From assembly GCA_021323945.1 (NCBI GenBank), contig JAJPKA010000003.1:62001-126000 (forward strand): DNA of 64,000 nucleotides, read 5' to 3'. Under the pieces are notes generated by a model that saw only the letters and a list, made by a program, of their open reading frames with translations, did no database searches and was not told the origin of the DNA. The DNA is from Pseudomonadota bacterium (lineage in GTDB: Bacteria; Desulfobacterota; Binatia; Binatales; Binataceae). The position numbers and the translations under genes are program-made. This document shows, piece after piece, positions 1-64,000 of the stretch. Position 1 is the first letter of the stretch. The number at the start of each line of letters is the position of its first letter.

Positions 1-22
1 GTTGCGATTGGCCCAATTGGAG

Positions 23-640
23 TCAAAACATCCGGCTCAAAAGGGTTGGCAGCTCATCCAGACCTGCGATCCGATTCTCATGGTTGACGCGACTGCCCAC
101 TCCAACAAACCTTATTCGCGCCGCCTGTGATGCGATGCGATCCGTTTCGCTGTCACCCACGTAAACCGCATCCGTGGGCAGCACGCTGGCTCGTCTCAGG
201 CACAATTCAAGGATATCGGGGGCCGGTTTCGGTCGGACCTTGTCCCGCACACTGGCGACGACATCAAAAACGTCGTTAAGCCTGAGATAATCGATAATCG
301 CCGGAACGGTGGTCGAGCGGTTGGTCGCGAGTCCGATCCGATAGTTTCGTTTAATCGCCATTAGGAACGAATGGAGACCGGGAAACGGCCGTAGCATTTT
401 GAGAAAAGGAGCCGGATCCATCTCACGAGCTGCCGCACGCATCCGAGCGATACGCTGAGTGTCGCCAGCCGCTCGCAACTCAAATACCTGCATCGCGGAC
501 ATAAAGATTGCCGCTCTTTCTTCTGCTGGATTCATCAGGGGTTCACCGACTCGGGCGAAAATCGCATTATAATAGGCTACGTTCGACTCAGTGGAATCGA
601 ACAGCACCCCATCAGCATCAAAAATCACTAATTCCAGCAT
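23..640 (-). CDS. HAD-superfamily hydrolase, phosphoglycolate phosphatase-like
   Basis: A 205-residue HAD hydrolase of the Gph/PGMB type, predicted to remove phosphate from a small cytoplasmic metabolite. All four HAD motifs are visible: DADGV with the nucleophile D8 and acid/base D10, T106 in ATNRST, K138 in RPKPAPD, and the Mg2+-binding GDSETD with D163 and D167. A helical cap lies between motifs I and II at about residues 16-95. The ATG at 640 puts motif I at the very N-terminus, as is normal for the family. It is transcribed away from the reductase at 934. The substrate cannot be read from the sequence; phosphoglycolate or a sugar phosphate is likeliest. Confidence 0.88.
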   Translation of the reverse strand: MLELVIFDADGVLFDSTESNVAYYNAIFARVGEPLMNPAEERAAIFMSAMQVFELRAAGDTQRIARMRAAAREMDPAPFLKMLRPFPGLHSFLMAIKRNYRIGLATNRSTTVPAIIDYLRLNDVFDVVASVRDKVRPKPAPDILELCLRRASVLPTDAVYVGDSETDRIASQAARIRFVGVGSRVNHENRIAGLDELPTLLSRMF

Positions 641-918
641 CTTCTGATTTTTATCCGTTCCGGATGGTATTAGCTGCGACCTAAAACGTAACAGTTGACA
701 GGATCTTTTTCACCTCAAAGCCAGTCCCGCAGCTGCCCCTCGGTCACTCCAAGCTGGTTGCACTGTTCGAAACGATTTTGCCATTCTTGGTTGGCAACTA
801 ACCGACAAATGCAGCGCGGCGCCCTCTGCAACCGATTGAGACGAGTCGAGCGACCGCACCTGTTCAAGAACCCGTAGAGTTCAGGTCCTGCAAGCGATTG
901 CGAGGTGTACCTAAACCC

Positions 919-923
919 GGAGG
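919..923 (+). promoter_or_regulatory. Shine-Dalgarno site selecting GTG 934
   Basis: GGAGG lies 10 nt before the GTG at 934. It favours that start over the in-frame TTG at 898, which would add 12 residues that do not match the family N-terminus. Confidence 0.6.
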
Positions 924-933
924 TCACAAGAGC

Positions 934-1902
934 GTGAAGGCAATTCAGTTCAACGAAGTTGGCGGTCCCGATGTCATGAAGATTGTTGACATTCCAAAAC
1001 CGGAACTGCGCCCCAGAATGGTGCGGGTGCGGAATCATGCCATCGGGATAAATTTCGCGGATAACTTCTTTCGCCAAGGCACCTACCTCGTCCGGCCCAA
1101 ACTGCCCGATACGCCCGGCATGGAGGCCGCGGGTGTAATCGATGAGGTAGGACCTGAGGTGAAATCGCTTAAGCCTGGAATGCGTGTGGCCGGCATCGGC
1201 CTGAAGACCTACGCTGAATACTCGCTCTTTTATGAAAACCAGACCATCCCGTTGCCGGACTTTGTCAGCTTCGAAGAAGGTGCTGCTTTTCCGATTCAAA
1301 CCCTGACCGCCTGGTTCATGATCCACGTCAGCCATCGTCTAAGTCCTGGCCAAACCGTGTTGGTCCATTCCGCCGCGGGTGGCGTCGGTTTGGTAGCAAT
1401 CCAAATTGCCAAAGCCGCCGGAGCCCGTGTGATCGGCACCGTGTCGAGCGATGCAAAGATTGCCATCGCGAAACAATATGGCGCGGACGAAGTGATCAAC
1501 TACGAAACCCAGGATTTCGCCAAGGAAGTGATGCGGCTGACCGATGGGAAAGGCGTTGACCTCAACCTCGATGCAATCGGCAAACCAACCTTTGAAAAAG
1601 GGCTCGAGTGTGCGGCGTCGTTTGGCCATATAATTCTGTACGGACGTGCCGGCGGCCCTCCTGACAAGCTCGACCTCAACCGCCTTTTCCCGAAGGCCTT
1701 GAAGGTCAGTGGTTTCGTGTTATTCACCGCATCCTCTCAGCACGACTTGATGCGTCAAGGAACGGAAGCCTGCTTCAACTTGATGAAGGAAGGGAAACTG
1801 AAGATGGTGGTGGGCAAGACCTTTCCCTTGGAACAGGCACCCGAGGCACATCGCTTCATGCAATCTCGACAATCAGTGGGCAAACTCCTGTTGCTCCCTT
1901 AA
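934..1902 (+). CDS. Zinc-independent MDR oxidoreductase, NADPH:quinone reductase-like
   Basis: A 322-residue medium-chain dehydrogenase/reductase. The GroES-like N-terminal half ends near residue 120. A Rossmann domain follows, with the nucleotide-binding run SAAGGVGLVAIQIAKAAG at about residues 147-164. The cysteine and histidine zinc ligands of true alcohol dehydrogenases are missing, which places it with the quinone oxidoreductase (Qor) and enoyl reductase-like branch. It is expected to use NADPH to reduce a quinone or an alpha,beta-unsaturated carbonyl in the cytoplasm. The GTG start is supported by an upstream GGAGG. It stands alone between a divergent phosphatase gene and a long gap, so context does not identify the substrate. 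Confidence 0.88.
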   Translation: MKAIQFNEVGGPDVMKIVDIPKPELRPRMVRVRNHAIGINFADNFFRQGTYLVRPKLPDTPGMEAAGVIDEVGPEVKSLKPGMRVAGIGLKTYAEYSLFYENQTIPLPDFVSFEEGAAFPIQTLTAWFMIHVSHRLSPGQTVLVHSAAGGVGLVAIQIAKAAGARVIGTVSSDAKIAIAKQYGADEVINYETQDFAKEVMRLTDGKGVDLNLDAIGKPTFEKGLECAASFGHIILYGRAGGPPDKLDLNRLFPKALKVSGFVLFTASSQHDLMRQGTEACFNLMKEGKLKMVVGKTFPLEQAPEAHRFMQSRQSVGKLLLLP

Positions 1903-2318
1903 TCTCGGCTGTGACTCTTCTCTCCCAGCGTCCCATTTTGAACACAGCGGCACCCTGGCACGTGGTGCCGCTGCGCTTACATAATCCAAAGGCAATCCTG
2001 GCTATCAAGAAGCGCCAACTTCGCCATTCAACACTAACTAGTCGTCGCAAATCGATTCACAACCTTTTGAGTGAGTTGCCCTCCCCAATATTGGGGATCA
2101 TCCCCTGCGCTGAGTGGTTAGAGCCAGTCCCTACCCTCTTCATCCCCAGCTGCTGAGTTTCAACCCACGGGTCCGGCTATTAAAGACCTTGCTCTATCGC
2201 TAAAATTAGGGCTTCCGACCAGAACTGCCCAATGCCGTGTCGATTTTCCCAGAAGACATGCGGCTGCAAGGGCGATTGGCGGGAATCTCGCCACGAGTTT
2301 TTTCTGGGGGAAGCACCA
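1903..2318. other. Intergenic region with a 16-bp palindrome
   Basis: About 416 bases without a convincing gene. The short open frames on both strands lack a ribosome-binding site and have unlikely composition. The only ordered element I see is a perfect palindrome at 2082-2097. The rest appears to be leader and promoter sequence for the secreted phosphoesterase; no clear sigma-70 hexamer pair was found. Confidence 0.5.
2082..2097. repeat. Perfect 16-bp palindrome, possible operator
   Basis: TCCCCAATATTGGGGA is a perfect dyad with no spacer. It lies about 220 bases before the phosphoesterase start. Gap-free dyads of this length are typical of dimeric regulator sites, but no regulator is encoded nearby, so the role is inferred. 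Confidence 0.35.
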
Positions 2319-3902
2319 ATGAGAGGATGGCTATTGGGCGGTTTTGCAGTTCTGCTGACGCTGTGGCGACCGTCGGCCATTAGGGCTGATGGCGATCTGA
2401 ATCGGGTCAAGCACATTATCGTCGTGATGCAGGACAATCACTCCTTCGACAACTATCTCGGCGTCTTGCCCTACGTTAGCGGTACTCCGTACCATCCTGG
2501 CCCGTGCGCCGATCATGATCATTCCTGTGTTGACGGGCTGCAGTGCACTACGGCGCGTGACGGGTCGCTCACCTGCACGAACGCCAATCTCGACGATGAC
2601 GGCAACACGGTCACTTCTTTTCACGAGACCCGATTGTGTGCTGCTGGCACCCTCGATCACAGCTGGACTGGCAGCCATCTTGAAGGCAACTTCGTATTCC
2701 CCAACCAGATGTTGACGGCGAGCCCCGATGACGGATTCGTCCGGCAAAACGATCAGCCGTCAGGCGATTCAGTACAGAGCTCCGCAACTAGAGCCGAAAC
2801 CATGGGTTACTACACTCCCGCCGAGCTGCCATTTTATTATCAGTTGGCTCAAAGCTTCGCGCTGGACGACCGCTATTTTGCATCGGTCATCGGTCCAAGC
2901 TTTCCGAACCGATCTTATCTGCTGGCCGCGACCTCCTTCGGCCACCTAGATACTCTGGAGACTGTGCCTGATCCCTCGGCCCTGCTTTCGCTTGTATACC
3001 AGCCGTACCAGCCCATCACGGGGACAATTTTTGACCTGCTCGACAGAAATGGCGTCGCGTGGGCTGACTATTCCGACGACGTGCCGCAGGGCGTTTCCTT
3101 TCGCAACTTTGTAACCGACTCGCATTTTCGCTGCGTCAGCGAAAATTGTGTGCTGCGCAGCGTCAAACACTTCAATTCCTTTGTCGAGGACGCCCGTGGC
3201 GGCACCTTACCCGCGGTGGCCTTCGTGGATCCGAGTTTCGGAATTCTTTGCTCTCAGCATTTTCCCTCATGCTCACCGGAAAACGACGAGCATCCCCCGA
3301 GCGATATTCGTGCTGGTGAAGCCTTTGTTGCGCGCGTTATCAGAGCGGTGCGCGATGGTCCCAATTGGAAGGACTCCATCATTTTTGTGACCTACGACGA
3401 AAATGGAGGATTTTACGATCATTTCGTGCCAGCCACGGCTCGCCAGGGAGGAGCGTCCTCCCCCGATGGCATTCAGCCCGGTTTGTGCGAAGACCTGTCA
3501 AACCCACCCCGCAGCGAGACCCCCGGTGGCGGGTTATCTTGTGGGTTCAGCGAAAAGGATGCGATCGCACTTTGTCCCATGTTCGATCCCGCTTCGGGAG
3601 GCTACCCATCCTTTTGCGCGAACTTCGATCAGTATGGATTTCGCGTGCCCTTCTTCGCAGTCTCCCCATTCTCGAAGCCGCATTACGTGTCTCATACGGT
3701 CGCCGATCATACGTCGTTACTGGCAATGATCGAGAAACGCTTCCTCGTGAGTGGCAGCTCGCCACAGCGTCCCCATCTCACCGCTCGCGACCAACATGCC
3801 AATACTCTTGAGGACATGTTCGATTTCACTCATTCACCGTCGCTCGCAACAGCCATTCCGGCAGCACCTGAGCCGTCAAGCGCCGATAACGGTTGTTCAT
3901 GA
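2319..3902 (+). CDS. Secreted phosphoesterase (phospholipase C / acid phosphatase family)
   Basis: A 527-residue protein of the PF04185 phosphoesterase family, which has the alkaline phosphatase fold and includes bacterial phospholipases C and acid phosphatases. The ATG at 2319 follows GGGGGAA by 6 nt and opens a Sec signal peptide: MRGWLLG, then a hydrophobic core, with a probable cut near IRA-DG. The family signature follows as HIIVVMQDNHSFDNYLG, where QDNHSFD replaces the common ENRSFD. Further metal-site blocks are FPNRSYLLAATS, FVDPSF and TYDENGGFYDHF. Several cysteine pairs in the first 100 mature residues suggest disulfides and an exported protein. It probably releases phosphate or diacylglycerol from phospholipids outside the inner membrane. 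An in-frame start at 2232 would bury the signal peptide and is not favoured. Confidence 0.88.
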   Translation: MRGWLLGGFAVLLTLWRPSAIRADGDLNRVKHIIVVMQDNHSFDNYLGVLPYVSGTPYHPGPCADHDHSCVDGLQCTTARDGSLTCTNANLDDDGNTVTSFHETRLCAAGTLDHSWTGSHLEGNFVFPNQMLTASPDDGFVRQNDQPSGDSVQSSATRAETMGYYTPAELPFYYQLAQSFALDDRYFASVIGPSFPNRSYLLAATSFGHLDTLETVPDPSALLSLVYQPYQPITGTIFDLLDRNGVAWADYSDDVPQGVSFRNFVTDSHFRCVSENCVLRSVKHFNSFVEDARGGTLPAVAFVDPSFGILCSQHFPSCSPENDEHPPSDIRAGEAFVARVIRAVRDGPNWKDSIIFVTYDENGGFYDHFVPATARQGGASSPDGIQPGLCEDLSNPPRSETPGGGLSCGFSEKDAIALCPMFDPASGGYPSFCANFDQYGFRVPFFAVSPFSKPHYVSHTVADHTSLLAMIEKRFLVSGSSPQRPHLTARDQHANTLEDMFDFTHSPSLATAIPAAPEPSSADNGCS

Positions 3903-4004
3903 AACCGTCATATCCGCTATACGCCAAAGATGAGCCATGCAATCAGCTGAACCATCCGCCCAACAATCACGCGTGCGGCAAGGCCGTTGCTGAGGGTGGC
4001 CGAT

Positions 4005-5027
4005 ATGGATGATCCAAATCCTGACTTTACGCGCTTAATGGCTTTGGCAAGCGGCTATGCCGAAGCGCGTGCCATTCAAGCAGCGCTGAAACTGGGATTT
4101 TTCGAGGCGCTGGCTGCAACTCAGCGCAACTCCAAAGAGCTTGCCGCAGCGGTGCATTGTGATGAGCGGGCAACGATGCTCTTGGCGAACTCGCTGACCG
4201 CTCTAGGTCTACTTCGCAAAGATGGTGAAGCTTTCGGACTGACTGATGCGACACGTCGATTTTTGGTCCAAGACTCTTCCGAGTATTTGGGCGGCATGAT
4301 TCTTTTCGACGAATCGCTATGGGGAACCTGGGGCAAACTCGATGAGTCAGTGCGTTTCGGCCGGCCCGCCCGAGTGCCCGATATGTATCAGTCGGATCCC
4401 GCAGAAACCGACCGCTTTATTCGAGCCATGGACAGCCTGGTGCGGGCACGCGGCGATGCGACCTGGACGGCTCGTTTTTTAGATCTCTCTAACGCGCGCA
4501 CGATAGGGGATGTCGGCGGTGGCCCGGGCACTTACTTGCTCGCATTTCTCAACCATTGGCCTGCACTCCGCGGTCTTCTCTTTGATCTTCCCGCTACGCT
4601 GCGAATCACGCGCAAACTACTCGATCAGCGCGGCGACCCAGCCACGGCTCGTCTGAGCCTGTGCGAATTGGACTACAGGTGCACGGCGATTCCCGGACCA
4701 TTGGATGTCATCTTCATGTCCAACATTATTCACAGTGAAAACGAAGAGACCAATGCATCGTTGATGGCGAACTGCTTTCGGGCGCTGGCCGATGGGGGAT
4801 TGCTGGTAATTAAAGATCATATTATGGATGCGAGCTTGACCGTGCCTGCCGCAGGTGCAGTCTTTTCGCTCTACCTGCTTTTGACCACCAACGGCCGAGA
4901 CTACAGTTTCGACGAGATTAGCCGGTGGCTACGCGATGCGGGATTCGTCGACCTGCGAATGGAGACTCTGCCGAGTCCGCCTTTCACTTCTTCACTCGTG
5001 CTGGCCCGAAAACCGCCTCACCGATGA
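4005..5027 (+). CDS. SAM-dependent O-methyltransferase with dimerisation domain
   Basis: A 340-residue class I methyltransferase of the plant-COMT/CrtF type. Residues 1-95 form a winged-helix dimerisation domain. The catalytic domain carries the SAM-binding glycine loop DVGGGPG at 169-175 and the late motif LLVIKDHIMD. Family members methylate hydroxyls of aromatic or polyketide-like small molecules. The ATG at 4005 is preceded by GAGG at good distance; an in-frame TTG at 3987 is also possible. It follows the phosphoesterase by about 100 nt and precedes a lipoprotein-like gene, and neither neighbour points to a substrate. The methyl acceptor is unknown. Confidence 0.85.
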   Translation: MDDPNPDFTRLMALASGYAEARAIQAALKLGFFEALAATQRNSKELAAAVHCDERATMLLANSLTALGLLRKDGEAFGLTDATRRFLVQDSSEYLGGMILFDESLWGTWGKLDESVRFGRPARVPDMYQSDPAETDRFIRAMDSLVRARGDATWTARFLDLSNARTIGDVGGGPGTYLLAFLNHWPALRGLLFDLPATLRITRKLLDQRGDPATARLSLCELDYRCTAIPGPLDVIFMSNIIHSENEETNASLMANCFRALADGGLLVIKDHIMDASLTVPAAGAVFSLYLLLTTNGRDYSFDEISRWLRDAGFVDLRMETLPSPPFTSSLVLARKPPHR

Positions 5028-5132
5028 AGCCTGGCAGAAGCTTGGGAGATTACCATAGTCCGCCTTCGAGCCACTATCTGCGCCTTAACCGCACTCGCAA
5101 ACACCGGCTGCTTCGGAGCCCCGCTTGCCCCA

Positions 5133-5645
5133 ATGGCGCTACAAGCGGGTCAAATGGTCGGTTCCGACTTGCTCAGTGCTGTCGTAAGAAAGTCTGATAA
5201 TGCGCCAGACTCATGGGAGTTACAGGAACGTTGTGATGAGCTCCTGGTTGGCGCCCCCGGTATAGTGGAGCTGAGGATGGCGGCTCGAGGTCCGAGCGTC
5301 TGGCGTCAATTGCGCCTCGAGAATTCGAACCACGCTCCGCGATGGTATGTCATGGCAGATGGGCGCAACGGGAATGCAGGCTGGCGTCCCATGGAAAGCT
5401 TCCTAATCGGCAGCTTCACCTCGGCCCTTCAGCAAAAGCTGAAACAAGGCAGACTCAATTACGTGATCTATGCACCGTCAGAGCCACTCAGCACGGCTGA
5501 GCAAAACCAACTTGTCGCCCTTGCCGCTGATTTCGGCGGTAGCCAGGGAACCTTACGGTGGAAGGGTCGCGACTATGAGTATACCGTGGTTGATCGGCTA
5601 CCATGCTTTCCGGGTCCCATAGTTGTAAAACGACAGCATGGTTAA
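5133..5645 (+). CDS. Uncharacterised protein, probable lipoprotein with a start upstream of the first ATG
   Basis: From the only canonical start (ATG 5133) the product has 170 residues and no family I recognise. The same frame stays open back to the stop of the methyltransferase at 5025-5027. It encodes VRLRATICALTALANTGCFG before the ATG, which is a basic n-region, a hydrophobic core and a cysteine much like a lipoprotein signal. The lipobox is imperfect, with Asn at -3. No ATG, GTG or TTG precedes that stretch, but GGGAG at 5044-5048 sits 6 nt before an ATA at 5055. Either initiation is non-canonical or the start codon carries an error. The C-terminal part has many aromatic and charged residues and looks globular. 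It overlaps the next gene by 8 bases, so the two are likely co-translated. Confidence 0.6.
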   Translation: MALQAGQMVGSDLLSAVVRKSDNAPDSWELQERCDELLVGAPGIVELRMAARGPSVWRQLRLENSNHAPRWYVMADGRNGNAGWRPMESFLIGSFTSALQQKLKQGRLNYVIYAPSEPLSTAEQNQLVALAADFGGSQGTLRWKGRDYEYTVVDRLPCFPGPIVVKRQHG

Positions 5646-6603
5646 AATCCGCAAGTGGCTTCCCATTGCAATCGTAGCGGCAATTGTTGTGCAAGATCTG
5701 CCCGAACGCGGAACGGAACCAGCCGCAAATAACCACGTTTCCGTCGAAGCGCTTCCAGCGGATGATAGCGCTGAGTTACGACCCGCACGATGGTCCGACG
5801 ACCGGCTGACTGTCGCTAATCTCGGTCATTCGACCCTGTTGATAAATTTTTTCGGCGTAAGAATCATCACTGACCCGGCCTTGTTCGCTCGCGTCGGGCT
5901 GAGAGTGGGTCCCTTCTTTACCATTGGCCCCCGCCGACTCAGACCAGTGGCGCTACCGCCGCAACAGCTCCACGAACTCGATGTAATCCTGGTAACGCAC
6001 GCACATATGGATCACCTCGACCTCAATTCGCTGCGAGTGCTGCCGAAGACAGCGGTGGTCGTCGCGTGTTCGGAGTGCGGGAGATTGATCACACCCCTTG
6101 GGTATTTAGACGTGAGGGAGCTGGATTGGGGCGAGTACACCTCGATCAAGGGCCTTAAAGTCACAGCCATGGGCGCGAATCATTGGGGCAGGCGATGGCC
6201 GTGGGGACGCCAGTACGGATACAACAGTTACCTGCTGGAGAAGAACGGCCATCGAATGTTACTGGCTTGCGACAGTGCAATGACAAATGTCTTTTCAACG
6301 TTGGGAGCTAATCCTCCCGATGTTGCCGCATTTTCTATAGGTGCCTACGATCCCTGGATTTGGAATCACGCCAATCCCGAGCAGGTTTGGGCTATGTTTG
6401 TTCAGACCCGAGCACAGTACCTGATCCCCATTCATTGGGGAACTTTTCGGCTGTCAAAGGAACCGATGAACGAGCCGATGGAGCGGCTGTTGAGCGCAGC
6501 CGGCTCGGCGGCCGACCGCGTTGTCTTGCGAGAGATTGGTAGCGTGTGGAGCTTACCGGAGAGCCCGGCCCGAGTTGCCCGCAGCTGCAACCCTTGCAAA
6601 TGA
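5638..6603 (+). CDS. Metallo-beta-lactamase-fold hydrolase, UlaG/NAPE-PLD-like, membrane-anchored
   Basis: A 321-residue metal-dependent hydrolase. An N-terminal hydrophobic segment at about residues 6-18 (LPIAIVAAIVV) suggests export or anchoring. The binuclear metal motif HAHMDH occupies residues 121-126. Further ligands are likely in ANHWGRR and ACDSAM, with a late IPIHWGTF histidine. This arrangement is that of the UlaG and NAPE-phospholipase D branch, which cleaves lactones or phosphodiesters. Its ATG lies inside the last codons of the upstream lipoprotein-like gene (ATGGTTAA overlap), so translation is probably coupled. With the secreted phosphoesterase upstream, a role in envelope phospholipid turnover is possible but is inference. 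Confidence 0.85.
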   Translation: MVKIRKWLPIAIVAAIVVQDLPERGTEPAANNHVSVEALPADDSAELRPARWSDDRLTVANLGHSTLLINFFGVRIITDPALFARVGLRVGPFFTIGPRRLRPVALPPQQLHELDVILVTHAHMDHLDLNSLRVLPKTAVVVACSECGRLITPLGYLDVRELDWGEYTSIKGLKVTAMGANHWGRRWPWGRQYGYNSYLLEKNGHRMLLACDSAMTNVFSTLGANPPDVAAFSIGAYDPWIWNHANPEQVWAMFVQTRAQYLIPIHWGTFRLSKEPMNEPMERLLSAAGSAADRVVLREIGSVWSLPESPARVARSCNPCK

Positions 6604-6692
6604 AGCGGGTCCGGAGCCAGACGTTACGTTTCGGGGGTGATGCCGCTCCTTTTCCTCGGGTCAGCTGTTAAAGCAAACTTTACAGTCGCAAT

Positions 6693-8285
6693 CTAAATTC
6701 TTCTGCGCTTCTTTGCCAGGTAATCGACCAGCATGTATTCGCCCAGGTGGTCTGGGCGAGTATAGAGCGCACGTCCACGATTTATCTGGGTCATCTTTTC
6801 GACGAATGCGCGCAAACTCGGCGAATCATCCAGCATGAACGTGTTGACCGTGATTCCCTTACGCGTCACCCGCTCGACTTCTTTCAGGGTCTCTTGTGCT
6901 GCACGCATGCTGATGCCACCGAAGGAGAGCGGCCACTCACAGTAGAGCCGCTTATTCAGAAAGTAGGCTGTAGGCTGACCATCGGTGATCACGATGATGT
7001 GTTGGTTACGCGAGGGATGACGGCTGAGCAACTCCGAAGCGAGGCGAAGGCCGTCCTGTAGATTGGTGAAGGGATCACCCATATTCCAAGAGGCTTCAGG
7101 CAGGTCCTTCAGCTTGAGTTCGACGGCGCGGGTGAAGAACCCTACAATGGAGAAGAAGTCGCGCGGAAACTTCGAACGAATGAGCGTCTCCAGCGCCATC
7201 GCAACCTTCTTGGCAGCGGCGAACCGCCCCTCCCAGCTCATTGACCACGACATATCGAGGCAGAGCACCGTCGATGAGGAACTGCCGTAGTCATTTTCGT
7301 AAATCTCAAAATCGCTCGGCTCGAGTCGGAGCGGAACGCCGGGCTTGCGCGCCAAGGAATGCTTGAGCGTACCGACCAGGTTGAGATTTAAAGGTTCGCC
7401 GAATGTGTAGGGTTTAACCTCGTCAGGGCGCATCTCGGTGATGCCGCGAAAATCGGTAAGATGACTGCCAGGACGGTCCTTGAGTAAACCCTGGTAGATG
7501 TCCCGCAGGGCCAGCTGACCAATTCGGCGCACACCCTTGGGCGACAGTTGCATATGCTCGCCCTTCTGGATCATGTAACCCGAGCGCTGGAGCAGCACCA
7601 TTACCTGGCGCAAGTTCTGGAAATCCTGATAAGCCTGCTGTCCGAGCAGATCCTTAAGGTCCTCAAGCGAGATCGTATCGAAATTGCCGTGGATGAGATC
7701 CTGCTCGAGCCGGCGCATCCGCTCCATTTCCCGCATGAGCTCGAGCGCCTCCCGATAGCCGAGGCTTTTGGGCCCATGAAACATGTGATTGTAGCGGTCG
7801 CGGAAGTTTTCCAGATCTCGAATATTTTCGTACTCAGTCAGTAATTTTTCATAATCAGATCGGGCGCTCTCATCCTCGAATTCGTAGCTCTCGAGCCTGC
7901 GCAGTGCCTCCGACAGCCGCCGTGGCAACCGCTGAAGCTGGCGCTCCTTCTGCTCAATCCCGGGTTTCTGGTTGCGCAGAGATTGCAGCATTTGACGCTC
8001 GCGTTCGAGGAGAGCTTCCAATCGCTGCTCCATTTCGGCCAACGCGTTGCGCAAATTGAAATCGCGATAGCGCTGCCGCATCTCCTGGCGCAATTGTTCC
8101 AAAAACTCCTCGAGGCCCATCACTCTGACGCCCTCGAAGTCCATCCCCTGCCGCATCATCCAATCCATCGCCTGGCGGATATCATCGGTGTAAGAGAGAT
8201 ATTCAGCCAGCTTTTCGAAAACCTTGTCGGCATCGAGTCTGAGTTTCTGGGTACCGTCCCACTGGGTATACCGCGCCGTAACCAT
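6693..8285 (-). CDS. VWA-domain protein partnered with MoxR-type ATPase
   Basis: A 530-residue cytoplasmic protein. Residues 60-240 are rich in Glu, Arg, Gln and Leu and predict long coiled coils. The von Willebrand A domain covers about 335-520, with an intact metal-ion-dependent adhesion site DMSWSMS (D344, S346, S348) and a later TDGQPT. There is no signal peptide. It lies 61 nt downstream of a MoxR-type AAA+ gene on the same strand. In such pairs the VWA protein acts as adaptor or substrate-recognition partner for the ATPase, in metal insertion or complex remodelling. The layout resembles Mg-chelatase D/I and CoxE/CoxD. The client protein is not evident from context. Confidence 0.83.
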   Translation of the reverse strand: MVTARYTQWDGTQKLRLDADKVFEKLAEYLSYTDDIRQAMDWMMRQGMDFEGVRVMGLEEFLEQLRQEMRQRYRDFNLRNALAEMEQRLEALLERERQMLQSLRNQKPGIEQKERQLQRLPRRLSEALRRLESYEFEDESARSDYEKLLTEYENIRDLENFRDRYNHMFHGPKSLGYREALELMREMERMRRLEQDLIHGNFDTISLEDLKDLLGQQAYQDFQNLRQVMVLLQRSGYMIQKGEHMQLSPKGVRRIGQLALRDIYQGLLKDRPGSHLTDFRGITEMRPDEVKPYTFGEPLNLNLVGTLKHSLARKPGVPLRLEPSDFEIYENDYGSSSSTVLCLDMSWSMSWEGRFAAAKKVAMALETLIRSKFPRDFFSIVGFFTRAVELKLKDLPEASWNMGDPFTNLQDGLRLASELLSRHPSRNQHIIVITDGQPTAYFLNKRLYCEWPLSFGGISMRAAQETLKEVERVTRKGITVNTFMLDDSPSLRAFVEKMTQINRGRALYTRPDHLGEYMLVDYLAKKRRRI

Positions 8286-8346
8286 TTTCAGTCACCGCTA
8301 GGTTGCCGTGACCTTGCTGGAAACCGTGACGACGTCTCCGGCTGAG

Positions 8347-9756
8347 TCACGCATGATACGCGAAGCGACCACCATGCCGCTCTTTGTTAAGTTTCTGATG
8401 CAGGTGCAAGCCTTCGAAGATAAATTCACTGGCGGCGGCCATCAGCCCCGGACTCTCGAATGCGCCTAACCGGTTGACGGCCTCGCGCAGGCCAGGGACT
8501 TCGCGCAGTGCGTCTAGGTACTCAGTTGATGGCGCGCGGTCCGAGACTTCTACCCCCCAACCCTCTTCGAAATAAGCAATTACTCGCTTGAGATCGTCGA
8601 CTTTGAGATGGTGGTCGAAAATCTTAAGCACTGCCCGATTGACCAGGCGTTCGATCAAATCTTCCTCCTTCTTATCCTCGCCCACGTATTCCAGCTCGAG
8701 CTTGCCGGCGGTCGAGGCGTAGGCTGAATGCAGGTCGGAAATGCGTGGCACTATTTCGTTTTCACCGTTAATCACCGCTCGCTTTTCCGCATTCGAGATG
8801 ACCGATTCGAGATTATTAATCGTAACCCGGACCGAAACTCCCGAAGCCTGGTTGATCTCGTTGGAGGCACGCGCTTCGAACGTGATCTGCGCGATGATGT
8901 CTTTGAGGAACTGTGGCACCCTGAGCGCGAGGGAAGGATCCGCAGGATAGTTGCACTCCTGATCCATGATCGCAATTTCTTCTTCGATGCTGCGCGGGTA
9001 ATGAGTTCGGATTTGAACGTCAAAGCGGTCCTTAAGCGGGGTAATGATTCGACCGCGCGAGGTATAGTCTTCGGGATTAGCGCTGGCAAAAAATAAAATA
9101 TCGATGGGCAGGCGGATTTTGTAACCTTTGATCTGAACGTCTTTCTCTTCCATCAGGTTGAATAACCCGACCTGCACTTTCTCGGTCAAATCCGGCAGTT
9201 CGTTAATTGCGAAAATGCCTCGATTAACGCGCGGAATGAGTCCATAATGGATGGTTTCTTCATCGGCGAGGTATCGGCCCTCGGCAATTTTGATAGGATC
9301 GATTTCGCCGATCAGATCGGATACCGAGACATCGGGGGTGGCGAGCTTTTCTGCATACCGTCGCTCACGCCCGATCCATTCGATCGCAAGAGCGTCCCCC
9401 TTTTCAGCCGCCAGCGATCTACATCGACGGCAAATCGGGTTGAAAGGATCGTCATTGATCTCGCAGCCGGCAATCGCCGGAACAAATTCATCAAGCAAAG
9501 TGGCGAGCGAGCGGATGATCCGGGATTTCGCCTGGCCTCTTTCACCGAGAAAAATCATGTGGTGCCCGGCGAGAATTCCGTTTTCGATTTCAGGCAAAAC
9601 TGTCTCGTCGTAACCGATTATTCCCGTGATTACTTTCTCTCTCGCGCGCAGGCGCGCGAGCAAGTTGCGCCGCATTTCGAGCCGCACCGGCACAGTTTGA
9701 TACCCCGCGCGCCGCAGCTCTCCCAGCGTTTGCAGTTTGAGCAAATCCTGATTCAT
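8347..9756 (-). CDS. MoxR-type AAA+ ATPase (magnesium chelatase ChlI-like)
   Basis: A 469-residue AAA+ ATPase. The P-loop is GERGQAKS at residues 71-78, with Gln-Ala before the catalytic Lys instead of the usual Gly-x-Gly/Thr-Gly. Walker B lies in IFAINELPDL at 181-190, and sensor-1 Asn is in FFASANPED. Three cysteines at 98, 109 and 112 (CEI...ICRRC) sit in an insert after the P-loop helix and may bind zinc. Family members hydrolyse ATP as hexameric rings to remodel partners that carry a VWA domain, and such a partner is encoded just downstream. Length and order match two-gene MoxR-VWA operons. The client is unknown. Confidence 0.85.
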   Translation of the reverse strand: MNQDLLKLQTLGELRRAGYQTVPVRLEMRRNLLARLRAREKVITGIIGYDETVLPEIENGILAGHHMIFLGERGQAKSRIIRSLATLLDEFVPAIAGCEINDDPFNPICRRCRSLAAEKGDALAIEWIGRERRYAEKLATPDVSVSDLIGEIDPIKIAEGRYLADEETIHYGLIPRVNRGIFAINELPDLTEKVQVGLFNLMEEKDVQIKGYKIRLPIDILFFASANPEDYTSRGRIITPLKDRFDVQIRTHYPRSIEEEIAIMDQECNYPADPSLALRVPQFLKDIIAQITFEARASNEINQASGVSVRVTINNLESVISNAEKRAVINGENEIVPRISDLHSAYASTAGKLELEYVGEDKKEEDLIERLVNRAVLKIFDHHLKVDDLKRVIAYFEEGWGVEVSDRAPSTEYLDALREVPGLREAVNRLGAFESPGLMAAASEFIFEGLHLHQKLNKERHGGRFAYHA

Positions 9757-9781
9757 ATGAGATCCGAAACGATTCCTACCA

Positions 9782-10348
9782 TTAAGCAGAATTTAAAGCA
9801 GTCTCGATCGCTTTAAAGTGCGGCGCAAGCAGCCCATAAGTTTCCGCGAGATGCTGCGAGAGCACGCGGGTGGAGCCGATAACCGGCATGAAGTTAGTGT
9901 CACCCTCCCAGCGCGGCACTATATGCCAGTGCAGATGCTCGGCAAATCCGGCTCCGGCGACCTTGCCCAGGTTGGCGCCGACGTTAAACCCCGCCGGCTG
10001 CAGCACCGCTCGCAGACGCTCAATCGTACAAGCGATCAGCTCGGTCACGGTAGTGCGTTCCTCACGGCTCAGGAGCTCGGGCGAAGCCACGTGTCGACGC
10101 GGTGCGACCATCAGGTGGCCGTTGTTATACGGATAACGATTAAGCATCACGAGCGCCTGGGCGCCGGCGTACAGGATTAATCGCCGATTTAATTGTACCG
10201 CCTGCAGCCGCTTTATGCAGAAAATGCATTTCTGCGGCGCGGTTCGAGCTCGAGCGAGATAGGAAGAACGCCAGGGCGCCCACAGCCGTTGCTCGTGCCC
10301 CTGGAGCGATTCAAACTGACGATCCGCCCTCGCCTGTTGACGGCCCAT
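9782..10348 (-). CDS. HIT-family nucleotide hydrolase/phosphorylase
   Basis: A 188-residue histidine-triad protein. The triad EHLHWHIVP has H138, H140 and H142, and the central His forms the nucleotidyl intermediate. CIFC at 41-44 is the zinc pair seen in the Fhit/Ap4A phosphorylase-like branch, and RLWAPWRSSY at 21-30 is the typical N-terminal block of that branch. It likely cleaves diadenosine polyphosphates or AMP conjugates in the cytoplasm. The ATG at 10348 lies inside the upstream ihfB gene, giving a 38-base overlap in another frame. No later start precedes the conserved block, so the overlap appears real and implies coupled translation. Confidence 0.85.
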   Translation of the reverse strand: MGRQQARADRQFESLQGHEQRLWAPWRSSYLARARTAPQKCIFCIKRLQAVQLNRRLILYAGAQALVMLNRYPYNNGHLMVAPRRHVASPELLSREERTTVTELIACTIERLRAVLQPAGFNVGANLGKVAGAGFAEHLHWHIVPRWEGDTNFMPVIGSTRVLSQHLAETYGLLAPHFKAIETALNSA

Positions 10349-10619
10349 TCAGTTTGACTCGAAGTTCCTTGCCGGCGCGAAAAAAAGGTGTCCGTCGGGC
10401 AGCTACCTGAACCGTGGCGCCGGTCTTCGGATTACGCGCCAGGCGGGCGCGCCTTTGCTTGACGCCGAAGCTGCCAAACCCACGCAATTCGATGCGGCTG
10501 CCCGTCACGAGCTCCCGCGTCATTGCTTCGAACATCACGCTCACCAGACTTTCGGAATCTCGATACGAGATTCCGGGTTGTCGAAGCAATAGTTCCTGGA
10601 TGAGACCGCGCTTGGTCAT
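10311..10619 (-). CDS. ihfB: Integration host factor, beta-type subunit
   Basis: A 102-residue HU/IHF-fold DNA-bending protein. It shows MTK at the N-terminus, RIELRGFGSFG at about 42-52 and the DNA-arm signature RNPKTGATV near 63-71, followed by PFFRAGKELR. The RIE-RGFGSF form resembles IHF-beta more than HU. Its place directly after rpsA, with a 24-nt gap, is the order known from E. coli rpsA-ihfB. It would bend DNA at promoters and in nucleoid packaging. No alpha subunit is in the window, so a homodimer or a distant partner is possible. The last 38 bases are shared with the HIT gene. Confidence 0.85.
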   Translation of the reverse strand: MTKRGLIQELLLRQPGISYRDSESLVSVMFEAMTRELVTGSRIELRGFGSFGVKQRRARLARNPKTGATVQVAARRTPFFRAGKELRVKLNGPSTGEGGSSV

Positions 10620-10643
10620 CCTGCTAACGTTTGTGTACCTTGC

Positions 10644-12386
10644 TCAGCGATCACGACCACGCCCACTGCGTCCGCGACCGCCCTCTTCTCGGTCGAGCCG
10701 CAGCTCTTCGTTGAGGATGTCCTCGAGCGAAAACCTCGCGCTCTCCCGCTCACGTTTCAGATAGGCCTGCATCTCTTCGCGTTCTTCGTGCTGGCGCAAC
10801 GCCTTAATCGAAAGTCCGATCCGCCGTTCCCGCGTGTCGACCTGCACAATCATCGCGTCAACTTTATCGCCCACTTTGAAAAGCGACGATGGTTTGTCGA
10901 CTCGCTCGTTCGAGAGCTGAGAGATATGGATGAGCCCTTCGATACCCTCTTCGATTTCAACGAAGACACCAAAATCGGCCACCGAAGTCACGGTACCGCT
11001 AACCTTTGTGTTAATCGGATAGCGCTGTGCGACGGTCTCCCAGGGATCTGGCGTTGCCTGTTTGATGCCTAAGCTGACGCGTTCCTGTTCGACTTCGATA
11101 CCCAGCACTACCGCTTCAACCTCGTCACCTTTCTGGTAGAGCTCAGAGGGATGGCGCACTTTTTTGGTCCAGGACAGATCTGAGATATGCACCAGCCCGT
11201 CGATGCCGGGTTCAATCTCAACGAAAACGCCAAAATCGGTTAGCGACTTGACCTTTCCCTTGACGCGAGTACCGACCGGATGACGCTCTGCCAGTGCCTG
11301 CCAGGGATTGGGTTCCGTCTGTTTAAGGCCGAGTGAAATTCGTCGATTTGCCTCGTCGACCCCGAGCACCTGCACCTCGACGTTATCGCCGACGTTGACC
11401 ACCTTCGAAGGATGTACCGCGCGTTTGCTCCAGGACATTTCGGAGACATGGATCAGTCCTTCGACACCCTTCTCGAGTTCGACGAACGCCCCATAGTCAG
11501 TTACGCTCACCACCTTGCCGTGGAAACGGCCACCGACCGGGTAATTCTCCGCGGCCTTGGTCCATGGATCGGGCATGATTTGCTTCATGCCCAATGAGAC
11601 GCGCTCGCGCGCGGGATCGTACTTGAGCACGACCACCTTGACTTTGTCACCAACTTTGACGACCTCGGAAGGACGTTGAACGCGTCCCCAGGCCATGTCG
11701 GTAACATGCAACAGGCCGTCGATCCCGCCGAGATCGACGAACGCGCCGTAATCAGTAATGTTCTTGACGGTGCCCTCGAGGATAACTCCCTCCTCCAGGA
11801 CCTTCAGTGTCTGCTCCTTGAGCGAGGCTCGCTCGCGCTCGATCACGGCACGACGGGACACGACAACGTTGCCGCGGGCGCGGTTGAACTTCAGGATCAC
11901 AAAGCGGCCCCGCTGACCGACGTAGCGATCGAGGTTGCGGGCCGGGCGCAAATCCACATGCGACCCCGGCAGGAAAGCCGGCACCCCGATATCGACCTGC
12001 AGCCCCCCCTTGACCTTGCCAAGAATCACGCCCTCGACCGGAGTCTCATGCTGAAACGCGCGTTCAAGTTCGCGCCAGATCTTAAACTTCTCGGCCTTGG
12101 CGTGCGAAAGCATGACAGTGCCGTTTTCGGTCTCGGTGCCTTCGAAATAAACGTCCACCTCGTCGCCTTCTTTGACCGTGACTTTGCCTTCATGATCAAG
12201 GAATTCGGCGAGCGGCACCTGGCCTTCGCACTTATAATTGATGTCGATGATTACGTTATCGCGGGTGATCAGGAGAACTGTGCCGGACAGCACATCCCCC
12301 GGCCGGGGGGCGTGCAGGCTCTGTTCCATCAGCGATTCGAAATCATTCGTTCCTCCGTTCGTTCTTTCGGACAACTGTTTCTCCAT
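10644..12386 (-). CDS. rpsA: 30S ribosomal protein S1
   Basis: A 580-residue protein with six S1 RNA-binding repeats beginning roughly at residues 26, 115, 200, 285, 372 and 460. The last four are close copies (GxVxxxTDYGAFVEL...GLIHxSxxSW). Repeats 1 and 2 are divergent, as expected for the ribosome-binding half. The C-terminal tail is rich in Arg and Gly (GGRGRSGRGR) and may add RNA affinity. It brings structured mRNAs to the 30S subunit during initiation. It sits between cmk and ihfB, the conserved proteobacterial order, and is probably transcribed with them. The six-domain architecture matches full-length proteobacterial S1. Confidence 0.96.
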   Translation of the reverse strand: MEKQLSERTNGGTNDFESLMEQSLHAPRPGDVLSGTVLLITRDNVIIDINYKCEGQVPLAEFLDHEGKVTVKEGDEVDVYFEGTETENGTVMLSHAKAEKFKIWRELERAFQHETPVEGVILGKVKGGLQVDIGVPAFLPGSHVDLRPARNLDRYVGQRGRFVILKFNRARGNVVVSRRAVIERERASLKEQTLKVLEEGVILEGTVKNITDYGAFVDLGGIDGLLHVTDMAWGRVQRPSEVVKVGDKVKVVVLKYDPARERVSLGMKQIMPDPWTKAAENYPVGGRFHGKVVSVTDYGAFVELEKGVEGLIHVSEMSWSKRAVHPSKVVNVGDNVEVQVLGVDEANRRISLGLKQTEPNPWQALAERHPVGTRVKGKVKSLTDFGVFVEIEPGIDGLVHISDLSWTKKVRHPSELYQKGDEVEAVVLGIEVEQERVSLGIKQATPDPWETVAQRYPINTKVSGTVTSVADFGVFVEIEEGIEGLIHISQLSNERVDKPSSLFKVGDKVDAMIVQVDTRERRIGLSIKALRQHEEREEMQAYLKRERESARFSLEDILNEELRLDREEGGRGRSGRGRDR

Positions 12387-12490
12387 TTAGTGGGACCTTC
12401 TGCGGGCTTGGGCGCTATTGCATTTCCATACAAGGGTGCTAGCGGCGTTTCAAGCCCTCAAACTCATCGGCGCGGCTTGGATTGTGCACT

Positions 12491-13162
12491 TCATTGCGCT
12501 CCGCCCCGATGCTCGATGCGCGCCAGCATAGCGCTTACTACCTGCTCAATCTCGAGCTTACTCGAATCGATCACGATGGCGTCCTCAGCACGACGCAGAG
12601 GTGCCAGCTCTCGGCCTTCATCGCGTCCGTCGCGCTCGCGCAATTCGGATAGCACTTCAGCTCTCGTAGTGGAAACCCCACGAGCGGTCAGTTCAATGAA
12701 GCGCCGTTCGGCTCGCACTTCCAGATCGGCGGTCAGGAAGAACTTGAACTCAGCATCTGGAAAAATTGCCGTGCCGATATCTCGTCCTTCCATTACCACG
12801 CCACCTTCTTCGCCTGCCGCCCGCTGCAGCTGGTGCAAATGAGCCCGGACCTTGCGACGCGTCGAAAGCCGCGAAGCCAGGTCGCCGATCGCTGGTTGTG
12901 AGAGCTCGTCGGTTACATCTCTGCCGTTGAGCAAAACCCGCTCTGCTATAAAGCTAATCGTGATCGAATCAAGAAGTTCCTCGAGACGAGAGTCGGCCGC
13001 GCACTCGTCAATGTTATTGTAACGCGCCGCCACCGCTACTGCACGATACATTGCGCCCGTATTGAGATATCGAAAGCCCAGGGCTTCGGCCAGTTTCCGG
13101 GCCACCGTCGATTTGCCGGCTCCCACTGGACCATCAATCGCGATCACAGGTCGTGTTCGCAT
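12491..13162 (-). CDS. cmk: Cytidylate kinase
   Basis: A 223-residue CMP/dCMP kinase that makes CDP and dCDP from ATP. The P-loop GPVGAGKS covers residues 11-18. YLNTGAMYRA follows, then the NMP-binding insert, and MEGRDIGT in the middle with the conserved Arg-Asp. The late RDGRDEGRELAPL block is the lid region. Length is normal. It lies upstream of rpsA and downstream of tyrA on the same strand with short gaps. In many related genomes aroA separates tyrA and cmk; here only 32 bases do. Confidence 0.95.
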   Translation of the reverse strand: MRTRPVIAIDGPVGAGKSTVARKLAEALGFRYLNTGAMYRAVAVAARYNNIDECAADSRLEELLDSITISFIAERVLLNGRDVTDELSQPAIGDLASRLSTRRKVRAHLHQLQRAAGEEGGVVMEGRDIGTAIFPDAEFKFFLTADLEVRAERRFIELTARGVSTTRAEVLSELRERDGRDEGRELAPLRRAEDAIVIDSSKLEIEQVVSAMLARIEHRGGAQ

Positions 13163-13194
13163 CGTCTCCGGATTCCCGCCTGGTTAAGTCGACT

Positions 13195-14058
13195 TCATGC
13201 GATGCGCCTGCGCATTTGACGACCCCGCTCGAACAAGTCACTAAGAGCGTGGCTATCGCCAGCCGTCACTGCCCGCTCAAAGCGGGCGAACCAGTCACGA
13301 TAAAGGGCCAATGCCTGAACAAGTGCGTCGCGATTAGTCAGGCAAATGTCTCGCCACATCTCAGGTGAAGATGCGGCAATTCGAGTAGTATCGCGCAACC
13401 CGCCTGCGCCGAACCCAGCTGCCCAATAGCCACCGACCGATTCATCCGCCAGGGCGGTGGCCAGAGCGCTCGCTACGATCTGCGGCAGGTGGCTGGCACG
13501 CGCGAGGATCGCATCGTGTACCGCGGGTGCCATTCGTTCGACGCGTGCCCCGGTCGCCCGCCAGATGGTCTCAACTTTATTTAGGGCCTCCGGCTCGCTG
13601 CGTTTCGACGGCGTAACGATCACCCAACGATTTTCAAACAGCCGCTCCTCTGCAGCAGCGGCTCCGGCAAGCTCCCTACCGGCCACCGGATGCACTCCGA
13701 CAAAGCTCATGGCCGGGCCCAGCAAGGGTTCAAGCTGGTCCACAACCCAGGCTTTAACGCTACCCACATCAGTCACCACCGCGTTGGGCGGCAAGTAGGT
13801 CACCATCGCTTTCAGCGTAGCCGGAAAATTCATCACGGGTGTGGCGAGCATCACCAGATCAGCATCCCGTGCCGCCTCGACTGGGTCGAGCGTGCCGATA
13901 TCGATGATCCCCCGCCTAAGAGCTATATCGAGATTGGCCTGGGTGCGCCCAAACCCAACGATGCGCTCGACAAGGCCGCGGCGCCGCACGTCAAGTGCCA
14001 GAGAGCCGCCAATCAGGCCCACGCCGCAAATCGTCAACTGACGAAAAAGGACAGACAT
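13195..14058 (-). CDS. tyrA: Prephenate dehydrogenase
   Basis: A 287-residue NAD(P)-dependent enzyme that converts prephenate to 4-hydroxyphenylpyruvate, or arogenate to tyrosine. The dinucleotide fingerprint GVGLIGGSLA begins at residue 12. The substrate block GVHPVAGRE carries the conserved catalytic His, and HD and SHLPQ follow in the helical dimerisation domain. There is no ACT or chorismate mutase domain; the mutase is on pheA nearby. It lies after hisC in the aromatic block, so the three genes together cover the last steps to phenylalanine and tyrosine. Arogenate versus prephenate preference cannot be decided by eye. Confidence 0.93.
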   Translation of the reverse strand: MSVLFRQLTICGVGLIGGSLALDVRRRGLVERIVGFGRTQANLDIALRRGIIDIGTLDPVEAARDADLVMLATPVMNFPATLKAMVTYLPPNAVVTDVGSVKAWVVDQLEPLLGPAMSFVGVHPVAGRELAGAAAAEERLFENRWVIVTPSKRSEPEALNKVETIWRATGARVERMAPAVHDAILARASHLPQIVASALATALADESVGGYWAAGFGAGGLRDTTRIAASSPEMWRDICLTNRDALVQALALYRDWFARFERAVTAGDSHALSDLFERGRQMRRRIA

Positions 14059-14230
14059 TGGATGCTCAGGCGACCTCGGGGCCGACTTTCCCGCGAACAG
14101 GCGAATGCGTCTCCTTTGCTTTACTGCAGAGTTTGCCTCGATGGAAGCGGGGTTTTTGTCGCAACTTTCCGGATGCGCAACGCTTTTTTGCCCTGGCCAG
14201 TTTGCTCCCGTGCCTATGCCAACGATAACA

Positions 14231-15334
14231 TCAAGCTTTACTCAGCACCCGCTCAAGAGCTGAGATCAGGCGTCGATTTTCATCCTCCAGACCAACGCTT
14301 ATTCGAACATGGCGCGGAAAACCGTAGCCGTTCATCGGGCGCACGATGACCCCCTGCCGAAGCAGATCCTGGAAGACCTTCGAACCGTCCCCTACATCGA
14401 CCAGGATGAAATTGGCGTTCGTCGGCACAAAGGAGATACCGAGACGGCGGAATTCACCCTCCAGGTAATGAATGCCGGCGGCATTAACTTCCAGTGTTCG
14501 GCGCACATGCTTCTCATCGTCCAGTCCCGCCAGGGCAGCCGCCTGGGCAAGGGACGTCACGTTGAACGGCTGCCGCACTTTGTGCAGCAGCGTCACGATA
14601 TCGGGACGCGTAACCGCATAGCCAACGCGCAAACCTGCAAGACCGAAAATCTTAGAAAATGTCCTGAGTGTAACTATCATTCGGTCATCTTGATGATATC
14701 TGAGAGAGTCTGGATAATCTGGATCGCGAACGAATTCAAAGTACGCTTCGTCAGCGACGATAATGACCCAGTCTGGAACTCGGGCCAGAAAGTTCTCCCA
14801 TTCCTGCTTTCGGTAGATGGTGCCTGTAGGGTTGTTGGGATTATCCAGGAACACCAGGCGCGTGTTACCGTCAATCGCCGCGGCGATTGCCTCGAGATCG
14901 AACCGGTAGTCAGCTCTCATCGGGACCGTGCGCGATTCGCCTCCTGCTGCAGCGGTGGCAAGCGCATAGATAGCAAAGGCGTGCTCAGAGAAGACCGCAT
15001 TGAGTCCCGGCCGCAGGAATAGAAAGGCCAACAGGTTGATCACCTCGACGGACCCGGAGGCCACGAAGATCCGCTCGGCTTCAAGCCGATGACGGGCCGC
15101 GATTTTGCGGCTCAAAGCCCAGCAACCGCCGTCCGGGTAGCGGTTCACCTCACTGAGCGCCGCGCGTACTGCTTCAAGGGCTACGGGCGAGGGGCCCAGC
15201 GGATTTTCATTCGACGCCAGCTTAACAACCTGGCTGACGCCTTCCTCCCGCTCCAATTCTTCAATCGGTTTGCCCGGCTCGTATGGATGAAGAGCGGCAA
15301 CCGGTGGCAGAACCAAATCTTCGGCTTTGATCAA
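14231..15334 (-). CDS. hisC: Histidinol-phosphate / aromatic aminotransferase
   Basis: A 367-residue fold-type I PLP aminotransferase. Visible motifs are NENPLGPSP at 42-50, DNPNNPTGT at 164-172, DEAYFEF at 195-201, and TFSKIFGLAGLRVGY with the Schiff-base K228 and the phosphate-binding Arg. HisC enzymes convert imidazole-acetol phosphate, but copies lying between pheA and tyrA commonly transaminate phenylpyruvate and 4-hydroxyphenylpyruvate. That is the likelier job here because no other his gene is present. The start is a TTG at 15334 without a clear Shine-Dalgarno; no in-frame ATG lies close upstream. A 172-nt gap separates it from tyrA. Confidence 0.9.
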   Translation of the reverse strand: MIKAEDLVLPPVAALHPYEPGKPIEELEREEGVSQVVKLASNENPLGPSPVALEAVRAALSEVNRYPDGGCWALSRKIAARHRLEAERIFVASGSVEVINLLAFLFLRPGLNAVFSEHAFAIYALATAAAGGESRTVPMRADYRFDLEAIAAAIDGNTRLVFLDNPNNPTGTIYRKQEWENFLARVPDWVIIVADEAYFEFVRDPDYPDSLRYHQDDRMIVTLRTFSKIFGLAGLRVGYAVTRPDIVTLLHKVRQPFNVTSLAQAAALAGLDDEKHVRRTLEVNAAGIHYLEGEFRRLGISFVPTNANFILVDVGDGSKVFQDLLRQGVIVRPMNGYGFPRHVRISVGLEDENRRLISALERVLSKA

Positions 15335-15395
15335 GATTAAATGTCGCGCCGAGTCCGTTCCCCAACGCCTGCCGCTAGTAAAAACGGACTCGAGC

Positions 15396-16535
15396 CTATC
15401 TCCCTTCCGGATAAGATCCTAGCACTTTCAGAAACAGCGCCTGTTGTTCGAGCGCCTCCAACGCCCTCTTAACCCGTTCGTCCTCAGTCGAGCCTTGGAG
15501 ATCGACAAAAAAGGTATAAGCCCAGGGCCGTTCACGCTGGGGACGCGACTGGATCATCGTCAGGTTGATCTTCTCTTGAGCAAAAACCCCCAAGGCGGCG
15601 TGAAGCGCCCCAGCTCGTTCTGGCACGGCAAAAACCAGGCTCGTCTTCTCGCCTGTCGAACTTGCCCCCTGCCCCGCTTCCATCCGCCCATCCCGAGTGG
15701 CGACTCCTCGGTTGCCCAGCACCAGGAAGCGCGTCGTATTCTGGGCCACGTCCTGGATATTCGTTTCGATTACCACGAGTCCATACGCCTCGGCTGCCGA
15801 GACTGAACAGATCGCCGCCACCTCCTCATCCGCGGCGGCCTGCTGAGCCGCGAATGCGTTCGACGCCACGGCCTCGAGCGCGCAATGAGGATACCGTGTT
15901 GCGAGATAATTACGACATTGGCCTAGTGACTGCTGATGTGACAGGATCCGTCGAATCCGGGTCGGGTCACCAGCGCGCGACATGATAGCGTGTCGGATCG
16001 GCATCAGGATTTCTGCCACGATCGAGCACGGGGTATCGATCAGTAAATCAAGCGTGAGGCCGACGGAGCCTTCGGAAGTGTTCTCTACCGGGACCACGCC
16101 CAAATCGGCTCGGCCGTTTTCGACCGCCTGAAACACCGCCGCAATCGACGGCTGAGGTTCGAAACCAGCGCTGGTACCGAAATGCGCACGTGCCGCCTCG
16201 TGGCTGTAGGTATGCGCCGGTCCGAGATACGCGACACGCAGCGGCTGCTCTGCCGCCGTACAGGCCGAGATGATCTCTACAAAGATTCGCCGAAGTTGAT
16301 CGTCTGTGAGCGGTCCACGATTGTGCGCAAGCACGGTCTCGAAGACTTGCCGTTCGCGTGACGGCTGAACGATGGGCTGACCGGCTCTCTGCTTGAGGTG
16401 ACCAATCGCCTGCGCCAACCGCGCTCGTTCGGAGAGGAGATCGACTAGTTGCAAATTGATCCGGTCGATCTTTTTTCGCAAATCGTCCAGCGTTTCGCCG
16501 GCCGGTCTTTGACGTTCTGAGGAAGCGTTACTCAT
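15396..16535 (-). CDS. pheA: Bifunctional chorismate mutase / prephenate dehydratase
   Basis: A 379-residue P-protein that turns chorismate into prephenate and then phenylpyruvate. The chorismate mutase AroQ domain lies at about 15-95 (LRKKIDRINLQLVDLLSERA). The dehydratase domain starts at VAYLGPAHTYSHEAA and contains the TTRFLVLG catalytic segment. An ACT domain closes the protein, with PERAGALHAAL and a QSRP motif in place of ESRP, and should bind phenylalanine for feedback control. The ATG at 16535 is preferred; an in-frame TTG at 16580 would add 15 residues. It is followed by hisC and tyrA in a phenylalanine/tyrosine operon. Confidence 0.95.
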   Translation of the reverse strand: MSNASSERQRPAGETLDDLRKKIDRINLQLVDLLSERARLAQAIGHLKQRAGQPIVQPSRERQVFETVLAHNRGPLTDDQLRRIFVEIISACTAAEQPLRVAYLGPAHTYSHEAARAHFGTSAGFEPQPSIAAVFQAVENGRADLGVVPVENTSEGSVGLTLDLLIDTPCSIVAEILMPIRHAIMSRAGDPTRIRRILSHQQSLGQCRNYLATRYPHCALEAVASNAFAAQQAAADEEVAAICSVSAAEAYGLVVIETNIQDVAQNTTRFLVLGNRGVATRDGRMEAGQGASSTGEKTSLVFAVPERAGALHAALGVFAQEKINLTMIQSRPQRERPWAYTFFVDLQGSTEDERVKRALEALEQQALFLKVLGSYPEGR

Positions 16536-16610
16536 CGGCCGTGAAATCGGTAGCCGATCCTGCGGAGTATTGCAATGCAACTCTCATGAAAAGCGCGTCG
16601 CCGCGCGACC

Positions 16611-17486
16611 TCAGGCGGTCGAGTCACCAATCCTAGCCGTGCTGCGTAGCAGGAATCCATTACCCATTTCGGCGAACTTGCGTTCACGCTCGCGGCGCAG
16701 CTGTTGCGGTCTCATCTTGGAGAGTTTTGTCAGGTGACGCGAGATGGCGGCTCCGAGAAGTGCAACTGCCTGTGCGGGGTTGCGATGGGCCCCCCCGGGC
16801 GGTTCAGGAACCACCTCGTCGATCACCTTGAGATCCAGCAGGTCCTGCGCCGACAACTTCAGCGCTGCCGCCGCAGCCGCTACTTTCTCAGGGTTGGCAT
16901 CACGCCATAGGATCGCGGCACATCCCTCTGGCGTGATGACACTGTAGGATGCGTTCTCCTGCATCAACACCCGGTTCGCTACGCCGAGTGCGAGCGCCCC
17001 GCCCGATCCACCTTCGCCAATCACGCATGCGATAATGGGAACAGTAACGCGCGCCATCAGCACCAGGTTCGTAGCGATCGCTTCGCCCTGGCCCCGCTCT
17101 TCAGCCCCAATTCCCGGCTCCGCTCCCTGGGTATCGATAAATGTAACGATCGGTAGGCGGAAACGGTCCGCGAGGTCGAACAAGCGCGCTGCTTTGCGGT
17201 AGCCCTCGGGATGAGCGCGGCCGAAATTGCGGCGTATCCGCTCGGCGGTGGAGCGCCCCCGTTGATGACCAGCAATGGCGACGGCGTTGCGCCCAAGATA
17301 GCCGAGCCCGGTTACAATCGCCTCATCATCCGCATATCGGCGGTCGCCATGAATCTCGAAGAAGTCGCGCGCCAGGCCTTCGATGTAGTCGAGAGTTTGC
17401 GGACGACCAGGCTCTCGGGCCAGGCGCACGCGCTCGATGGGAGTCAGCCCTTGCACAACCTCTTTGGCCTCACTGGAAGGCTTCAT
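16611..17486 (-). CDS. accA: Acetyl-CoA carboxylase carboxyltransferase subunit alpha
   Basis: A 291-residue alpha subunit of the ACC carboxyltransferase, which passes the carboxyl group from biotin to acetyl-CoA for fatty-acid synthesis with AccD. Recognisable blocks are LDYIEGLARDFFEIHGDR, the biotin-carboxyl region FIDTQGAEPGIGAEERGQ, and the oxyanion-hole segment GEGGSGGALALG. The E. coli N-terminal extension is partly shortened. The ATG at 17486 is preferred over an in-frame TTG four codons upstream. It sits between miaA and pheA on the same strand; accD and the biotin subunits are not in the window. Confidence 0.95.
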   Translation of the reverse strand: MKPSSEAKEVVQGLTPIERVRLAREPGRPQTLDYIEGLARDFFEIHGDRRYADDEAIVTGLGYLGRNAVAIAGHQRGRSTAERIRRNFGRAHPEGYRKAARLFDLADRFRLPIVTFIDTQGAEPGIGAEERGQGEAIATNLVLMARVTVPIIACVIGEGGSGGALALGVANRVLMQENASYSVITPEGCAAILWRDANPEKVAAAAAALKLSAQDLLDLKVIDEVVPEPPGGAHRNPAQAVALLGAAISRHLTKLSKMRPQQLRRERERKFAEMGNGFLLRSTARIGDSTA

Positions 17487-17556
17487 CTTTGGACACAAAG
17501 GACCAGAGTGGCTATTACCGCTAAATAGTCAGATCTGTTGATGCTGACCGGCCGTC

Positions 17557-18534
17557 TCAACCTGTCGCCTCGGCCGAATCTCCTCTGAAACCCGATCCAT
17601 CCGGCTGACCCGAGAAAAAACCTTGAAGCAGCCTCGATACCGCATCAGGACCGTGCGAGGTATCGTACCACACGATCTCTGGATCCGCTCGGAACCAGGT
17701 CAGTTGGCGTTTGGCCAACCTGCGGCTGGCACGCTTGGCTAGCGTGACAGCCTCTGACAGGCCGATCTCACCTCTTAGATATCCGGCAATTTCGCGGTAA
17801 CCAATCGTCGACAGCGGCAGCTGATAGCCCTTCGCAAGCAGCTGGCGGACTTCATCGACCAAGCCCTTTTCGATCATCATGTCGAACCGTTGGTCTATTG
17901 TTGCATACAATTCTGGGCGTGGCTTCGTCAGCCCGATAACTAGGGTTTCAAATGGTCGCTGCGCGAACGAATGGCGCTTCTGGTGATGACTAATGGGGAC
18001 TCCGGTCTGTTGGTACACTTCAAGTGCTCGCACGATCCGCTTTAGATCGTTTGGACCGATCCGGCTGCCGGCTTCCGGATCGACCTGTACCAACTGGCCA
18101 AACAGATGACTTATCCCATGTCGGCGTGCGAGACTATTGAGTTCGGCGCGGATTTGTTGTGACGCGGGTGGCGCGCTGAAAATGCCGCCGCAGATGGCGC
18201 GAAGGTAAAGCCCACTCCCGCCCACGACCAGGACTGGCCGGCCGCGTTGCGCTATATCGACTATGGCCGCCTGGGCTATCTTGGCAAATTCCGCTACGTC
18301 GATAGGTTGATCGGGATCGCGGATATCAATCAGATGATGCGGGAGCCGCCGTCGTTCCTCGGCGCTCGGTTTCGCTGTGCCAATATCCATGCCGCGATAT
18401 ATCTGGCGCGAGTCGGCGTTTACGATTTCTGCGCCAAGTCGCTCGGCAATTTCCAGTGCGAGCGAGCTCTTGCCCGCCGCCGTCGGCCCGACGATAAACC
18501 CTACACGGATCCGCCTTGAAGGCATGATTGTCAT
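17557..18534 (-). CDS. miaA: tRNA dimethylallyltransferase
   Basis: A 325-residue enzyme that adds a dimethylallyl group to A37 of tRNAs reading UNN codons. The P-loop GPTAAGKS is at 16-23, followed by ADSRQIYRGMDIGTAKP, the DIRDPDQ block, and the tRNA-binding RRLAKRQLTWFR near the C-terminus. Start options are ATG 18534 and ATG 18525. It is first in the minus-strand housekeeping block and diverges from ppk1. A minus-strand TATAAT lies in the shared upstream region. Hfq and HflX, its frequent partners in gammaproteobacteria, are absent here. Confidence 0.95.
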   Translation of the reverse strand: MTIMPSRRIRVGFIVGPTAAGKSSLALEIAERLGAEIVNADSRQIYRGMDIGTAKPSAEERRRLPHHLIDIRDPDQPIDVAEFAKIAQAAIVDIAQRGRPVLVVGGSGLYLRAICGGIFSAPPASQQIRAELNSLARRHGISHLFGQLVQVDPEAGSRIGPNDLKRIVRALEVYQQTGVPISHHQKRHSFAQRPFETLVIGLTKPRPELYATIDQRFDMMIEKGLVDEVRQLLAKGYQLPLSTIGYREIAGYLRGEIGLSEAVTLAKRASRRLAKRQLTWFRADPEIVWYDTSHGPDAVSRLLQGFFSGQPDGSGFRGDSAEATG

Positions 18535-18659
18535 TCTTTAAACCGTGCAGTGCTGCGATGCTGAAGTTCTATTCCTGAACCTCAGAACGCGAATCCTCGC
18601 ACCACGCAAACTTGCGTTACCGCTCTCCAACTAGCTGAGTAAAACCTTATAGTGGTCAA

Positions 18660-18687
18660 ATTATAGCGGACTTGGATAAATTGTATC
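18660..18687 (-). promoter_or_regulatory. Candidate sigma-70 promoter for miaA
   Basis: On the minus strand, GATACA at 18687-18682 is followed after 16 nt by a consensus TATAAT at 18665-18660. The -35 box matches only half of consensus. Transcription would start near 18652 and give a leader of about 118 nt before miaA. Support is compositional only. Confidence 0.27.
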
Positions 18688-18821
18688 AGATAGTTCCGAG
18701 AGCAGACACAAACGGCTAAAAAGAGTTCGAGGTCAGAAAAATCGAAGCTGACAAAATATCCGCGCAGTCGAGCCGGCCAAGTGCAAACGCCATCATCGCC
18801 GCAAAGGGCGACCCCGGGGCT

Positions 18822-20984
18822 TTGCGCGGCTGCGCTGGTGAAACCTCGCTGCTTGCGCCCGACCTGTATCTCAACCGTGAATTGACCTGGCTAAGCTTTA
18901 ACCGCCGCGTTTTGGCTGAAGCCGAGGATGAACGCAATCCCCTTTTGGAGAGGTTGAAGTTCCTGGCAATTTCGGCCTCTAACCTCGACGAATTCTTCAT
19001 GAAGCGCATCGGCGGACTTAAGCAACAAGCCAGCAGTGGCGTCACGATGTTGACAATCGATGGCCGCACCCCGCAGGCCCAGATCGCCGAATGCCTTGAG
19101 GTTATCCGAGACCAGGAACGACAACAACGCACGATCCTCGCAATACTTTTAGCCGAATTGAAAGCGCATGGGATTGCCCTGCGTAGTTACCATGAGCTCT
19201 CCGCACCGCAGAAGCTCGCGCTACGTGAACATTATCAGCGCAACATTTTCCCGCTGGTGACACCGCTGGCGATCGACCCGGCACATCCTTTTCCCTTCGT
19301 TTCCAACTTGTCGCTTAATCTTCTGGTGACGGTCCGAGCTCCAACTGAGGAACCGCCCGGCGAGGCGGCTGCCGCCGAATCCGACGCGGCACTGGCCCGG
19401 ATCAAGGTGCCGGTCGGAAACGGGGTGCCACGCTTCGTGCGCATCGAGGGCAACCAGTTCGTATTGCTCGAGCAGGTGATCGCTCACAATCTCGACCTGT
19501 TGTTCCCGCAAGCCGAAATCGTCAAATGGGAACTGTTCCGGGTCTGTCGTAACGCCAACGCCGAACGCAACGAGGAAGAAGCTGATGACCTGCTCGCGCT
19601 GATCGAGAGCGAATTGCGCGACCGCAAAATGGCTCCGATCGTCCGGCTTGAAGTGGAGCAGGGAATAGAACCGCTCCATCGCGGGATGCTAGCGGCTGAG
19701 CTGGGGCTCGATGAGCAAACCGAGGTGTTCGAGACCGAGGGAATGCTGGCGCTACGGGATCTGATGGAATTGGCCGAGCTACAGATTCCCAAACTGCATT
19801 ATCTACCACATCACCCGCTTGACCATCCGCGGCTTCAGGAGCATCGCAATATCTTTCACATTATCCGCGAAGCCGGCTCGATTCTCCTGCGTCATCCATA
19901 TGACTCGTACGCGACCTCGGTCGAGCGCCTTCTGCGTGAAGCCAGCCAGGACCCCAAGGTGCTCGCCATCAAGATGACAATTTATCGCACTTCCGCCGAC
20001 GCTCGCCTGCTAAGTTATCTGATCGAAGCTGCCCGCAATGGCAAGCAGGTAGCAGTGGTCATCGAACTCAAGGCCCGTTTCGACGAAGAGGCGAACATCC
20101 ACTTTGCCAGTTATCTGGAAGATTTCGGCATCCATGTGACTTATGGCGTGCTCGGCTTGAAAACGCACTGTAAAGTCATCCTGGTGGTTCGGCGGGATTA
20201 CAACGGTCTGCGCCGCTATGCGCACATCGGCACCGGTAACTATCATGCCGAAACGGCGCGCCAGTATGCAGACTTCGGACTTCTCACAGCCGACGACCAG
20301 ATCGGCCATGATTTGACTGAGCTATTTAACTTTCTTACGACCGGCTACCGGCCTAAGCGCGCTTATCAGAAGTTGTTGCCGGCGCCAGCAATGCTTAAGC
20401 AGGCGCTGCTCGAAAAAATCGAGCGCGAAATCAACCTTAAATCCCACAATCGCGATTACCAAGCGCTCGTGCAATTCAAAGTGAATGCCCTTGAAGATGG
20501 CGATATCACTCGCGCGCTTTATCGCGCGTCAATGGCCGGTGTTAAAGTAGACCTAATCATACGTGATACCTGCCGGCTGCGGCCCGGTATTCCACACCTG
20601 TCGGATAACGTCAGGGTGGTCAGCATCGTTGGGCGCTTCCTCGAGCACGGGCGCATCTACTATTTTCATAACGGCGGCAACGAGGAGTACCTGATTGGCT
20701 CGGCCGACGCGATGGCGCGGAATCTCGACAGTCGGGTTGAAGTCCTGGCTCCCGTCGAGGATCCGCTGCTACGGAAAGAGCTCCGCACGGTTTTGGAATG
20801 TCAGCTCAAGCCCAACCGCTGCCAGTGGGAAATGCAGCCGGACGGTACTTATGTCAGGAGCACAGCCGAAGAGAGCTGTCAACAGCAGCTCATCGACCTG
20901 GTGGAACGGGCCTATCAAAGACATCATCGTCGGCGGCGCGGATTTGCTCGTCGCCTTCCACGGAATGCTGTCGTCGAACACTAA
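18822..20984 (+). CDS. ppk1: Polyphosphate kinase 1
   Basis: A 720-residue polyphosphate kinase that transfers the gamma phosphate of ATP to a growing polyphosphate chain. The N-domain has PDLYLNRELTWLSFNRRVL near residue 13. The two phospholipase-D-like domains carry GLKTHCKV with H449, equivalent to the autophosphorylated His435 of E. coli, HIGTGNYH around 468-475, and RFLEHGRIYYF with H609. The start is a TTG at 18822. The frame is open upstream to 18720 but holds no better start, and the TTG gives the family-typical N-terminus. It stands alone, without ppx nearby. It runs convergently toward the cation-transport module at 21038-25346. Confidence 0.95.
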   Translation: MRGCAGETSLLAPDLYLNRELTWLSFNRRVLAEAEDERNPLLERLKFLAISASNLDEFFMKRIGGLKQQASSGVTMLTIDGRTPQAQIAECLEVIRDQERQQRTILAILLAELKAHGIALRSYHELSAPQKLALREHYQRNIFPLVTPLAIDPAHPFPFVSNLSLNLLVTVRAPTEEPPGEAAAAESDAALARIKVPVGNGVPRFVRIEGNQFVLLEQVIAHNLDLLFPQAEIVKWELFRVCRNANAERNEEEADDLLALIESELRDRKMAPIVRLEVEQGIEPLHRGMLAAELGLDEQTEVFETEGMLALRDLMELAELQIPKLHYLPHHPLDHPRLQEHRNIFHIIREAGSILLRHPYDSYATSVERLLREASQDPKVLAIKMTIYRTSADARLLSYLIEAARNGKQVAVVIELKARFDEEANIHFASYLEDFGIHVTYGVLGLKTHCKVILVVRRDYNGLRRYAHIGTGNYHAETARQYADFGLLTADDQIGHDLTELFNFLTTGYRPKRAYQKLLPAPAMLKQALLEKIEREINLKSHNRDYQALVQFKVNALEDGDITRALYRASMAGVKVDLIIRDTCRLRPGIPHLSDNVRVVSIVGRFLEHGRIYYFHNGGNEEYLIGSADAMARNLDSRVEVLAPVEDPLLRKELRTVLECQLKPNRCQWEMQPDGTYVRSTAEESCQQQLIDLVERAYQRHHRRRRGFARRLPRNAVVEH

Positions 20985-21037
20985 ACTGCATTCGAACGGT
21001 CCACGTCGGTTAAAGCCATCGCCTCATCTGCGTCACA

Positions 21038-21604
21038 CTAGTCACCTTCGAGCTGTGCTAATTCAGCGGTAATGCCCAGCTCCGTCGGCGTTGGAGCGTG
21101 CAGGCCCAGGAAGGAATTGAACGCGAAGATCAACAAGGTCAGCCACAAAGGCGTAGTCGAGGAATACCGCAACGCCAGCAGTCCAAGGATGCCTACGCCG
21201 AAGGGCAGAATAAACTTCAGATCGACCTCGTTATCAGTCGCCACCCGAATTTCATGATCCAGCTGCCTGAAAAATGCATCAATCCGCCGGGCGGCCAGAG
21301 AACGGCCTCGCACTCGAGAGCGACGACCGGAACGGTAGTGAGTCTGATACGAATCCGTCAGGGCGATTGGCGCAGCTGAGCCACCAAGGACCGCCTCCAA
21401 CGCCTTCAGGCTTCGATAATGCTGTGGCGAGTATTGAATAAGTATACTACCGGTAATTGGATTGAACTCGACCTGAGTTATTCCGGGGGCTCGAGCAATC
21501 GCTGAGCTGATTTCGCGAAGCTCATCGGTTTCACCCTTCGCAGCAGGTATCCGGAGCCGCAAACGCCCAGGAAGATGATGATGTACATAAGCATCTAGTG
21601 CCAT
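21038..21604 (-). CDS. Small HMA-like domain membrane protein, P-type ATPase accessory
   Basis: A 188-residue protein. Residues 5-75 fold like a heavy-metal-associated domain but have no CxxC; the place is taken by HHHLPGRLRLRIP. About residues 125-165 hold two hydrophobic segments (FILPFGVGILGLLAL and LWLTLLIFAFNSFLGL), so it should sit in the inner membrane with the domain in the cytoplasm. The ATG at 21604 follows GGGGG by about 6 nt; an in-frame TTG at 21622 is less likely. The LPGRxRxR block recurs at the N-terminus of the P-type ATPase encoded upstream. This suggests a paired domain used in transport regulation. The metal is unknown; the family is close to Pfam HMA_2. Confidence 0.72.
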   Translation of the reverse strand: MALDAYVHHHLPGRLRLRIPAAKGETDELREISSAIARAPGITQVEFNPITGSILIQYSPQHYRSLKALEAVLGGSAAPIALTDSYQTHYRSGRRSRVRGRSLAARRIDAFFRQLDHEIRVATDNEVDLKFILPFGVGILGLLALRYSSTTPLWLTLLIFAFNSFLGLHAPTPTELGITAELAQLEGD

Positions 21605-21748
21605 TCGCAACCCCCAGGCCAAACCGCTTTATCGCGTAGCTATTTGCCTTTTTCTGGCGCCCAGAGCAGCGCACGTGATCAGCCACTCCAGCACCTTTTG
21701 CCTCCCATCGGTCGCCGGCACTCAGGTCCAGGGACGAGCGGCGATACT

Positions 21749-22123
21749 CTACTGAATCGGACCGCTCTCGGCACGAGCCTCTGCGACCATATCAGAGATG
21801 GTTTCGGAAGCCTCAGACGCCATCTCGCGAGCCATCGTCGCGGCGCTATAGCCGGCCTTGATCGCGGTCTTAAGCAGCGGACGAATGGTCCCGCCGACGA
21901 GATCCGGCAACCAGTTCGAGGCCATTGCGATCCCGGCCCCAACTGCCATACCCACCAGTAGCTCGGGTTGGATCAGTGCGGCGATGCCAATGAGAGCACC
22001 GGTAGTCAGCAAAGGTCCGCTGACGGGTCTGTGGAAGGCCTGACGCCCTCCCGTCGAAGACTCTCGATGTTCGCTGGTTCGATGTTCTGCGTTGTGCCCA
22101 GAACCACTATCTTCGCGCGCCAT
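21749..22123 (-). CDS. Small membrane protein, DUF5132-like
   Basis: A 124-residue protein. The ATG at 22123 has AGGAGG at 22135-22130 with a 6-nt spacer, which decides it over the ATG at 22177. The N-terminal 35 residues are polar and low in complexity. They are followed by a Gly/Ala-rich hydrophobic hairpin at about 40-75 (LLTTGALIGIAALI, LLVGMAVGAGIAMA), then an amphipathic C-terminal helix rich in Ala, Glu and Met. This resembles DUF5132 (YtxH-like) proteins. It lies between the HMA-like protein and the P-type ATPase on the same strand with short gaps, so it probably serves the same transport unit. The function is unknown. Confidence 0.66.
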   Translation of the reverse strand: MAREDSGSGHNAEHRTSEHRESSTGGRQAFHRPVSGPLLTTGALIGIAALIQPELLVGMAVGAGIAMASNWLPDLVGGTIRPLLKTAIKAGYSAATMAREMASEASETISDMVAEARAESGPIQ

Positions 22124-22129
22124 CTCTTG

Positions 22130-22135
22130 CCTCCT
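22130..22135 (-). promoter_or_regulatory. Strong Shine-Dalgarno site fixing ATG 22123
   Basis: AGGAGG on the minus strand sits 6 nt before ATG 22123. It removes 18 residues from the longest open frame of the DUF5132-like gene. Confidence 0.6.
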
Positions 22136-22211
22136 GGCTAACCGAGCAGTCGTTTTACTTGCTCGCTGCCTTTTCATCGAACTACACAGTCACCGGCTGG
22201 TGAGCAGACGG

Positions 22212-25200
22212 TCATATTGCAACCCAACTCCCAGAGCGAGTCTCGAGCTTAGGTTCAAGCGCAGCCTCTTCCTGCGGTTTTCGCAAGGAGCTTGAAGCAC
22301 CATTGAAGGTCAATAATTTGACGCCTTCGGTCGCGAGGAACGGCAGCATCGCCCCCGCTCCAACTATTACGGCGTCGTCAATCGCAATTGGAGTCAAGCC
22401 GAGTACATCGCGCAAATGCGGAACCAAAAGAGTCAGGGCCTGAAGTCCGTAGGATATCACTAAGGCAGCCGTAAGATAATGATTGGATGGTAGCCGACGA
22501 CCGCCAAGCACGCTATGGCTCGCCGAGCGACAACTTACAGCATGCAACAGCTGGCTCGAAGTGAGGGCGGTAAATGCCAAGGTGCTGGCCCGCGCACCCG
22601 CCCCATACCTGGCCAGACCGTAGCCGTAAACCGCCAAAGCCCCTCCAGATAGCGCCGCCGACTCAGCGACGATGCGGCCAAGGTCATCATTGTTCACTAC
22701 AGGTTCGCTTGGATCGCGCGGTGGTGCGGACATGACGTCCGGTTCTGGAGGTTCCAGGGCAAGCGCCAGACCCGGCAGGATATCAGAAATCAAATTGATC
22801 CAAAGAAGCTGCATAGCGTTGAGTGGATGACCAAGACCGGTAGCCAAAGCGATGAATACCACCATTATTTCGCTGAAGTTGGTCGCCAGCAGAAAATGCA
22901 ACGATTTCCGGATGTTGCTGTAGATCGCACGCCCCTGCCCGATTGCGACGAGCATCGTCTGCAAATCGTCATTCTCAAGCACCACGTCAGCGACGTCGCG
23001 GGCAGCGTCTGTACCCGTACTTCCCATTGCTATACCGATATCGGCTGCCTTAAGGGCGGGGCTGTCGTTAATCCCATCGCCCGTCATCGCCACAACATGA
23101 CCGCCACGTTGCAGGGCCTGCACGATTTGCAGCTTGTTGGCCGGGCTGACGCGCGCGAAGACCTGCGCGTGGCGCGAAATATCGGCAACCCCAATCTGTT
23201 CCAAATCCGCAGGACCGCTGATCTCATACACGCGCAACTGCCCGTTGCGGCTCAATTCCAATGCTCTGCCGACCGCTGAAGCGGTCAGCGGCTGGTCGCC
23301 GGTAATCATGATGGTATCGATACCGGCCTGATGGAATGCCTGGATAGCCTCACGAACGCCTTGGCGGATGGGATCCGCCATGGCGACCATGCCCAGCCAT
23401 ACCAGGTCACGCTCAATCTGGCTGCGCCCCTCGGCAGGCAACTCGCGATAGGCGATCCCGAGCACGCGCAGGGCTGCACCAGCCATTCGGTCGTTTTCCG
23501 CGAGAATTCGCAAACGGTCGGCCTCACTAATCGGGACTCGTCCACTGTCGCGGATTTGCCACCTGCACATCGCCAAGACTTCACTCGGGCTACCTTTGAC
23601 CGCCACTAGGAATGGTCCCCTGAACGTCTTCCGGAAGCGGGGCTTCACTCGGTGAAGTGTGCACATATAGTTGCGCTGTTCGGCACGCCTGATGGTTCTG
23701 AGTGTGGGGTACTGAGTGCGGAGCGCGATCGGATCGATTCCCAGGTGAAGCGCCAGCTCAATGAGCGCATTTTCAGTCGCGGAGCCGCTGACCTTGTGGC
23801 TGCCGGCGTATCGCTCTATGGTGCTTTCGCTACATAAGACGCAGATTTCGGCCAGCTTCCGGAAGCCATCATTTAGCGCGGGCGGCTGTTCTTCGAGGTT
23901 GAATTCTTCGCCTGGAAAATGTAATTGCTGCTCCCCACAGCAAACAATCTCCACTTTCATTCGGTTCAGCGTAAGCGTGCCGGTTTTGTCCAGACAAACC
24001 GTCTTTACGCAGCCGAGCGTCTCGACCGCTTCCAACTTGCGGATTATGACCCCGTGCCGGCGCATCTTGACGATGCCCAAGGCCAAGGTGGACGCGGCGA
24101 CTACCGGCAAGCCTTCGGGCACGGACGCCACCGCCAGCGAGATTGCGGTCTCCAGCATTTGCACCAGGCCGTAGCCCTGGAACAGCCCGATCAGTAAGAT
24201 CAAGGTGCAGATACCGCTGCAGATGATTACCAATTGCCGACCGAGTGCGGCTAGCTGCCGCTCCATTGGTGTTTCTGGCGCTTTGGTCTCACCTGCCAAG
24301 CGATGAATCAGTCCTAACTCCGTCTGCGGCCCCGTTGCGACGACAATGGCAAGCCCGCTCCCACCGGTCACTCGGGTTCCCATATAGACCATGTTCTTTC
24401 GCTGCCCGAGGGGGAGAAACGGATTGTTGAGGGTCTGTGCACTCTTGGCGAGCGGCAGGCCTTCACCGGTCAAGGCCGATTCGTCCACCGTTAGTTCTTC
24501 AGCTTCGATAATCCTCGCGTCGGCGCAGACGTACGTCCCCGGCTGAAGCACGATGACGTCACCCGGCACAACGCGTTCGGACGCAATCTGGTGCAGTTTT
24601 CCGTCACGGACCACCAGCGCGGTAGGCTCGACGAAGCGCTTGAGCGAACCGATTAAGCTTTCTGATCGACTCTCCGTAAAAAATCCCAGTGCTGCATTGA
24701 TCGCCAGCACCCCACCAATTGCGATTGCATCGGAGAGCCCGCCGGTGAACAACGAGATGGTTGCTGCGGCAAGCAACAATGCCGTCGGCATCGAGTCGAA
24801 CTGATCACGTAGGATGGTCCAGCCGGAGCGTGGTCGAAGCTCGGGAAGACGATTGGGGCCAAAAGTCTTGAAGCGCTCCGTGGCGTCCAGCTCAGTCAGT
24901 CCCGTCTCCGAGCTGTCGAACTGTTTAATTACGTGGTCGGCACCGCTCAGGTGCCAACCGTTTTCGGCGTTTTTGCTGACCCGGTTGACGAACTCATCAA
25001 GCCTGTCCGGGGACAGCGGCTTTTGACTGGTGCGGCCAGCAATCGCAGCAGCATTCGAGCCCGAGTTTAGTGGCCTTTGCTGAGTAGAAGAAGGTAAAGC
25101 TCCTATTATCTCTTCCAGCAGTAGAGCAATTTGGTCGGGTTCGATCGCCGAATCAAACTCGACCAGCACACTAGCCGTTAAGGTATTAGCTACTACTCGA

Positions 25201-25346
25201 TGGATGTGAGGACGTAATAACAACTCCCGCTCTATGGCGCGCTTTAAAGCGGGACGATGGTATAGGCCGCGAACCCGAAAACGCACCCGACCCGGGAGAA
25301 CATGCACGGGCTCAGCGGGTGCACTTAGAGATTGCAGGTCCGCCAA
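22212..25346 (-). CDS. Cation-translocating P-type ATPase, Ca2+-type, with N-terminal HMA-like domain
   Basis: A 1044-residue P-type ATPase. Residues 12-85 form an HMA-like domain without CxxC (VLPGRVRFRVRG). The cation ATPase N-domain and first membrane hairpin follow at 135-225. The actuator loop has LTGEG at 292-296, and the catalytic DKTGTLT has the phosphorylated D453. TGDGINDSPALKAADIG marks the hinge. M4 reads SVPEGLP at 408-414 and M6 contains NLISD, both typical of P2-type Ca2+ pumps and unlike the CPC of heavy-metal pumps. Calcium or another hard divalent cation is therefore likely, moved out of the cytoplasm. The TTG start at 25346 follows AGGAGA by about 5 nt. It leads a unit with two small membrane proteins downstream. 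Confidence 0.88.
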   Translation of the reverse strand: MADLQSLSAPAEPVHVLPGRVRFRVRGLYHRPALKRAIERELLLRPHIHRVVANTLTASVLVEFDSAIEPDQIALLLEEIIGALPSSTQQRPLNSGSNAAAIAGRTSQKPLSPDRLDEFVNRVSKNAENGWHLSGADHVIKQFDSSETGLTELDATERFKTFGPNRLPELRPRSGWTILRDQFDSMPTALLLAAATISLFTGGLSDAIAIGGVLAINAALGFFTESRSESLIGSLKRFVEPTALVVRDGKLHQIASERVVPGDVIVLQPGTYVCADARIIEAEELTVDESALTGEGLPLAKSAQTLNNPFLPLGQRKNMVYMGTRVTGGSGLAIVVATGPQTELGLIHRLAGETKAPETPMERQLAALGRQLVIICSGICTLILLIGLFQGYGLVQMLETAISLAVASVPEGLPVVAASTLALGIVKMRRHGVIIRKLEAVETLGCVKTVCLDKTGTLTLNRMKVEIVCCGEQQLHFPGEEFNLEEQPPALNDGFRKLAEICVLCSESTIERYAGSHKVSGSATENALIELALHLGIDPIALRTQYPTLRTIRRAEQRNYMCTLHRVKPRFRKTFRGPFLVAVKGSPSEVLAMCRWQIRDSGRVPISEADRLRILAENDRMAGAALRVLGIAYRELPAEGRSQIERDLVWLGMVAMADPIRQGVREAIQAFHQAGIDTIMITGDQPLTASAVGRALELSRNGQLRVYEISGPADLEQIGVADISRHAQVFARVSPANKLQIVQALQRGGHVVAMTGDGINDSPALKAADIGIAMGSTGTDAARDVADVVLENDDLQTMLVAIGQGRAIYSNIRKSLHFLLATNFSEIMVVFIALATGLGHPLNAMQLLWINLISDILPGLALALEPPEPDVMSAPPRDPSEPVVNNDDLGRIVAESAALSGGALAVYGYGLARYGAGARASTLAFTALTSSQLLHAVSCRSASHSVLGGRRLPSNHYLTAALVISYGLQALTLLVPHLRDVLGLTPIAIDDAVIVGAGAMLPFLATEGVKLLTFNGASSSLRKPQEEAALEPKLETRSGSWVAI

Positions 25347-25562
25347 GCATCTCTCCTGTTTATCAAGAGTCCTGACCAGGGCAAGCTACACGTCCCAGTG
25401 GCCACTTGAGCATAACAGAATCGAGCCGTGCATAGAAATCTATAGGCGCGCTGCCTTCTCAGGCCTTCTGGCGAGATACGTGTCAAGAACGGTTGCGCTG
25501 AACTGCGGGCGCGCGCTATTCCTGCAAGCAGTGCGCGCTGGGTGCCGCCGGGCGCGAGACTC

Positions 25563-25569
25563 AGGAGGA
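25563..25569 (+). promoter_or_regulatory. Strong Shine-Dalgarno site fixing ATG 25578
   Basis: AGGAGGA lies 8 nt before ATG 25578. It rules out the 12-residue longer form beginning at 25542. Confidence 0.65.
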
Positions 25570-25577
25570 CATTTCAC

Positions 25578-27212
25578 ATGGGGACTTTACGCGGTGAAGA
25601 GATAATCGCGCGTTGTTTCCAACAGGAGGGCGTCGACACCATCTTTTTCATGATGGGCGGGCCGACCAGTGGGACTGCCGGCGCCTGCCTCGATTTGGGC
25701 ATGAAGGGCATCTACGTTCGCCACGAGCAGGCCGCCGCGATGATGGCACACGCATATTCGCGCGTCACAGGTAAACCCGGAATTTGTATTGCACCGATGG
25801 GACCCGGCGTCGCCAACCTCGTCACCGGCCTGGCCAATGCACAGGCCGACGCGTCACCGGTAATCGCAATCGGCGGCTCTGCCCCCATGCGGGGATGGAC
25901 GCTTGATACCTTTCAGGAAATGGATCAAGTACCAATGATGCGGCCGATCGTGAAGTCAGCCTACCGGGTTGATCTTGCTTATCGCATACCCGAATACATT
26001 GCTATTGCGTTTCGCGAGGCACTTGACGGAAAGCGTGGTCCGGTCTACCTGGACTTGCCGGCCGATATCCTGGCTGCGAAAGTCGACGAGGACAAGATTA
26101 ACTGGGTCAGAGGAAAGTATCGGACCGATGCTCGTCCTGCCGGCGATCCTGCGCTCATTCGCCAGGCCATTGACTTGTTGGCCGAAGCGCGCAAACCCCT
26201 GATCTTGACCGGCAGCGGCGTTTTATGGTCGCGAGCGGAAGAGGCTTTGCGGGCCTTCGTCGATACTACAGGTATCCCGTTCTTTACGACACCGCAGGGG
26301 CGTGGTGTAGTTGCCGAAGATCATCCACGATCGTTTCCAGGTGCTCGCTCGACGGCATTTCGGGAGGCGGATGTGGTGTTGGTGATCGGGGCTCGCGCGA
26401 ATTCGATGCTGTCCTTTCTGCGCCCGCCGCGCTTTTCGCCCACTGCCAAGTTTATCAACGTCAATGTCGATGGCCGTGAGATTGGCCATAACCGCGACGT
26501 TGAAATCGGCATCATTGGCGACGCCAAAATGGTACTGGAACAACTGACCGCTGAAGCGAAAGGACGCTTTAATCCCAACGAAGAGACACCCTGGGTATCT
26601 CAGCTTTCGGCCAAGCATCGGTCGAACCTCGAGCGTAACTCTCCTTTGCTCCACTCAGATCAGGTACCGATTCATCCATTGCGCCTCTGCAATGAGGTCA
26701 AAGATATGATCTCGCGCGATACCATCCTGGTGGTCGACGGCCACGAGATCCTGAATTTCGCACGCCAATCGATTCCAATCTACCAGCCACGCCACAGCCT
26801 CAATGCTGGTCCGCATGGCTGTATGGGTGTTGGCATTCCCTTCGGAATCGGAGCCAAGGCGGCGGCCCCCGACAAACCGGTGGTGGTGCTGAGCGGAGAC
26901 GGCGCCTTTGGATGGAACGGTATGGAAATGGACACGGCCATTCGTCACAAACTCAACATCACGGTGGTCGTATCAAATAATGCCGGATTCACGTCGCGCA
27001 AAACTGGTGGCAACGTTGGTCGCGACCTGGGTTACCAGCGCTATGACAAGCTAGTAGAAGCTCTCGGTGGTTACGGCGAGTTCGTTGAAAAACCCGCGGA
27101 CATTCGACCTGCGCTCGAACGCGCGATGAACAGCGGCAAGCCGTCTTTGGTCAACGTTTGTACCGATCCAGACGCGCAAGCCACCACAGACATGGGATTC
27201 TCAGGATATTGA
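25578..27212 (+). CDS. Thiamine diphosphate-dependent enzyme, acetolactate synthase / oxalyl-CoA decarboxylase family
   Basis: A 544-residue ThDP enzyme with the three usual domains. The Pyr domain carries the catalytic Glu in YVRHEQAAAMMAHAYSR at about residue 50. The middle domain starts near 190. The PP domain has the cofactor motif GDGAFGWNGMEMDTA, ending in the SNN of VVVSNNAGFT. GGSAPM after the Pyr domain and the short C-terminus are nearer to the oxalyl-CoA decarboxylase/2-hydroxyacyl-CoA lyase side than to biosynthetic IlvB. No IlvN small subunit follows. It probably cleaves or joins a 2-oxo or 2-hydroxyacyl substrate. It is followed by GNAT, SDR and methyltransferase genes in the same direction. 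Confidence 0.86.
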   Translation: MGTLRGEEIIARCFQQEGVDTIFFMMGGPTSGTAGACLDLGMKGIYVRHEQAAAMMAHAYSRVTGKPGICIAPMGPGVANLVTGLANAQADASPVIAIGGSAPMRGWTLDTFQEMDQVPMMRPIVKSAYRVDLAYRIPEYIAIAFREALDGKRGPVYLDLPADILAAKVDEDKINWVRGKYRTDARPAGDPALIRQAIDLLAEARKPLILTGSGVLWSRAEEALRAFVDTTGIPFFTTPQGRGVVAEDHPRSFPGARSTAFREADVVLVIGARANSMLSFLRPPRFSPTAKFINVNVDGREIGHNRDVEIGIIGDAKMVLEQLTAEAKGRFNPNEETPWVSQLSAKHRSNLERNSPLLHSDQVPIHPLRLCNEVKDMISRDTILVVDGHEILNFARQSIPIYQPRHSLNAGPHGCMGVGIPFGIGAKAAAPDKPVVVLSGDGAFGWNGMEMDTAIRHKLNITVVVSNNAGFTSRKTGGNVGRDLGYQRYDKLVEALGGYGEFVEKPADIRPALERAMNSGKPSLVNVCTDPDAQATTDMGFSGY

Positions 27213-27315
27213 AATATTGGGCCTACTATTGTGCAGTCAGGTGCGGCCGACCCTCGCCTGCCGGATATGCTCGCCGCTGGGCGGACCCGAGTGAATCCGC
27301 TCGTTCAGCACGACA

Positions 27316-27912
27316 ATGACCGGGGACAAGACGGAGATTGCAGCTTCACGGGATCAGAAGAGTAGGATCCCATGTGAGGTTGCGCTGCGTAATGGACGTC
27401 ACGTCCTGCTCAGGCTGATGGAAGCTGCGGACCGCGGCCGTCTGCTGCGCTTCGCCCGTTCACTGCCTGAGGATGATCTCCTGTTCCTGAGAACGGATAT
27501 CACCGACCCCGTGATCGTTGATCAATGGGTCGCAGATGTTGCGCGGGGTAATAGCATTACCGTTTTGGCGCAAGCGCGAGAACACGTGGTGGGTTATGGA
27601 ACGCTCCACCTTGAACAGGCCCGTTGGACTCGTCGGGTCGGCGAGATTCGCGTTCAGGTTGCCCCCGCGTTCCGAGGCTGCGGATTGGGACGCCGCCTCA
27701 CATCAGAGATTTTCGAGCTCGGCCAGTCGCGAGGAATCAAAAAGATGGCCGCCATGATGACCCCAGATCAGACGGGTGCCCGGGCTGCCTTCGAGAAATT
27801 GGGCTTTCAAGTCGAAGCTTTACTGCAGGACTGGGTGGTGGACCGTGACGGCCGTCCTCGAGACCTACTTATCATGAGCTGTGATCTGAAGGACTCCAAC
27901 AGCGGAACCTAG
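27316..27912 (+). CDS. GNAT-family N-acetyltransferase
   Basis: A 198-residue acetyltransferase. The acetyl-CoA pyrophosphate loop APAFRGCGLGRRL occupies about residues 116-128. The following helix and the NAT-fold end ARAAFEKLGFQVEA are both present. The first 45 residues include a DLLFLRTDI-like acyl-acceptor region. It may acetylate a protein lysine or a small amine. It lies about 100 nt after the ThDP enzyme and 24 nt before the SDR gene. Protein acetyltransferases are often encoded beside the CoA enzymes they regulate, but that is only a suggestion here. Confidence 0.82.
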   Translation: MTGDKTEIAASRDQKSRIPCEVALRNGRHVLLRLMEAADRGRLLRFARSLPEDDLLFLRTDITDPVIVDQWVADVARGNSITVLAQAREHVVGYGTLHLEQARWTRRVGEIRVQVAPAFRGCGLGRRLTSEIFELGQSRGIKKMAAMMTPDQTGARAAFEKLGFQVEALLQDWVVDRDGRPRDLLIMSCDLKDSNSGT

Positions 27913-27936
27913 CCATGTCCTTTGGTGGTTCGCCCC

Positions 27937-28803
27937 ATGGCGTTTAGTTCCCAGCAGTTGCTCTTGCGACCTCTGAAGGCCTTTTTCCGCGGCCGGACAA
28001 TGTTGGTTACCGGTGCCTCCAGCGGGATCGGTTATGACGTCGCGTTAACACTCGGAGGCCTCGGAGCTAGTACGGCGCTTGTCGCCCGGCGCCGTGGGCC
28101 GCTTGAAAAATTGGCCTCGCGAATCCGCGATACGGGGGGCAAAGCAATAGTGTTGTCTACGGACATCAGCCGGCGCGAAGAGGTCGTCAGCGCGATCGAT
28201 CACGCCCTAAGGGAGCTGGGCCATATTGATATCGTGGTCAATTCGGCCGGTACTCTCCAGCCCGGTCCGGTTGCAACGATGGAGCCTCGGCAATTGCAGC
28301 GGATGTTTGAGGTTAATGTGCTCGGCACACTTCACACTATCCAGGCCGTCTTGCCATCGATGCGCCAGGCGAATTCGGGCTTCATCGTAAATATCGGTTC
28401 GTTGGCAGGTCGCCGGGGCGCACCACCACTCGGCGGCTACTCGGCTACCAAGTTTGCCCTGGTGGGGTTGACCGAAGCGTTACGAGTCGAACTGTTTGGC
28501 TCTGGGATCCACGTTGCCTTAATAATGCCCGGTCCGGTCGATACTCCGATGCTGCACACTGGTGACGGCGCACCTGTCCAGCGCTTCCGCGAGATCTTTT
28601 ATCTGATGCCAGTGCGTTGGGTGACCTGGGCGGTGATCGCCGCCTTGACCTTGCGTTTGACGGAAGTCGACGTGCCGCCGGGTGCGGCCACAGTGGAAAA
28701 GCTGGCCGCGTTGTTTCCGGGAATCAGTGACGCCGCGCTCGCATTCGGAACGCGACTATGGGAGTGGGCGATCAACCGACCCCACCAGCTAGATACCAAC
28801 TGA
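27937..28803 (+). CDS. Short-chain dehydrogenase/reductase
   Basis: A 288-residue classical SDR with the cofactor motif TGASSGIG at residues 25-32, NSAG at 102-105 and catalytic S155, Y168 and K172 (YSATK). The VARRR basic turn after beta-2 suggests NADP(H). The C-terminal third is longer than the minimal SDR and includes a hydrophobic segment (WVTWAVIAALTLRL), so membrane association is possible, as in DltE- or Sdr-type lipid oxidoreductases. ATG 27937 is chosen over TTG 27922. It is separated from the methyltransferase by only 12 nt. The substrate is unknown. Confidence 0.86.
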   Translation: MAFSSQQLLLRPLKAFFRGRTMLVTGASSGIGYDVALTLGGLGASTALVARRRGPLEKLASRIRDTGGKAIVLSTDISRREEVVSAIDHALRELGHIDIVVNSAGTLQPGPVATMEPRQLQRMFEVNVLGTLHTIQAVLPSMRQANSGFIVNIGSLAGRRGAPPLGGYSATKFALVGLTEALRVELFGSGIHVALIMPGPVDTPMLHTGDGAPVQRFREIFYLMPVRWVTWAVIAALTLRLTEVDVPPGAATVEKLAALFPGISDAALAFGTRLWEWAINRPHQLDTN

Positions 28804-28815
28804 GCGAAGGGGCTA

Positions 28816-29607
28816 ATGAGCGACAGCATAGTTGCTGACACAGGACGTCAGACAACCGCCTTGCAACAATATCGGCGCCGCCCGGCGGCATACTCGATGC
28901 CGACCAACTCCTTTGACCAGAAGCTGATTGCCTTCATGATTTCCATCTCCGGGGTGGCCAAAACCGACCGCGTTTTGGAACTCGCGTGCGGCAACGGCAA
29001 TGCGACTTTAGCCTTTGCCCAACGATGCACGCGGGCAATCGGGATTGATGTGATAGAAGAACCGTTGAGGCGCGCACGGGCGACCGCCGTCGCACGAAAT
29101 ATCACAAATGCCGATTTTATCGTGAGTGAAGTTGAACGGCTGAGTCTCGCAGATGGAGTTTTCAATGGCGCCGTGTGCCGTTTTTCTTTCCACCATTTCG
29201 CCAATCCGACTCGCGTTTTGGCCGAACTGGTACGAGTTGTCGCGAGCGGCGGATGGATGGTGATCACCGACATGGTTACGTCAGAAGACCCCATCAAAGC
29301 TGAGCTGCATAATCAGATGGAGCGTTTGTGTGACCCCACGCATTTTCGCACTTTGCCAGCATCGGAATTTGAGCGAATGTTCAACGAACACGGCCTCCGC
29401 ATTTCAATGAGAGTTGCTCGCGATGCTCGTCTGACGCTGGATGATTGGATTCGGTTCGGAGGGGCGACGCTCGAAAATGCCGTCAAATTACGCTCTATGG
29501 TGGCCGAGGCCCTCGAGCAAGACCGGGCGGGCCTTAACTTTACGCGCGATGGGGATCAAATTCGACTGGTCCACAAGAGCGTTAGCTTTGTGCTTGAGAA
29601 GGAGTGA
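28816..29607 (+). CDS. SAM-dependent methyltransferase, type 11
   Basis: A 263-residue class I methyltransferase. The SAM-binding motif is VLELACGNGNAT at about residues 53-64, the acidic end of beta-2 is IGIDV, and motif IV reads CRFSFHHF. The layout is that of UbiE-like enzymes acting on quinones, sterols or other small hydrophobic molecules. The C-terminal 70 residues diverge from UbiE and may form a substrate lid. It ends the four-gene plus-strand array and converges on the BamD-AMIN gene. The methyl acceptor is not identifiable. Confidence 0.84.
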   Translation: MSDSIVADTGRQTTALQQYRRRPAAYSMPTNSFDQKLIAFMISISGVAKTDRVLELACGNGNATLAFAQRCTRAIGIDVIEEPLRRARATAVARNITNADFIVSEVERLSLADGVFNGAVCRFSFHHFANPTRVLAELVRVVASGGWMVITDMVTSEDPIKAELHNQMERLCDPTHFRTLPASEFERMFNEHGLRISMRVARDARLTLDDWIRFGGATLENAVKLRSMVAEALEQDRAGLNFTRDGDQIRLVHKSVSFVLEKE

Positions 29608-29710
29608 TGGCCTCCGGACTGTCACCGCAATAGCGTGTTCTCGCATGGCGTCAATGCCACCGAACTGAGCGCCCGAGAGCGATTCATCAGTTACTCCCGA
29701 GCCACACGAT

Positions 29711-31105
29711 TCAAAACGTCGCGTCGCCGCCGATTCCCGCATTTGCGGTGGCGGGGACCGGGCTGTTCTGCGGCGTGAAAGTGACCAGCAACCGTGCGGG
29801 CCGTTGCAGCGGCACTATGGCAAAGCGTGAAACTGGCACGGTGTTCACTGTAACCGTCGTCCCTTTTGAGTCGGACTCGATGTCGCAATCATGAAAGATC
29901 GAACGGTCAAAAACCAGATGATGGGCGAGCTTCGAGTCCATGCTGACCCCTTTCAAAAAGACCTTCAGCGTCGAAAAGTCACTACCATTGCTGAGATCGT
30001 CCTCGTAACTGACCGGCCCCGTCAGATCCAAAACCAGCGAAAGCGGCGGGTCTGCCGACGAAAGCCTGACCATCCGCAGAACTGCGGGACCGAGCGCAGT
30101 TTTGTCAGTCTGGGGATTCGAGATCAGTGCCGCTGTGTGCTCGCCCTCGCCGCCAGCACCACCTGATCGATGATCGTCGGCCACTTCAGCGGTCTGGGCC
30201 GACAAATTCGGCAGGCCGTTGTCACCGTATGCTTTACCGGAGTCGGTGGCAGCCAGATTTTCCAAACTCTCATGTACCGCCACCTGGTCTGCCCCACGCC
30301 TATCTTCGCCGAAGCCGCTTTCAGCCAGCACCAATTTCAGCGGATCTTCTTCCGTGTCAACGGACTGGTGCAGTTTCCTTAACTCTTCAGCAGCGATCGA
30401 TGCATACTTGGTATTTGGATATGATTTCTGCAGCGCAGTGAAAGCCTGCGCGGCAGAGTATTTCTTGCCCTGCCTCTCTAGAATGCGTGCCAAATCGTAG
30501 AGCGCTTGCGGTGCGATTGGCGTGTCCGGGTAGAGCGCCAGTAACTCCGCCATACGCGATTCTGATGCCTTATAATTGGCCCGATCGTAATAGAAACTGC
30601 CGATCAGATATTCGTGACGAGCCAGCATCTCGCGACAGATTTCGATTTGTTCATGGGCAAGAGCCGCAAAATTGCTCTCGGGGAAACGCTGCTCAATACT
30701 TTGGAATTGTTTCAAGGCCAGCTCAGTATGGGTCTGATCCTGGTCTGCACGGCCGATCTGCACGAAATGCGCCATTGCCAGGTAATAGGAAGCAATGTCC
30801 AGATGCTTGCTCGTTGGATGCATCCGCATGAAATCGGTCAAGGCCCCGACCGCTTCAGCGTAATCGTGCTGTTTGTAATGGGCGAGGCCGATATTCAACT
30901 CTGCTTCTTCAGCATAGGGGCTGAAAGGGTACTCGTCGATCAGTTTCTGATAATCAGCGATAGCCGGCTGATAGAAATGCGAATTATATTCCTTGGTGGC
31001 CTGCACATAATAATTCTCGCCGCTGGGCTGCTTGCGAGCAGCACACGCGGACACGCCGATCAGCATCAATATGCTGCCCAGCGCAATCGTCCAGGGCTGC
31101 TTCAT
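29711..31105 (-). CDS. BamD-like TPR outer-membrane lipoprotein fused to an AMIN domain
   Basis: A 464-residue lipoprotein. The signal peptide ends in GVSAC with lipidated C21. Residues 30-250 are a run of TPR-like helices matching BamD, the outer-membrane protein assembly lipoprotein: YYVQATKEYNSHFYQPAIADYQKLIDEYPFSPYAEEA and repeats. A Ser/Gly-rich linker follows at about 255-335. The last 110 residues form an AMIN-like beta domain (PPLSLVLDLTGPVSYE ... RPARLLVTFTP), a fold that binds peptidoglycan or directs proteins to the cell wall in AmiC and PilQ. BamD proteins normally stop near 250 residues, so the C-terminal addition is unusual. It lies downstream of trmB on the same strand. It may tie the BAM complex to the cell wall. 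Confidence 0.82.
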   Translation of the reverse strand: MKQPWTIALGSILMLIGVSACAARKQPSGENYYVQATKEYNSHFYQPAIADYQKLIDEYPFSPYAEEAELNIGLAHYKQHDYAEAVGALTDFMRMHPTSKHLDIASYYLAMAHFVQIGRADQDQTHTELALKQFQSIEQRFPESNFAALAHEQIEICREMLARHEYLIGSFYYDRANYKASESRMAELLALYPDTPIAPQALYDLARILERQGKKYSAAQAFTALQKSYPNTKYASIAAEELRKLHQSVDTEEDPLKLVLAESGFGEDRRGADQVAVHESLENLAATDSGKAYGDNGLPNLSAQTAEVADDHRSGGAGGEGEHTAALISNPQTDKTALGPAVLRMVRLSSADPPLSLVLDLTGPVSYEDDLSNGSDFSTLKVFLKGVSMDSKLAHHLVFDRSIFHDCDIESDSKGTTVTVNTVPVSRFAIVPLQRPARLLVTFTPQNSPVPATANAGIGGDATF

Positions 31106-31177
31106 AGGATGCTGGAAAATCTATTGTTTGCTGGCTTTCAAGGCAAGCATCCGGTCCGCCGCCGCCCCAAACACTGC

Positions 31178-31816
31178 TCAGTCTTCTCCTTCAGAGCCGG
31201 CAGGCTTGGTGAAGCTGCGGAAGTAAATCGGTCGACCTGCGGCAATGAACTTGCGTGCAAAGCCACTCGGCAAAAGCTCCCCGCAGTGGCCTGACGCGGT
31301 CAACCCCTGAGCTTCGATCATTGCGAAGATTGATTCGGCGTACTGCGGTACGTCGGTCGCCACATGCAGTAAGCCCCCCGGAACCATCGTCCGCCGCAAA
31401 TTGGCTGTAAATGATGGCGAAAAGAGCCGACGCTTGACATGGCGCGCCTTGGGCCACGGGTCAGGAAAATAAATATGATAAGTGCTGACGGAGGCGGAAG
31501 GCAGAAAAAGATTTACCGTAGACCGCGCGTCTGCTCTCACAATGTGTAGGTTCGGCAATTTTAGATCCGCCGCGCGCCGGGCGATCAGCCGCGCCAGTGG
31601 CAATGAGAGTTCGACTGCCAGGAAATTCCTGTCGGGCAGGGCTCCGGCGCGGGCGAGAATGAACTCGCCCCGGCCAGCACCGAGCTCGACCTCAAGGGGC
31701 GCTTCACGCCCGAATAAGGAGCTCGGCTCGATCGAGAAGTAGTCTTCTCGATCGACTAAGGGGCTCAGTCTAACCGAGCTCCGCCAGATCTTGGTTGTCT
31801 TGCGAAGCCGCCCCAT
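31178..31816 (-). CDS. trmB: tRNA (guanine-N7-)-methyltransferase
   Basis: A 212-residue enzyme forming m7G46 in the tRNA variable loop. The SAM motif ELGAGRGEF lies at about 42-50. The family hallmark YFPDPWPKARHVKRRL sits near 123-138, and VATDVPQYAE follows. It is slightly short but complete. The ATG at 31816 gives the expected N-terminus. A gap of 85 nt follows the hydroxylase gene upstream, and the BamD-AMIN gene lies 72 nt downstream, all on one strand. Confidence 0.93.
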   Translation of the reverse strand: MGRLRKTTKIWRSSVRLSPLVDREDYFSIEPSSLFGREAPLEVELGAGRGEFILARAGALPDRNFLAVELSLPLARLIARRAADLKLPNLHIVRADARSTVNLFLPSASVSTYHIYFPDPWPKARHVKRRLFSPSFTANLRRTMVPGGLLHVATDVPQYAESIFAMIEAQGLTASGHCGELLPSGFARKFIAAGRPIYFRSFTKPAGSEGED

Positions 31817-31901
31817 TTTGCAGTGCTAAAGCAGCGACCTTGGACTGCGAAACGCAACAAAGCTGGCGATGTCTGAAACTTCTCGCCGAGCTCCGCCAAG
31901 T

Positions 31902-33344
31902 TCAATCGCGGCGATTAAGGAAATCGTCAATCCGCTTTATGAGAGGTTGGAGGTCGGTGTTCTCGACCAGCGCACCGGCCATCCTAACGGGGTCGCCAAA
32001 AAAGAAGCGCTCATATAGCAGCTGCCGACCGCCGAACGCGCTGCCCGCCACATCCCATGCAAGACGGTACAACGCAACCCGCTCCTGCGCCCGCGCCCCT
32101 GAACTCGCGAAGTAACGCTCGATCTCGGGACGCAACGGACTGGCAAAATCCGCCTCCGACGGCGTCGCTATCAGGCTCGACGATGAATTCAGCTGGATAA
32201 TCTCCACCAGGCGGGGATATACGCGCAGAAAGAAGTTGCGCGCGGCGTCGAGCGGCGGCCGTGACGGGACAAACTGGCCCCAGCGGTCGACGTGAGCATC
32301 CGCCTCGGCAGCGCGTAAAGATGACCGCATCATCTCCGTCGCGATAATCATTTCAGCCAGCCGCTCCCGAACGTGCGGAAGACTCAGCCCGTCGCTGACC
32401 TGAGCGATCTTGGCGGCCAGGCCGAGCAGGAACTCGGCTTTAACGGTATTCTTGACCGCCACCTGGTGCATCATATTGACGACCGCATTGGTATCTGCAT
32501 ATAGGGCGTTGCAGCGCGCCACATCGCCACAAAGGAAGACCCGCTCCCACGGCACCAACACCTGATCGAAGACAACCACACAGTCCATTTCTTCGAAGCG
32601 CGAGCTTAGAGGCGCGTCGAAATGCGAGCGACCGAGGTCGAAGCTGTCTCGGCAGAGGAATTTCAGACCCCGGGCATTACAATTGATTGCAAATGCGAGC
32701 GCGAACGGGGCCGCAGCGGGCTCTGCCTTCAAAACGGTCGAGGGAAAGACCAATAACTCTTCGGCCAGCGGCCCTAGTGTGGCCAGCATTCGAGCACCGC
32801 TGACAATGATGCCGTCATTGGTGCGTTCGATCATCTTCAGGGCCAAATCCGTGTCAGTCTGACCGGCCCAACCAGCGGCGCGACTTGCTTTCGGATTGAC
32901 CAGGGTATGCGTGGCGCACCAGTCATGTTTACGCGCTTCGCGATAATAGTTCTGGATATTATCGCCGAAGCGCGGCTCGCTCGCGGCGAAGAATTGCCAC
33001 GCCGCGGCCATCGCCGCGATGCTGGAGTTAAGATAGTCTGGTGTTCGTCCTAGCATTCCGCCGCTGCGCTCCGCCCAGCGCCGAAACATCACGCCGCGTT
33101 TGCGTACCTCGTCGGGGTTGCGTGGCTGGATAAACGAGAAGCCTGCGCGGTCGCCATCCTCGAGCCGAAAGGTCATCGCCTCAGGATGTTCGATCTGCAT
33201 ATCGTATAAAGAAGCGATCGAGCGTGCGCAGCGCACCAGTGCGGGATGAGTAGTGACGTCTTCGACTCGCTGCCCACCAAGCCAGACTTCAGCTTTGAGG
33301 CGGCGCAAAGCGCTGAGATAGTTGTTGCCGGAGCGAGCGCCCAT
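31902..33344 (-). CDS. HpaB-family FADH2-dependent aromatic hydroxylase
   Basis: A 480-residue protein of the 4-hydroxyphenylacetate 3-monooxygenase oxygenase family. The N-terminal SGNNYLSALR matches the family SGxxYLxSLR opening. R100, Y104 (GRTPDYLN) and H146 (CATHTLVNPK) correspond to the Arg-Tyr-His set that holds the substrate phenol in HpaB enzymes. The CxxxC of the related 4-hydroxybutyryl-CoA dehydratases is absent, so an oxygenase rather than an iron-sulphur dehydratase is expected. It needs reduced FAD from a reductase such as HpaC, and none is encoded here. It is 1 nt downstream of the DHDPS-like gene and belongs to the same unit. The natural substrate is unknown. Confidence 0.85.
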   Translation of the reverse strand: MGARSGNNYLSALRRLKAEVWLGGQRVEDVTTHPALVRCARSIASLYDMQIEHPEAMTFRLEDGDRAGFSFIQPRNPDEVRKRGVMFRRWAERSGGMLGRTPDYLNSSIAAMAAAWQFFAASEPRFGDNIQNYYREARKHDWCATHTLVNPKASRAAGWAGQTDTDLALKMIERTNDGIIVSGARMLATLGPLAEELLVFPSTVLKAEPAAAPFALAFAINCNARGLKFLCRDSFDLGRSHFDAPLSSRFEEMDCVVVFDQVLVPWERVFLCGDVARCNALYADTNAVVNMMHQVAVKNTVKAEFLLGLAAKIAQVSDGLSLPHVRERLAEMIIATEMMRSSLRAAEADAHVDRWGQFVPSRPPLDAARNFFLRVYPRLVEIIQLNSSSSLIATPSEADFASPLRPEIERYFASSGARAQERVALYRLAWDVAGSAFGGRQLLYERFFFGDPVRMAGALVENTDLQPLIKRIDDFLNRRD

Positions 33345-33345
33345 A

Positions 33346-34233
33346 TCACAGCAACGCGTTCAACTCGGGAAGACGGGCTCTGATTAGGTCGGCCGCATTT
33401 TGTGGTGCCATATAGGGCGGGCGAGCCGGTCCCATTTCAATCCCGGTCACCACGGTGGCAGTTACCTTGGTGGTGCCAAGATGGCCGAGGGCCCCTTCAC
33501 CGCCTCGAGGAAAACAGCGATTGAGACGCCGTTGAATTTCCGCCGCCCGCGCTATATCTCCCGACCTGAAAGCCTTCAAGAGGGCCACTGAAGCGGGAAC
33601 CGCGAAGATATTGATAAAGCCCCCGGCGGCACCGAGCATTAGGCCGGCCAGAAAAGCCCTAAAAGTGTTGTACACGGCGATTCGCCCGCTAACCTGATCA
33701 AACAGTGCTTCTAGATGCTGGAGATCGGTAAGTACCTCCTTAATGGCAATCAGGTTCGGGATCGCGGCCAGCCGTCCAGCGAACCTCGGCGTAATCGTGA
33801 ACTTGCTCAATGCCGGGTTGTGATAGATGACCACCGGAAGCTCTGCGGATTCGGCTACCATCCGATAGTGTCGCTCCACTTCGAGTTCCCCACATCGCCA
33901 ATAATAGGGCGGGATCACCTGTTGAGCATCAAAACCCATCCGCGCCGCTTGGCGAGCGTAGCTCAGGGTTTCCAAGGTGGTTGCACCCGATGTCATGGCG
34001 ATGGCGCAGACCCCGGGCCGCTTACGAGCTTCCTCAAGCGTTACTTCCCATGCGCGGAGTCGTTCGGTTTCAGACAGGTGCAGGAACTCCCCGATCGAGG
34101 GTGTCGCGACTATACCCTGCGCTCCCTGGTCCAAACTCCATCGGACCTCCTGCCGCAGAGCCTCCTCATTGAGCTGGTAATCGTCGGTAAACGGCGTCAC
34201 CAGCATCGCCATAACTCCGCCTACCAGCGGCAT
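33346..34233 (-). CDS. Dihydrodipicolinate synthase-family lyase
   Basis: A 295-residue class I aldolase-type lyase. K165 in LIAIKEV is the Schiff-base lysine and Y137 in VIYHNP the partner tyrosine. The usual GTTGE loop is replaced by TPSIGE at 44-49, so true DapA activity on aspartate semialdehyde is doubtful. A catabolic aldolase or hydratase acting on a 2-oxo acid is more likely. Its start overlaps the end of a 37-residue small ORF, and the ribosome-binding GAGG lies inside that ORF. Its stop is separated by 1 nt from the hydroxylase start. It is therefore coupled on both sides. Confidence 0.85.
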   Translation of the reverse strand: MPLVGGVMAMLVTPFTDDYQLNEEALRQEVRWSLDQGAQGIVATPSIGEFLHLSETERLRAWEVTLEEARKRPGVCAIAMTSGATTLETLSYARQAARMGFDAQQVIPPYYWRCGELEVERHYRMVAESAELPVVIYHNPALSKFTITPRFAGRLAAIPNLIAIKEVLTDLQHLEALFDQVSGRIAVYNTFRAFLAGLMLGAAGGFINIFAVPASVALLKAFRSGDIARAAEIQRRLNRCFPRGGEGALGHLGTTKVTATVVTGIEMGPARPPYMAPQNAADLIRARLPELNALL

Positions 34234-34334
34234 TTATGCACCTCGAGGATTAGTTTGACGCGCATGTCGGTGAATTCAGTCTGCGCCCGAGCGATCTCAC
34301 GAGCAAGCTTGACGACTCTTTGGGCCGCGGTCAT
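34221..34334 (-). CDS. Small ORF of 37 residues between CoA-transferase and lyase genes
   Basis: An ATG at 34334 has GAGAGG at 34345-34340 with a 5-nt spacer. It opens a 37-residue frame ending at TAG 34221-34223. The peptide begins MTAAQRVVKLAREIARAQTE and predicts a basic amphipathic helix. It starts 9 nt after the CoA-transferase stop and overlaps the lyase start by 13 nt in another frame. It therefore fills the 110-nt gap exactly and could be a coupling leader or a real microprotein. I know no family for it. No homology evidence is available. Confidence 0.45.
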   Translation of the reverse strand: MTAAQRVVKLAREIARAQTEFTDMRVKLILEVHKCRW

Positions 34335-34343
34335 TTGAGCCTC

Positions 34344-35531
34344 TCACACGACTCCTTCTGCCCTCAGTTGCTCGACCTGTTCAGGTGCGAAACCGATCCT
34401 CGATAGGATCTGGGCCGTGTGTTCACCGACCATGGGCGGCGCATTGAGCTCACGACTGTCATACCCATCCTCGGAGAACTTGATCGGGCAACCCATCACG
34501 GAAACTGCTCCCCGCGTTGGAAACGCAGTATCGAGCAACATCCCGCGTCTTCTGATTTCAGGATCTCCCAGTACTTCGGCAATGGACCGCACCGGAGCGC
34601 ACGGCACGTGATTCTCGAGCAGCATTTGCACCAGATCCTCGCGTCGATGGGCCCGGGTCCATTCATTGACCATTCGGTCAACTTCATCAACGATGGCAAA
34701 GCGAGCAGCATGATCTCGGTATCGAGGAGAGCCGATAAGCTCTGATCGGTGCATCATTCGCGCCAGCGCTTCCCAGTGCGATTCGCTGACACAGAAAATC
34801 ATAATCTCGCCATCAGCGGTCTCATAGACATTCGATGGACAGGCCGAGCGATGGCGGTTTCCCATCCGCGTGTACGGCTTACCTTCAAGCTCGTTGGCAA
34901 TCAGCCCGGTCATTGGCGGCAGCGCGACATCCATCATTGCCACTTCGACCTTTTGGCCACGTCCCGTGCGGCTGCGCTGAATCAGTGCGGCGAGAATTCC
35001 GCTCACCAGATGGCTGCCTGTCCCCATGTCGATGAAGGCTGCCGGGGTGCGCACGCCTGGACCATCTGCGTACCCCGTTACCGAGATAAATCCTGAGGCG
35101 GCCTGGATAGTGCTGTCCATCGCTCCCAGCTTTGCCCATCGCCCATCCGAGCCATATCCCTTAACCGAAGCGTAGATCAGTCGCGGAAATCGTGCGCCGA
35201 GTCGTTGGTAATCGAGTTCGAGTTGCTCCATAACCCCGCTAGCGAAGTTCTCAACCAACACATCAGCATCTTCGAGCAATCGCAGGAGAATTTCGCGCCC
35301 GCGCGAGTGTTTGAGATTCAAGGTAACTGATTTCTTGTTCGGGTTGAGCATTAAGAAGGCATAATTGACACCGCCGGGCGACTGATTTGGACGGCGCAGC
35401 ATTTCGCCCTGAGGTGGTGGTTCGATTTTTATGATCTCGGCGCCCATGTAAGCCAACTGAAGCGTGCAATAAGGCGCGGCGAAAATCTGGCCTAAATCCA
35501 CGACCCGAATCCCTTCAAGCGGCAGCGCCAT
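34344..35531 (-). CDS. CaiB/BaiF-family (class III) CoA-transferase
   Basis: A 395-residue family III CoA-transferase that moves CoA from a donor acyl-CoA to a carboxylic acid by way of an aspartyl thioester. D168 in AFIDMGTG is the catalytic aspartate. The N-terminal LEGIRVVDLGQIFAAPYC, the IKIEPP nucleotide region and LNPNKKSVTLNLK are all typical. It is predicted to activate the acid degraded by this cluster, followed by oxidation through the acyl-CoA dehydrogenase encoded 21 nt upstream. Donor and acceptor cannot be named from sequence alone. Confidence 0.9.
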   Translation of the reverse strand: MALPLEGIRVVDLGQIFAAPYCTLQLAYMGAEIIKIEPPPQGEMLRRPNQSPGGVNYAFLMLNPNKKSVTLNLKHSRGREILLRLLEDADVLVENFASGVMEQLELDYQRLGARFPRLIYASVKGYGSDGRWAKLGAMDSTIQAASGFISVTGYADGPGVRTPAAFIDMGTGSHLVSGILAALIQRSRTGRGQKVEVAMMDVALPPMTGLIANELEGKPYTRMGNRHRSACPSNVYETADGEIMIFCVSESHWEALARMMHRSELIGSPRYRDHAARFAIVDEVDRMVNEWTRAHRREDLVQMLLENHVPCAPVRSIAEVLGDPEIRRRGMLLDTAFPTRGAVSVMGCPIKFSEDGYDSRELNAPPMVGEHTAQILSRIGFAPEQVEQLRAEGVV

Positions 35532-35552
35532 CGGGCACCTCCGATTCCGATC

Positions 35553-36722
35553 TCAGCGCAACAAATTGCGAGCGATTACCATGCGATGAACTTCGGACGG
35601 TCCTTCGCCGATGCGGCGAATACGTGCCTCGCGGTACCACCGCTCGAGCGGAAGTTCCTTGCTGACGCCGTATCCGCCGTGGATTTGCACCGCCCGATCG
35701 ACCACTCGACCCAACACTTCACTGGAGTAGAGCTTGGCAATCGAGGCTTCCATCCGCGCATCTTCCTTACGATCGCTCTTCCACGCCCCCTCCCAGGTCA
35801 ACCAGCGTGCCGCCCGCAACTCAACTTCGGAGTCCGCCAGCATCCACTGAATCGCCTGTCGACGCGCCAGCAGTTCGCCGAAGGTGCTGCGCTGCTTGGC
35901 GTAGGCGATCGCCATGCGTAAGGCCGCGACCCCGACTCCAATGTTGCACGCCGAATACGGGAAGCGCAGGCCGGTCAGCAGATCGAGGCACAAATTCAAA
36001 CCGGCACCTTCAGGTCCCAACCGCTGCTCTACCGGTATGCGGCAGTCCTCAAGATGGACCACATTGGGAAGCGCGGAGGTCCGCATGACTTTAAAGGGGC
36101 GAGCAACAAATCCGGGCGTATTCTTCTCGATTATAAAGGCGGTGATGCCCGCACGCCCCGCCTTCGGGTCGGTGCGCGCGAACACTACTCCCCACTCGGC
36201 TTCGTGCGCGTGCGAACTGAAAATCTTGGTGCCGTTCAGCACGTAGTGATCACCTTCTCTAACCGCACGGCATTGGATTGCACCGGCGGGATCCGAGCCG
36301 CCAGAGGGTTCGGTGATGGCAAAGAAGGTATACGTCGCGTTTTTCAGGGTCGGCACCGCATATTTTTGAATCTGCTCTTCGGTGCCAGCCCAGATGACGG
36401 GCGGCGGAGTGCGGCCGAACACCCCCGCCCCGGGGTTGTAAAGACCCATCCGATGCTGGCACATCTGCTCCTGCAGCACGCACATCTCGAACATCCCGAG
36501 TCCACCGCCGCCATATTCGCGAGGTGACCCCATGCACCACATGCCTGCTGCCTGAGTCTTCCTGGCGATTGCCCAATAATCATCCTCGCGAATCTCCGCG
36601 GCATCTGGATCAACGCGAGCCTCAGCGGGAATTACCTCGTCCTCAATAATGCGCCGAACTTGCTCGCGTAAAGTAACCAACTCATGCGGCAGCTGATAAC
36701 CAACCGCGTTCGAATCGTTCAT
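35553..36722 (-). CDS. Acyl-CoA dehydrogenase
   Basis: A 389-residue FAD-dependent acyl-CoA dehydrogenase with the normal three domains. FAITEPSGGSDPAG matches the flavin-binding signature near residue 135, and QIHGGYGVSKELPLERWYREAR the second signature. The IGEGPSEVHR block carries the probable catalytic Glu. It introduces an alpha,beta double bond into an acyl-CoA and passes electrons to ETF. It is the first gene of the minus-strand CoA-transferase/lyase/hydroxylase run and diverges from mrp. Chain or ring preference is unknown. Confidence 0.91.
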   Translation of the reverse strand: MNDSNAVGYQLPHELVTLREQVRRIIEDEVIPAEARVDPDAAEIREDDYWAIARKTQAAGMWCMGSPREYGGGGLGMFEMCVLQEQMCQHRMGLYNPGAGVFGRTPPPVIWAGTEEQIQKYAVPTLKNATYTFFAITEPSGGSDPAGAIQCRAVREGDHYVLNGTKIFSSHAHEAEWGVVFARTDPKAGRAGITAFIIEKNTPGFVARPFKVMRTSALPNVVHLEDCRIPVEQRLGPEGAGLNLCLDLLTGLRFPYSACNIGVGVAALRMAIAYAKQRSTFGELLARRQAIQWMLADSEVELRAARWLTWEGAWKSDRKEDARMEASIAKLYSSEVLGRVVDRAVQIHGGYGVSKELPLERWYREARIRRIGEGPSEVHRMVIARNLLR

Positions 36723-36957
36723 CGCTATGCCTCCGCCTGGATTCTCAGAAATTCAATAACGCGGATCCGTCGATTCGTCGAAAGGCGCCGAGCAAGAAGA
36801 CGTTTTTTACGTACGTCTCCATCCCGCTATCAGCAATCGCCGACCGTTGTCGGCCTCACACCGCGCGAAACCAATTTTGCCGCACGGGAGGGAATGATAA
36901 CATTTGCATTGGAAGCCGGCGCCTCACATTGGTGTGAACAATCAGATGCAGGTTAGT

Positions 36958-38025
36958 ATGCCAACGCCTCAAGAAATCCTGGCCGAGCTGAGAAAAGTCC
37001 GTTATCCAGGCTTCACCCGCGACATTGTCTCGTTCGGCATCATCAAAGACATCGAAGTCGCCCAACCAGGCGTGACCGTGATCATGACTGCCAGCCCCAA
37101 CACCAAGCCCGAAACGCTCGCGCAGATTTCGAGCGAGATCCAGCGCACGGTTTCTGCCATGGCAGGTGTACCAGCGGTCAAAGTCGAGGTTGAGCAAGCT
37201 GCACCTGCACGAGGATTAGCGCCAACGCCCGCGCGCCGGACAATACCTGGCGTAGAACACGTGATCGCCATCGCCAGCGGAAAAGGTGGGGTCGGCAAAT
37301 CGACCGTCGCGGTCAATCTTGCCCTGGCGATGGCTGCCCTCGGTGGGCGCGTGGGTTTGATGGACGCCGACGTTTATGGTCCAAGCCTGGGCATGATGGT
37401 TGGCGCCGCGCATCGTGCGCGCGTGACCCATGACCGGCGCATCGAACCGCTGGAGCGATTCGGCATTCGCTACATCTCAATGGCGCTGTTCATCAGCGAC
37501 GCGACCGCAGTGATCTGGCGCGGACCGATGGTAACCAAGCTGGAGAGTGAGTTTCTGTTCAACGTCGAATGGGGAAAGCTTGACTATCTCCTGATTGATC
37601 TACCGCCCGGCACCGGAGACGCCCAACTCACCATCACCCAGCGCGTGGTGCTGGCCGGCGGCGTTATTGTGACCACTCCGCAGGAAATCGCCTTACTCGA
37701 CGTGAAGCGAGGGGTCGCCATGTTTCAGCAGGTTCAGGTCCCGGTTCTGGGGGTAATCGAGAATATGAGCTACTATCTGTGCGGGAAGTGTGGGCGACGT
37801 CATGAGATCTTCGCCCATGGGGGTGGTGCTCGTTTTGCTCGCGAGCTCAACATCCCTTTTCTCGGCGAGATCCCCATGGTGCGCCAGATCCGCGAGGGTG
37901 GTGATACGGCCAATCCGATAGTGGTTGCCGACCCCGGTCATCCGGTTAGCGCAGGCTTTAAATCGATCGCTGCTGACCTGATTTCGCAGCTGGCCCACAC
38001 GGGCGACGGGTCGCGAATCTTATGA
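36958..38025 (+). CDS. Mrp/ApbC-type iron-sulphur cluster carrier ATPase
   Basis: A 355-residue P-loop ATPase that carries and transfers [4Fe-4S] clusters. Residues 1-80 form the MIP18/DUF59 domain. The deviant Walker A GKGGVGKS is at 108-115, followed by DADVYGPS and DLPPGTGD. The dimer-bridging CGKC lies near 268-271. ATG 36958 has AGGT just upstream and is preferred over ATG 36946 and TTG 36904. It supplies clusters to enzymes such as the aconitase encoded at 53159. It leads a plus-strand run with an exonuclease and a glycosyltransferase. Confidence 0.93.
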   Translation: MPTPQEILAELRKVRYPGFTRDIVSFGIIKDIEVAQPGVTVIMTASPNTKPETLAQISSEIQRTVSAMAGVPAVKVEVEQAAPARGLAPTPARRTIPGVEHVIAIASGKGGVGKSTVAVNLALAMAALGGRVGLMDADVYGPSLGMMVGAAHRARVTHDRRIEPLERFGIRYISMALFISDATAVIWRGPMVTKLESEFLFNVEWGKLDYLLIDLPPGTGDAQLTITQRVVLAGGVIVTTPQEIALLDVKRGVAMFQQVQVPVLGVIENMSYYLCGKCGRRHEIFAHGGGARFARELNIPFLGEIPMVRQIREGGDTANPIVVADPGHPVSAGFKSIAADLISQLAHTGDGSRIL

Positions 38026-38114
38026 CGTTACTGCCAGAAGCTGAACAGGGCACGGCCAGGGCGAAACCAGCTGATTGAGCTCGTCAAACCAGCGAGCAGG
38101 CGAACTTCTGAAAA

Positions 38115-38861
38115 ATGGAATTTGCAGTGCTCGATATTGAGACGCGCGTGGATAAGCCTTTGCTCAATCGGGTGTTCTTCGCCGATAGCGCGCTCAGCGA
38201 TGACGAGGCATTTGAGCGATTTCGCCAGGAGCTCGGCAGGCGCGGCTCCGATTTTTTTCCGCTCACGCTTCACGTCCCGATCTCAATCGCGATTGGCGAG
38301 GTGAGCGGCGATTACGTTCTGCGACGCGTTGACAGCCTCGGCCCGCCCCGCGAGTCGGAACAATCCCTGGTTAACGACATTTGGGCTCGGCTCGAGCGCT
38401 TTGAGGGCTGCCTGGTGACTTTCAATGGCCGCCGTTTTGATCTGCCGGTGCTCGAGTTGGCGGCAATGCGCTGGGGCGTTTCGGCCCCCCATTACTTCGA
38501 AGGTAACGACTCACTGCGCCGTCACAGACCCGAACGTCACCTCGATTTGTGCGAATATCTGACCAACTACGGAGAGGTTTACCTTAGAGGTGGTCTGGAC
38601 CTTCTGGTTAAGATGCTCGGCTTACCCGGTAAACCCACGATGAGGGGAGCGCGGGTCCAGGAATGCTTCGAGTCGGGACGATTCGAAGAAATTCACCGTT
38701 ATTGTAGGACCGATGTTATCCAAACATATTTTTTGTTCCTCCGCGTTCAGTTGATGCGCGGCCAGCTTGATCGGGCAACTTACGAGGCAGCTTATCTAGC
38801 TTCCTTTCCGTTTCTCGAAGAACTCGGCACTGAGCAGGACAAAGTCGACCCGACTAAATAG
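38115..38861 (+). CDS. Predicted 3'-5' exonuclease of the PolB-like DEDD family
   Basis: A 248-residue RNase H-fold nuclease. The first acidic motif is LDIET (D7, E9), the second NGRRFDLPVL near residue 105, and the last is YCRTDVIQTY near 195, giving the DEDDy set. This matches the stand-alone exonucleases related to the proofreading domain of DNA polymerase B (PF10108). The substrate is probably single-stranded DNA or RNA ends. It lies 89 nt after mrp and 20 nt before the glycosyltransferase. No polymerase is nearby. Confidence 0.82.
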   Translation: MEFAVLDIETRVDKPLLNRVFFADSALSDDEAFERFRQELGRRGSDFFPLTLHVPISIAIGEVSGDYVLRRVDSLGPPRESEQSLVNDIWARLERFEGCLVTFNGRRFDLPVLELAAMRWGVSAPHYFEGNDSLRRHRPERHLDLCEYLTNYGEVYLRGGLDLLVKMLGLPGKPTMRGARVQECFESGRFEEIHRYCRTDVIQTYFLFLRVQLMRGQLDRATYEAAYLASFPFLEELGTEQDKVDPTK

Positions 38862-38881
38862 CTAGCGACCCACCTAAATCC

Positions 38882-39643
38882 GTGGAACCTCCATCGCTTT
38901 CTTTGATCGTCATCACGTACAACGAAGAATCGGCAATCGGACAGTGCCTGGCCAGCGTAAGGTCGTTGTGTCGCGAGCTGGTGGTAGTCGACTCGGGGTC
39001 GGTTGACCGTACGGTCGAAATCGCGCGGGGAATGGGCGCCAGGGTCATCTCGCACAAGTTCACCGACTACGTTAGCCAGAAGCAGTTCGCGCTTGATCAT
39101 GCCAGTGGCGACTGGATCCTGTTACTCGATGCCGATGAGCAGGTCACCTACAAATTGCGCCGGGAGATCGAAGAAGTGATCTCATCACCCGAAGCAGCGG
39201 ACGGCTATCGCATTCCGCGGATGCTCTATCACTTGCGCCATTACGATACACGAGCAATTTACCGCGACCGACCAATACGTTTGTTTCGACGCGAAAAAGG
39301 TCGCATCGGGGGCATCGACCCGCATGACAAAGTTGTCGTAAACGGGCGAGTTGCGCGGCTACAGGCCCCGATTCTGCACTTCAGCTACCGCGATGTGGCT
39401 GACCATGTTGATACGATAAACCGTTTCAGCACGCGCAGCGCCGCTCAACTGACACCCTCGCCGCTGACGGTCGTTCGAATGCTCACTCATCCAATCTGGC
39501 GCTTTTTCAAGTTCTACGTGCTGCGGGGCGGGTTTCTCGACGGCGGAGCGGGACTCTATGCGGCTATGACCGCCGCGTTTTACGTTTTTCTCAAGTACGC
39601 CAAGGTTTACGAACGCCGCCTGTCGAGTATACGCCCGCGCTGA
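38882..39643 (+). CDS. Family 2 glycosyltransferase, WaaE-like
   Basis: A 253-residue GT-A enzyme starting at GTG 38882. It has SLIVITYNEE at the N-terminus, VVDSGSVDRT, and the metal-binding LLLDADEQV. The layout and length are those of the WaaE/KdtX-type enzymes that add a sugar to the lipopolysaccharide inner core. The C-terminal FFKFYVLRGGFLDGGAGLYAAMTAAFYVFLKYA is hydrophobic and probably holds it at the inner membrane. It precedes, after 240 nt, an ABC exporter pair that could move a lipid-linked product. Confidence 0.87.
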   Translation: MEPPSLSLIVITYNEESAIGQCLASVRSLCRELVVVDSGSVDRTVEIARGMGARVISHKFTDYVSQKQFALDHASGDWILLLDADEQVTYKLRREIEEVISSPEAADGYRIPRMLYHLRHYDTRAIYRDRPIRLFRREKGRIGGIDPHDKVVVNGRVARLQAPILHFSYRDVADHVDTINRFSTRSAAQLTPSPLTVVRMLTHPIWRFFKFYVLRGGFLDGGAGLYAAMTAAFYVFLKYAKVYERRLSSIRPR

Positions 39644-39883
39644 TTTTTCTTCGCCAACGCCGGGCCACGATCGAGACAGGCACGTCGCCGCACCCGATCG
39701 TAAATCGAAGATCGTGAGTTTTTCTGGCTCTAGATAATTGATAACGTCTTCTGTCAGAGCAACCCTGGCCCTAAATCTAGGTGAGACTCAACTCATGGCT
39801 GCAAATTTGCGCAGTTCCGCTGTCGCGCCGTTGGTCACGGACCTCTCCCTCTAAGAGGGAAATCGCAGGATCGCAAGGATCCC

Positions 39884-41635
39884 ATGAAACGCCTTTCCAT
39901 TTACATCCGGCGTTATTGGACATGGTACGCGCTTGGCATCTTTTGTACCCTGACTTTCGCTATCCTGCAGATGATCTTGCCAGTGCTGATGCGCGACGCG
40001 GTCAACTCAATACAGCGGAGTGACATAAACCGATTGGTTCAGTACGCCGGCTTGATGATCGGCTTAGCGGCGTTAATGGGCATTGCGCGGGCGGTTTCTC
40101 GTTCGATCATCTTTAATACCGGCCGCGACATCGAGTATGACCTTCGCAACGATCTTTTCGCCCATCTGACAACCCTGGGTCCCGGTTTCTATGAAGAGCT
40201 CAAGACCGGCGATCTGATGTCACGGATGATCAATGACCTGAATGCTGTGCGCATGATGGTCGGCATGGGGGTGCTGAGTTTCACCAACACGCCAGTGACT
40301 TACCTGTTCTCGTTAGCCTTCATGTTCTCTCTCAGCCCCAGATTAACCCTGGCGACCATTACGCCTTACTTCGGGCTGTTCGTCGTCATCCGTTTCCTGA
40401 CGCGCTCACTGATGGAACGCAGTCTTAAAGTGCAGCAGGAGCTCGGCGTTCTGGGAGCCAAGGTTCAGGAGAGTCTCTCTGGTATTCACGTGGTTAAAGC
40501 GTACACGCTCGAGGAGCGCGAGGCTGAACGCTTTCGGAGCCTCAACGACCGGTACAACGAGCAGGGACTCGCACTCGCCCGCGTGCGCGGGGCGATGACG
40601 CCGCTGATTCGAGCGACAGTCGCGGGATCAATGATGATTTTGTTGACCTATGGCGGCGCTTTGCTCCAGGCTCACAAGATTTCAATCGGAGATTTAACCG
40701 CATTCATTCTTTATCTTCAGCAGTTGGGGTGGCCGACAGTCTCGATTGGCTGGATGATTTCGATCTATCAGCGTGCCCGCGCTTCAATGAAGCGCCTCGA
40801 GGATATCTTCACCGCTGAGCCACCCGGCCAAATAGATGTTGGCGATTCGCGGCTCGAAATCAAGGGTGCTATCGAATGGGAACACGTGTCGTTCAGCTAT
40901 TTTGCAGAGCGGGCACCACTCGACGGTACTCGCCGCCGGCTCGCGCTGCGCGATATCAATGTTAGAGTGCCTGCTGGGGGCAAGCTCGCCATCGTCGGAC
41001 GCACTGGCGCCGGCAAGTCGACCATGGTCAAGCTGCTGGTGCGCCTGATCGAACCTACCAGTGGACGCGTGCTGCTCGATGGGCGCGATATCAGAGAACT
41101 GCCGCTAGGCTCGTTGCGCCGAACCATCGGGCTCGTACCACAGGAACCGATTCTCTTTTCTGATACAATCGCGCGCAATATTGCGTTTGGCCGACCTGAG
41201 GCTTCGCTGCATGAGATTGAGGCCGCTGCACGTGTAGCCGGGCTGGAGAGCGACATCGCGGTTATGCCCAATGGCATCGAGACAATGGTGGGTGAGCGTG
41301 GGATGTCTCTGTCCGGCGGACAAAAGCAGCGCGTTACCATCGCTCGTCTGCTAAATTACAATCCGGCAGTGGTCGTGCTGGATGACGCCCTATCGAGCGT
41401 AGACACCGAAACTGAGCGTGCCGTTTTGCAGAGTCTGCAGGCCAGCGTAAAGGGACGGACTTCAATATTCGTCGCCCATCGCGCTTCAACGGTGCGCGAC
41501 GCCGACGAAATAATCGTGCTGGATGAAGGCGAGATCGTCGAACGCGGCACCCACGAGCAATTGATGGCGCAGCGCGGCATCTACGCACAGCTCTTCCGCC
41601 GTCAATTGCTGGAAGAGGAGTTGGCGCGCTACTAA
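39884..41635 (+). CDS. ABC exporter half-transporter with degenerate nucleotide site
   Basis: A 583-residue half-transporter. Six membrane helices lie within residues 15-300, and the nucleotide-binding domain follows. Walker A is GRTGAGKST near 376, the signature is LSGGQKQR, and Walker B reads VVVLDDALSSVD. The catalytic glutamate after Walker B is Asp, the change found in the non-hydrolysing subunit of heterodimeric exporters such as TM287/288 and BmrCD. It is followed after 3 nt by a second half-transporter with the normal DE. The pair should export a hydrophobic compound or lipid. The cargo is unknown. Confidence 0.92.
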   Translation: MKRLSIYIRRYWTWYALGIFCTLTFAILQMILPVLMRDAVNSIQRSDINRLVQYAGLMIGLAALMGIARAVSRSIIFNTGRDIEYDLRNDLFAHLTTLGPGFYEELKTGDLMSRMINDLNAVRMMVGMGVLSFTNTPVTYLFSLAFMFSLSPRLTLATITPYFGLFVVIRFLTRSLMERSLKVQQELGVLGAKVQESLSGIHVVKAYTLEEREAERFRSLNDRYNEQGLALARVRGAMTPLIRATVAGSMMILLTYGGALLQAHKISIGDLTAFILYLQQLGWPTVSIGWMISIYQRARASMKRLEDIFTAEPPGQIDVGDSRLEIKGAIEWEHVSFSYFAERAPLDGTRRRLALRDINVRVPAGGKLAIVGRTGAGKSTMVKLLVRLIEPTSGRVLLDGRDIRELPLGSLRRTIGLVPQEPILFSDTIARNIAFGRPEASLHEIEAAARVAGLESDIAVMPNGIETMVGERGMSLSGGQKQRVTIARLLNYNPAVVVLDDALSSVDTETERAVLQSLQASVKGRTSIFVAHRASTVRDADEIIVLDEGEIVERGTHEQLMAQRGIYAQLFRRQLLEEELARY

Positions 41636-41638
41636 CCG

Positions 41639-43474
41639 ATGGAGCCTGTCACCGACGACGAATTTGGCCGTGCCTATGACTGGCGGCTGCTGAAGTGGGT
41701 TTGGAGTTATGTGCGGCCCTACCGCACGCTTTTTTTCCTCTCCATCATCCTGATGCCACTTAACTCAGTCTTCGCCCTCGCCCAGCCGTACGTCTTCAAG
41801 CTGACCATCGACATTTTTCTCGCCAAGAGCACAACGCCCCGCCCGCGATGGCTGTCGCCAATTGTCACTCACCTGCATGGACACGGCCTGCTGTTGATGG
41901 GGTCGGTTTACCTGGCCTTGTTGATTGGAGAGGTCACCACCTTCTACGGCCAGTTTTACTTGACCATGATGGTCGCCCAGTACAGCCTGTCGGATCTGCG
42001 TTTGGCGGCTTTCCGTCACGTCGAGCGACTGCCGATGGCCTTTTTCGACCGAACGCCGGTTGGACGTCTGGTTAGCCGGATGACCACCGATATTGATGCA
42101 ATCAACGAGATGTTCAGCGCGGGCTCGCTTACGTTGTTCATAGATCTCCTGACTCTCGCCGGCATTATCATGATCATGTTCGCCTTGAATCCACGGCTGG
42201 CAGCCTGGGCGCTCTGCGGGGTGCCGCCGCTGCTGGCCGTCATCAACTTTTTCCGCGTTCGGATGCGGATCGTCTTTCGCGACATCCGTGAGCGCCTCGC
42301 GGCCCTGAATGCGTACCTTTCCGAAGCGCTCAGTGGCATGTCGGTCATCCAGCTCTTCGCTCACGAGCGGGAGAGCCGGAATCAATTTCAGAGGCTCAAC
42401 GACGAGAATCGACAGGCTCAGCGGATCTCCAATATCTATGACGCCTGCCTTTATTCGACCGTCGAAGCCCTGAGTTCGATGACCGTGGCGATCGTGCTGT
42501 GGATTGGTGGCGGAGAGGTGCTCCACAGGACGCTGAGTCTCGGTACCCTGGTCGCCTTTATTTTTTATGCGCAGCTATTTTTTAATCCGCTGCGCGAAGT
42601 TTCGTCCAAATACACCACACTCCAGTCTGCTTTAGCCGCGATTGAACGGCTTCAGGAATTGATGGCCACTCCGATCACGATCACGAGTCCGCCGCACCCC
42701 AAGCGCACGCGTCGCGGGGCCGGCTCAATCGTCTTCGAGCATGTCTCGTTCGAATATCGAAAGGGAGAGCCCGTCCTGCAGGATATCAGTTTCAAAGTCG
42801 CCGCCGGTCAAAACGTCGCGATCGTAGGTCCCACCGGCGCCGGCAAAAGCACCATCATCAAGCTGCTGAATCGCTTCTATGACGTTACCTCCGGTCGAAT
42901 TCTGGTTGACGGAGTCGACGTGCGCGAATGGGAGTTGAAGCGTCTGCGCCGCAGCATTGGCCTGGTGCTGCAGGATGTGTTTCTGTTCGCCGAGAGTATT
43001 TTCGACAACGTCCGGCTGTCGCGGCTGGACCTGGATGAGGCCGCCGTGCTCGATGCACTCAAACGAGCTCGAGCACTGCCCTTTGTCGAACAGTTGCCCG
43101 AAGGTCTGTACGAACAGATCCACGAACGTGGTGCTAATCTTTCCGCCGGTCAGCGGCAACTACTTTCCTTCGCTCGGGCGCTGGCTTACGACCCTCGAAT
43201 CCTTGTCATGGACGAAGCAACTTCGAGTGTCGACAGCGAGACTGAACGCTTAATCCAATTGGCGCTGCGGGAGTTACTGACCGGCCGCACTTCTCTGATA
43301 ATCGCCCATCGGCTGTCGACTATCGAACGCGCCGATCGCATCCTCGTACTAAGCAAAGGAGTGTTGCGTGAAAGCGGCACTCACGAAGAACTACTGCGCC
43401 GCCGCGGCTTGTACCGGCGGCTGTTCGAACTTCAATACGCTCCGGCTGAAACCGCTCGTGAGGTCGTTGACTGA
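41639..43474 (+). CDS. ABC exporter half-transporter with complete nucleotide site
   Basis: A 611-residue half-transporter and the partner of the upstream subunit. It has the six-helix exporter domain (FFDRTPVGRLVSRMTTDIDAIN is the first coupling region), Walker A GPTGAGKST, signature LSAGQRQL with Ala instead of Gly, and Walker B ILVMDEATSSVD with the catalytic Glu. Combined with the Asp in the first subunit, one of the two ATP sites should be active and one degenerate, as known for heterodimeric exporters. Its 3' end overlaps the next gene. A lipid A, lipopeptide or drug substrate is possible. Confidence 0.92.
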   Translation: MEPVTDDEFGRAYDWRLLKWVWSYVRPYRTLFFLSIILMPLNSVFALAQPYVFKLTIDIFLAKSTTPRPRWLSPIVTHLHGHGLLLMGSVYLALLIGEVTTFYGQFYLTMMVAQYSLSDLRLAAFRHVERLPMAFFDRTPVGRLVSRMTTDIDAINEMFSAGSLTLFIDLLTLAGIIMIMFALNPRLAAWALCGVPPLLAVINFFRVRMRIVFRDIRERLAALNAYLSEALSGMSVIQLFAHERESRNQFQRLNDENRQAQRISNIYDACLYSTVEALSSMTVAIVLWIGGGEVLHRTLSLGTLVAFIFYAQLFFNPLREVSSKYTTLQSALAAIERLQELMATPITITSPPHPKRTRRGAGSIVFEHVSFEYRKGEPVLQDISFKVAAGQNVAIVGPTGAGKSTIIKLLNRFYDVTSGRILVDGVDVREWELKRLRRSIGLVLQDVFLFAESIFDNVRLSRLDLDEAAVLDALKRARALPFVEQLPEGLYEQIHERGANLSAGQRQLLSFARALAYDPRILVMDEATSSVDSETERLIQLALRELLTGRTSLIIAHRLSTIERADRILVLSKGVLRESGTHEELLRRRGLYRRLFELQYAPAETAREVVD

Positions 43475-44675
43475 ACGATTGCGCCAGTCGCGTTCAGCCG
43501 GGGGCCTTTCGCGTATCTTTGAGGCTACCAAGAAGGCGAGCGAGTTTTCTCGCCGAAGCCGCTTCACCTTGCTTCTGGCATCAATCGCCAGCATCCTGCT
43601 GGCAGGGTGCCAACTGCCGTATCTTGCGCGCGTCGCCTACATCGAAGCCCATCTGTTGTGGAATCGCCGGCCGATCAATCAGCTTTTGCGGGAGCCCGAT
43701 CTCGCTGCTGACGAGCGACAACGATTGGAGACTGTCCTGCAAGTTCGTCAGTTTGCAGCCAATAGACTCGGGCTGCGTGTTGGCGGTGCCTATCAAACTG
43801 TTAGCGCGGTTGATCAAAATGCCGTGGTGTGGGTGTTGATGGCGTCACCACGCGATGCGCTGTCGCCGTATCTTTGGTGGTTTCCAATTGTCGGCTACGT
43901 ACCATACCGGGGTTACTTCAGCCGCGCCGGAGCCGAAGCTGCGGCACGCGCCATGCAGACTCGAGGTTACGACACGTTTATTCGGCCGGCTATAGCTTTT
44001 TCGAGCCTCGGTTTTTTCAACGATCCGGTGTTCTCGAATCTGCTTCAGCTAAGTCGTCCCGCGTTGGTCGGTGTGCTCATTCATGAACTCTTCCACCGCA
44101 CGTTTTTCCTCAAAAACGAGGTGATGTTTGACGAATCCTCGGCCAACTGGATCGGGAATCGTGGGGCAATCGACTTCTTCGTCGAAACTGAAGGCCCAGG
44201 CTCCCAAGATGCCATCGCGGCGCGGGAGATCTACGTTAGCGACATGAAATTCGCGGCTTTTCTCCTCCAACAACAGATTCGTCTGATTAAGCTTTATGAG
44301 AGCGGCTTACCACGGCAGGAAATTCTGAAGCGCCGCGTGCGCTTGTTTGCCGAAATCAAAGCCGATTACGTCAGATTGAAGCCGCGACTGTCAGGCCTCG
44401 AGCGCTTCGACCTGGACCAGCAGGAGCTCAACAATGCGGTTCTGATGAACTATCTGATCTATTTTCATGACCTTAACCGGTTCGCCGCCTTGGAGCGAAT
44501 TCATCGGGGCGATACGCGCGCAACTATCCGTGCCATAATTGAACTCGCTGGTAGCGAGCCACATGACCCATTTCACGCGCTGTGGAAGGCGACATCAATG
44601 GTACCCGGCGCTCAGGATCCCGCGGATGTTTCCGGAATCGCCCTCCAACCCACGCTCGACATCGGTCTGCCATAA
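43458..44675 (+). CDS. Lipoprotein zinc aminopeptidase (PF10023-like)
   Basis: A predicted envelope metallopeptidase. A basic stretch (SRRSRF) and hydrophobic core lead to the lipobox LLAGC, so the mature protein should be a lipoprotein. The zinc motif HELFHRTFF is of the HExxH type, with Phe inside, and FDESSANWIGNRGA follows with the third-ligand Glu. This arrangement matches the predicted aminopeptidases of DUF2265. The start is unsure: GTG 43458 overlaps the exporter gene by 17 bases, while later TTG codons at 43467 and 43479 would shorten the long n-region. Overlap with the exporter suggests joint expression, perhaps to process an exported peptide. Confidence 0.8.
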   Translation: MRSLTERLRQSRSAGGLSRIFEATKKASEFSRRSRFTLLLASIASILLAGCQLPYLARVAYIEAHLLWNRRPINQLLREPDLAADERQRLETVLQVRQFAANRLGLRVGGAYQTVSAVDQNAVVWVLMASPRDALSPYLWWFPIVGYVPYRGYFSRAGAEAAARAMQTRGYDTFIRPAIAFSSLGFFNDPVFSNLLQLSRPALVGVLIHELFHRTFFLKNEVMFDESSANWIGNRGAIDFFVETEGPGSQDAIAAREIYVSDMKFAAFLLQQQIRLIKLYESGLPRQEILKRRVRLFAEIKADYVRLKPRLSGLERFDLDQQELNNAVLMNYLIYFHDLNRFAALERIHRGDTRATIRAIIELAGSEPHDPFHALWKATSMVPGAQDPADVSGIALQPTLDIGLP

Positions 44676-44685
44676 GGACCGAGCA

Positions 44686-45336
44686 TCAGGACCGATCGGA
44701 TCCGACCTGGAAAGCGCGTAACATCGCTTCCAAAGCCCTCGTCAGCGCGGCCTCGTAGCCACCAAAAAAGTGATCGGCGCCTTCGATAATCCTTAACTGA
44801 GCCCGGTTTCCAATGGCTCCAGCCAGGTTCCGCAGTCGCTCAGGCGAACAGTAGGAGTCACGATCTCCGCTCGCCAGCAGAACCGAGGTGGGAATTTGTT
44901 TCACAGTGTCTTCATCCGTCATCCCCAGCGGTAGTGCGATTAATAACAGCCCACCTAAAGCGGATAGGCGGCCGGCTGCCTTAAGCGCCGCCACCGCGCC
45001 GAACGAATACCCGGCCAACATGAGTTGCTCCAGTTCCAAGCTAGATTCCGCGGATAAAAATTGCAGGGCGGCAGCCGCGTCGTCGGCTTCTCCACTGCCA
45101 CCCGAATACTCACCTTGACTCTGGCCGACGCCACGAAAGTTGAACCGCAAAGTCGTCCATCCCAGTTGCCACATCGCCTGCAGGGTCGCTTCGACGACGT
45201 TGTTGAACATCGAACCGCCATATAGCGGATGCGGATGGCACACCACAGCTCCCCGCTGCGCGCCGGCTCCGACTCGAGCGATCATCCCTTCGAGCACCAG
45301 GCCGCCCGACGAAAAGGTGATTTGTTGCTCCCTCAT
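44686..45336 (-). CDS. Alpha/beta hydrolase, dienelactone hydrolase-like
   Basis: A 216-residue alpha/beta hydrolase. CHPHPLYGGS near residue 34 forms the oxyanion region, FRGVGQSQGE follows, and the nucleophile elbow is GYSFGA with the Ser near 108. An Asp in SGDRD and the His in DHFFGG complete the triad. This pattern fits the cytosolic esterases of the YpfH/dienelactone-like group. It converges on the peptidase gene with only 10 bases between stops. The substrate is unknown. Confidence 0.86.
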   Translation of the reverse strand: MREQQITFSSGGLVLEGMIARVGAGAQRGAVVCHPHPLYGGSMFNNVVEATLQAMWQLGWTTLRFNFRGVGQSQGEYSGGSGEADDAAAALQFLSAESSLELEQLMLAGYSFGAVAALKAAGRLSALGGLLLIALPLGMTDEDTVKQIPTSVLLASGDRDSYCSPERLRNLAGAIGNRAQLRIIEGADHFFGGYEAALTRALEAMLRAFQVGSDRS

Positions 45337-45491
45337 CGCCGCCTACTCATGTATGAAATTTGCCAACAGGCTTCGGATTTGTCTGCTATAACTGTAAGTG
45401 GGCGACGAGGGAAGAGGGCGAACGTACTTTCTCGCACCTAACAACCATACCGATCCGGCGACGGTTCCGAGAATTAACTAACAAATAACAA

Positions 45492-45977
45492 ATGGCGGAC
45501 GCGGTCTCAGGTTCAAACCAAGCCCCGAAGTTTGCAGCCGACCGCATGCTGTTTCGACTCGCACGATGGCTCCGGCTGATGGGAGCCGACGTGCTTTGCC
45601 GACCCGAGCTTTCCGGCGCGGAACTTCTGCAGGTGGCGCGCGCGCAGGGGCGGCCGCTGCTGACACGCGATAAACGCCTGCGAAATGCCCCGGACGTCCT
45701 TTATATCGACGCTGATCTCTTTCGTGACCAGCTGCGCCAGGTACTCCAGCGTTATCCGTTCGATCCCCGTAGGTTTGCCTTCACCAGGTGCTCGTCATGC
45801 AATCAGTTGCTTAAAAGGGTTCCTCGCGAGGCGGTCGTCCGTAGCGTACCTCCGTTTGTCTATGCGGCGCATGAGGAATTTGCAATCTGCGAACAATGCA
45901 ATCGTGTCCACTGGGACGCAAGCCACGTCGAACGCGTGATCAGCGAGATTGATGCACTCACTGCCCCGCGACCGTGA
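45492..45977 (+). CDS. Mut7-C RNase-domain protein with zinc ribbon
   Basis: A 161-residue protein of the Mut7-C family (PF01927), a PIN-like fold linked to RNA cleavage. Conserved features are the RMLFRLARWLRLMGADV helix, LLTRDKRL with the acidic site, and YIDADLF. A C-terminal treble-clef or zinc ribbon uses CSSC near 96-99 and CEQC near 136-139. There is no adjacent antitoxin, so a toxin role is not suggested. It stands alone between two single genes. Confidence 0.82.
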   Translation: MADAVSGSNQAPKFAADRMLFRLARWLRLMGADVLCRPELSGAELLQVARAQGRPLLTRDKRLRNAPDVLYIDADLFRDQLRQVLQRYPFDPRRFAFTRCSSCNQLLKRVPREAVVRSVPPFVYAAHEEFAICEQCNRVHWDASHVERVISEIDALTAPRP

Positions 45978-46312
45978 CATGACAAGCCGAATCTACTGCC
46001 TGGCCGAACCGCGTCGGCACATCATTCCAATCTGATCAATAGCCAGAAAGTTTGTCCGCCCACAGCGGCAGGCATTGCTTTGACAGCGTACTAACCCCAA
46101 CGGTCGAGTGCCGTGCGTCTGCCAAGTCGTCGGTTCCTTTGTCAACTGCTAAAAACGCCTCCTAGCCCCGCTTGCAGGCGAAATTTGACTCCTTCTACTT
46201 AGAGACAGCCAGAAGGATCGCTGATCGCAGGTCAAGGCCGCGGGACTGGCAATGGTTCGGATACGGTCAGCGGGCATTGGAGTAATAGCTCGGGGCACGA
46301 TAACCTTTCTGT
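45978..46312. other. Intergenic region without recognised element
   Basis: About 335 bases. TTGACA at 46080-46085 has no matching -10 at normal spacing. I found no tRNA shape, strong dyad or small gene with a ribosome-binding site. Confidence 0.45.
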
Positions 46313-46975
46313 ATGAGCCAGGCCAAGTTTACGACTCTCACTCCCGAACTCTACGATTATCTGCTTACACACGGTAACTTGCGCGAGCCTCTGTTGGCCG
46401 ACCTTGCGGCTGAGACCGAACGGGCCGCTGGCCCACTGGCAATGATGCAAATCTCGCCTGAACAGGGGGCCTTTATGACGATTCTCGTGCGCGCGACTCA
46501 GGCTCGCCATGCGATCGAACTGGGAACCTTCACCGGATACAGCTCGATCTGTATTGCGCGTGGATTGCCGCCAGATGGTACCCTGTTGTGTTGTGACGTA
46601 AATGCCGAATGGACTTCTATCGCAAAGCGCTACTGGGAGAAGTCGGGACTGTCGCACAAAATAGCGCTCAGATTGGCACCGGCTTTGGATACTCTGCGAG
46701 GTCTACCCGCGGCCTCAACTTTTGATTTCGCCTTCATTGATGCCGACAAAAATAACCAGCTTACCTACTACGAGGAGATTCTCAAACGTCTGCGTCCCAA
46801 CGGCTTGATTCTAATCGACAATGTGCTCTGGGGCGGCGCAGTGGCCGACCACACGGATCACAGCCCTGATACGCGCAGGATCCGCGAGCTGAATGATTTC
46901 CTCGCCAGCGACGAGCGGGTAGATGTCGTGATGTTGCCGATCGCTGACGGACTGACCATTTGCCGCAAAAGGTAG
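46313..46975 (+). CDS. Class I O-methyltransferase, catechol/caffeoyl-CoA type
   Basis: A 220-residue metal-dependent O-methyltransferase of the PF01596 type. The SAM loop is ELGTFTGYSSI near residue 65. The divalent metal site uses DADKNN near 142 and DNVLWGG near 168. Members methylate catechols, caffeoyl-CoA or related diols. The HpaB-family hydroxylase in this window could in principle make a catechol, but the genes are far apart and no link is shown. Length is typical. Confidence 0.9.
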   Translation: MSQAKFTTLTPELYDYLLTHGNLREPLLADLAAETERAAGPLAMMQISPEQGAFMTILVRATQARHAIELGTFTGYSSICIARGLPPDGTLLCCDVNAEWTSIAKRYWEKSGLSHKIALRLAPALDTLRGLPAASTFDFAFIDADKNNQLTYYEEILKRLRPNGLILIDNVLWGGAVADHTDHSPDTRRIRELNDFLASDERVDVVMLPIADGLTICRKR

Positions 46976-47006
46976 CGATCTGGGACCTGTTGGATCGGAT
47001 CCAGTT

Positions 47007-48113
47007 GTGCGGCGGTTGATGCCGACCTGGCGGCGCGCTCTTGGGGTTAAGACTCTTTTTATATTCGTACCTGTTGTCGTCGCACTCGATTGGATGGCGC
47101 CGCAGTGGCGGGGAGCGACCTTTGTCGCGGCGGCACTGGCGATCGCGCCGCTCGCCGCGCAATTAGGTAGCGTCACCGAACGGCTGGCAGAGAGGAGTGG
47201 CGCCGCGCTCGGCGGGCTACTTAACGTAACCTTCGGCAATGCCGCCGAACTGATCATCGGGATCACCGCTCTGCGGGACGGGCTGGGTGACGTGGTAAAG
47301 GCATCAATTACCGGGGCTGTGATTGGCAATCTTCTGTTGGTGCTTGGTACCGCTTTATTCCTCGGCGGTCTTCAATATCCAAAGCAAACCTTTAATGCCA
47401 CCGCGGCGCGAAGCCGAACGACGATGCTACTGTTGGCCGCGACTGCATTGATAGCCCCGGCCGCTTTTCACTATTTGGCCGGAGCTCAGACCGCCAGGAA
47501 CGAAAGCGGATTCAGCCTCGAGGTCTCCGTCGTTTTGATTGTCTCCTACGGGTTCGGGCTCATCTTCTCATTGCGTACCCACCGTGAACTGTTCGTGGGA
47601 GACTTGGAGGAAGCGGCAACCGCCGAAGAATCCGATGTAACCCGCAGCCACCCTTTATGGCTGATAGGCGCGCTCACGGTGCTTACCGGTCTCACTACAT
47701 GGATGAGCGAGATCTTGGTCGACTGTATACAACCCGTCGCGCAGCGCTTGGGCATGACTGAAGTCTTTATTGGACTAATCATCGTGGCGATGGTCGGCAA
47801 TTCAGCGGAGCACTCCACCGCCGTCATGGTCGCGGTCAAGAATCGAATGGACCTGGCGCTGTCCATCGCAGTCGGTTCGAGCATCCAAATCGCGCTGTTT
47901 GTTGCCCCGCTGCTGGTGCTTGCAAGCTATGTGGTTGGGCCAGCTCCAATCAACTTGGTTCTGTCGCCAGCGGAGGTGTTGGCGATTACCTTTTCCGTTC
48001 TGATCGCAGGGCAAATCTGTGGAGATGGCGAGTCCAATTGGTTTGAAGGTTTTCAGCTTTTGGCAGTTTATGCAATCTTTGCGATGTTTTTCTACTTTCT
48101 ACCGGGCAATTAA
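47007..48113 (+). CDS. Calcium/proton antiporter, CaxA-type
   Basis: A 368-residue inner-membrane antiporter with about 11 hydrophobic segments. The two CaCA repeats are marked by FGNAAELIIG near residue 76 and GNSAEHSTAV near 268, which carry the ion-binding acids. An acidic loop between the halves (GDLEEAATAEESD) matches Cax proteins. It exchanges cytoplasmic Ca2+ for protons. The start is GTG 47007 or ATG 47019. It follows the methyltransferase by 31 nt and ends before a strong hairpin. With the P-type ATPase at 22212 it is the second calcium exit route in this window. Confidence 0.92.
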   Translation: MRRLMPTWRRALGVKTLFIFVPVVVALDWMAPQWRGATFVAAALAIAPLAAQLGSVTERLAERSGAALGGLLNVTFGNAAELIIGITALRDGLGDVVKASITGAVIGNLLLVLGTALFLGGLQYPKQTFNATAARSRTTMLLLAATALIAPAAFHYLAGAQTARNESGFSLEVSVVLIVSYGFGLIFSLRTHRELFVGDLEEAATAEESDVTRSHPLWLIGALTVLTGLTTWMSEILVDCIQPVAQRLGMTEVFIGLIIVAMVGNSAEHSTAVMVAVKNRMDLALSIAVGSSIQIALFVAPLLVLASYVVGPAPINLVLSPAEVLAITFSVLIAGQICGDGESNWFEGFQLLAVYAIFAMFFYFLPGN

Positions 48114-48135
48114 GCGCTCGAGCTCAAATGGTCAG

Positions 48136-48167
48136 GCCCGCTCTCGTTGCGCCACGCGAGAGCGGGC
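48136..48167. terminator. Hairpin between convergent genes, 11-bp perfect stem
   Basis: GCCCGCTCTCG at 48136-48146 pairs exactly with CGAGAGCGGGC at 48157-48167 around a 10-nt loop. It lies between the antiporter stop and the stop of the small membrane protein. No T-run follows on either strand, so efficiency as an intrinsic terminator is uncertain. Confidence 0.6.
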
Positions 48168-48204
48168 ACGAGACAAAATGTGATCGAGCATAAGAAATAG
48201 GTTT

Positions 48205-48483
48205 TTAGGCGACTTTTTTGAAACCACCGTCATCAGGGTCAGTTGCGATAGAATTTGCCGCTCGTGCCCTCTCCAGCACCGTCTTGGGCAACGCAGCCTG
48301 TTGTAAAGCAATCAGACGACTCAGGCCTAAGTCTATAAGCTCCAAGCCGGTCAGCGGCTGAGGCCGACGAGGATGGCGAGGATATGTCGTCACATTTAAA
48401 CCCCAGACGAACCAATCCGCGGCGGCCAGCACGCCCAACGCGAGCACTCCTGCTACTATCGTCCAGATCGAGGGAATCAACAT
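48205..48483 (-). CDS. Small single-pass membrane protein, uncharacterised
   Basis: A 92-residue protein. ATG 48483 has AGGAGG at 48498-48493 with a 9-nt spacer. One hydrophobic helix at about residues 5-28 (IWTIVAGVLALGVLAAADWFVW) is followed by a proline- and arginine-rich stretch and a polar tail. It should sit in the inner membrane with a short cytoplasmic domain. I recognise no family. It diverges from the ArnD-like gene across an AT-rich region. Confidence 0.6.
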   Translation of the reverse strand: MLIPSIWTIVAGVLALGVLAAADWFVWGLNVTTYPRHPRRPQPLTGLELIDLGLSRLIALQQAALPKTVLERARAANSIATDPDDGGFKKVA

Positions 48484-48492
48484 TTGCCAGAA

Positions 48493-48498
48493 CCTCCT
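48493..48498 (-). promoter_or_regulatory. Shine-Dalgarno site of the 92-residue protein
   Basis: AGGAGG on the minus strand, 9 nt before ATG 48483. It is the main evidence that this small frame is translated. Confidence 0.6.
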
Positions 48499-48558
48499 GA
48501 CTCTGGCTTCAACGTAAGCATGATTTGTGCCTCCTGCAAGTATTTGATTTTAAAGGAA

Positions 48559-48600
48559 TTTTTTGCGAACCCTGACTTTTTCGAAGCAAAATGCAAAAAA
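48559..48600. repeat. 8-bp inverted repeat in an AT-rich divergent region
   Basis: TTTTTTGC at 48559-48566 is inverted as GCAAAAAA at 48593-48600. The surrounding 48530-48665 is clearly richer in A and T than the rest of the window. It separates two divergent genes and probably holds their promoters. Confidence 0.3.
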
Positions 48601-48725
48601 GGACGAATCTGTATTTCGCACAATGCGATATATTTGCAAGCAAAGCTTATGTTGCAGCCACCTCCTTTTCCAGCTAAATGGCACCGAGTGAAGTCGCTAG
48701 CTGTAGCCTGCCGTATGTAGATCTT

Positions 48726-49637
48726 ATGGAAGTTGCCCTAAAGGTTGATGTCGACACGCATCAAGGACTGCGCGAAGGAGTTCCGCGGTTGGCCGAGATG
48801 CTTGCAGCCAAGGGTATAAGCGCAACTTTCTTCGTCGCTATGGGACCCGACAACTCTGGGCGCGCCATATGGCGAATCGTCCGAAATCGTGGCTTCGTTT
48901 CCAAAATGTGGCGAACCAAAGCGGTGTCAATGTACGGCTGGCGCACCATCCTGTCCGGAACTTTGCTGCCCTCACGGCCGATCGCCTCGGCCTTCCCCGG
49001 CCTCTTGCGTGACCTGATAAACGCAGGGTTCGAAGTCGGGGTCCATGGTTATGATCACGTCCGTTGGCAAGACAACCTTGACCACTTGGGTGAGCGCGGA
49101 ATCAGTCATGAGATCGAGCGGGGCCTGGAGGTCTATCACACGCTGCTTGGTGTGCCAGCGCACAGTTTTGCCGCCCCCGGCTGGCGCACAAACGGCGTTG
49201 CCCTCGGGATCCTTGACTCGAAAGGTCTTGCCTATCGCAGTGACACGCGTGGCCGTCAACCTTACAGGTGTTTGGTGGACGGCCAGGTTATGCTGACGCC
49301 TGAAATACCTACTACGCTGCCCACGCTGGATGAGCTAATGGGGACTAACGGGCTCAGGACCCCGGGCGATATTCTCAAATTCTATCTCTCGCATTTTTCC
49401 GAAAGCTGGCTCAATGTCCACACGATTCACGCCGAAACCGAGGGTATGAGCCAGTTCGAAACTTTCCGCGGCCTGGTCGACCGCTTGTTGGACCGAGGCG
49501 CTCATTTCCTGAGGCTCGACGAGGTCGCAAGAGGTCTGTCCCTAAGCGCACTGCCCGTCTGCAGAGTCGCAAGAATCACCGTGCCCGGACGTGCCGGTTG
49601 GGTCTCGGCGCAGGGCCTCTCCCCTTCGCAGGCTTAG
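48726..49637 (+). CDS. ArnD-like polysaccharide deacetylase family protein
   Basis: A 303-residue NodB-fold deacetylase. DVDTHQGLREGVPRL at residues 8-22, FFVAMGPDNSGRAIWR and HGYDH at 107-111 (metal-binding H107 and H111) closely follow ArnD, the 4-deoxy-4-formamido-L-arabinose-phosphoundecaprenol deformylase of lipid A modification. The ATG at 48726 starts at the family N-terminus; the longer frame from 48678 adds 16 unlikely residues. None of arnA, arnB, arnC or arnT lies in the window, so its exact substrate is open. Another undecaprenyl-linked formyl- or acetyl-sugar is possible. Confidence 0.83.
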   Translation: MEVALKVDVDTHQGLREGVPRLAEMLAAKGISATFFVAMGPDNSGRAIWRIVRNRGFVSKMWRTKAVSMYGWRTILSGTLLPSRPIASAFPGLLRDLINAGFEVGVHGYDHVRWQDNLDHLGERGISHEIERGLEVYHTLLGVPAHSFAAPGWRTNGVALGILDSKGLAYRSDTRGRQPYRCLVDGQVMLTPEIPTTLPTLDELMGTNGLRTPGDILKFYLSHFSESWLNVHTIHAETEGMSQFETFRGLVDRLLDRGAHFLRLDEVARGLSLSALPVCRVARITVPGRAGWVSAQGLSPSQA

Positions 49638-49900
49638 GTTAGCAGCAGCGGAGCAGGCAGCAGCAAGAGGGCTTCCTCACCTGCACGGGCTCGGCTGGTG
49701 AGACCTCAGGGCTGGCGCCTTTAATACGGCGTAGGCGAGCCACCAAACATCTTGTCTTCAGGCGCTCGATACGACGAATTGTTGCGCGTTGAACTTCTTA
49801 ACTGGCTGCTCATCGTAAAAGAGGCGGCTCGCGCGACAGTCCTCGCGGTTAAGCTACCTTCGTGTTATCAATGCAGAAAGCGCGACAGGAGACCATGCAC

Positions 49901-51097
49901 ATGACCGCACTCGCTCAATTTGCCGAGCATCCACGCGAAGTTGGCCTTGATCCAGTCAAGGTCGATGAACTGTTCAGACGTGTTCAGCGCGAGGTCGCCG
50001 AGGGGCTGCTGCCCTCTTGCCAGCTTGCAATTGCACGCAACGGAAAAATCGGAGCGATGAAGACGTTTGGCCATGCCATTCAAGGTGGGACCGATCAGCC
50101 TGCCACCAACCGCACACTATATTGCGTGTTCAGCTGTACGAAGGCCATTGTGTCCTCAGCGATTTGGATTCTGTTAGGAGAGAAAAGACTCGAACTCAGC
50201 GAGCGTGCAGCCGAGATCGTGCCCGAATTCGGTACCAATGGTAAAGACCAAATTACTGTCGAGCATTTACTGCTTCACACTGGTGGTTTTCCAAACGCGC
50301 CGTACGCTCAATCCGAGTGGCTCGACCGCAACAAGCGGCTCGAGCGGTTCAAGGCCTGGCGTTTGGAATTCCCGGTGGGAGAACGCTTTGTCTATCATCC
50401 GACGTCCAGCTTTTGGGTTCTTGCCGAGATTATTGAGCGGCGCTCGGGCCAGGACTTTCGGCTCTTTGTACGCGACCGAATTGCGCTTCCGCTGGGCATT
50501 CCAGAATTGAGGCTGGGCATCCCTCGCAGTGAGCACGGTCGCATGGCCGACATTGTCCATGTGGGCGAAGCGCTTACTCCCGAGGAGCTGCGTAACCTGG
50601 GCTTGCCCGCGATGCCCGAAACCGAAGTAACGGAGACCGCCCTAAATGGGTTCAACGACCCGATCGTTCGGGAGTCAGGTGTCCCTGGCGGCGGAGGCAT
50701 TATGACGGCTGGCGATCTGGCTTTGTTCTATCAGGCTCTATTGCACAACCCGCCGGTGGCCGCCAAGGGTGCACCAATCTGGCAGCCCGAGGTTTTACGC
50801 GAAGCGCTGCGGGTTCGCTCGGGCGACTACTTTGATCCTGTCTTCAAATACAAATGCAATCGGGCTCTCGGCGTGGTAGTGGCGGGCGACGACGGCTTTG
50901 CGAACTTTCGTGGTTTTGGCAGGACCAACTCACCGTCGACCTTCGGTCACAACGGTGCAGGCGGCCAGCTTGGGTGGGCAGATCCAGCTACCGGCATTTC
51001 CCTCGGATACTGCACTAACGGCATTGATCGAAATAATCTCCGACAGGGACGCCGCGGTGTAGCAATCTCGAGTCTGGCCGCAGTCTGTGCGCTTTAA
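49901..51097 (+). CDS. Serine hydrolase of the class C beta-lactamase / EstB family
   Basis: A 398-residue penicillin-binding-fold hydrolase. S78 and K81 form the SCTK catalytic motif, Y-H-P in VYHPTSSFW is the Tyr motif, and FGHNGAGG replaces the KTG. This is the esterase EstB/carboxylesterase VIII pattern, so ester or lactone cleavage is likelier than beta-lactam resistance. The start is chosen by AGGAG at 49887-49891, 9 nt before ATG 49901; ATG 49895, ATG 49871 and GTG 49862 are in frame. There is no signal peptide. It ends just before a strong hairpin. Confidence 0.87.
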   Translation: MTALAQFAEHPREVGLDPVKVDELFRRVQREVAEGLLPSCQLAIARNGKIGAMKTFGHAIQGGTDQPATNRTLYCVFSCTKAIVSSAIWILLGEKRLELSERAAEIVPEFGTNGKDQITVEHLLLHTGGFPNAPYAQSEWLDRNKRLERFKAWRLEFPVGERFVYHPTSSFWVLAEIIERRSGQDFRLFVRDRIALPLGIPELRLGIPRSEHGRMADIVHVGEALTPEELRNLGLPAMPETEVTETALNGFNDPIVRESGVPGGGGIMTAGDLALFYQALLHNPPVAAKGAPIWQPEVLREALRVRSGDYFDPVFKYKCNRALGVVVAGDDGFANFRGFGRTNSPSTFGHNGAGGQLGWADPATGISLGYCTNGIDRNNLRQGRRGVAISSLAAVCAL

Positions 51098-51112
51098 TTT
51101 GAGCAGCGAGAA

Positions 51113-51143
51113 TCAGAGGGGCGGCTAAAATCCGCCCCTCTGA
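51113..51143. terminator. Hairpin between convergent genes, 12-bp perfect stem
   Basis: TCAGAGGGGCGG at 51113-51124 pairs with CCGCCCCTCTGA at 51132-51143 around a 7-nt loop. It lies just after the serine hydrolase and before the converging DUF1329 gene. No T-run follows, but stability is high and it could act in both directions. Confidence 0.68.
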
Positions 51144-51229
51144 CTTCTAGATCATGGAATGCGCGTAGTCCGTTAGCTCGCAAGACTCGCTCGGCAAGAA
51201 TGCGCTCTGAGATTTCCCAGGAGTCATGG

Positions 51230-52543
51230 CTATCTCATCAGTTGATTCAGGCCGGCAGGCGTGGCGTACTTCGTCACGTTGTTCCACTGGGCGGGAACCT
51301 TCTTGTCCCAGATTTCGCAGGCGCCGCTTGGATTGAAACTGGTGATGTAGCTGACGTGGTCATTCTGAACATCCCAATAAGTTTCCACGATTCCGCAAAA
51401 ACCAAGCTGCGGCCCATAATTATCGAGCTCTCCCGGGGTGGAGCCTACCCACACGACCTTCCAGAGCTTCATGTTGCTGTCGTAGATATCTTCCGCCACA
51501 TTGCCGTAGTATTGCTTGTCTACGTAGTCAACGCGGCTTCCATAGCAATAACCCGGAGCCAGCTCAGGGATCCGGCGGACATCGACCACATAGGTATCAC
51601 GAGTTTCCCATTCACCCCACGAAGGCTTCGGCCAGCCTAACATTCCGTCGTATTCGGCGGGGAAATTGCCGGGCGCCTTCGGGTTCATCTCAACCAAGGT
51701 GAGTATTTTTTGGTCGCGCAGCCATTTGCCAACGAATTTACCGACCCCGCCGTTCCACCCGACTCGCTGATCGTCCTTGACCATATCGCTGCCGAGCAGT
51801 GGCGCGCAGCGGGCGGACGAGGAGAGTCGCAAGGAGCGCCGCAACGCCGGGACAAAGGCATAGTCATCTTCGTCTTTCAGGTTGTCCTGCCAGAAGAGCG
51901 TTAAAACGGCGGTATATTTCGATTGCTCCGGCTGCTCCACCATGATCCATTCGGAATACCAGGCGCCGCCCGCCTCGGGGTCAACACGCGGATAACCTTG
52001 GTCGGTCTCCCAGTTATAGGCGAGTTGTCGGTAAGTGGCATCCACGATCTCAGGAGAGTAGTTTCCGAAACGGTCTTTGGTAAAGAAGGCGCCCTGATTA
52101 CCCAGCTCCATGGCAACCACGACTACGACACCCTGCATCTTGTAGGTGTCATTTGCCATTATCTCTGTTCCCTTGTCCGGCCCGCTCGGATTCGGGAACG
52201 GAAGGCCGGCGACATAATTCTCCAGCCGATAACGACCGTCGGGTTGCTTCACCAGACGAGTCTGGCCCCCGTATTTCTCTGTGGCTTCGACATATGGCTT
52301 GGGTAGCGTGAAATTGTGCTGAGGGCCAACTTTAATCTGGACATCATCTGGCATTTTCCAGAACAGGTCACCCTGCCAAAAATGCTGGACGCCTTCAGAG
52401 AAACAATCCTTGTATTGCGTCCAGTTTTGCTTGGTGATTACCGTCCCCGGAGTAACGTTGCAATCCGCCAGAGCCAGAAGGGGCAATGCCAATATCATAA
52501 AGCCGACCCCAAACAACGTGACCCATCTTTTTTGCCCGATCAT
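51230..52543 (-). CDS. DUF1329-family exported protein
   Basis: A 437-residue protein exported by a Sec signal peptide (IGQKRW, then GVGFMILALPLLALA, cut before DCNV). The ATG at 52543 follows AGGAGG by 4 nt. The mature chain has the Trp- and Tyr-rich sheets of DUF1329, a LolA/LppX-like fold family seen beside RND exporters and in hydrocarbon or terpenoid degradation gene sets. Six cysteines in the mature part are consistent with three disulfides. The usual DUF1302 and RND partners are absent. It stands alone with long flanks. It may carry or sense a lipid in the periplasm. Confidence 0.83.
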   Translation of the reverse strand: MIGQKRWVTLFGVGFMILALPLLALADCNVTPGTVITKQNWTQYKDCFSEGVQHFWQGDLFWKMPDDVQIKVGPQHNFTLPKPYVEATEKYGGQTRLVKQPDGRYRLENYVAGLPFPNPSGPDKGTEIMANDTYKMQGVVVVVAMELGNQGAFFTKDRFGNYSPEIVDATYRQLAYNWETDQGYPRVDPEAGGAWYSEWIMVEQPEQSKYTAVLTLFWQDNLKDEDDYAFVPALRRSLRLSSSARCAPLLGSDMVKDDQRVGWNGGVGKFVGKWLRDQKILTLVEMNPKAPGNFPAEYDGMLGWPKPSWGEWETRDTYVVDVRRIPELAPGYCYGSRVDYVDKQYYGNVAEDIYDSNMKLWKVVWVGSTPGELDNYGPQLGFCGIVETYWDVQNDHVSYITSFNPSGACEIWDKKVPAQWNNVTKYATPAGLNQLMR

Positions 52544-52547
52544 ATTT

Positions 52548-52553
52548 CCTCCT
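52548..52553 (-). promoter_or_regulatory. Shine-Dalgarno site fixing ATG 52543
   Basis: AGGAGG on the minus strand lies 4 nt before ATG 52543. It removes 20 residues that would otherwise mask the signal peptide of the DUF1329 protein. Confidence 0.6.
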
Positions 52554-53158
52554 TTTTGAGCGCCAAAGCGAATTGACTCGCCTGATCGATGGCACCTCCC
52601 CAACGCAATGCTGCAATCAATTTCGAATGATGCTCCAATTACGCGCCGTCCATTTGTATCCTGTCAATAAAAGATTTACCGGCCTGTTTTACAGCGCGTA
52701 ACCGTTGGCTTCGCACCGCGGCCGGATATCACAACCCGACGCTCCACGCAGATAAAGTCTGAACCTATGACGTTCTAAGTCTCGTTATTTGACGAACCGG
52801 ACGAAGTAATCCTGTGCCGTTAAGCCGACCAAGGTACCCTTCCGATCTCAATGAACCGAGTCGCGGGGCAGAGTCAGAACCGCGCCGAATTAACGGCACG
52901 CTACACCGAGCGCTCATTCTATCCGAACTCACCACTCCCGTCCCTGCCGGTAACTGTCCCCCTCTATGATAATCAGAGCGACACTCGGAGCGAGTTATCC
53001 TAAACCTTACTGGCTGTCAACTGCATGTGACCGGCCTTGGCCTCATTTCTTGCACAGAAATTCACCAAGCATCCCCCCGCTTTTGTAGGGTCGCTGCTCG
53101 TGATGCCGGTTGAAGCGTCGTGAGTGATGCCAACCGCAGCGGACGCTGGTCAGCAGGA
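52554..53158. other. Long intergenic region with a spaced inverted repeat
   Basis: About 605 bases without a credible gene on either strand. The only ordered element is a 10-bp inverted repeat at 52814-52823 and 52890-52899. It should include the promoter of the DUF1329 gene and the 3' end of the aconitase transcript. No tRNA or intrinsic terminator was seen. Confidence 0.5.
52814..52899. repeat. 10-bp inverted repeat with 66-nt interior
   Basis: GTGCCGTTAA at 52814-52823 is exactly inverted as TTAACGGCAC at 52890-52899. The interior is not coding. It could be a folded RNA, the ends of a decayed element, or chance. Confidence 0.3.
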
Positions 53159-55930
53159 CTAGGCGTTCAGTAATTGCCGAAGTACGTAAGGCAACACACC
53201 ACCATGGCGGATGTACTCGACATCTTCGGGCGTATCAATGCGGGCGAGAACATCGAACTCCTTGGTCTTGCCATTCTCGTCGGCGCGCACTTTCAGCACC
53301 TGGCGCGGCTTTAATCCCGCTTCGAGCCCGGAGATCGAATAAACTTCCCGGCCGCTGAGCCCCAGGGTCTCGCGATTCTGACCCGGCATGAACTGGAGGG
53401 CCAAGACGCCCATTCCAATCAAATTGCTCCGATGAATCCGCTCGAAGGTTTCGGCGATTACCGCACGCACGCCCAGCAACTGCGTACCTTTGGCGGCCCA
53501 ATCACGCGAGGAACCCGAACCATACTCCTTGCCGGCAATAACAAGCAACGGCACGTTCTCCCTGCGATACCGCTCCGCGGCTTCGAAGATAGTGGTTTGC
53601 TCACCATCAGGCAGGTGCACCGTGAATCCGCCTTGAATGCCCGGCACGAGCAGGTTTCGTAAACGAATATTGGCGAACGTGCCGCGCACCATCACCTCGT
53701 GATTCCCACGGCGCGCCCCATATGAATTGAAATCGCGCGGATGTACACCGAGACTGATGAGGTACCTGCCAGCGGCTCCATCGGGAGCTATTGAGCCCGC
53801 CGGTGAGATATGATCGGTGGTGATGCTATCGCCCAGCATTACCAGCACGCGAGCTCCCGTAATGTCCGTGATCGGTGCTGGCTTTGGGCCGACGCCTTCA
53901 AAGAATGGTGGCGCTTTCACATAAGTAGACTTTGGGTCCCACTGGAACAAATCACCTGCGGGCACTTCCAACCGCTGCCATCGCTCATCGCCTTCGAACA
54001 CATGACCGTATTCATTGCGAAACATTGAGGAATCAATGTACTGAGAGGTCGCGCTGTCAAGCTCCTCGGCGGTGGGCCAAAGATCGCGAAGGTAGACGGG
54101 CTTGCCTTGCCGGTCGTGCGCAAGCGGCTCCACTTCTGGATCAAAATCCATCGAGCCGGCTATCGCGTAGGCGACAACCAGCGGCGGCGATGCCAGGTAA
54201 TTGAAACGGACAACCGGATTGATACGACCCTCGAAGTTCCGATTTCCGCTGAGTATCGCGCAGACTACCAAATCCCCACTCTTGATCGCAGCAGCGATGG
54301 GCTCTGGGATCGGTCCGCTATTGCCGATACATGTGGTGCAACCGTAGCCAACCAGATTGAAACGGAGCTGTTCAAGATATGGCAGTAAACCAGAGCGTTT
54401 AAGGTAAGCGGTCACCACCTTCGATCCCGGAGCGAGACTGGTCTTCACCCATGGTTTGATGGTCAGCCCCCGCTCAACGGCTTTTTTGGCGAGGATTCCG
54501 GCCCCCAACATAACCGCGGGATTGGACGTATTCGTACAGCTTGTGATCGCCGCAATCACCACTGAACCATGCCGCAACTGCAAGGTCGCATCACCCAACT
54601 GGAGGTCGACGGTTCGTCCCAGCGCCCCCAGATCACCTCCGCCCACCGCTTCGAGCGGAGCAACGTCTTTGTTGCCGCCCTCTCCAATCCAGCGTTCGAT
54701 GACTTTCGGCTCGGGGCCGTTTCGTGGATCGACTACCTCCTTCGCCAATTCCGCGCGGAATTGACGTTTTGCAGCCCTCAAGGCCACCCGATCCTGCGGC
54801 CGTCGCGGTCCCGCTAAACTGGGTTCAACTTCGCCCAGATCCAACTCAATCACGTCCGTAAACACTGGGTCAGGTGCATCGGGCGAGCGAAAAATCCCTT
54901 GATGTTTACAGTAAGCCTCGATTAGTCTGAGTTGCTCCTCGGACCGACCTGTCATCCTAAGGTAATTGAGCGTCTCGTCGTCGATCGGAAAAAATCCGAT
55001 AGTGGCACCGTATTCAGGCGCCATATTGCCCAGCGTTGCGCGGTCAGCGACGCTGAGGCTGGCGATCCCTTGGCCGAAATACTCGACGAATTTGTTAACC
55101 ACCCCCTTGCGCCGCAACATTTGAGTGACCGTCAGAACCAGGTCGGTTGCCGTGGCCCCGGGCTTGAGCCTTCCTTTGAGATGGAAGCCGACGACCTCAG
55201 GAATTAGCATGGGCATTGAACGGCCCAACATTGCGGCTTCGGCTTCGATTCCTCCCACCCCCCAGCCGACGACCCCGAGTCCATTAACCATAGTGGTGTG
55301 TGAATCGGTCCCAAGGACGGTATCGGGATAGGCTTCACCGTTCGCTGAGGTGAAAACTACCGGGGCTAAATACTCGATATTGACTTGATGGACGATCCCG
55401 GTATCTGGGGGAACCACGCGGAAGTTACGGAACGCCTGTTGCCCCCATCTGAGGAACTGATATCGCTCTTGATTGCGTTCGAACTCCAGTTCGGCGTTGA
55501 TCGCGAACGCCTGCGCTGTGCCGAAAGCATCGACCTGCACCGAATGATCGATCACGAGGTCAGCCGGCTGTAGCGGATTAATTCGAGCCGGGTCACCGCC
55601 CAGTCTGCGAATCGCGTCGCGCATCGCCGCCAGGTCAGCGACGACCGGAACGCCTGTGAAGTCTTGCAGCAAAACCCTGGCCGGCATAAATGAGATTTCG
55701 CCGCCATCCTGGCCCCGAGTGGTTGTCCAACGCGCGAGCGCTTCGATGTGGGCAGGAATTACCACTAACCCATCCTCGCGTCGTAAGAGGTTTTCCAACA
55801 TTATTTTGATCGAAAATGGCATGCGCTCGAGATCGAAACCTGCGCCGGCCAGTTTCTTTAGAGAGTGGATGGTATAGTCCTTGCCACCTACCGAAAGAGT
55901 ACTGCGAGTACCGAAGCTATCTTTGCTCAT
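53159..55930 (-). CDS. acnA: Aconitate hydratase, AcnA type
   Basis: A 923-residue aconitase interconverting citrate and isocitrate in the TCA and glyoxylate cycles. Cluster ligands are the Cys in AITSCTNTSNP and the pair in GYGCTTCIGNSGP. The swivel domain near the C-terminus has the substrate-binding GSSRDWAAKG. Length and the N-terminal DYTIHSLKKL block match AcnA/IRP1 rather than AcnB. It is monocistronic, with long gaps on the downstream side. Regulation is not evident from the sequence. Confidence 0.96.
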   Translation of the reverse strand: MSKDSFGTRSTLSVGGKDYTIHSLKKLAGAGFDLERMPFSIKIMLENLLRREDGLVVIPAHIEALARWTTTRGQDGGEISFMPARVLLQDFTGVPVVADLAAMRDAIRRLGGDPARINPLQPADLVIDHSVQVDAFGTAQAFAINAELEFERNQERYQFLRWGQQAFRNFRVVPPDTGIVHQVNIEYLAPVVFTSANGEAYPDTVLGTDSHTTMVNGLGVVGWGVGGIEAEAAMLGRSMPMLIPEVVGFHLKGRLKPGATATDLVLTVTQMLRRKGVVNKFVEYFGQGIASLSVADRATLGNMAPEYGATIGFFPIDDETLNYLRMTGRSEEQLRLIEAYCKHQGIFRSPDAPDPVFTDVIELDLGEVEPSLAGPRRPQDRVALRAAKRQFRAELAKEVVDPRNGPEPKVIERWIGEGGNKDVAPLEAVGGGDLGALGRTVDLQLGDATLQLRHGSVVIAAITSCTNTSNPAVMLGAGILAKKAVERGLTIKPWVKTSLAPGSKVVTAYLKRSGLLPYLEQLRFNLVGYGCTTCIGNSGPIPEPIAAAIKSGDLVVCAILSGNRNFEGRINPVVRFNYLASPPLVVAYAIAGSMDFDPEVEPLAHDRQGKPVYLRDLWPTAEELDSATSQYIDSSMFRNEYGHVFEGDERWQRLEVPAGDLFQWDPKSTYVKAPPFFEGVGPKPAPITDITGARVLVMLGDSITTDHISPAGSIAPDGAAGRYLISLGVHPRDFNSYGARRGNHEVMVRGTFANIRLRNLLVPGIQGGFTVHLPDGEQTTIFEAAERYRRENVPLLVIAGKEYGSGSSRDWAAKGTQLLGVRAVIAETFERIHRSNLIGMGVLALQFMPGQNRETLGLSGREVYSISGLEAGLKPRQVLKVRADENGKTKEFDVLARIDTPEDVEYIRHGGVLPYVLRQLLNA

Positions 55931-56127
55931 AAATCGATCATACTAGAGTGGCAGTCGCTTTCGACAGACACGCCACTCAGGAAACATTCTTTTGCAGCCG
56001 TACACTCGTTGCCTCTCGAGTCGGTGACCAGTAAGCACCGGCACTCCCCCCTTCGAAATCTTCGCGCACCGGGACGCCGGACACACAGGTCCCCCCGAGA
56101 ATGAGGAAAGGGGCGGCAGCGCTGACG

Positions 56128-57504
56128 TTAGCTGACAACCGCGGTGGCGCGAGATGGGGGAACTGAAACGACCGGTTCTCGGCGGGTGCCGGGAATATAA
56201 GGGCGAGAGCCAGGTTCACGCTCGAATGGATCCAACAGGCCCAGTTCCTTGCCATATTCGCGTACTGCTGGTAGCACTTCCTGGCCCAAAAGTCGGATAT
56301 TCCTGAGCCGGTCTTCAAAACTGACCGGGCCCTGTGTTGCGAAGAAACCAAACACGCTGGGCCGCAAGGTTTCCAGGATGCGGCGGATTTTTGGCAGCAC
56401 CGTCTTTGGGGTACCTGAAATTACCGCCATACTCTTGACCGTCTTGGGGTAACGGCTGTAGATCGCAGCTCGGGCTTCTTCGATTGTAGCCTCGCCGCGT
56501 TGCAGCCGTTGCTTCGTGCTCAGCCTGCGCTGGGGTGCGCCTTCCGCACTTCCCAACTTTTCAGCACTAACTCCCAGAAAAGCCGTTCCAGAACGGGCGG
56601 CGGTGGCTTGGGCCAGTCGGCGCGTCGCTGCCTTTGAATTATAGCCGGGCGGGAGAGTGTGCTCGGGACGGGAGAAATTCACCTGGCCACCGCCGAACAG
56701 ATGACATCTACCCAGCTCCTCGGCTTTTTGCTCATTGTCGGTCACGAACACGTGTTGCACGTAGCCGAAGTTCTCGGAGCCAGCTAAATAGCCATGTTTT
56801 GCTGCGGTATCGCCATAGAGATTCCATAACTCAACCGTCTCTTTCAGGCTGGTGCCGAGGCCGAGGTATGGATATTTGTGCTCCGCGCACCACTCGACAG
56901 TCTCCGGACTCAGCACTCCAGGAATCCAGATTGGGGGGCGAGGCTTTTGATACGGGCGCACCCAGGGATTTACATAGCGATAGGTGAAATGTTTGCCTTC
57001 CCATCGAAATGGGCCAGGCCGCATCCAGGCGGCCAGGATGAGGTCATGGGCTTCATTGAACAACTCGCGGTTGTAGGCGGGGTTGGCGTTGTTAAAGATC
57101 TGTTCGCTGCCCGCCCCACGTACCCAGCCAGGCACCAGCCGCCCGTATGAAATACAATCGATCATTGCGAGTTCCTCGGCCACTCGCAGCGGATTCTTGA
57201 AGGTCGGTAGCGGATTCCCGAGTAGTACGATTCGAACTTTGCGGGTGATGCGCGCCAGAATCGAGGCTTCGACATTCATCACCGCGCCGAGGCAAAACGG
57301 CGTACCGTGGTGTTCGTTGAGCATGATGGCGTCAAAGCCGGCTTCTTCGGCCAAAACGGCTTCGTTGAGATATTCATCGAACAGTTGCGCCCCTTTTTCG
57401 GGATCGAAAAATTTGTTAGGCAGGCCAAAAAAACCGCCATGCTTGATGACCTCGTCTTCAGGTACGTAGCGATAGGGTCGCTCGGTAAAGTACATCAGGA
57501 TCAT
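56128..57504 (-). CDS. LLM-class flavin-dependent monooxygenase (first)
   Basis: A 458-residue bacterial luciferase-like TIM-barrel flavoprotein. LAEEAGFDAIMLNEHHG near residue 57 and GNPLPTFKNPLRVAEELAMIDCISYGRLVPGWVRG are the family marks. The central region has an extra 60-residue insert (about 290-350) compared with minimal members, and the C-terminus is Pro- and Arg-rich. ATG 57504 is preferred over the longer frame from 57564. Members use FMNH2 or F420H2 to oxidise aldehydes, sulphonates or hydrocarbons. It is third in a unit with an acyl-CoA dehydrogenase and a second LLM protein. Confidence 0.86.
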   Translation of the reverse strand: MILMYFTERPYRYVPEDEVIKHGGFFGLPNKFFDPEKGAQLFDEYLNEAVLAEEAGFDAIMLNEHHGTPFCLGAVMNVEASILARITRKVRIVLLGNPLPTFKNPLRVAEELAMIDCISYGRLVPGWVRGAGSEQIFNNANPAYNRELFNEAHDLILAAWMRPGPFRWEGKHFTYRYVNPWVRPYQKPRPPIWIPGVLSPETVEWCAEHKYPYLGLGTSLKETVELWNLYGDTAAKHGYLAGSENFGYVQHVFVTDNEQKAEELGRCHLFGGGQVNFSRPEHTLPPGYNSKAATRRLAQATAARSGTAFLGVSAEKLGSAEGAPQRRLSTKQRLQRGEATIEEARAAIYSRYPKTVKSMAVISGTPKTVLPKIRRILETLRPSVFGFFATQGPVSFEDRLRNIRLLGQEVLPAVREYGKELGLLDPFEREPGSRPYIPGTRREPVVSVPPSRATAVVS

Positions 57505-57642
57505 AGCTGCATTCTCCCCTGCTTCTTCTGCCTCTAACGGCATCCGCCGTTGAGATTCAAGCATTGCCTAATCGAAGAGAATTGTATGAGGCAAGTTCCT
57601 CTTTCGACTTTTAACGACGCTCCCTGGCCAGCCGTACCTACC

Positions 57643-58569
57643 TCACGCCGCGAACGCGGGAAGGATCTTGCTGCCATAGAGTTCGATCTGCGAGGGCACT
57701 TCAGCCGGCGGACAGGCGGGACGCAAGACGAATTTCACACATCCAGCCTCCACGAACGCGTGCAATCTCTCGATACACTCAGCGGCTGAGCCGACGATAG
57801 AACGCGCAGCCACCTCTTCGGGAGGGATCGGCAGACCTTTGAGTAGCGGCGCGACGGTCTTCCAGGCCTTCTCGCGATCCTCGCTGACATATGTCAGGAG
57901 CAATACCCCCGCTTCGCGCGGGTTGATGGTGCGACCGTATTGCTGACCGAAGCTTAGCAACCTGGCCATATCGCGTTTGAATTCCTCGGGACTCGTAAGG
58001 GCGGGGAACCATCCATCGCCAAGGCGTGCAACGCGCTTGAGAATGGCGTCGCTCTTGCCACCGATCCAGATATCCAATGATCCTTTGCGCGGTTTGGGCT
58101 CGATGGTTACATCATCAAACTGATAGAATTGGCCGTGATGAGTCACGTGCGACTCTGTCCAAAGGCGGCGCAGGATCACAATTCCTTCCTCAAGCCGCTT
58201 GCCTCGCTCTGTCGCCGGAACCCCCGACGCAGCCAGGTCACGAAGGTCACTGCCACTGCCGACCGCCATGATCATCCTTCCCTCGGAGATGAAATCGAGC
58301 GTCGCGTACGTCTTGGCTACGTGCACAGGATGGCGCGCCGGCAACGTCAAGACACTGGGTCCCATTTTGAGGCGCTTAGTCCGACCAGCGATCATCGCGA
58401 ACAGACAATTGATGTCCAGCGTGGGGTTGCGCGTGACGATGTGATCCGACAGCCAGAGCGAGTCAAGTCCTACGGCCTCGGCCAGTTCTGCATATCGGCA
58501 GATTGACTCTGCGTCAGGCAAACCATAGCTCCACAGCCCGAAACCGATACCGATTTTGACGCCACTCAT
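57643..58569 (-). CDS. LLM-class F420/FMN-dependent oxidoreductase (second)
   Basis: A 308-residue luciferase-like protein. The start is ATG 58569 with GAGG about 8 nt upstream; the longer open frame to 58833 runs over the neighbouring gene and is not translated. GIGFGLWSYGLPDAESICRYAE and LDSLWLSDHIV open the barrel, and VGSGSDLRDLAASGVP and PLDIWIGGKSDAILKRVARLGDGW-like blocks follow. This is the form of the F420-dependent TIGR03619-type subfamily. The cofactor is undecided. It lies 115 nt downstream of an acyl-CoA dehydrogenase. Confidence 0.86.
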   Translation of the reverse strand: MSGVKIGIGFGLWSYGLPDAESICRYAELAEAVGLDSLWLSDHIVTRNPTLDINCLFAMIAGRTKRLKMGPSVLTLPARHPVHVAKTYATLDFISEGRMIMAVGSGSDLRDLAASGVPATERGKRLEEGIVILRRLWTESHVTHHGQFYQFDDVTIEPKPRKGSLDIWIGGKSDAILKRVARLGDGWFPALTSPEEFKRDMARLLSFGQQYGRTINPREAGVLLLTYVSEDREKAWKTVAPLLKGLPIPPEEVAARSIVGSAAECIERLHAFVEAGCVKFVLRPACPPAEVPSQIELYGSKILPAFAA

Positions 58570-58684
58570 CAGGCTATCCTCGAAGTAGATTAAACTGCAG
58601 CTCGGCCTCGCACGGGGTGGCTGGGCAATTGGGAACGAAGTTCCACGAGGACCCGCCTCCCGACAACAAGCATCGCGATAATCG

Positions 58685-59875
58685 CTATCGCGACTTCGGC
58701 AATCCCAGGACGCGCTCGGCAATAATGTTGCGCTGAATCTCTGAGGTCCCGGCTTCGATAGTGTTGGCTCTCGAGCGCAAAAAATGGTGCTGCCAGCGTC
58801 CCCCTTCGACTGCATATGGAGAACCACGCACAAGTTGACTGGCGGGCCCCTCGAGCGCCATGACGAACTCCATCATCCGCTGGTTGAGCTCGGACCACGC
58901 GATCTTGGAAATCGAGCCTTCGGGTCCTGGATCGCCACCCTTGAGGATTTTGGAGAAGGTCCGATACGCGGTAAAACGCATCATTTCGAGATCAACATAG
59001 AATTGCGCAAGCTGCTGCCGAATTATTGGATCACTGGTAGCCGGCAAACCGTTGCGCTGCGTCGAACGCGCCAGCTCAACTATTTCATCGAACACGATTC
59101 GGTACCGCATTACCGTGGCGAGCGCCGTGGTTCCGCGCTCGTTCATCAGGGTGGTGGTCGCTACCCTCCAGCCTTCGTTGAGTGGGCCCAGCAGGTTCGC
59201 ACGCGGCACATGTACGTCGTCAAAAAATATTTCGTTGAATTCGGCCTCGCCGGTCATCTGCCGCAAAGGCTTAACTGTAATTCCCGGCGTGCGCATCTCG
59301 ACCAGCAAATATGACAAGCCTCGATGTTTGGGTGCATCCGGGTCAGTGCGAACCAGCAACATGCACATATCGGCGATATGACCAAAGGTCGTCCAGACTT
59401 TTTGGCCATTGATGATGAATTCATCACCCTTCAGTTCCGCGCGAGTTTTAAGCGAGGCCAGGTCGGAGCCGGCGTTGGGTTCGGAGAAACCCTGACACCA
59501 AATCTCTTCACAGCTCAAAATTTTTGGCAGATAGCGCTTCTTCTGCTCTTCGGTACCGTGCGTAATGATCGTCGGACCAGCCATCGAGAGCCCGAGGATA
59601 TTGAGCGGGCTAGGTGCTCTGAAGCGCGCCATCTCCTCGTTGAAGATGGCCATTTCGACCTGGCTTGCTCCTTGACCGCCGTACTCTTTGGGCCACGCCA
59701 TCCCCAGAAAGCCGTTTTCGTAGAGCCGACGCTGCCAGTCCTTTAGAAAATCGATCTGCGACATACCTGCTGGTCTGCCTCCTCCCTGGCCCCATCCGGG
59801 AGGCAAGTTTTCCCGCAGGAACTTTTGTACCCGCTGGCGGAAACGTTCCTCGTCAGCACTGAAGTTCAAATCCAT
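58685..59875 (-). CDS. Acyl-CoA dehydrogenase
   Basis: A 396-residue acyl-CoA dehydrogenase. MDLNFSADEERFRQRVQKFL opens the protein, GFSEPNAGSDLASL is the flavin signature near residue 131, and IEAGTSEIQRNIIAERVLGLP ends it. The end block differs from the classic YEGTSE, so the catalytic base may be shifted by one residue, as in many FadE-like actinobacterial and Binatota-type enzymes. It leads a minus-strand unit with two LLM oxidoreductases. It likely acts on long, branched or steroid-derived acyl-CoA. The substrate is unproven. Confidence 0.9.
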   Translation of the reverse strand: MDLNFSADEERFRQRVQKFLRENLPPGWGQGGGRPAGMSQIDFLKDWQRRLYENGFLGMAWPKEYGGQGASQVEMAIFNEEMARFRAPSPLNILGLSMAGPTIITHGTEEQKKRYLPKILSCEEIWCQGFSEPNAGSDLASLKTRAELKGDEFIINGQKVWTTFGHIADMCMLLVRTDPDAPKHRGLSYLLVEMRTPGITVKPLRQMTGEAEFNEIFFDDVHVPRANLLGPLNEGWRVATTTLMNERGTTALATVMRYRIVFDEIVELARSTQRNGLPATSDPIIRQQLAQFYVDLEMMRFTAYRTFSKILKGGDPGPEGSISKIAWSELNQRMMEFVMALEGPASQLVRGSPYAVEGGRWQHHFLRSRANTIEAGTSEIQRNIIAERVLGLPKSR

Positions 59876-60380
59876 GGATTCATCCTCACGGGTCGCGCCC
59901 GATTTCCGCGCTCGCTGCGCAAGGCAGCCTCGGTCACGACCGACTCGTCCACACGTTGTGATTTATCGAAAGAAATCCATCGACCGGATCCACTCGGCGC
60001 GGCCCCATTAGCTTGCGAATCGGCACCAAGGGCGTTCACAGATTGACACATCGGCTGGCTGTCCGGGGCCTTCGCCGTCGGACTACCCCCGCCAAACCGC
60101 ACACATCCTGTTCGTGAACTGAGCCGCCTGGGTCATCGGCTTGTCCGCTCTCGCGGCCCCATACTTTGCGGCTCATTTTTTATATCTGCCGAGCCGTCCT
60201 GTTCGGTGGCCGCACGAATGCACGCATCCATCAGCAGGTCAAAACCCGCCTTGGCGGGACCGCCACGCCGTGAAATTACCGATGAAAGGTTTTGTTAGCA
60301 AGGCTAGACCCGCTTGGGCGCAGCAGCCCGTCCGAATCGTCCGCGAGGGTGCATGCGGTCCGATCGGCAAAAAGTCCAGC
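59876..60380. other. Intergenic region without recognised element
   Basis: About 505 bases. Short open frames on both strands have poor composition and no ribosome-binding site. I found no hairpin, tRNA or clear promoter. It must contain the promoter of the acyl-CoA dehydrogenase unit and the 3' end of the esterase transcript. Confidence 0.45.
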
Positions 60381-61211
60381 TTATCCAGTGCCCGCCATCG
60401 TGCACACTTGTTCAAGCCTGCGAAAAGGCAGGATAAAGTCGAGCGTTTCCTGAGCGACGCGCTCTCGTTCGCTATCCACCGTAATGACGTGAAAACTCTC
60501 GTCGAGGGTCACCAGGCGCTTAGTGCGGCTCCCCAGATGTTTCATCAGGAATTCAGTGTTCTTATCAAACGGACACGTATGGTCCCGTCGGCTATGAATC
60601 ACCAATGTCGGTTGGACCAATTCAGGCAAATGGACCCGAACCTGATCCGAAAGTTCGATCAGATTCAGCGCGGCGCGCAAAGGAATCAAGCGGGTAGTTG
60701 GGTGGACTCTGCGGGCAGCCGCGTCGTGGATGTCTGAACTGTTCTGCTGGCGAATGTACACCTGATCCGCAAGGTTTATCGCGGGCCGCAGCAACCGCAA
60801 CACGGCGCGCATCCATAGGGGCAGGTAGAATGCTGGCGACAGCATCACGACCGCAGAGACCGCCTCACGTTGGTCGATTGCCAGTCGCGCGGCCAGCACT
60901 GCACCCATTGACAAGCCGATTACCACATTCGGCTCGTCATATGCCCGCAAGTGCTCGAAAGCCTCGACCACGCTTTCGTACCAATTCGCATGGGTGACTT
61001 CGCCCAGCTCTTCCGGCGCACCCCCGTGCCCCGCAAGCCGAACACCATGAACTCGCACACCGGCAGCTGCCAGGCGTTCGCCCAGCAACCGCATCTCATA
61101 GGGCGTACCGGTCAAGCCATGTATTAAGAGCGCACTCAGACCCGAGCCAGGTAGGAAAAATTCGTTAGTGTCAACCGGTAATGGACCACCATCATCGTCG
61201 GACTGATTCAT
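60381..61211 (-). CDS. Alpha/beta hydrolase, carboxylesterase Est30-like
   Basis: A 276-residue carboxylesterase or monoacylglycerol lipase. ALLIHGLTGTPYEMR holds the oxyanion region, GLSMG the nucleophile Ser near residue 99, SRRDHTCP the Asp and DESFHVIT the His. RLAGHGG and the helical cap after the nucleophile match Est30. There is no signal peptide. It lies 211 nt downstream of ppiD on the same strand. Medium-chain esters or monoglycerides are probable substrates. Confidence 0.88.
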   Translation of the reverse strand: MNQSDDDGGPLPVDTNEFFLPGSGLSALLIHGLTGTPYEMRLLGERLAAAGVRVHGVRLAGHGGAPEELGEVTHANWYESVVEAFEHLRAYDEPNVVIGLSMGAVLAARLAIDQREAVSAVVMLSPAFYLPLWMRAVLRLLRPAINLADQVYIRQQNSSDIHDAAARRVHPTTRLIPLRAALNLIELSDQVRVHLPELVQPTLVIHSRRDHTCPFDKNTEFLMKHLGSRTKRLVTLDESFHVITVDSERERVAQETLDFILPFRRLEQVCTMAGTG

Positions 61212-61422
61212 AGTCGCCGCCGAGTTTTTTGATCATAAGGAAAAGTGAATGGTCCTATGCAGTCGGTGCGCTAGCATCAACGCTAGCTGGACTGCCTTCC
61301 ACCGTGGATTTGTTGGCATGAATCTCTGATTTAGCATCCATAGTCCTATGCTCCTGGTATGTTTCACCGCTGTCGAGGACTGCGACGGGATTCGCATCGG
61401 TTCCCTGAGCAGTTGCGAGGAG

Positions 61423-63372
61423 TCAGGAGCTCTGGGCCAATAGTTCGCTGTTGACAGTAACAGGCGTTGCCAGTTTGAGATCGTTCAGGAAATTCAGCCA
61501 TGTAGTAGCACGCTTTTGTTCCAGTAGCTGCGCCGTAAACCTCTGTCCCTCGCTCTCCCACTCCTGATCAGTCGGAGGCTTTCGCGCAATCACCTCGAAA
61601 ATATATGAATTACCCCCATTTTCGAACACGCGGTCAAGAGCTGAGGGGATGTTAGCTGCGGTCGCCGCAGCCTCGGTAACCTCGGAGAACGGCCCGATTC
61701 CGGGAACGCTCCGCTCTGCACGAGGGAACTCACCCGTATCGTGCACTTGGAGTTTGTTGCTCGCCGCAACGGAATCGAAATCGGCAGCGTTCCTGATCTG
61801 CTTAAGCGCGCGTTCGGCTGCTTCTTTTGCCAGCAACTCTGCTTTTTGACGCACGTAGGCGGCTCGCACCTTGTCCTTTATGCGGGCGAATGGCGGGAGC
61901 TGCGCCGGTGTACGATCGAGTAATTTCACCAAAAAAGGAACCGAGGTATCAGTGATCGCCCGGATCTCACCTCTATCCAACTTAAAAGCTTCGGTAAGTA
62001 GCTTGGGTTCGGACTCCAAGCCCGGTATTGAGTCTTCGGCCGAAAGATATGGTGTTTCCACGGCCACCAACGAGCGCTTTTGCGCCAACTGTTTAAGATC
62101 TCGCCCCTCTAACGCCGCTGCCAGATCCTGCTCGACATCCTGCCGTGCGAGATCACTACCCATCTTGCGCTTGATGGCAGCGACGATTTTCGGCCGCGCT
62201 TGCTCCAGGGTCTCCTGGCTGGCCTTTTTGATCTCTTCCAGCTGGAGGACATGAAAGCCGTACGGGCTGCGGACAATCGTGAGTTGACCGGGGCTTAGCT
62301 TGAAGGCAGCGTCTTCGAAGGGTTTGACCATCTCACCGCGCGAAAAATACCCCAATTCCCCTCCTCGATCCTTGGTTCCGGGATCATCGGAATATTCTTT
62401 CGCTAGTTTGGCAAAATCGCCGCCAGCCCTCAGCTTGCGTAAGATGTCTTCAGCCTTCGCTTTGGCTGCGGCTACTTCCGCGGTTGAAGCCTGCGGCGGC
62501 AAGGCGATCAAAATGTGGCGGGCGCGAACCTCCTCCGGATGGGTGAACTGAGCGTTAAGGTTGCGTTCGTAATTGGCCTGAATGTCCTCAGCAGAGGGGG
62601 TCTGGTTCGCGCCGAGCACTTCAGGATCGTAGCGGATGAACTCGACTCGGATCCTTTCCGGCTCGCGGAACAGATCGCGGTTGTCGTCGTAATACCTGAC
62701 GAGTTCGCTTTCAGACGGGTTGACGCGGTGCGTGAAATCGCTGTAGGGGAACTCGATATAAGCAAGCGCCAGCTTCTGACCGAAGCGATTGAATTCTGCG
62801 CGTGCTTCCGCGCGGCTCACCTGCACGGCTTGAACGATCATCTGTCGCAGCGTATCGCTTAAAATGCGTTCGCGCGTTCGGCTTTCGAACACGGCAGGGT
62901 CCAAATCGTTCTGTCGCAGAACCTCATTGTATTTTTCAAGATTGAAACGCCCGTCGATCTGAAACGCCGACTGCGAAGTGATCGCTTGGGCGAGCTCGTC
63001 GTCACTGACGTGAAGACCCAGGCGGGCAGCTTCGCGATTGATTAAGGTTTGATCAATGAGCTGCTCCAGTGCCATCTGCCGAAGATCGACGCCTTGGAGC
63101 ATGCGCGGGGCCTGTTCGCCATATATGTTTTGAATCGCACGCCGCAGGTCAATCGTGGCACTGTCGATTTGTTCGGAAGTGATGGTTTGACACCCGGGCA
63201 TCGTAAACAGATGAAGGTAAGTGTAACAACCAACCTGCGCGGCCGGACGCATCCGCGTGAAGTAACTGGCTGCGCCCCAGCTGCCAAAGAACAGTGCGAA
63301 CACACCGCCGAGCAGCAGCAGCAACACGCGCGTTCCCCAGGAGTAGCTGTGGCGCCGAAAGACCTGAAGCAT
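61423..63372 (-). CDS. ppiD: PpiD/SurA-type periplasmic peptidyl-prolyl isomerase
   Basis: A 649-residue periplasmic foldase anchored in the inner membrane. The N-terminal helix at about residues 11-32 (YSWGTRVLLLLLGGVFALFFG) is uncleaved. The SurA-like chaperone region covers 60-240. A parvulin domain near 280-375 has RARHILIALPP, YSDDPGTKDRGGELGYFSRG and SPYGFHVLQL. A second, degenerate parvulin-like region follows. It helps newly exported outer-membrane proteins fold. ATG 63372 is preferred over TTG 63381. It diverges from mreB and, with the BamD-like protein, shows active outer-membrane biogenesis. Confidence 0.92.
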   Translation of the reverse strand: MLQVFRRHSYSWGTRVLLLLLGGVFALFFGSWGAASYFTRMRPAAQVGCYTYLHLFTMPGCQTITSEQIDSATIDLRRAIQNIYGEQAPRMLQGVDLRQMALEQLIDQTLINREAARLGLHVSDDELAQAITSQSAFQIDGRFNLEKYNEVLRQNDLDPAVFESRTRERILSDTLRQMIVQAVQVSRAEARAEFNRFGQKLALAYIEFPYSDFTHRVNPSESELVRYYDDNRDLFREPERIRVEFIRYDPEVLGANQTPSAEDIQANYERNLNAQFTHPEEVRARHILIALPPQASTAEVAAAKAKAEDILRKLRAGGDFAKLAKEYSDDPGTKDRGGELGYFSRGEMVKPFEDAAFKLSPGQLTIVRSPYGFHVLQLEEIKKASQETLEQARPKIVAAIKRKMGSDLARQDVEQDLAAALEGRDLKQLAQKRSLVAVETPYLSAEDSIPGLESEPKLLTEAFKLDRGEIRAITDTSVPFLVKLLDRTPAQLPPFARIKDKVRAAYVRQKAELLAKEAAERALKQIRNAADFDSVAASNKLQVHDTGEFPRAERSVPGIGPFSEVTEAAATAANIPSALDRVFENGGNSYIFEVIARKPPTDQEWESEGQRFTAQLLEQKRATTWLNFLNDLKLATPVTVNSELLAQSS

Positions 63373-63533
63373 TTGTTTCAATAATAAGTCAGGTGGAAAT
63401 CTCTAGGCAATTCCAGCTTGCTTGACGTCGAGTATCTCTGTTAGTTTTGCTAAAGCGATAATAGTCGCCAGGCTAAACCGGCAATTGAGGAACGCTTGGG
63501 GATAGCGGAAGCAACGTGGTGAGGCGCGAATGA

Positions 63534-64000
<467 letters not shown>

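Follow-up and report, generated by a model that had tools for sequence, protein, structure and literature searches.

A Ca2+-type P-type ATPase encoded beside HMA_2 and DUF5132 membrane proteins: a possible PacL-like pump platform

Among the described systems closest to the locus presented here are the PacL platforms of mycobacteria and the ferrosomes. Of the ferrosome proteins, FezA belongs to DUF6110 and FezB is a pump of the P1B6 type, and the mycobacterial P1B-ATPase CtpC probably has an N-domain similar to that of the pump discussed below. CoBaHMA, a domain of calcyanin reportedly described by Gaschignard in 2024, is said to be an HMA fold that lacks the Cys site and has conserved basic residues, with a proposed contact to anionic lipids; the definition also includes an extra N-terminal strand. 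Ferrosome clusters contain FezA and FezB (PMC12574912 and PMC10979944). According to PMC9374683 and PMC13043812, PacL1 is a scaffold for CtpC, and the genes of P1B6 pumps are accompanied by those of DUF6110 proteins, a family that the authors regard as PacL-like. These PacL papers were the relevant ones among the matches listed in a literature search on scaffolded pumps, and a search on HMA_2 with P-type ATPases had plant HMA2 among the matches listed. With most subscription journals outside reach, no paper on DUF5132 and no CoBaHMA paper was found, and the excerpts of the calcyanin literature held nothing on the present module.

The window, by which we mean the whole stretch of 64,000 nucleotides analysed here, comes from a bacterium of the family Binataceae. 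The first-pass annotation had described a trio at 21038-25346 consisting of an HMA_2 protein, a DUF5132 protein and a cation pump, and the reading frames together with Pfam bear out its coordinates, gene order and identities. The features are as follows.

18822..20984, forward strand: polyphosphate kinase (ppk1; Pfam), a convergent neighbour, probably outside the module
21038..21622, reverse strand: HMA_2 protein with a predicted C-terminal transmembrane hairpin, 194 aa (Pfam, AlphaFold)
21101..21220, reverse strand: predicted transmembrane hairpin of the small protein, aa 135-174 (AlphaFold model and sequence)
21353..21598, reverse strand: HMA-like domain without Cys of the small protein, aa 9-90 (AlphaFold model)
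21551..21574, reverse strand: LPGRLRLR motif of the small protein, aa 17-24, at the turn between the extra strand b0 and b1
21749..22177, reverse strand: DUF5132 protein, frame of 142 aa (Pfam DUF5132; PacL/DUF6110-like)
21767..21883, reverse strand: DUF5132 domain (Pfam)
22212..25346, reverse strand: type II (Ca2+-type) P-ATPase of 1044 aa, headed by an HMA_2/GRxR domain; its TTG start is preceded by AGGAG
22530..22553, reverse strand: QLLHAVSC of M8, aa 932-939, with Q932, H935 and C939 invariant in 22 pumps
22782..22796, reverse strand: NLISD of M6, aa 851-855
22866..22883, reverse strand: TNFSEI of M5, aa 822-827
23976..23990, reverse strand: DKTGT phosphorylation motif, aa 453-457 (pump alignment)
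24105..24119, reverse strand: PEGLP of M4, aa 410-414, with E411 at a Ca2+ ligand position
25098..25316, reverse strand: HMA-like domain without Cys of the pump, aa 11-83 (AlphaFold model and Pfam HMA_2)
25275..25298, reverse strand: LPGRVRFR motif of the pump, aa 17-24 (22-pump alignment)

Two of the frames probably begin further in than annotated. The true start of the DUF5132 protein is probably the ATG at 22123 behind AGGAGG, giving 124 aa, and that of the small HMA_2 protein probably the ATG at 21604, as comparison with a relative locus (L004) suggests, with no clear ribosome site before it. A profile search of the genome (E up to 0.001) finds HMA_2 in two places and DUF5132 in one, all of them in this trio. 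A foreign origin was considered and dropped, as composition gives no sign of it: the GC content of the trio genes (0.55-0.60) is close to that of the window (0.57).

Apart from its N-terminal domain the pump matches Cation_ATPase_N, E1-E2_ATPase and Cation_ATPase_C in Pfam, and it contains the PEGLP and NLISD motifs, and lacks the CPC motif, just as had been noted at first. PEGL/PEAL in M4, Asn and Glu in M5 and Asn plus Asp in M6 place it with the type IIA Ca2+-ATPases, and its ligand motifs are the same as those of Listeria LMCA1 (lmo0841), SPCA1 and SERCA, its closest solved relatives. E411 (equivalent to E309 of SERCA), N823, E826, N851 and D855 do not vary in any of the 22 aligned pumps, and these cation ligands are compatible with a hard divalent cation, the kind of substrate originally proposed from the motifs. 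Unlike these three enzymes, the pump has an added N-terminal HMA_2 domain, and it differs from LMCA1 (chain 6zhf) in having Glu in M5 where LMCA1 has Ala, and Gln in M8 (Q932) where LMCA1 has Arg. Because the pump falls below every type-specific NCBIfam cut-off (PMR1-type, the best, 597 of 798 bits; SERCA-type 518 of 703) Ca2+ as the substrate is uncertain; judged from the sequence it is most likely Ca2+.

These missed cut-offs would also suit a substrate that is not a metal, namely K+, Na+, H+ or an organic cation, supplied or sensed by a divergent SAM-synthetase paralogue found at other loci. Of the 22 aligned pump loci, 19 have the paralogue 3' of the pump (18 from one scan alone). It retains the ATP and triphosphate residues, and residues that contact methionine in SAM synthetases are replaced. 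It is missing from the window. Against a non-metal substrate stand the invariance of the Ca2+-ATPase ligand set and the identity of the best solved relatives, and we regard such a substrate as highly improbable.

An HMA-like domain whose metal site has been lost is common to the pump and the small protein. The small protein scores 60.8 bits against Pfam PF19991 (cut-off 30), and the pump, over aa 14-72, barely exceeds the cut-off with 32.6 bits. The two domains are similar in predicted topology: the AlphaFold model of the small protein has the b-a-b-b-a-b ferredoxin-like fold, and that of the pump has b0 (11-17), b1 (20-25), a1 (32-43), b2 (48-54), b3 (59-64) and a2 (70-83), the final strand being missing from the model. 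In a Foldseek search with the small-protein model 7 of the top 10 matches are HMA domains, none reaching E 0.001. The highest Z is 7.0, tied with unrelated ferredoxin-like folds, and MerP and CopZ at Z 6.6 are level with such folds, so that the comparison gives the fold class only; profile searches of solved structures with the module alignments returned weak matches only.

In both models LPGR is the turn that links an extra strand (aa 9-17; aa 11-17 in the pump) to b1, which starts at aa 20. G19, R20 and R22 (G-R-x-R) are invariant in 22 of 22 pumps; in the alignment of 20 small proteins R22 never varies, and G19 and R20 are 90% conserved. Since MerP aligns from residue 18 of the small-protein model onward, its two Cys should fall near aa 30-33, where the small protein has G-E-T-D and the pump H-R-P-A. 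The first-pass annotation was thus right that both domains lack CxxC and carry LPGRxRxR, and wrong that the one replaces the other: LPGRxRxR forms the extra hairpin and first strand, some 10-13 residues ahead of the CxxC place. None of the 20 small proteins and none of the 22 pumps has CxxC; a lone Cys in the loop is seen in 1 and 3 of them respectively, and in neither of the window's proteins. A free HMA_2 protein that passes its cation to the HMA_2 domain of the pump, as Cu chaperones do, might be expected from the occurrence of the domain in both proteins; however, the lack of CxxC, for which we set this reading aside, and the basic nature of the conserved residues, ill-suited to cations, make it scarcely credible. 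In a comparison of features, the window's domains share with CoBaHMA a CxxC-less HMA fold, conserved basic residues and an additional strand at the N-terminus.

The DUF5132 protein (31 bits against the cut-off of 25 for Pfam PF17195) consists of a Gly-rich hydrophobic segment followed by an acidic, Ala-rich helix. HMA_2 and DUF5132 had been called uncharacterised at first, which holds for function; DUF5132 now has a relative in DUF6110, a PacL-like family, by profile comparison. In hhalign the two profiles score 38.3 (E 2e-6, probability 89%, 44 columns), against 16.5 for the best of 150 column shuffles and 13.6 for the reversed control, with inputs of 24 DUF5132 sequences and 5 DUF6110 sequences, the latter from one genus and 3 of the 5 above Pfam's cut-off. 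All 24 DUF5132 proteins match Pfam DUF5132, and 0 of 24 match the Pfam DUF6110 model, at E up to 5. A profile search of solved structures with the DUF5132 alignment found no relative (best E 0.6). The PacL/CtpC system of mycobacteria (DUF1490 plus a P1B-ATPase; PMC9374683 and PMC13043812) likewise has a small transmembrane protein with an acidic/Ala helix encoded beside the P-ATPase. The window's locus differs from it in that the pump is type II (PEGLP) and not P1B, in the addition of a free HMA_2 membrane protein, and in DUF5132, where by eye we found no PacL-type C-terminal metal-binding motif in the 24-sequence alignment.

A survey of 297 genomes of the phylum with the HMA_2 and DUF5132 profiles shows that the trio is a conserved neighbourhood. 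HMA_2 is found in 49 genomes and DUF5132 in 21, all within the 49 (hypergeometric 5e-19, genomes treated as unrelated). A small HMA_2 frame (<300 aa) lies within 1 kb of 24 of 25 DUF5132 places, where random placement in 3.2-Mb genomes expects 0.05. The original proposal was to be given up if the families were not neighbours elsewhere, and this does not apply because the neighbourhood is conserved. At 20 of 25 places DUF5132 is on the same strand as the small HMA_2 gene and less than 200 bases away, and at 20 of 25 a long pump frame headed by HMA_2 lies within 6 kb; DUF5132 is within 6 kb of 20 of 23 HMA_2-bearing frames of at least 950 aa, whereas of the 35 such frames with 600-949 aa 2 have it that close. 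This recurrence in related bacteria, together with the shared domain and its lost metal site, indicates that the trio probably works together.

A rival reading is that the pump acts alone, with its HMA_2 domain as an autoinhibitory or lipid-sensing regulator in cis, and that the small proteins are co-regulated membrane-stress proteins that make no contact with it. It is favoured by the small HMA_2 genes that also lie within 6 kb of P1B-sized pump frames (17 of the 35 with 600-949 aa), and by the window's own class, where HMA_2 occurs in 15 of 148 genomes. In the stretches from 8 of these 15 no intact trio was seen outside the window's genus; in the 19 kb read around the pumps of three genomes (G333, G334, G351) no DUF5132 was detected, the free HMA_2 gene of G334 is about 45 kb from the pump, and in another (G319) the pump is on one contig and a DUF5132-HMA_2 pair on another. 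The spacing of DUF5132 to long pump frames and to the small HMA_2 gene argues the other way, and we find this reading possible, if somewhat doubtful.

The three families also occur together on a megaplasmid of the alphaproteobacterium Microvirga, where a CYTH-like pair, named by eye, is close to the module. Among the best 30 of 342 plasmid records matching the pump, that of Microvirga is alone in starting inside the HMA_2 domain. One Vibrio record matched the small HMA_2 protein, over 62 residues, and the Microvirga DUF5132 found one further record, from Sinorhizobium chiapasense, in which phmmer with the window's proteins detected neither a pump nor an HMA_2 protein in 16 kb. A peptide search with the pump for named relatives gave one locus only.

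In the phylum several DYSC-type P1B6-like pumps with GRxR domains, the kind of pump found in ferrosomes, adjoin DUF6110, HMA_2 and FeoA genes. Of the 13 DYSC/DFSC/DFGC pump loci read, 12 encode a protein resembling DUF6110 or DUF5132, and a free HMA_2 protein is often there too; 6 of the 12 rest on DUF5132 scores of 15-22 bits. This similar layout suggests that the module might build or load a compartment inside the cell, bounded by a membrane, in which a hard cation is stored with phosphate, the calcium counterpart of the ferrosome. An 11-residue amphipathic repeat protein at 10 of 23 DUF5132 loci (in all 11 copies the best period is 3.66-3.67; Pfam Senescence match below cut-off in 1 of 2 copies scanned) would fit such a store, as would neighbours in phosphate chemistry, namely the SAM-synthetase paralogue, the CYTH-like pair and the window's ppk1. 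The window, however, lacks the repeat protein as well as the paralogue, and its type II pump is not of the P1B6 type characteristic of ferrosomes. ppk1 borders the module at two loci of the window's genus (L004 and L115, each on a contig of 13,449 bases, probably one and the same), and a single-sequence PPK profile found none beside it in the other stretches of the class or in loci L037-L076; the adjacency is therefore ascribed to chance or shared descent, and a polyphosphate link through ppk1 was dropped. The idea that the small HMA_2 protein is FezC was likewise rejected, FezC being a cytochrome. As PacL platforms (PMC9374683 and PMC13043812) are such a scaffold with no need of an organelle, we consider a store of this kind unlikely.

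We propose instead, at roughly even confidence, that the trio is a PacL-like platform, a P-ATPase for a hard cation, most likely Ca2+, with its own membrane-clustering apparatus. In this model DUF5132 would anchor in the membrane through its Gly-rich segment and display its acidic Glu/Ala helix, and so might collect the pump in patches and stabilise it. The basic extra hairpin (GRxR) would be an adaptor, either for the twin domain or for an anionic surface formed by lipid headgroups or by a polyanion, and the membrane-anchored free HMA_2 protein may draw the pump into the patch or relieve its inhibition. Clustering of the pump, anion or lipid binding and contact between the two domains are what we infer from these features. 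A wider version posits a ferrosome-like or platform-type compartment for a hard cation, in which a Ca2+-type ATPase took over the P1B scaffold and adaptor system and acquired the SAM-synthetase paralogue in most aligned lineages and a membrane coat of 11-residue repeats in some; the outcome would be a store of Ca2+ and phosphate coupled to the chemistry of triphosphate. This seems to us distinctly unlikely.

Two uncharacterised families, HMA_2 with a transmembrane hairpin and DUF5132, are now tied to a testable job, and the locus suggests that pumps of the calcium type, too, are served by the clustering scaffolds known from zinc and iron pumps. If this is true, some bacterial Ca2+ pumps would operate in ordered platforms in the membrane, and the repeated presence of the SAM-synthetase paralogue would hint at a new connection of cation pumping with the chemistry of ATP and triphosphate.

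The pump gene, the DUF5132 gene and the HMA_2 protein gene follow one another on the minus strand, where the first-pass annotation had placed them, and all three families exceed their Pfam gathering scores.

22212-25346, minus strand: pump, with a Pfam HMA_2 domain at 32.6 bits
21749-22177, minus strand: DUF5132 gene, above the Pfam gathering score; likely start ATG 22123
21038-21622, minus strand: gene of the small HMA_2 protein, above the Pfam gathering score; most likely start ATG 21604

The HMA_2 domain of the pump barely passes its gathering score of 30 bits. The shorter DUF5132 gene is likely because AGGAGG precedes ATG 22123, and ATG 21604 matches the start used in L004, a Binataceae MAG locus that is the closest named relative (pump 68% identical, gene order conserved) and probably the same locus as L115 (G342:C361) of the window's genus. 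With these starts the intergenic gaps are 88 and 144 bases, so that a single transcript is plausible. No further HMA_2 or DUF5132 places were found by profile search (E 0.001) elsewhere in the window's genome, which has three E1-E2 ATPase places. A polyphosphate kinase gene (18822-20984) is convergent with the module and 53 bases from the HMA_2 gene; of the loci read, those of the window's genus alone have it next to the module. A thiamine-pyrophosphate enzyme (25542-27212) is divergent from the pump, and one flanks the module in L004 and L115 too.

Among the 297 genomes of the phylum sample, HMA_2 occurs in 49 (135 places) and DUF5132 in 21 (25 places), and all 21 are among the 49 (5e-19, a figure that ignores the relatedness of the genomes). 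An HMA_2 frame of less than 300 aa lies within 1 kb of 24 of the 25 DUF5132 places; the nearest such frame is on the same strand at 21, and at 20 it is also within 200 bases. An HMA_2-bearing frame of at least 950 aa lies within 6 kb of 20 places. Two of the five misses are on contigs without a long frame (G248:C13 and the 3.3-kb G113:C54), two are on G276:C47, where a pump with the M4 motif PEGL is present (L051:9218-12283) and its HMA_2 domain was not matched at E 0.001, and at the fifth, G257:C1, no long HMA_2 frame was seen. Conversely, DUF5132 lies within 6 kb of 20 of the 23 HMA_2-bearing frames of at least 950 aa, one of them a PASL-type frame adjoining the PEGL cluster of G184; the three exceptions are one PVGF-type frame, one PSGL-type frame and one of PEGL type whose contig is 4.2 kb long. 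The same holds for 2/35 HMA_2 frames of 600-949 aa. A Microvirga megaplasmid likewise carries two DUF5132 genes, a pump gene and an HMA_2 protein gene together, with two tandem CYTH-like genes (L082:3722-5333, identity by eye) just upstream of the DUF5132 genes and pump. In the window's class HMA_2 is present in 15 of 148 genomes, and DUF5132 was sought in 11 stretches from eight of these (G308, G318, G319, G333, G334, G342, G351 and G357); G342, of the window's genus, is the only one with an intact trio, and this counts against strict linkage.

CxxC is absent from the 20 aligned small proteins and the 22 aligned pumps, and a lone Cys occurs in the loop at the CxxC place in one small protein and three pumps. 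G19, R20 and R22 of the basic motif are invariant in the pumps; among the small proteins R22 is fully conserved, and conservation reaches 90% at H15, G19 and R20. The AlphaFold model of the small protein (mean pLDDT 86, pTM 0.49) has strand b0 at 9-17, a PG turn, b1 at 20-24, a helix at 32-43, b2 at 48-54, b3 at 59-64, a second helix at 72-80 and b4 at 86-90. That of the pump (mean pLDDT 77.5, pTM 0.68) has b0 at 11-17, b1 at 20-25, helix and strands as in the small protein and a second helix at 70-83, with no b4 modelled. In structure comparison MerP and CopZ align with the small-protein model from residue 18 or 19 onward, so in these models b0 is an addition to the HMA core, with LPGR forming its turn. 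By the Cys positions of MerP, the CxxC place falls about 10–13 residues after LPGR, where the small protein has G-E-T-D and the pump H-R-P-A. To describe this as HLPGRLRLR replacing CxxC is therefore not exact: the domain has lost its metal site and has separately gained a basic hairpin, that many residues earlier. Seven of the top ten Foldseek matches of the small-protein model are HMA domains, with none at E 0.001 (best 6e-3), and the Z of 6–7 for HMA structures is equalled by other ferredoxin-like folds, so the modelled match indicates the fold class only. Loss of CxxC, conserved basic residues and the extra strand together fit the CoBaHMA family (calcyanin).

The best solved relatives of the pump are LMCA1, SPCA1 and SERCA, and E411 (PEGL), N823 and E826 (M5), and N851 and D855 (M6) are invariant in all 22 aligned pumps. 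Relative to LMCA1 (chain 6zhf), the pump has Glu for Ala in M5 and Gln for Arg in M8; by SERCA numbering, its site II is complete and its site I partly retained. It reaches none of the type-specific NCBIfam cut-offs. From its sequence, Ca2+ is the best guess for the substrate, and other hard cations are possible. Three GRxR-headed type II-like pumps (L042:1958-4966, L059:8160-11303, L069:2896-5910) have PASL, PSGL or PVGF in place of PEGL and thus lack the Ca2+ ligand Glu there.

DUF5132 relatives carry a Gly-rich hydrophobic stretch, followed by RPLxK..IKGG and an acidic Ala-rich helix. By profile comparison the family is related to DUF6110, with a score that clearly exceeds those of 150 column shuffles and of a reversed control; the DUF6110 alignment used is narrow (five sequences of one genus, three above the Pfam cut-off), and the Pfam DUF6110 model matched none of the 24 DUF5132 proteins at E values up to 5. 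DUF6110 matches occur in 7/297 phylum genomes. Published work terms DUF6110 PacL-like and reports it as encoded alongside P1B6 pumps; PacL1 serves CtpC as a scaffold that stabilises it in membrane patches, and cluster assembly depends on conserved Lys and Gly residues in the transmembrane segment of PacL (PMC9374683, PMC13043812). Our literature search found no paper naming DUF5132, and for scaffolded P-ATPases the PacL papers alone were relevant among the matches listed. Thirteen DYSC/DFSC/DFGC pump loci, selected for an HMA_2 match, were read (L058, L061-L063, L065-L067, L070-L075). A DUF6110- or DUF5132-like protein is present in 12, six of them by DUF5132 scores of 15–22 bits, a free HMA_2 protein is often present, and a FeoA-like gene occurs in five, four of these from one genus (G076, G109, G165, G190); the layout is thus comparable, with another pump class. 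L061, L062, L065 and L066, all of one genus, hold a ferrosome-like cluster: a FeoA-like gene, a DUF6110 gene, two free HMA_2 genes and a DYSCA/HN P1B6-type pump with a GRMRVR domain.

Two further genes recur in related loci.

Among L037-L057 and L060 (for example L040:2254-3456, L045:4556-5749), pump's strand: SAM-synthetase paralogues, downstream of the PEGL pump
L040:6602-7297, L045:8902-9651, L053:5604-6296 and eight others: protein of ~240 aa, located upstream of the pump and built of 11-residue repeats (helical period 11/3)

Behind the PEGL pump, 18 of the 22 aligned-pump loci carry a SAM-synthetase (MetK) paralogue on the pump's strand (19 counting G057:C255:12162-12599, which the ORF filter had removed); the two genes overlap by 4 bases in six of the 18 and are 531–748 bases apart in four. 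The paralogue is missing after the pump in the window, L004 and L049, and is found beside one of the six PEGL pumps of the class stretches (L120). Counting fragments, S-AdoMet_synt_C places number two or three in 17 of the 21 genomes with DUF5132, and one each in G000 (the window's own), G073, G096 and G257; this single place is the cluster copy in G257 and is unlinked in G000. Of the 18 cluster paralogues we aligned 16 (two truncated ones excluded) with 20 further MAT frames, some of them truncated, from the same genomes. Among the 151 columns in which these 20 frames are constant to 95% or more, 43 differ in 90% or more of the paralogues and 71 are kept. The changed columns include those that correspond to E55, D118 and K269, which contact methionine in E. 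coli MetK; those of the ATP/triphosphate residues H14, D16, K17, R244, K245 and K265 are kept. The 11-residue-repeat amphipathic protein, which is not in the window, occurs in 10 of 23 DUF5132 loci, has a best period of 3.66–3.67 in 11/11 copies, and brings to mind perilipin/synuclein-type membrane coats.

The analysis shows to which families the proteins belong, their neighbourhood, the layout of their domains and the conservation of the ligands, and it bears out what the first-pass annotation had seen; the interpretation given there is partly supported. The substrate, the clustering, the binding of lipid and the contact between domains are inferred. In the arrangement that we propose, to which we give an even chance, DUF5132 would act as a scaffold that stabilises the pump, with the basic HMA-like domains of the pump and its membrane-anchored partner docking onto anionic lipid or one another. 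The outcome would be a regulated membrane platform, PacL-like but with a type II pump, at which that pump would export a hard cation.
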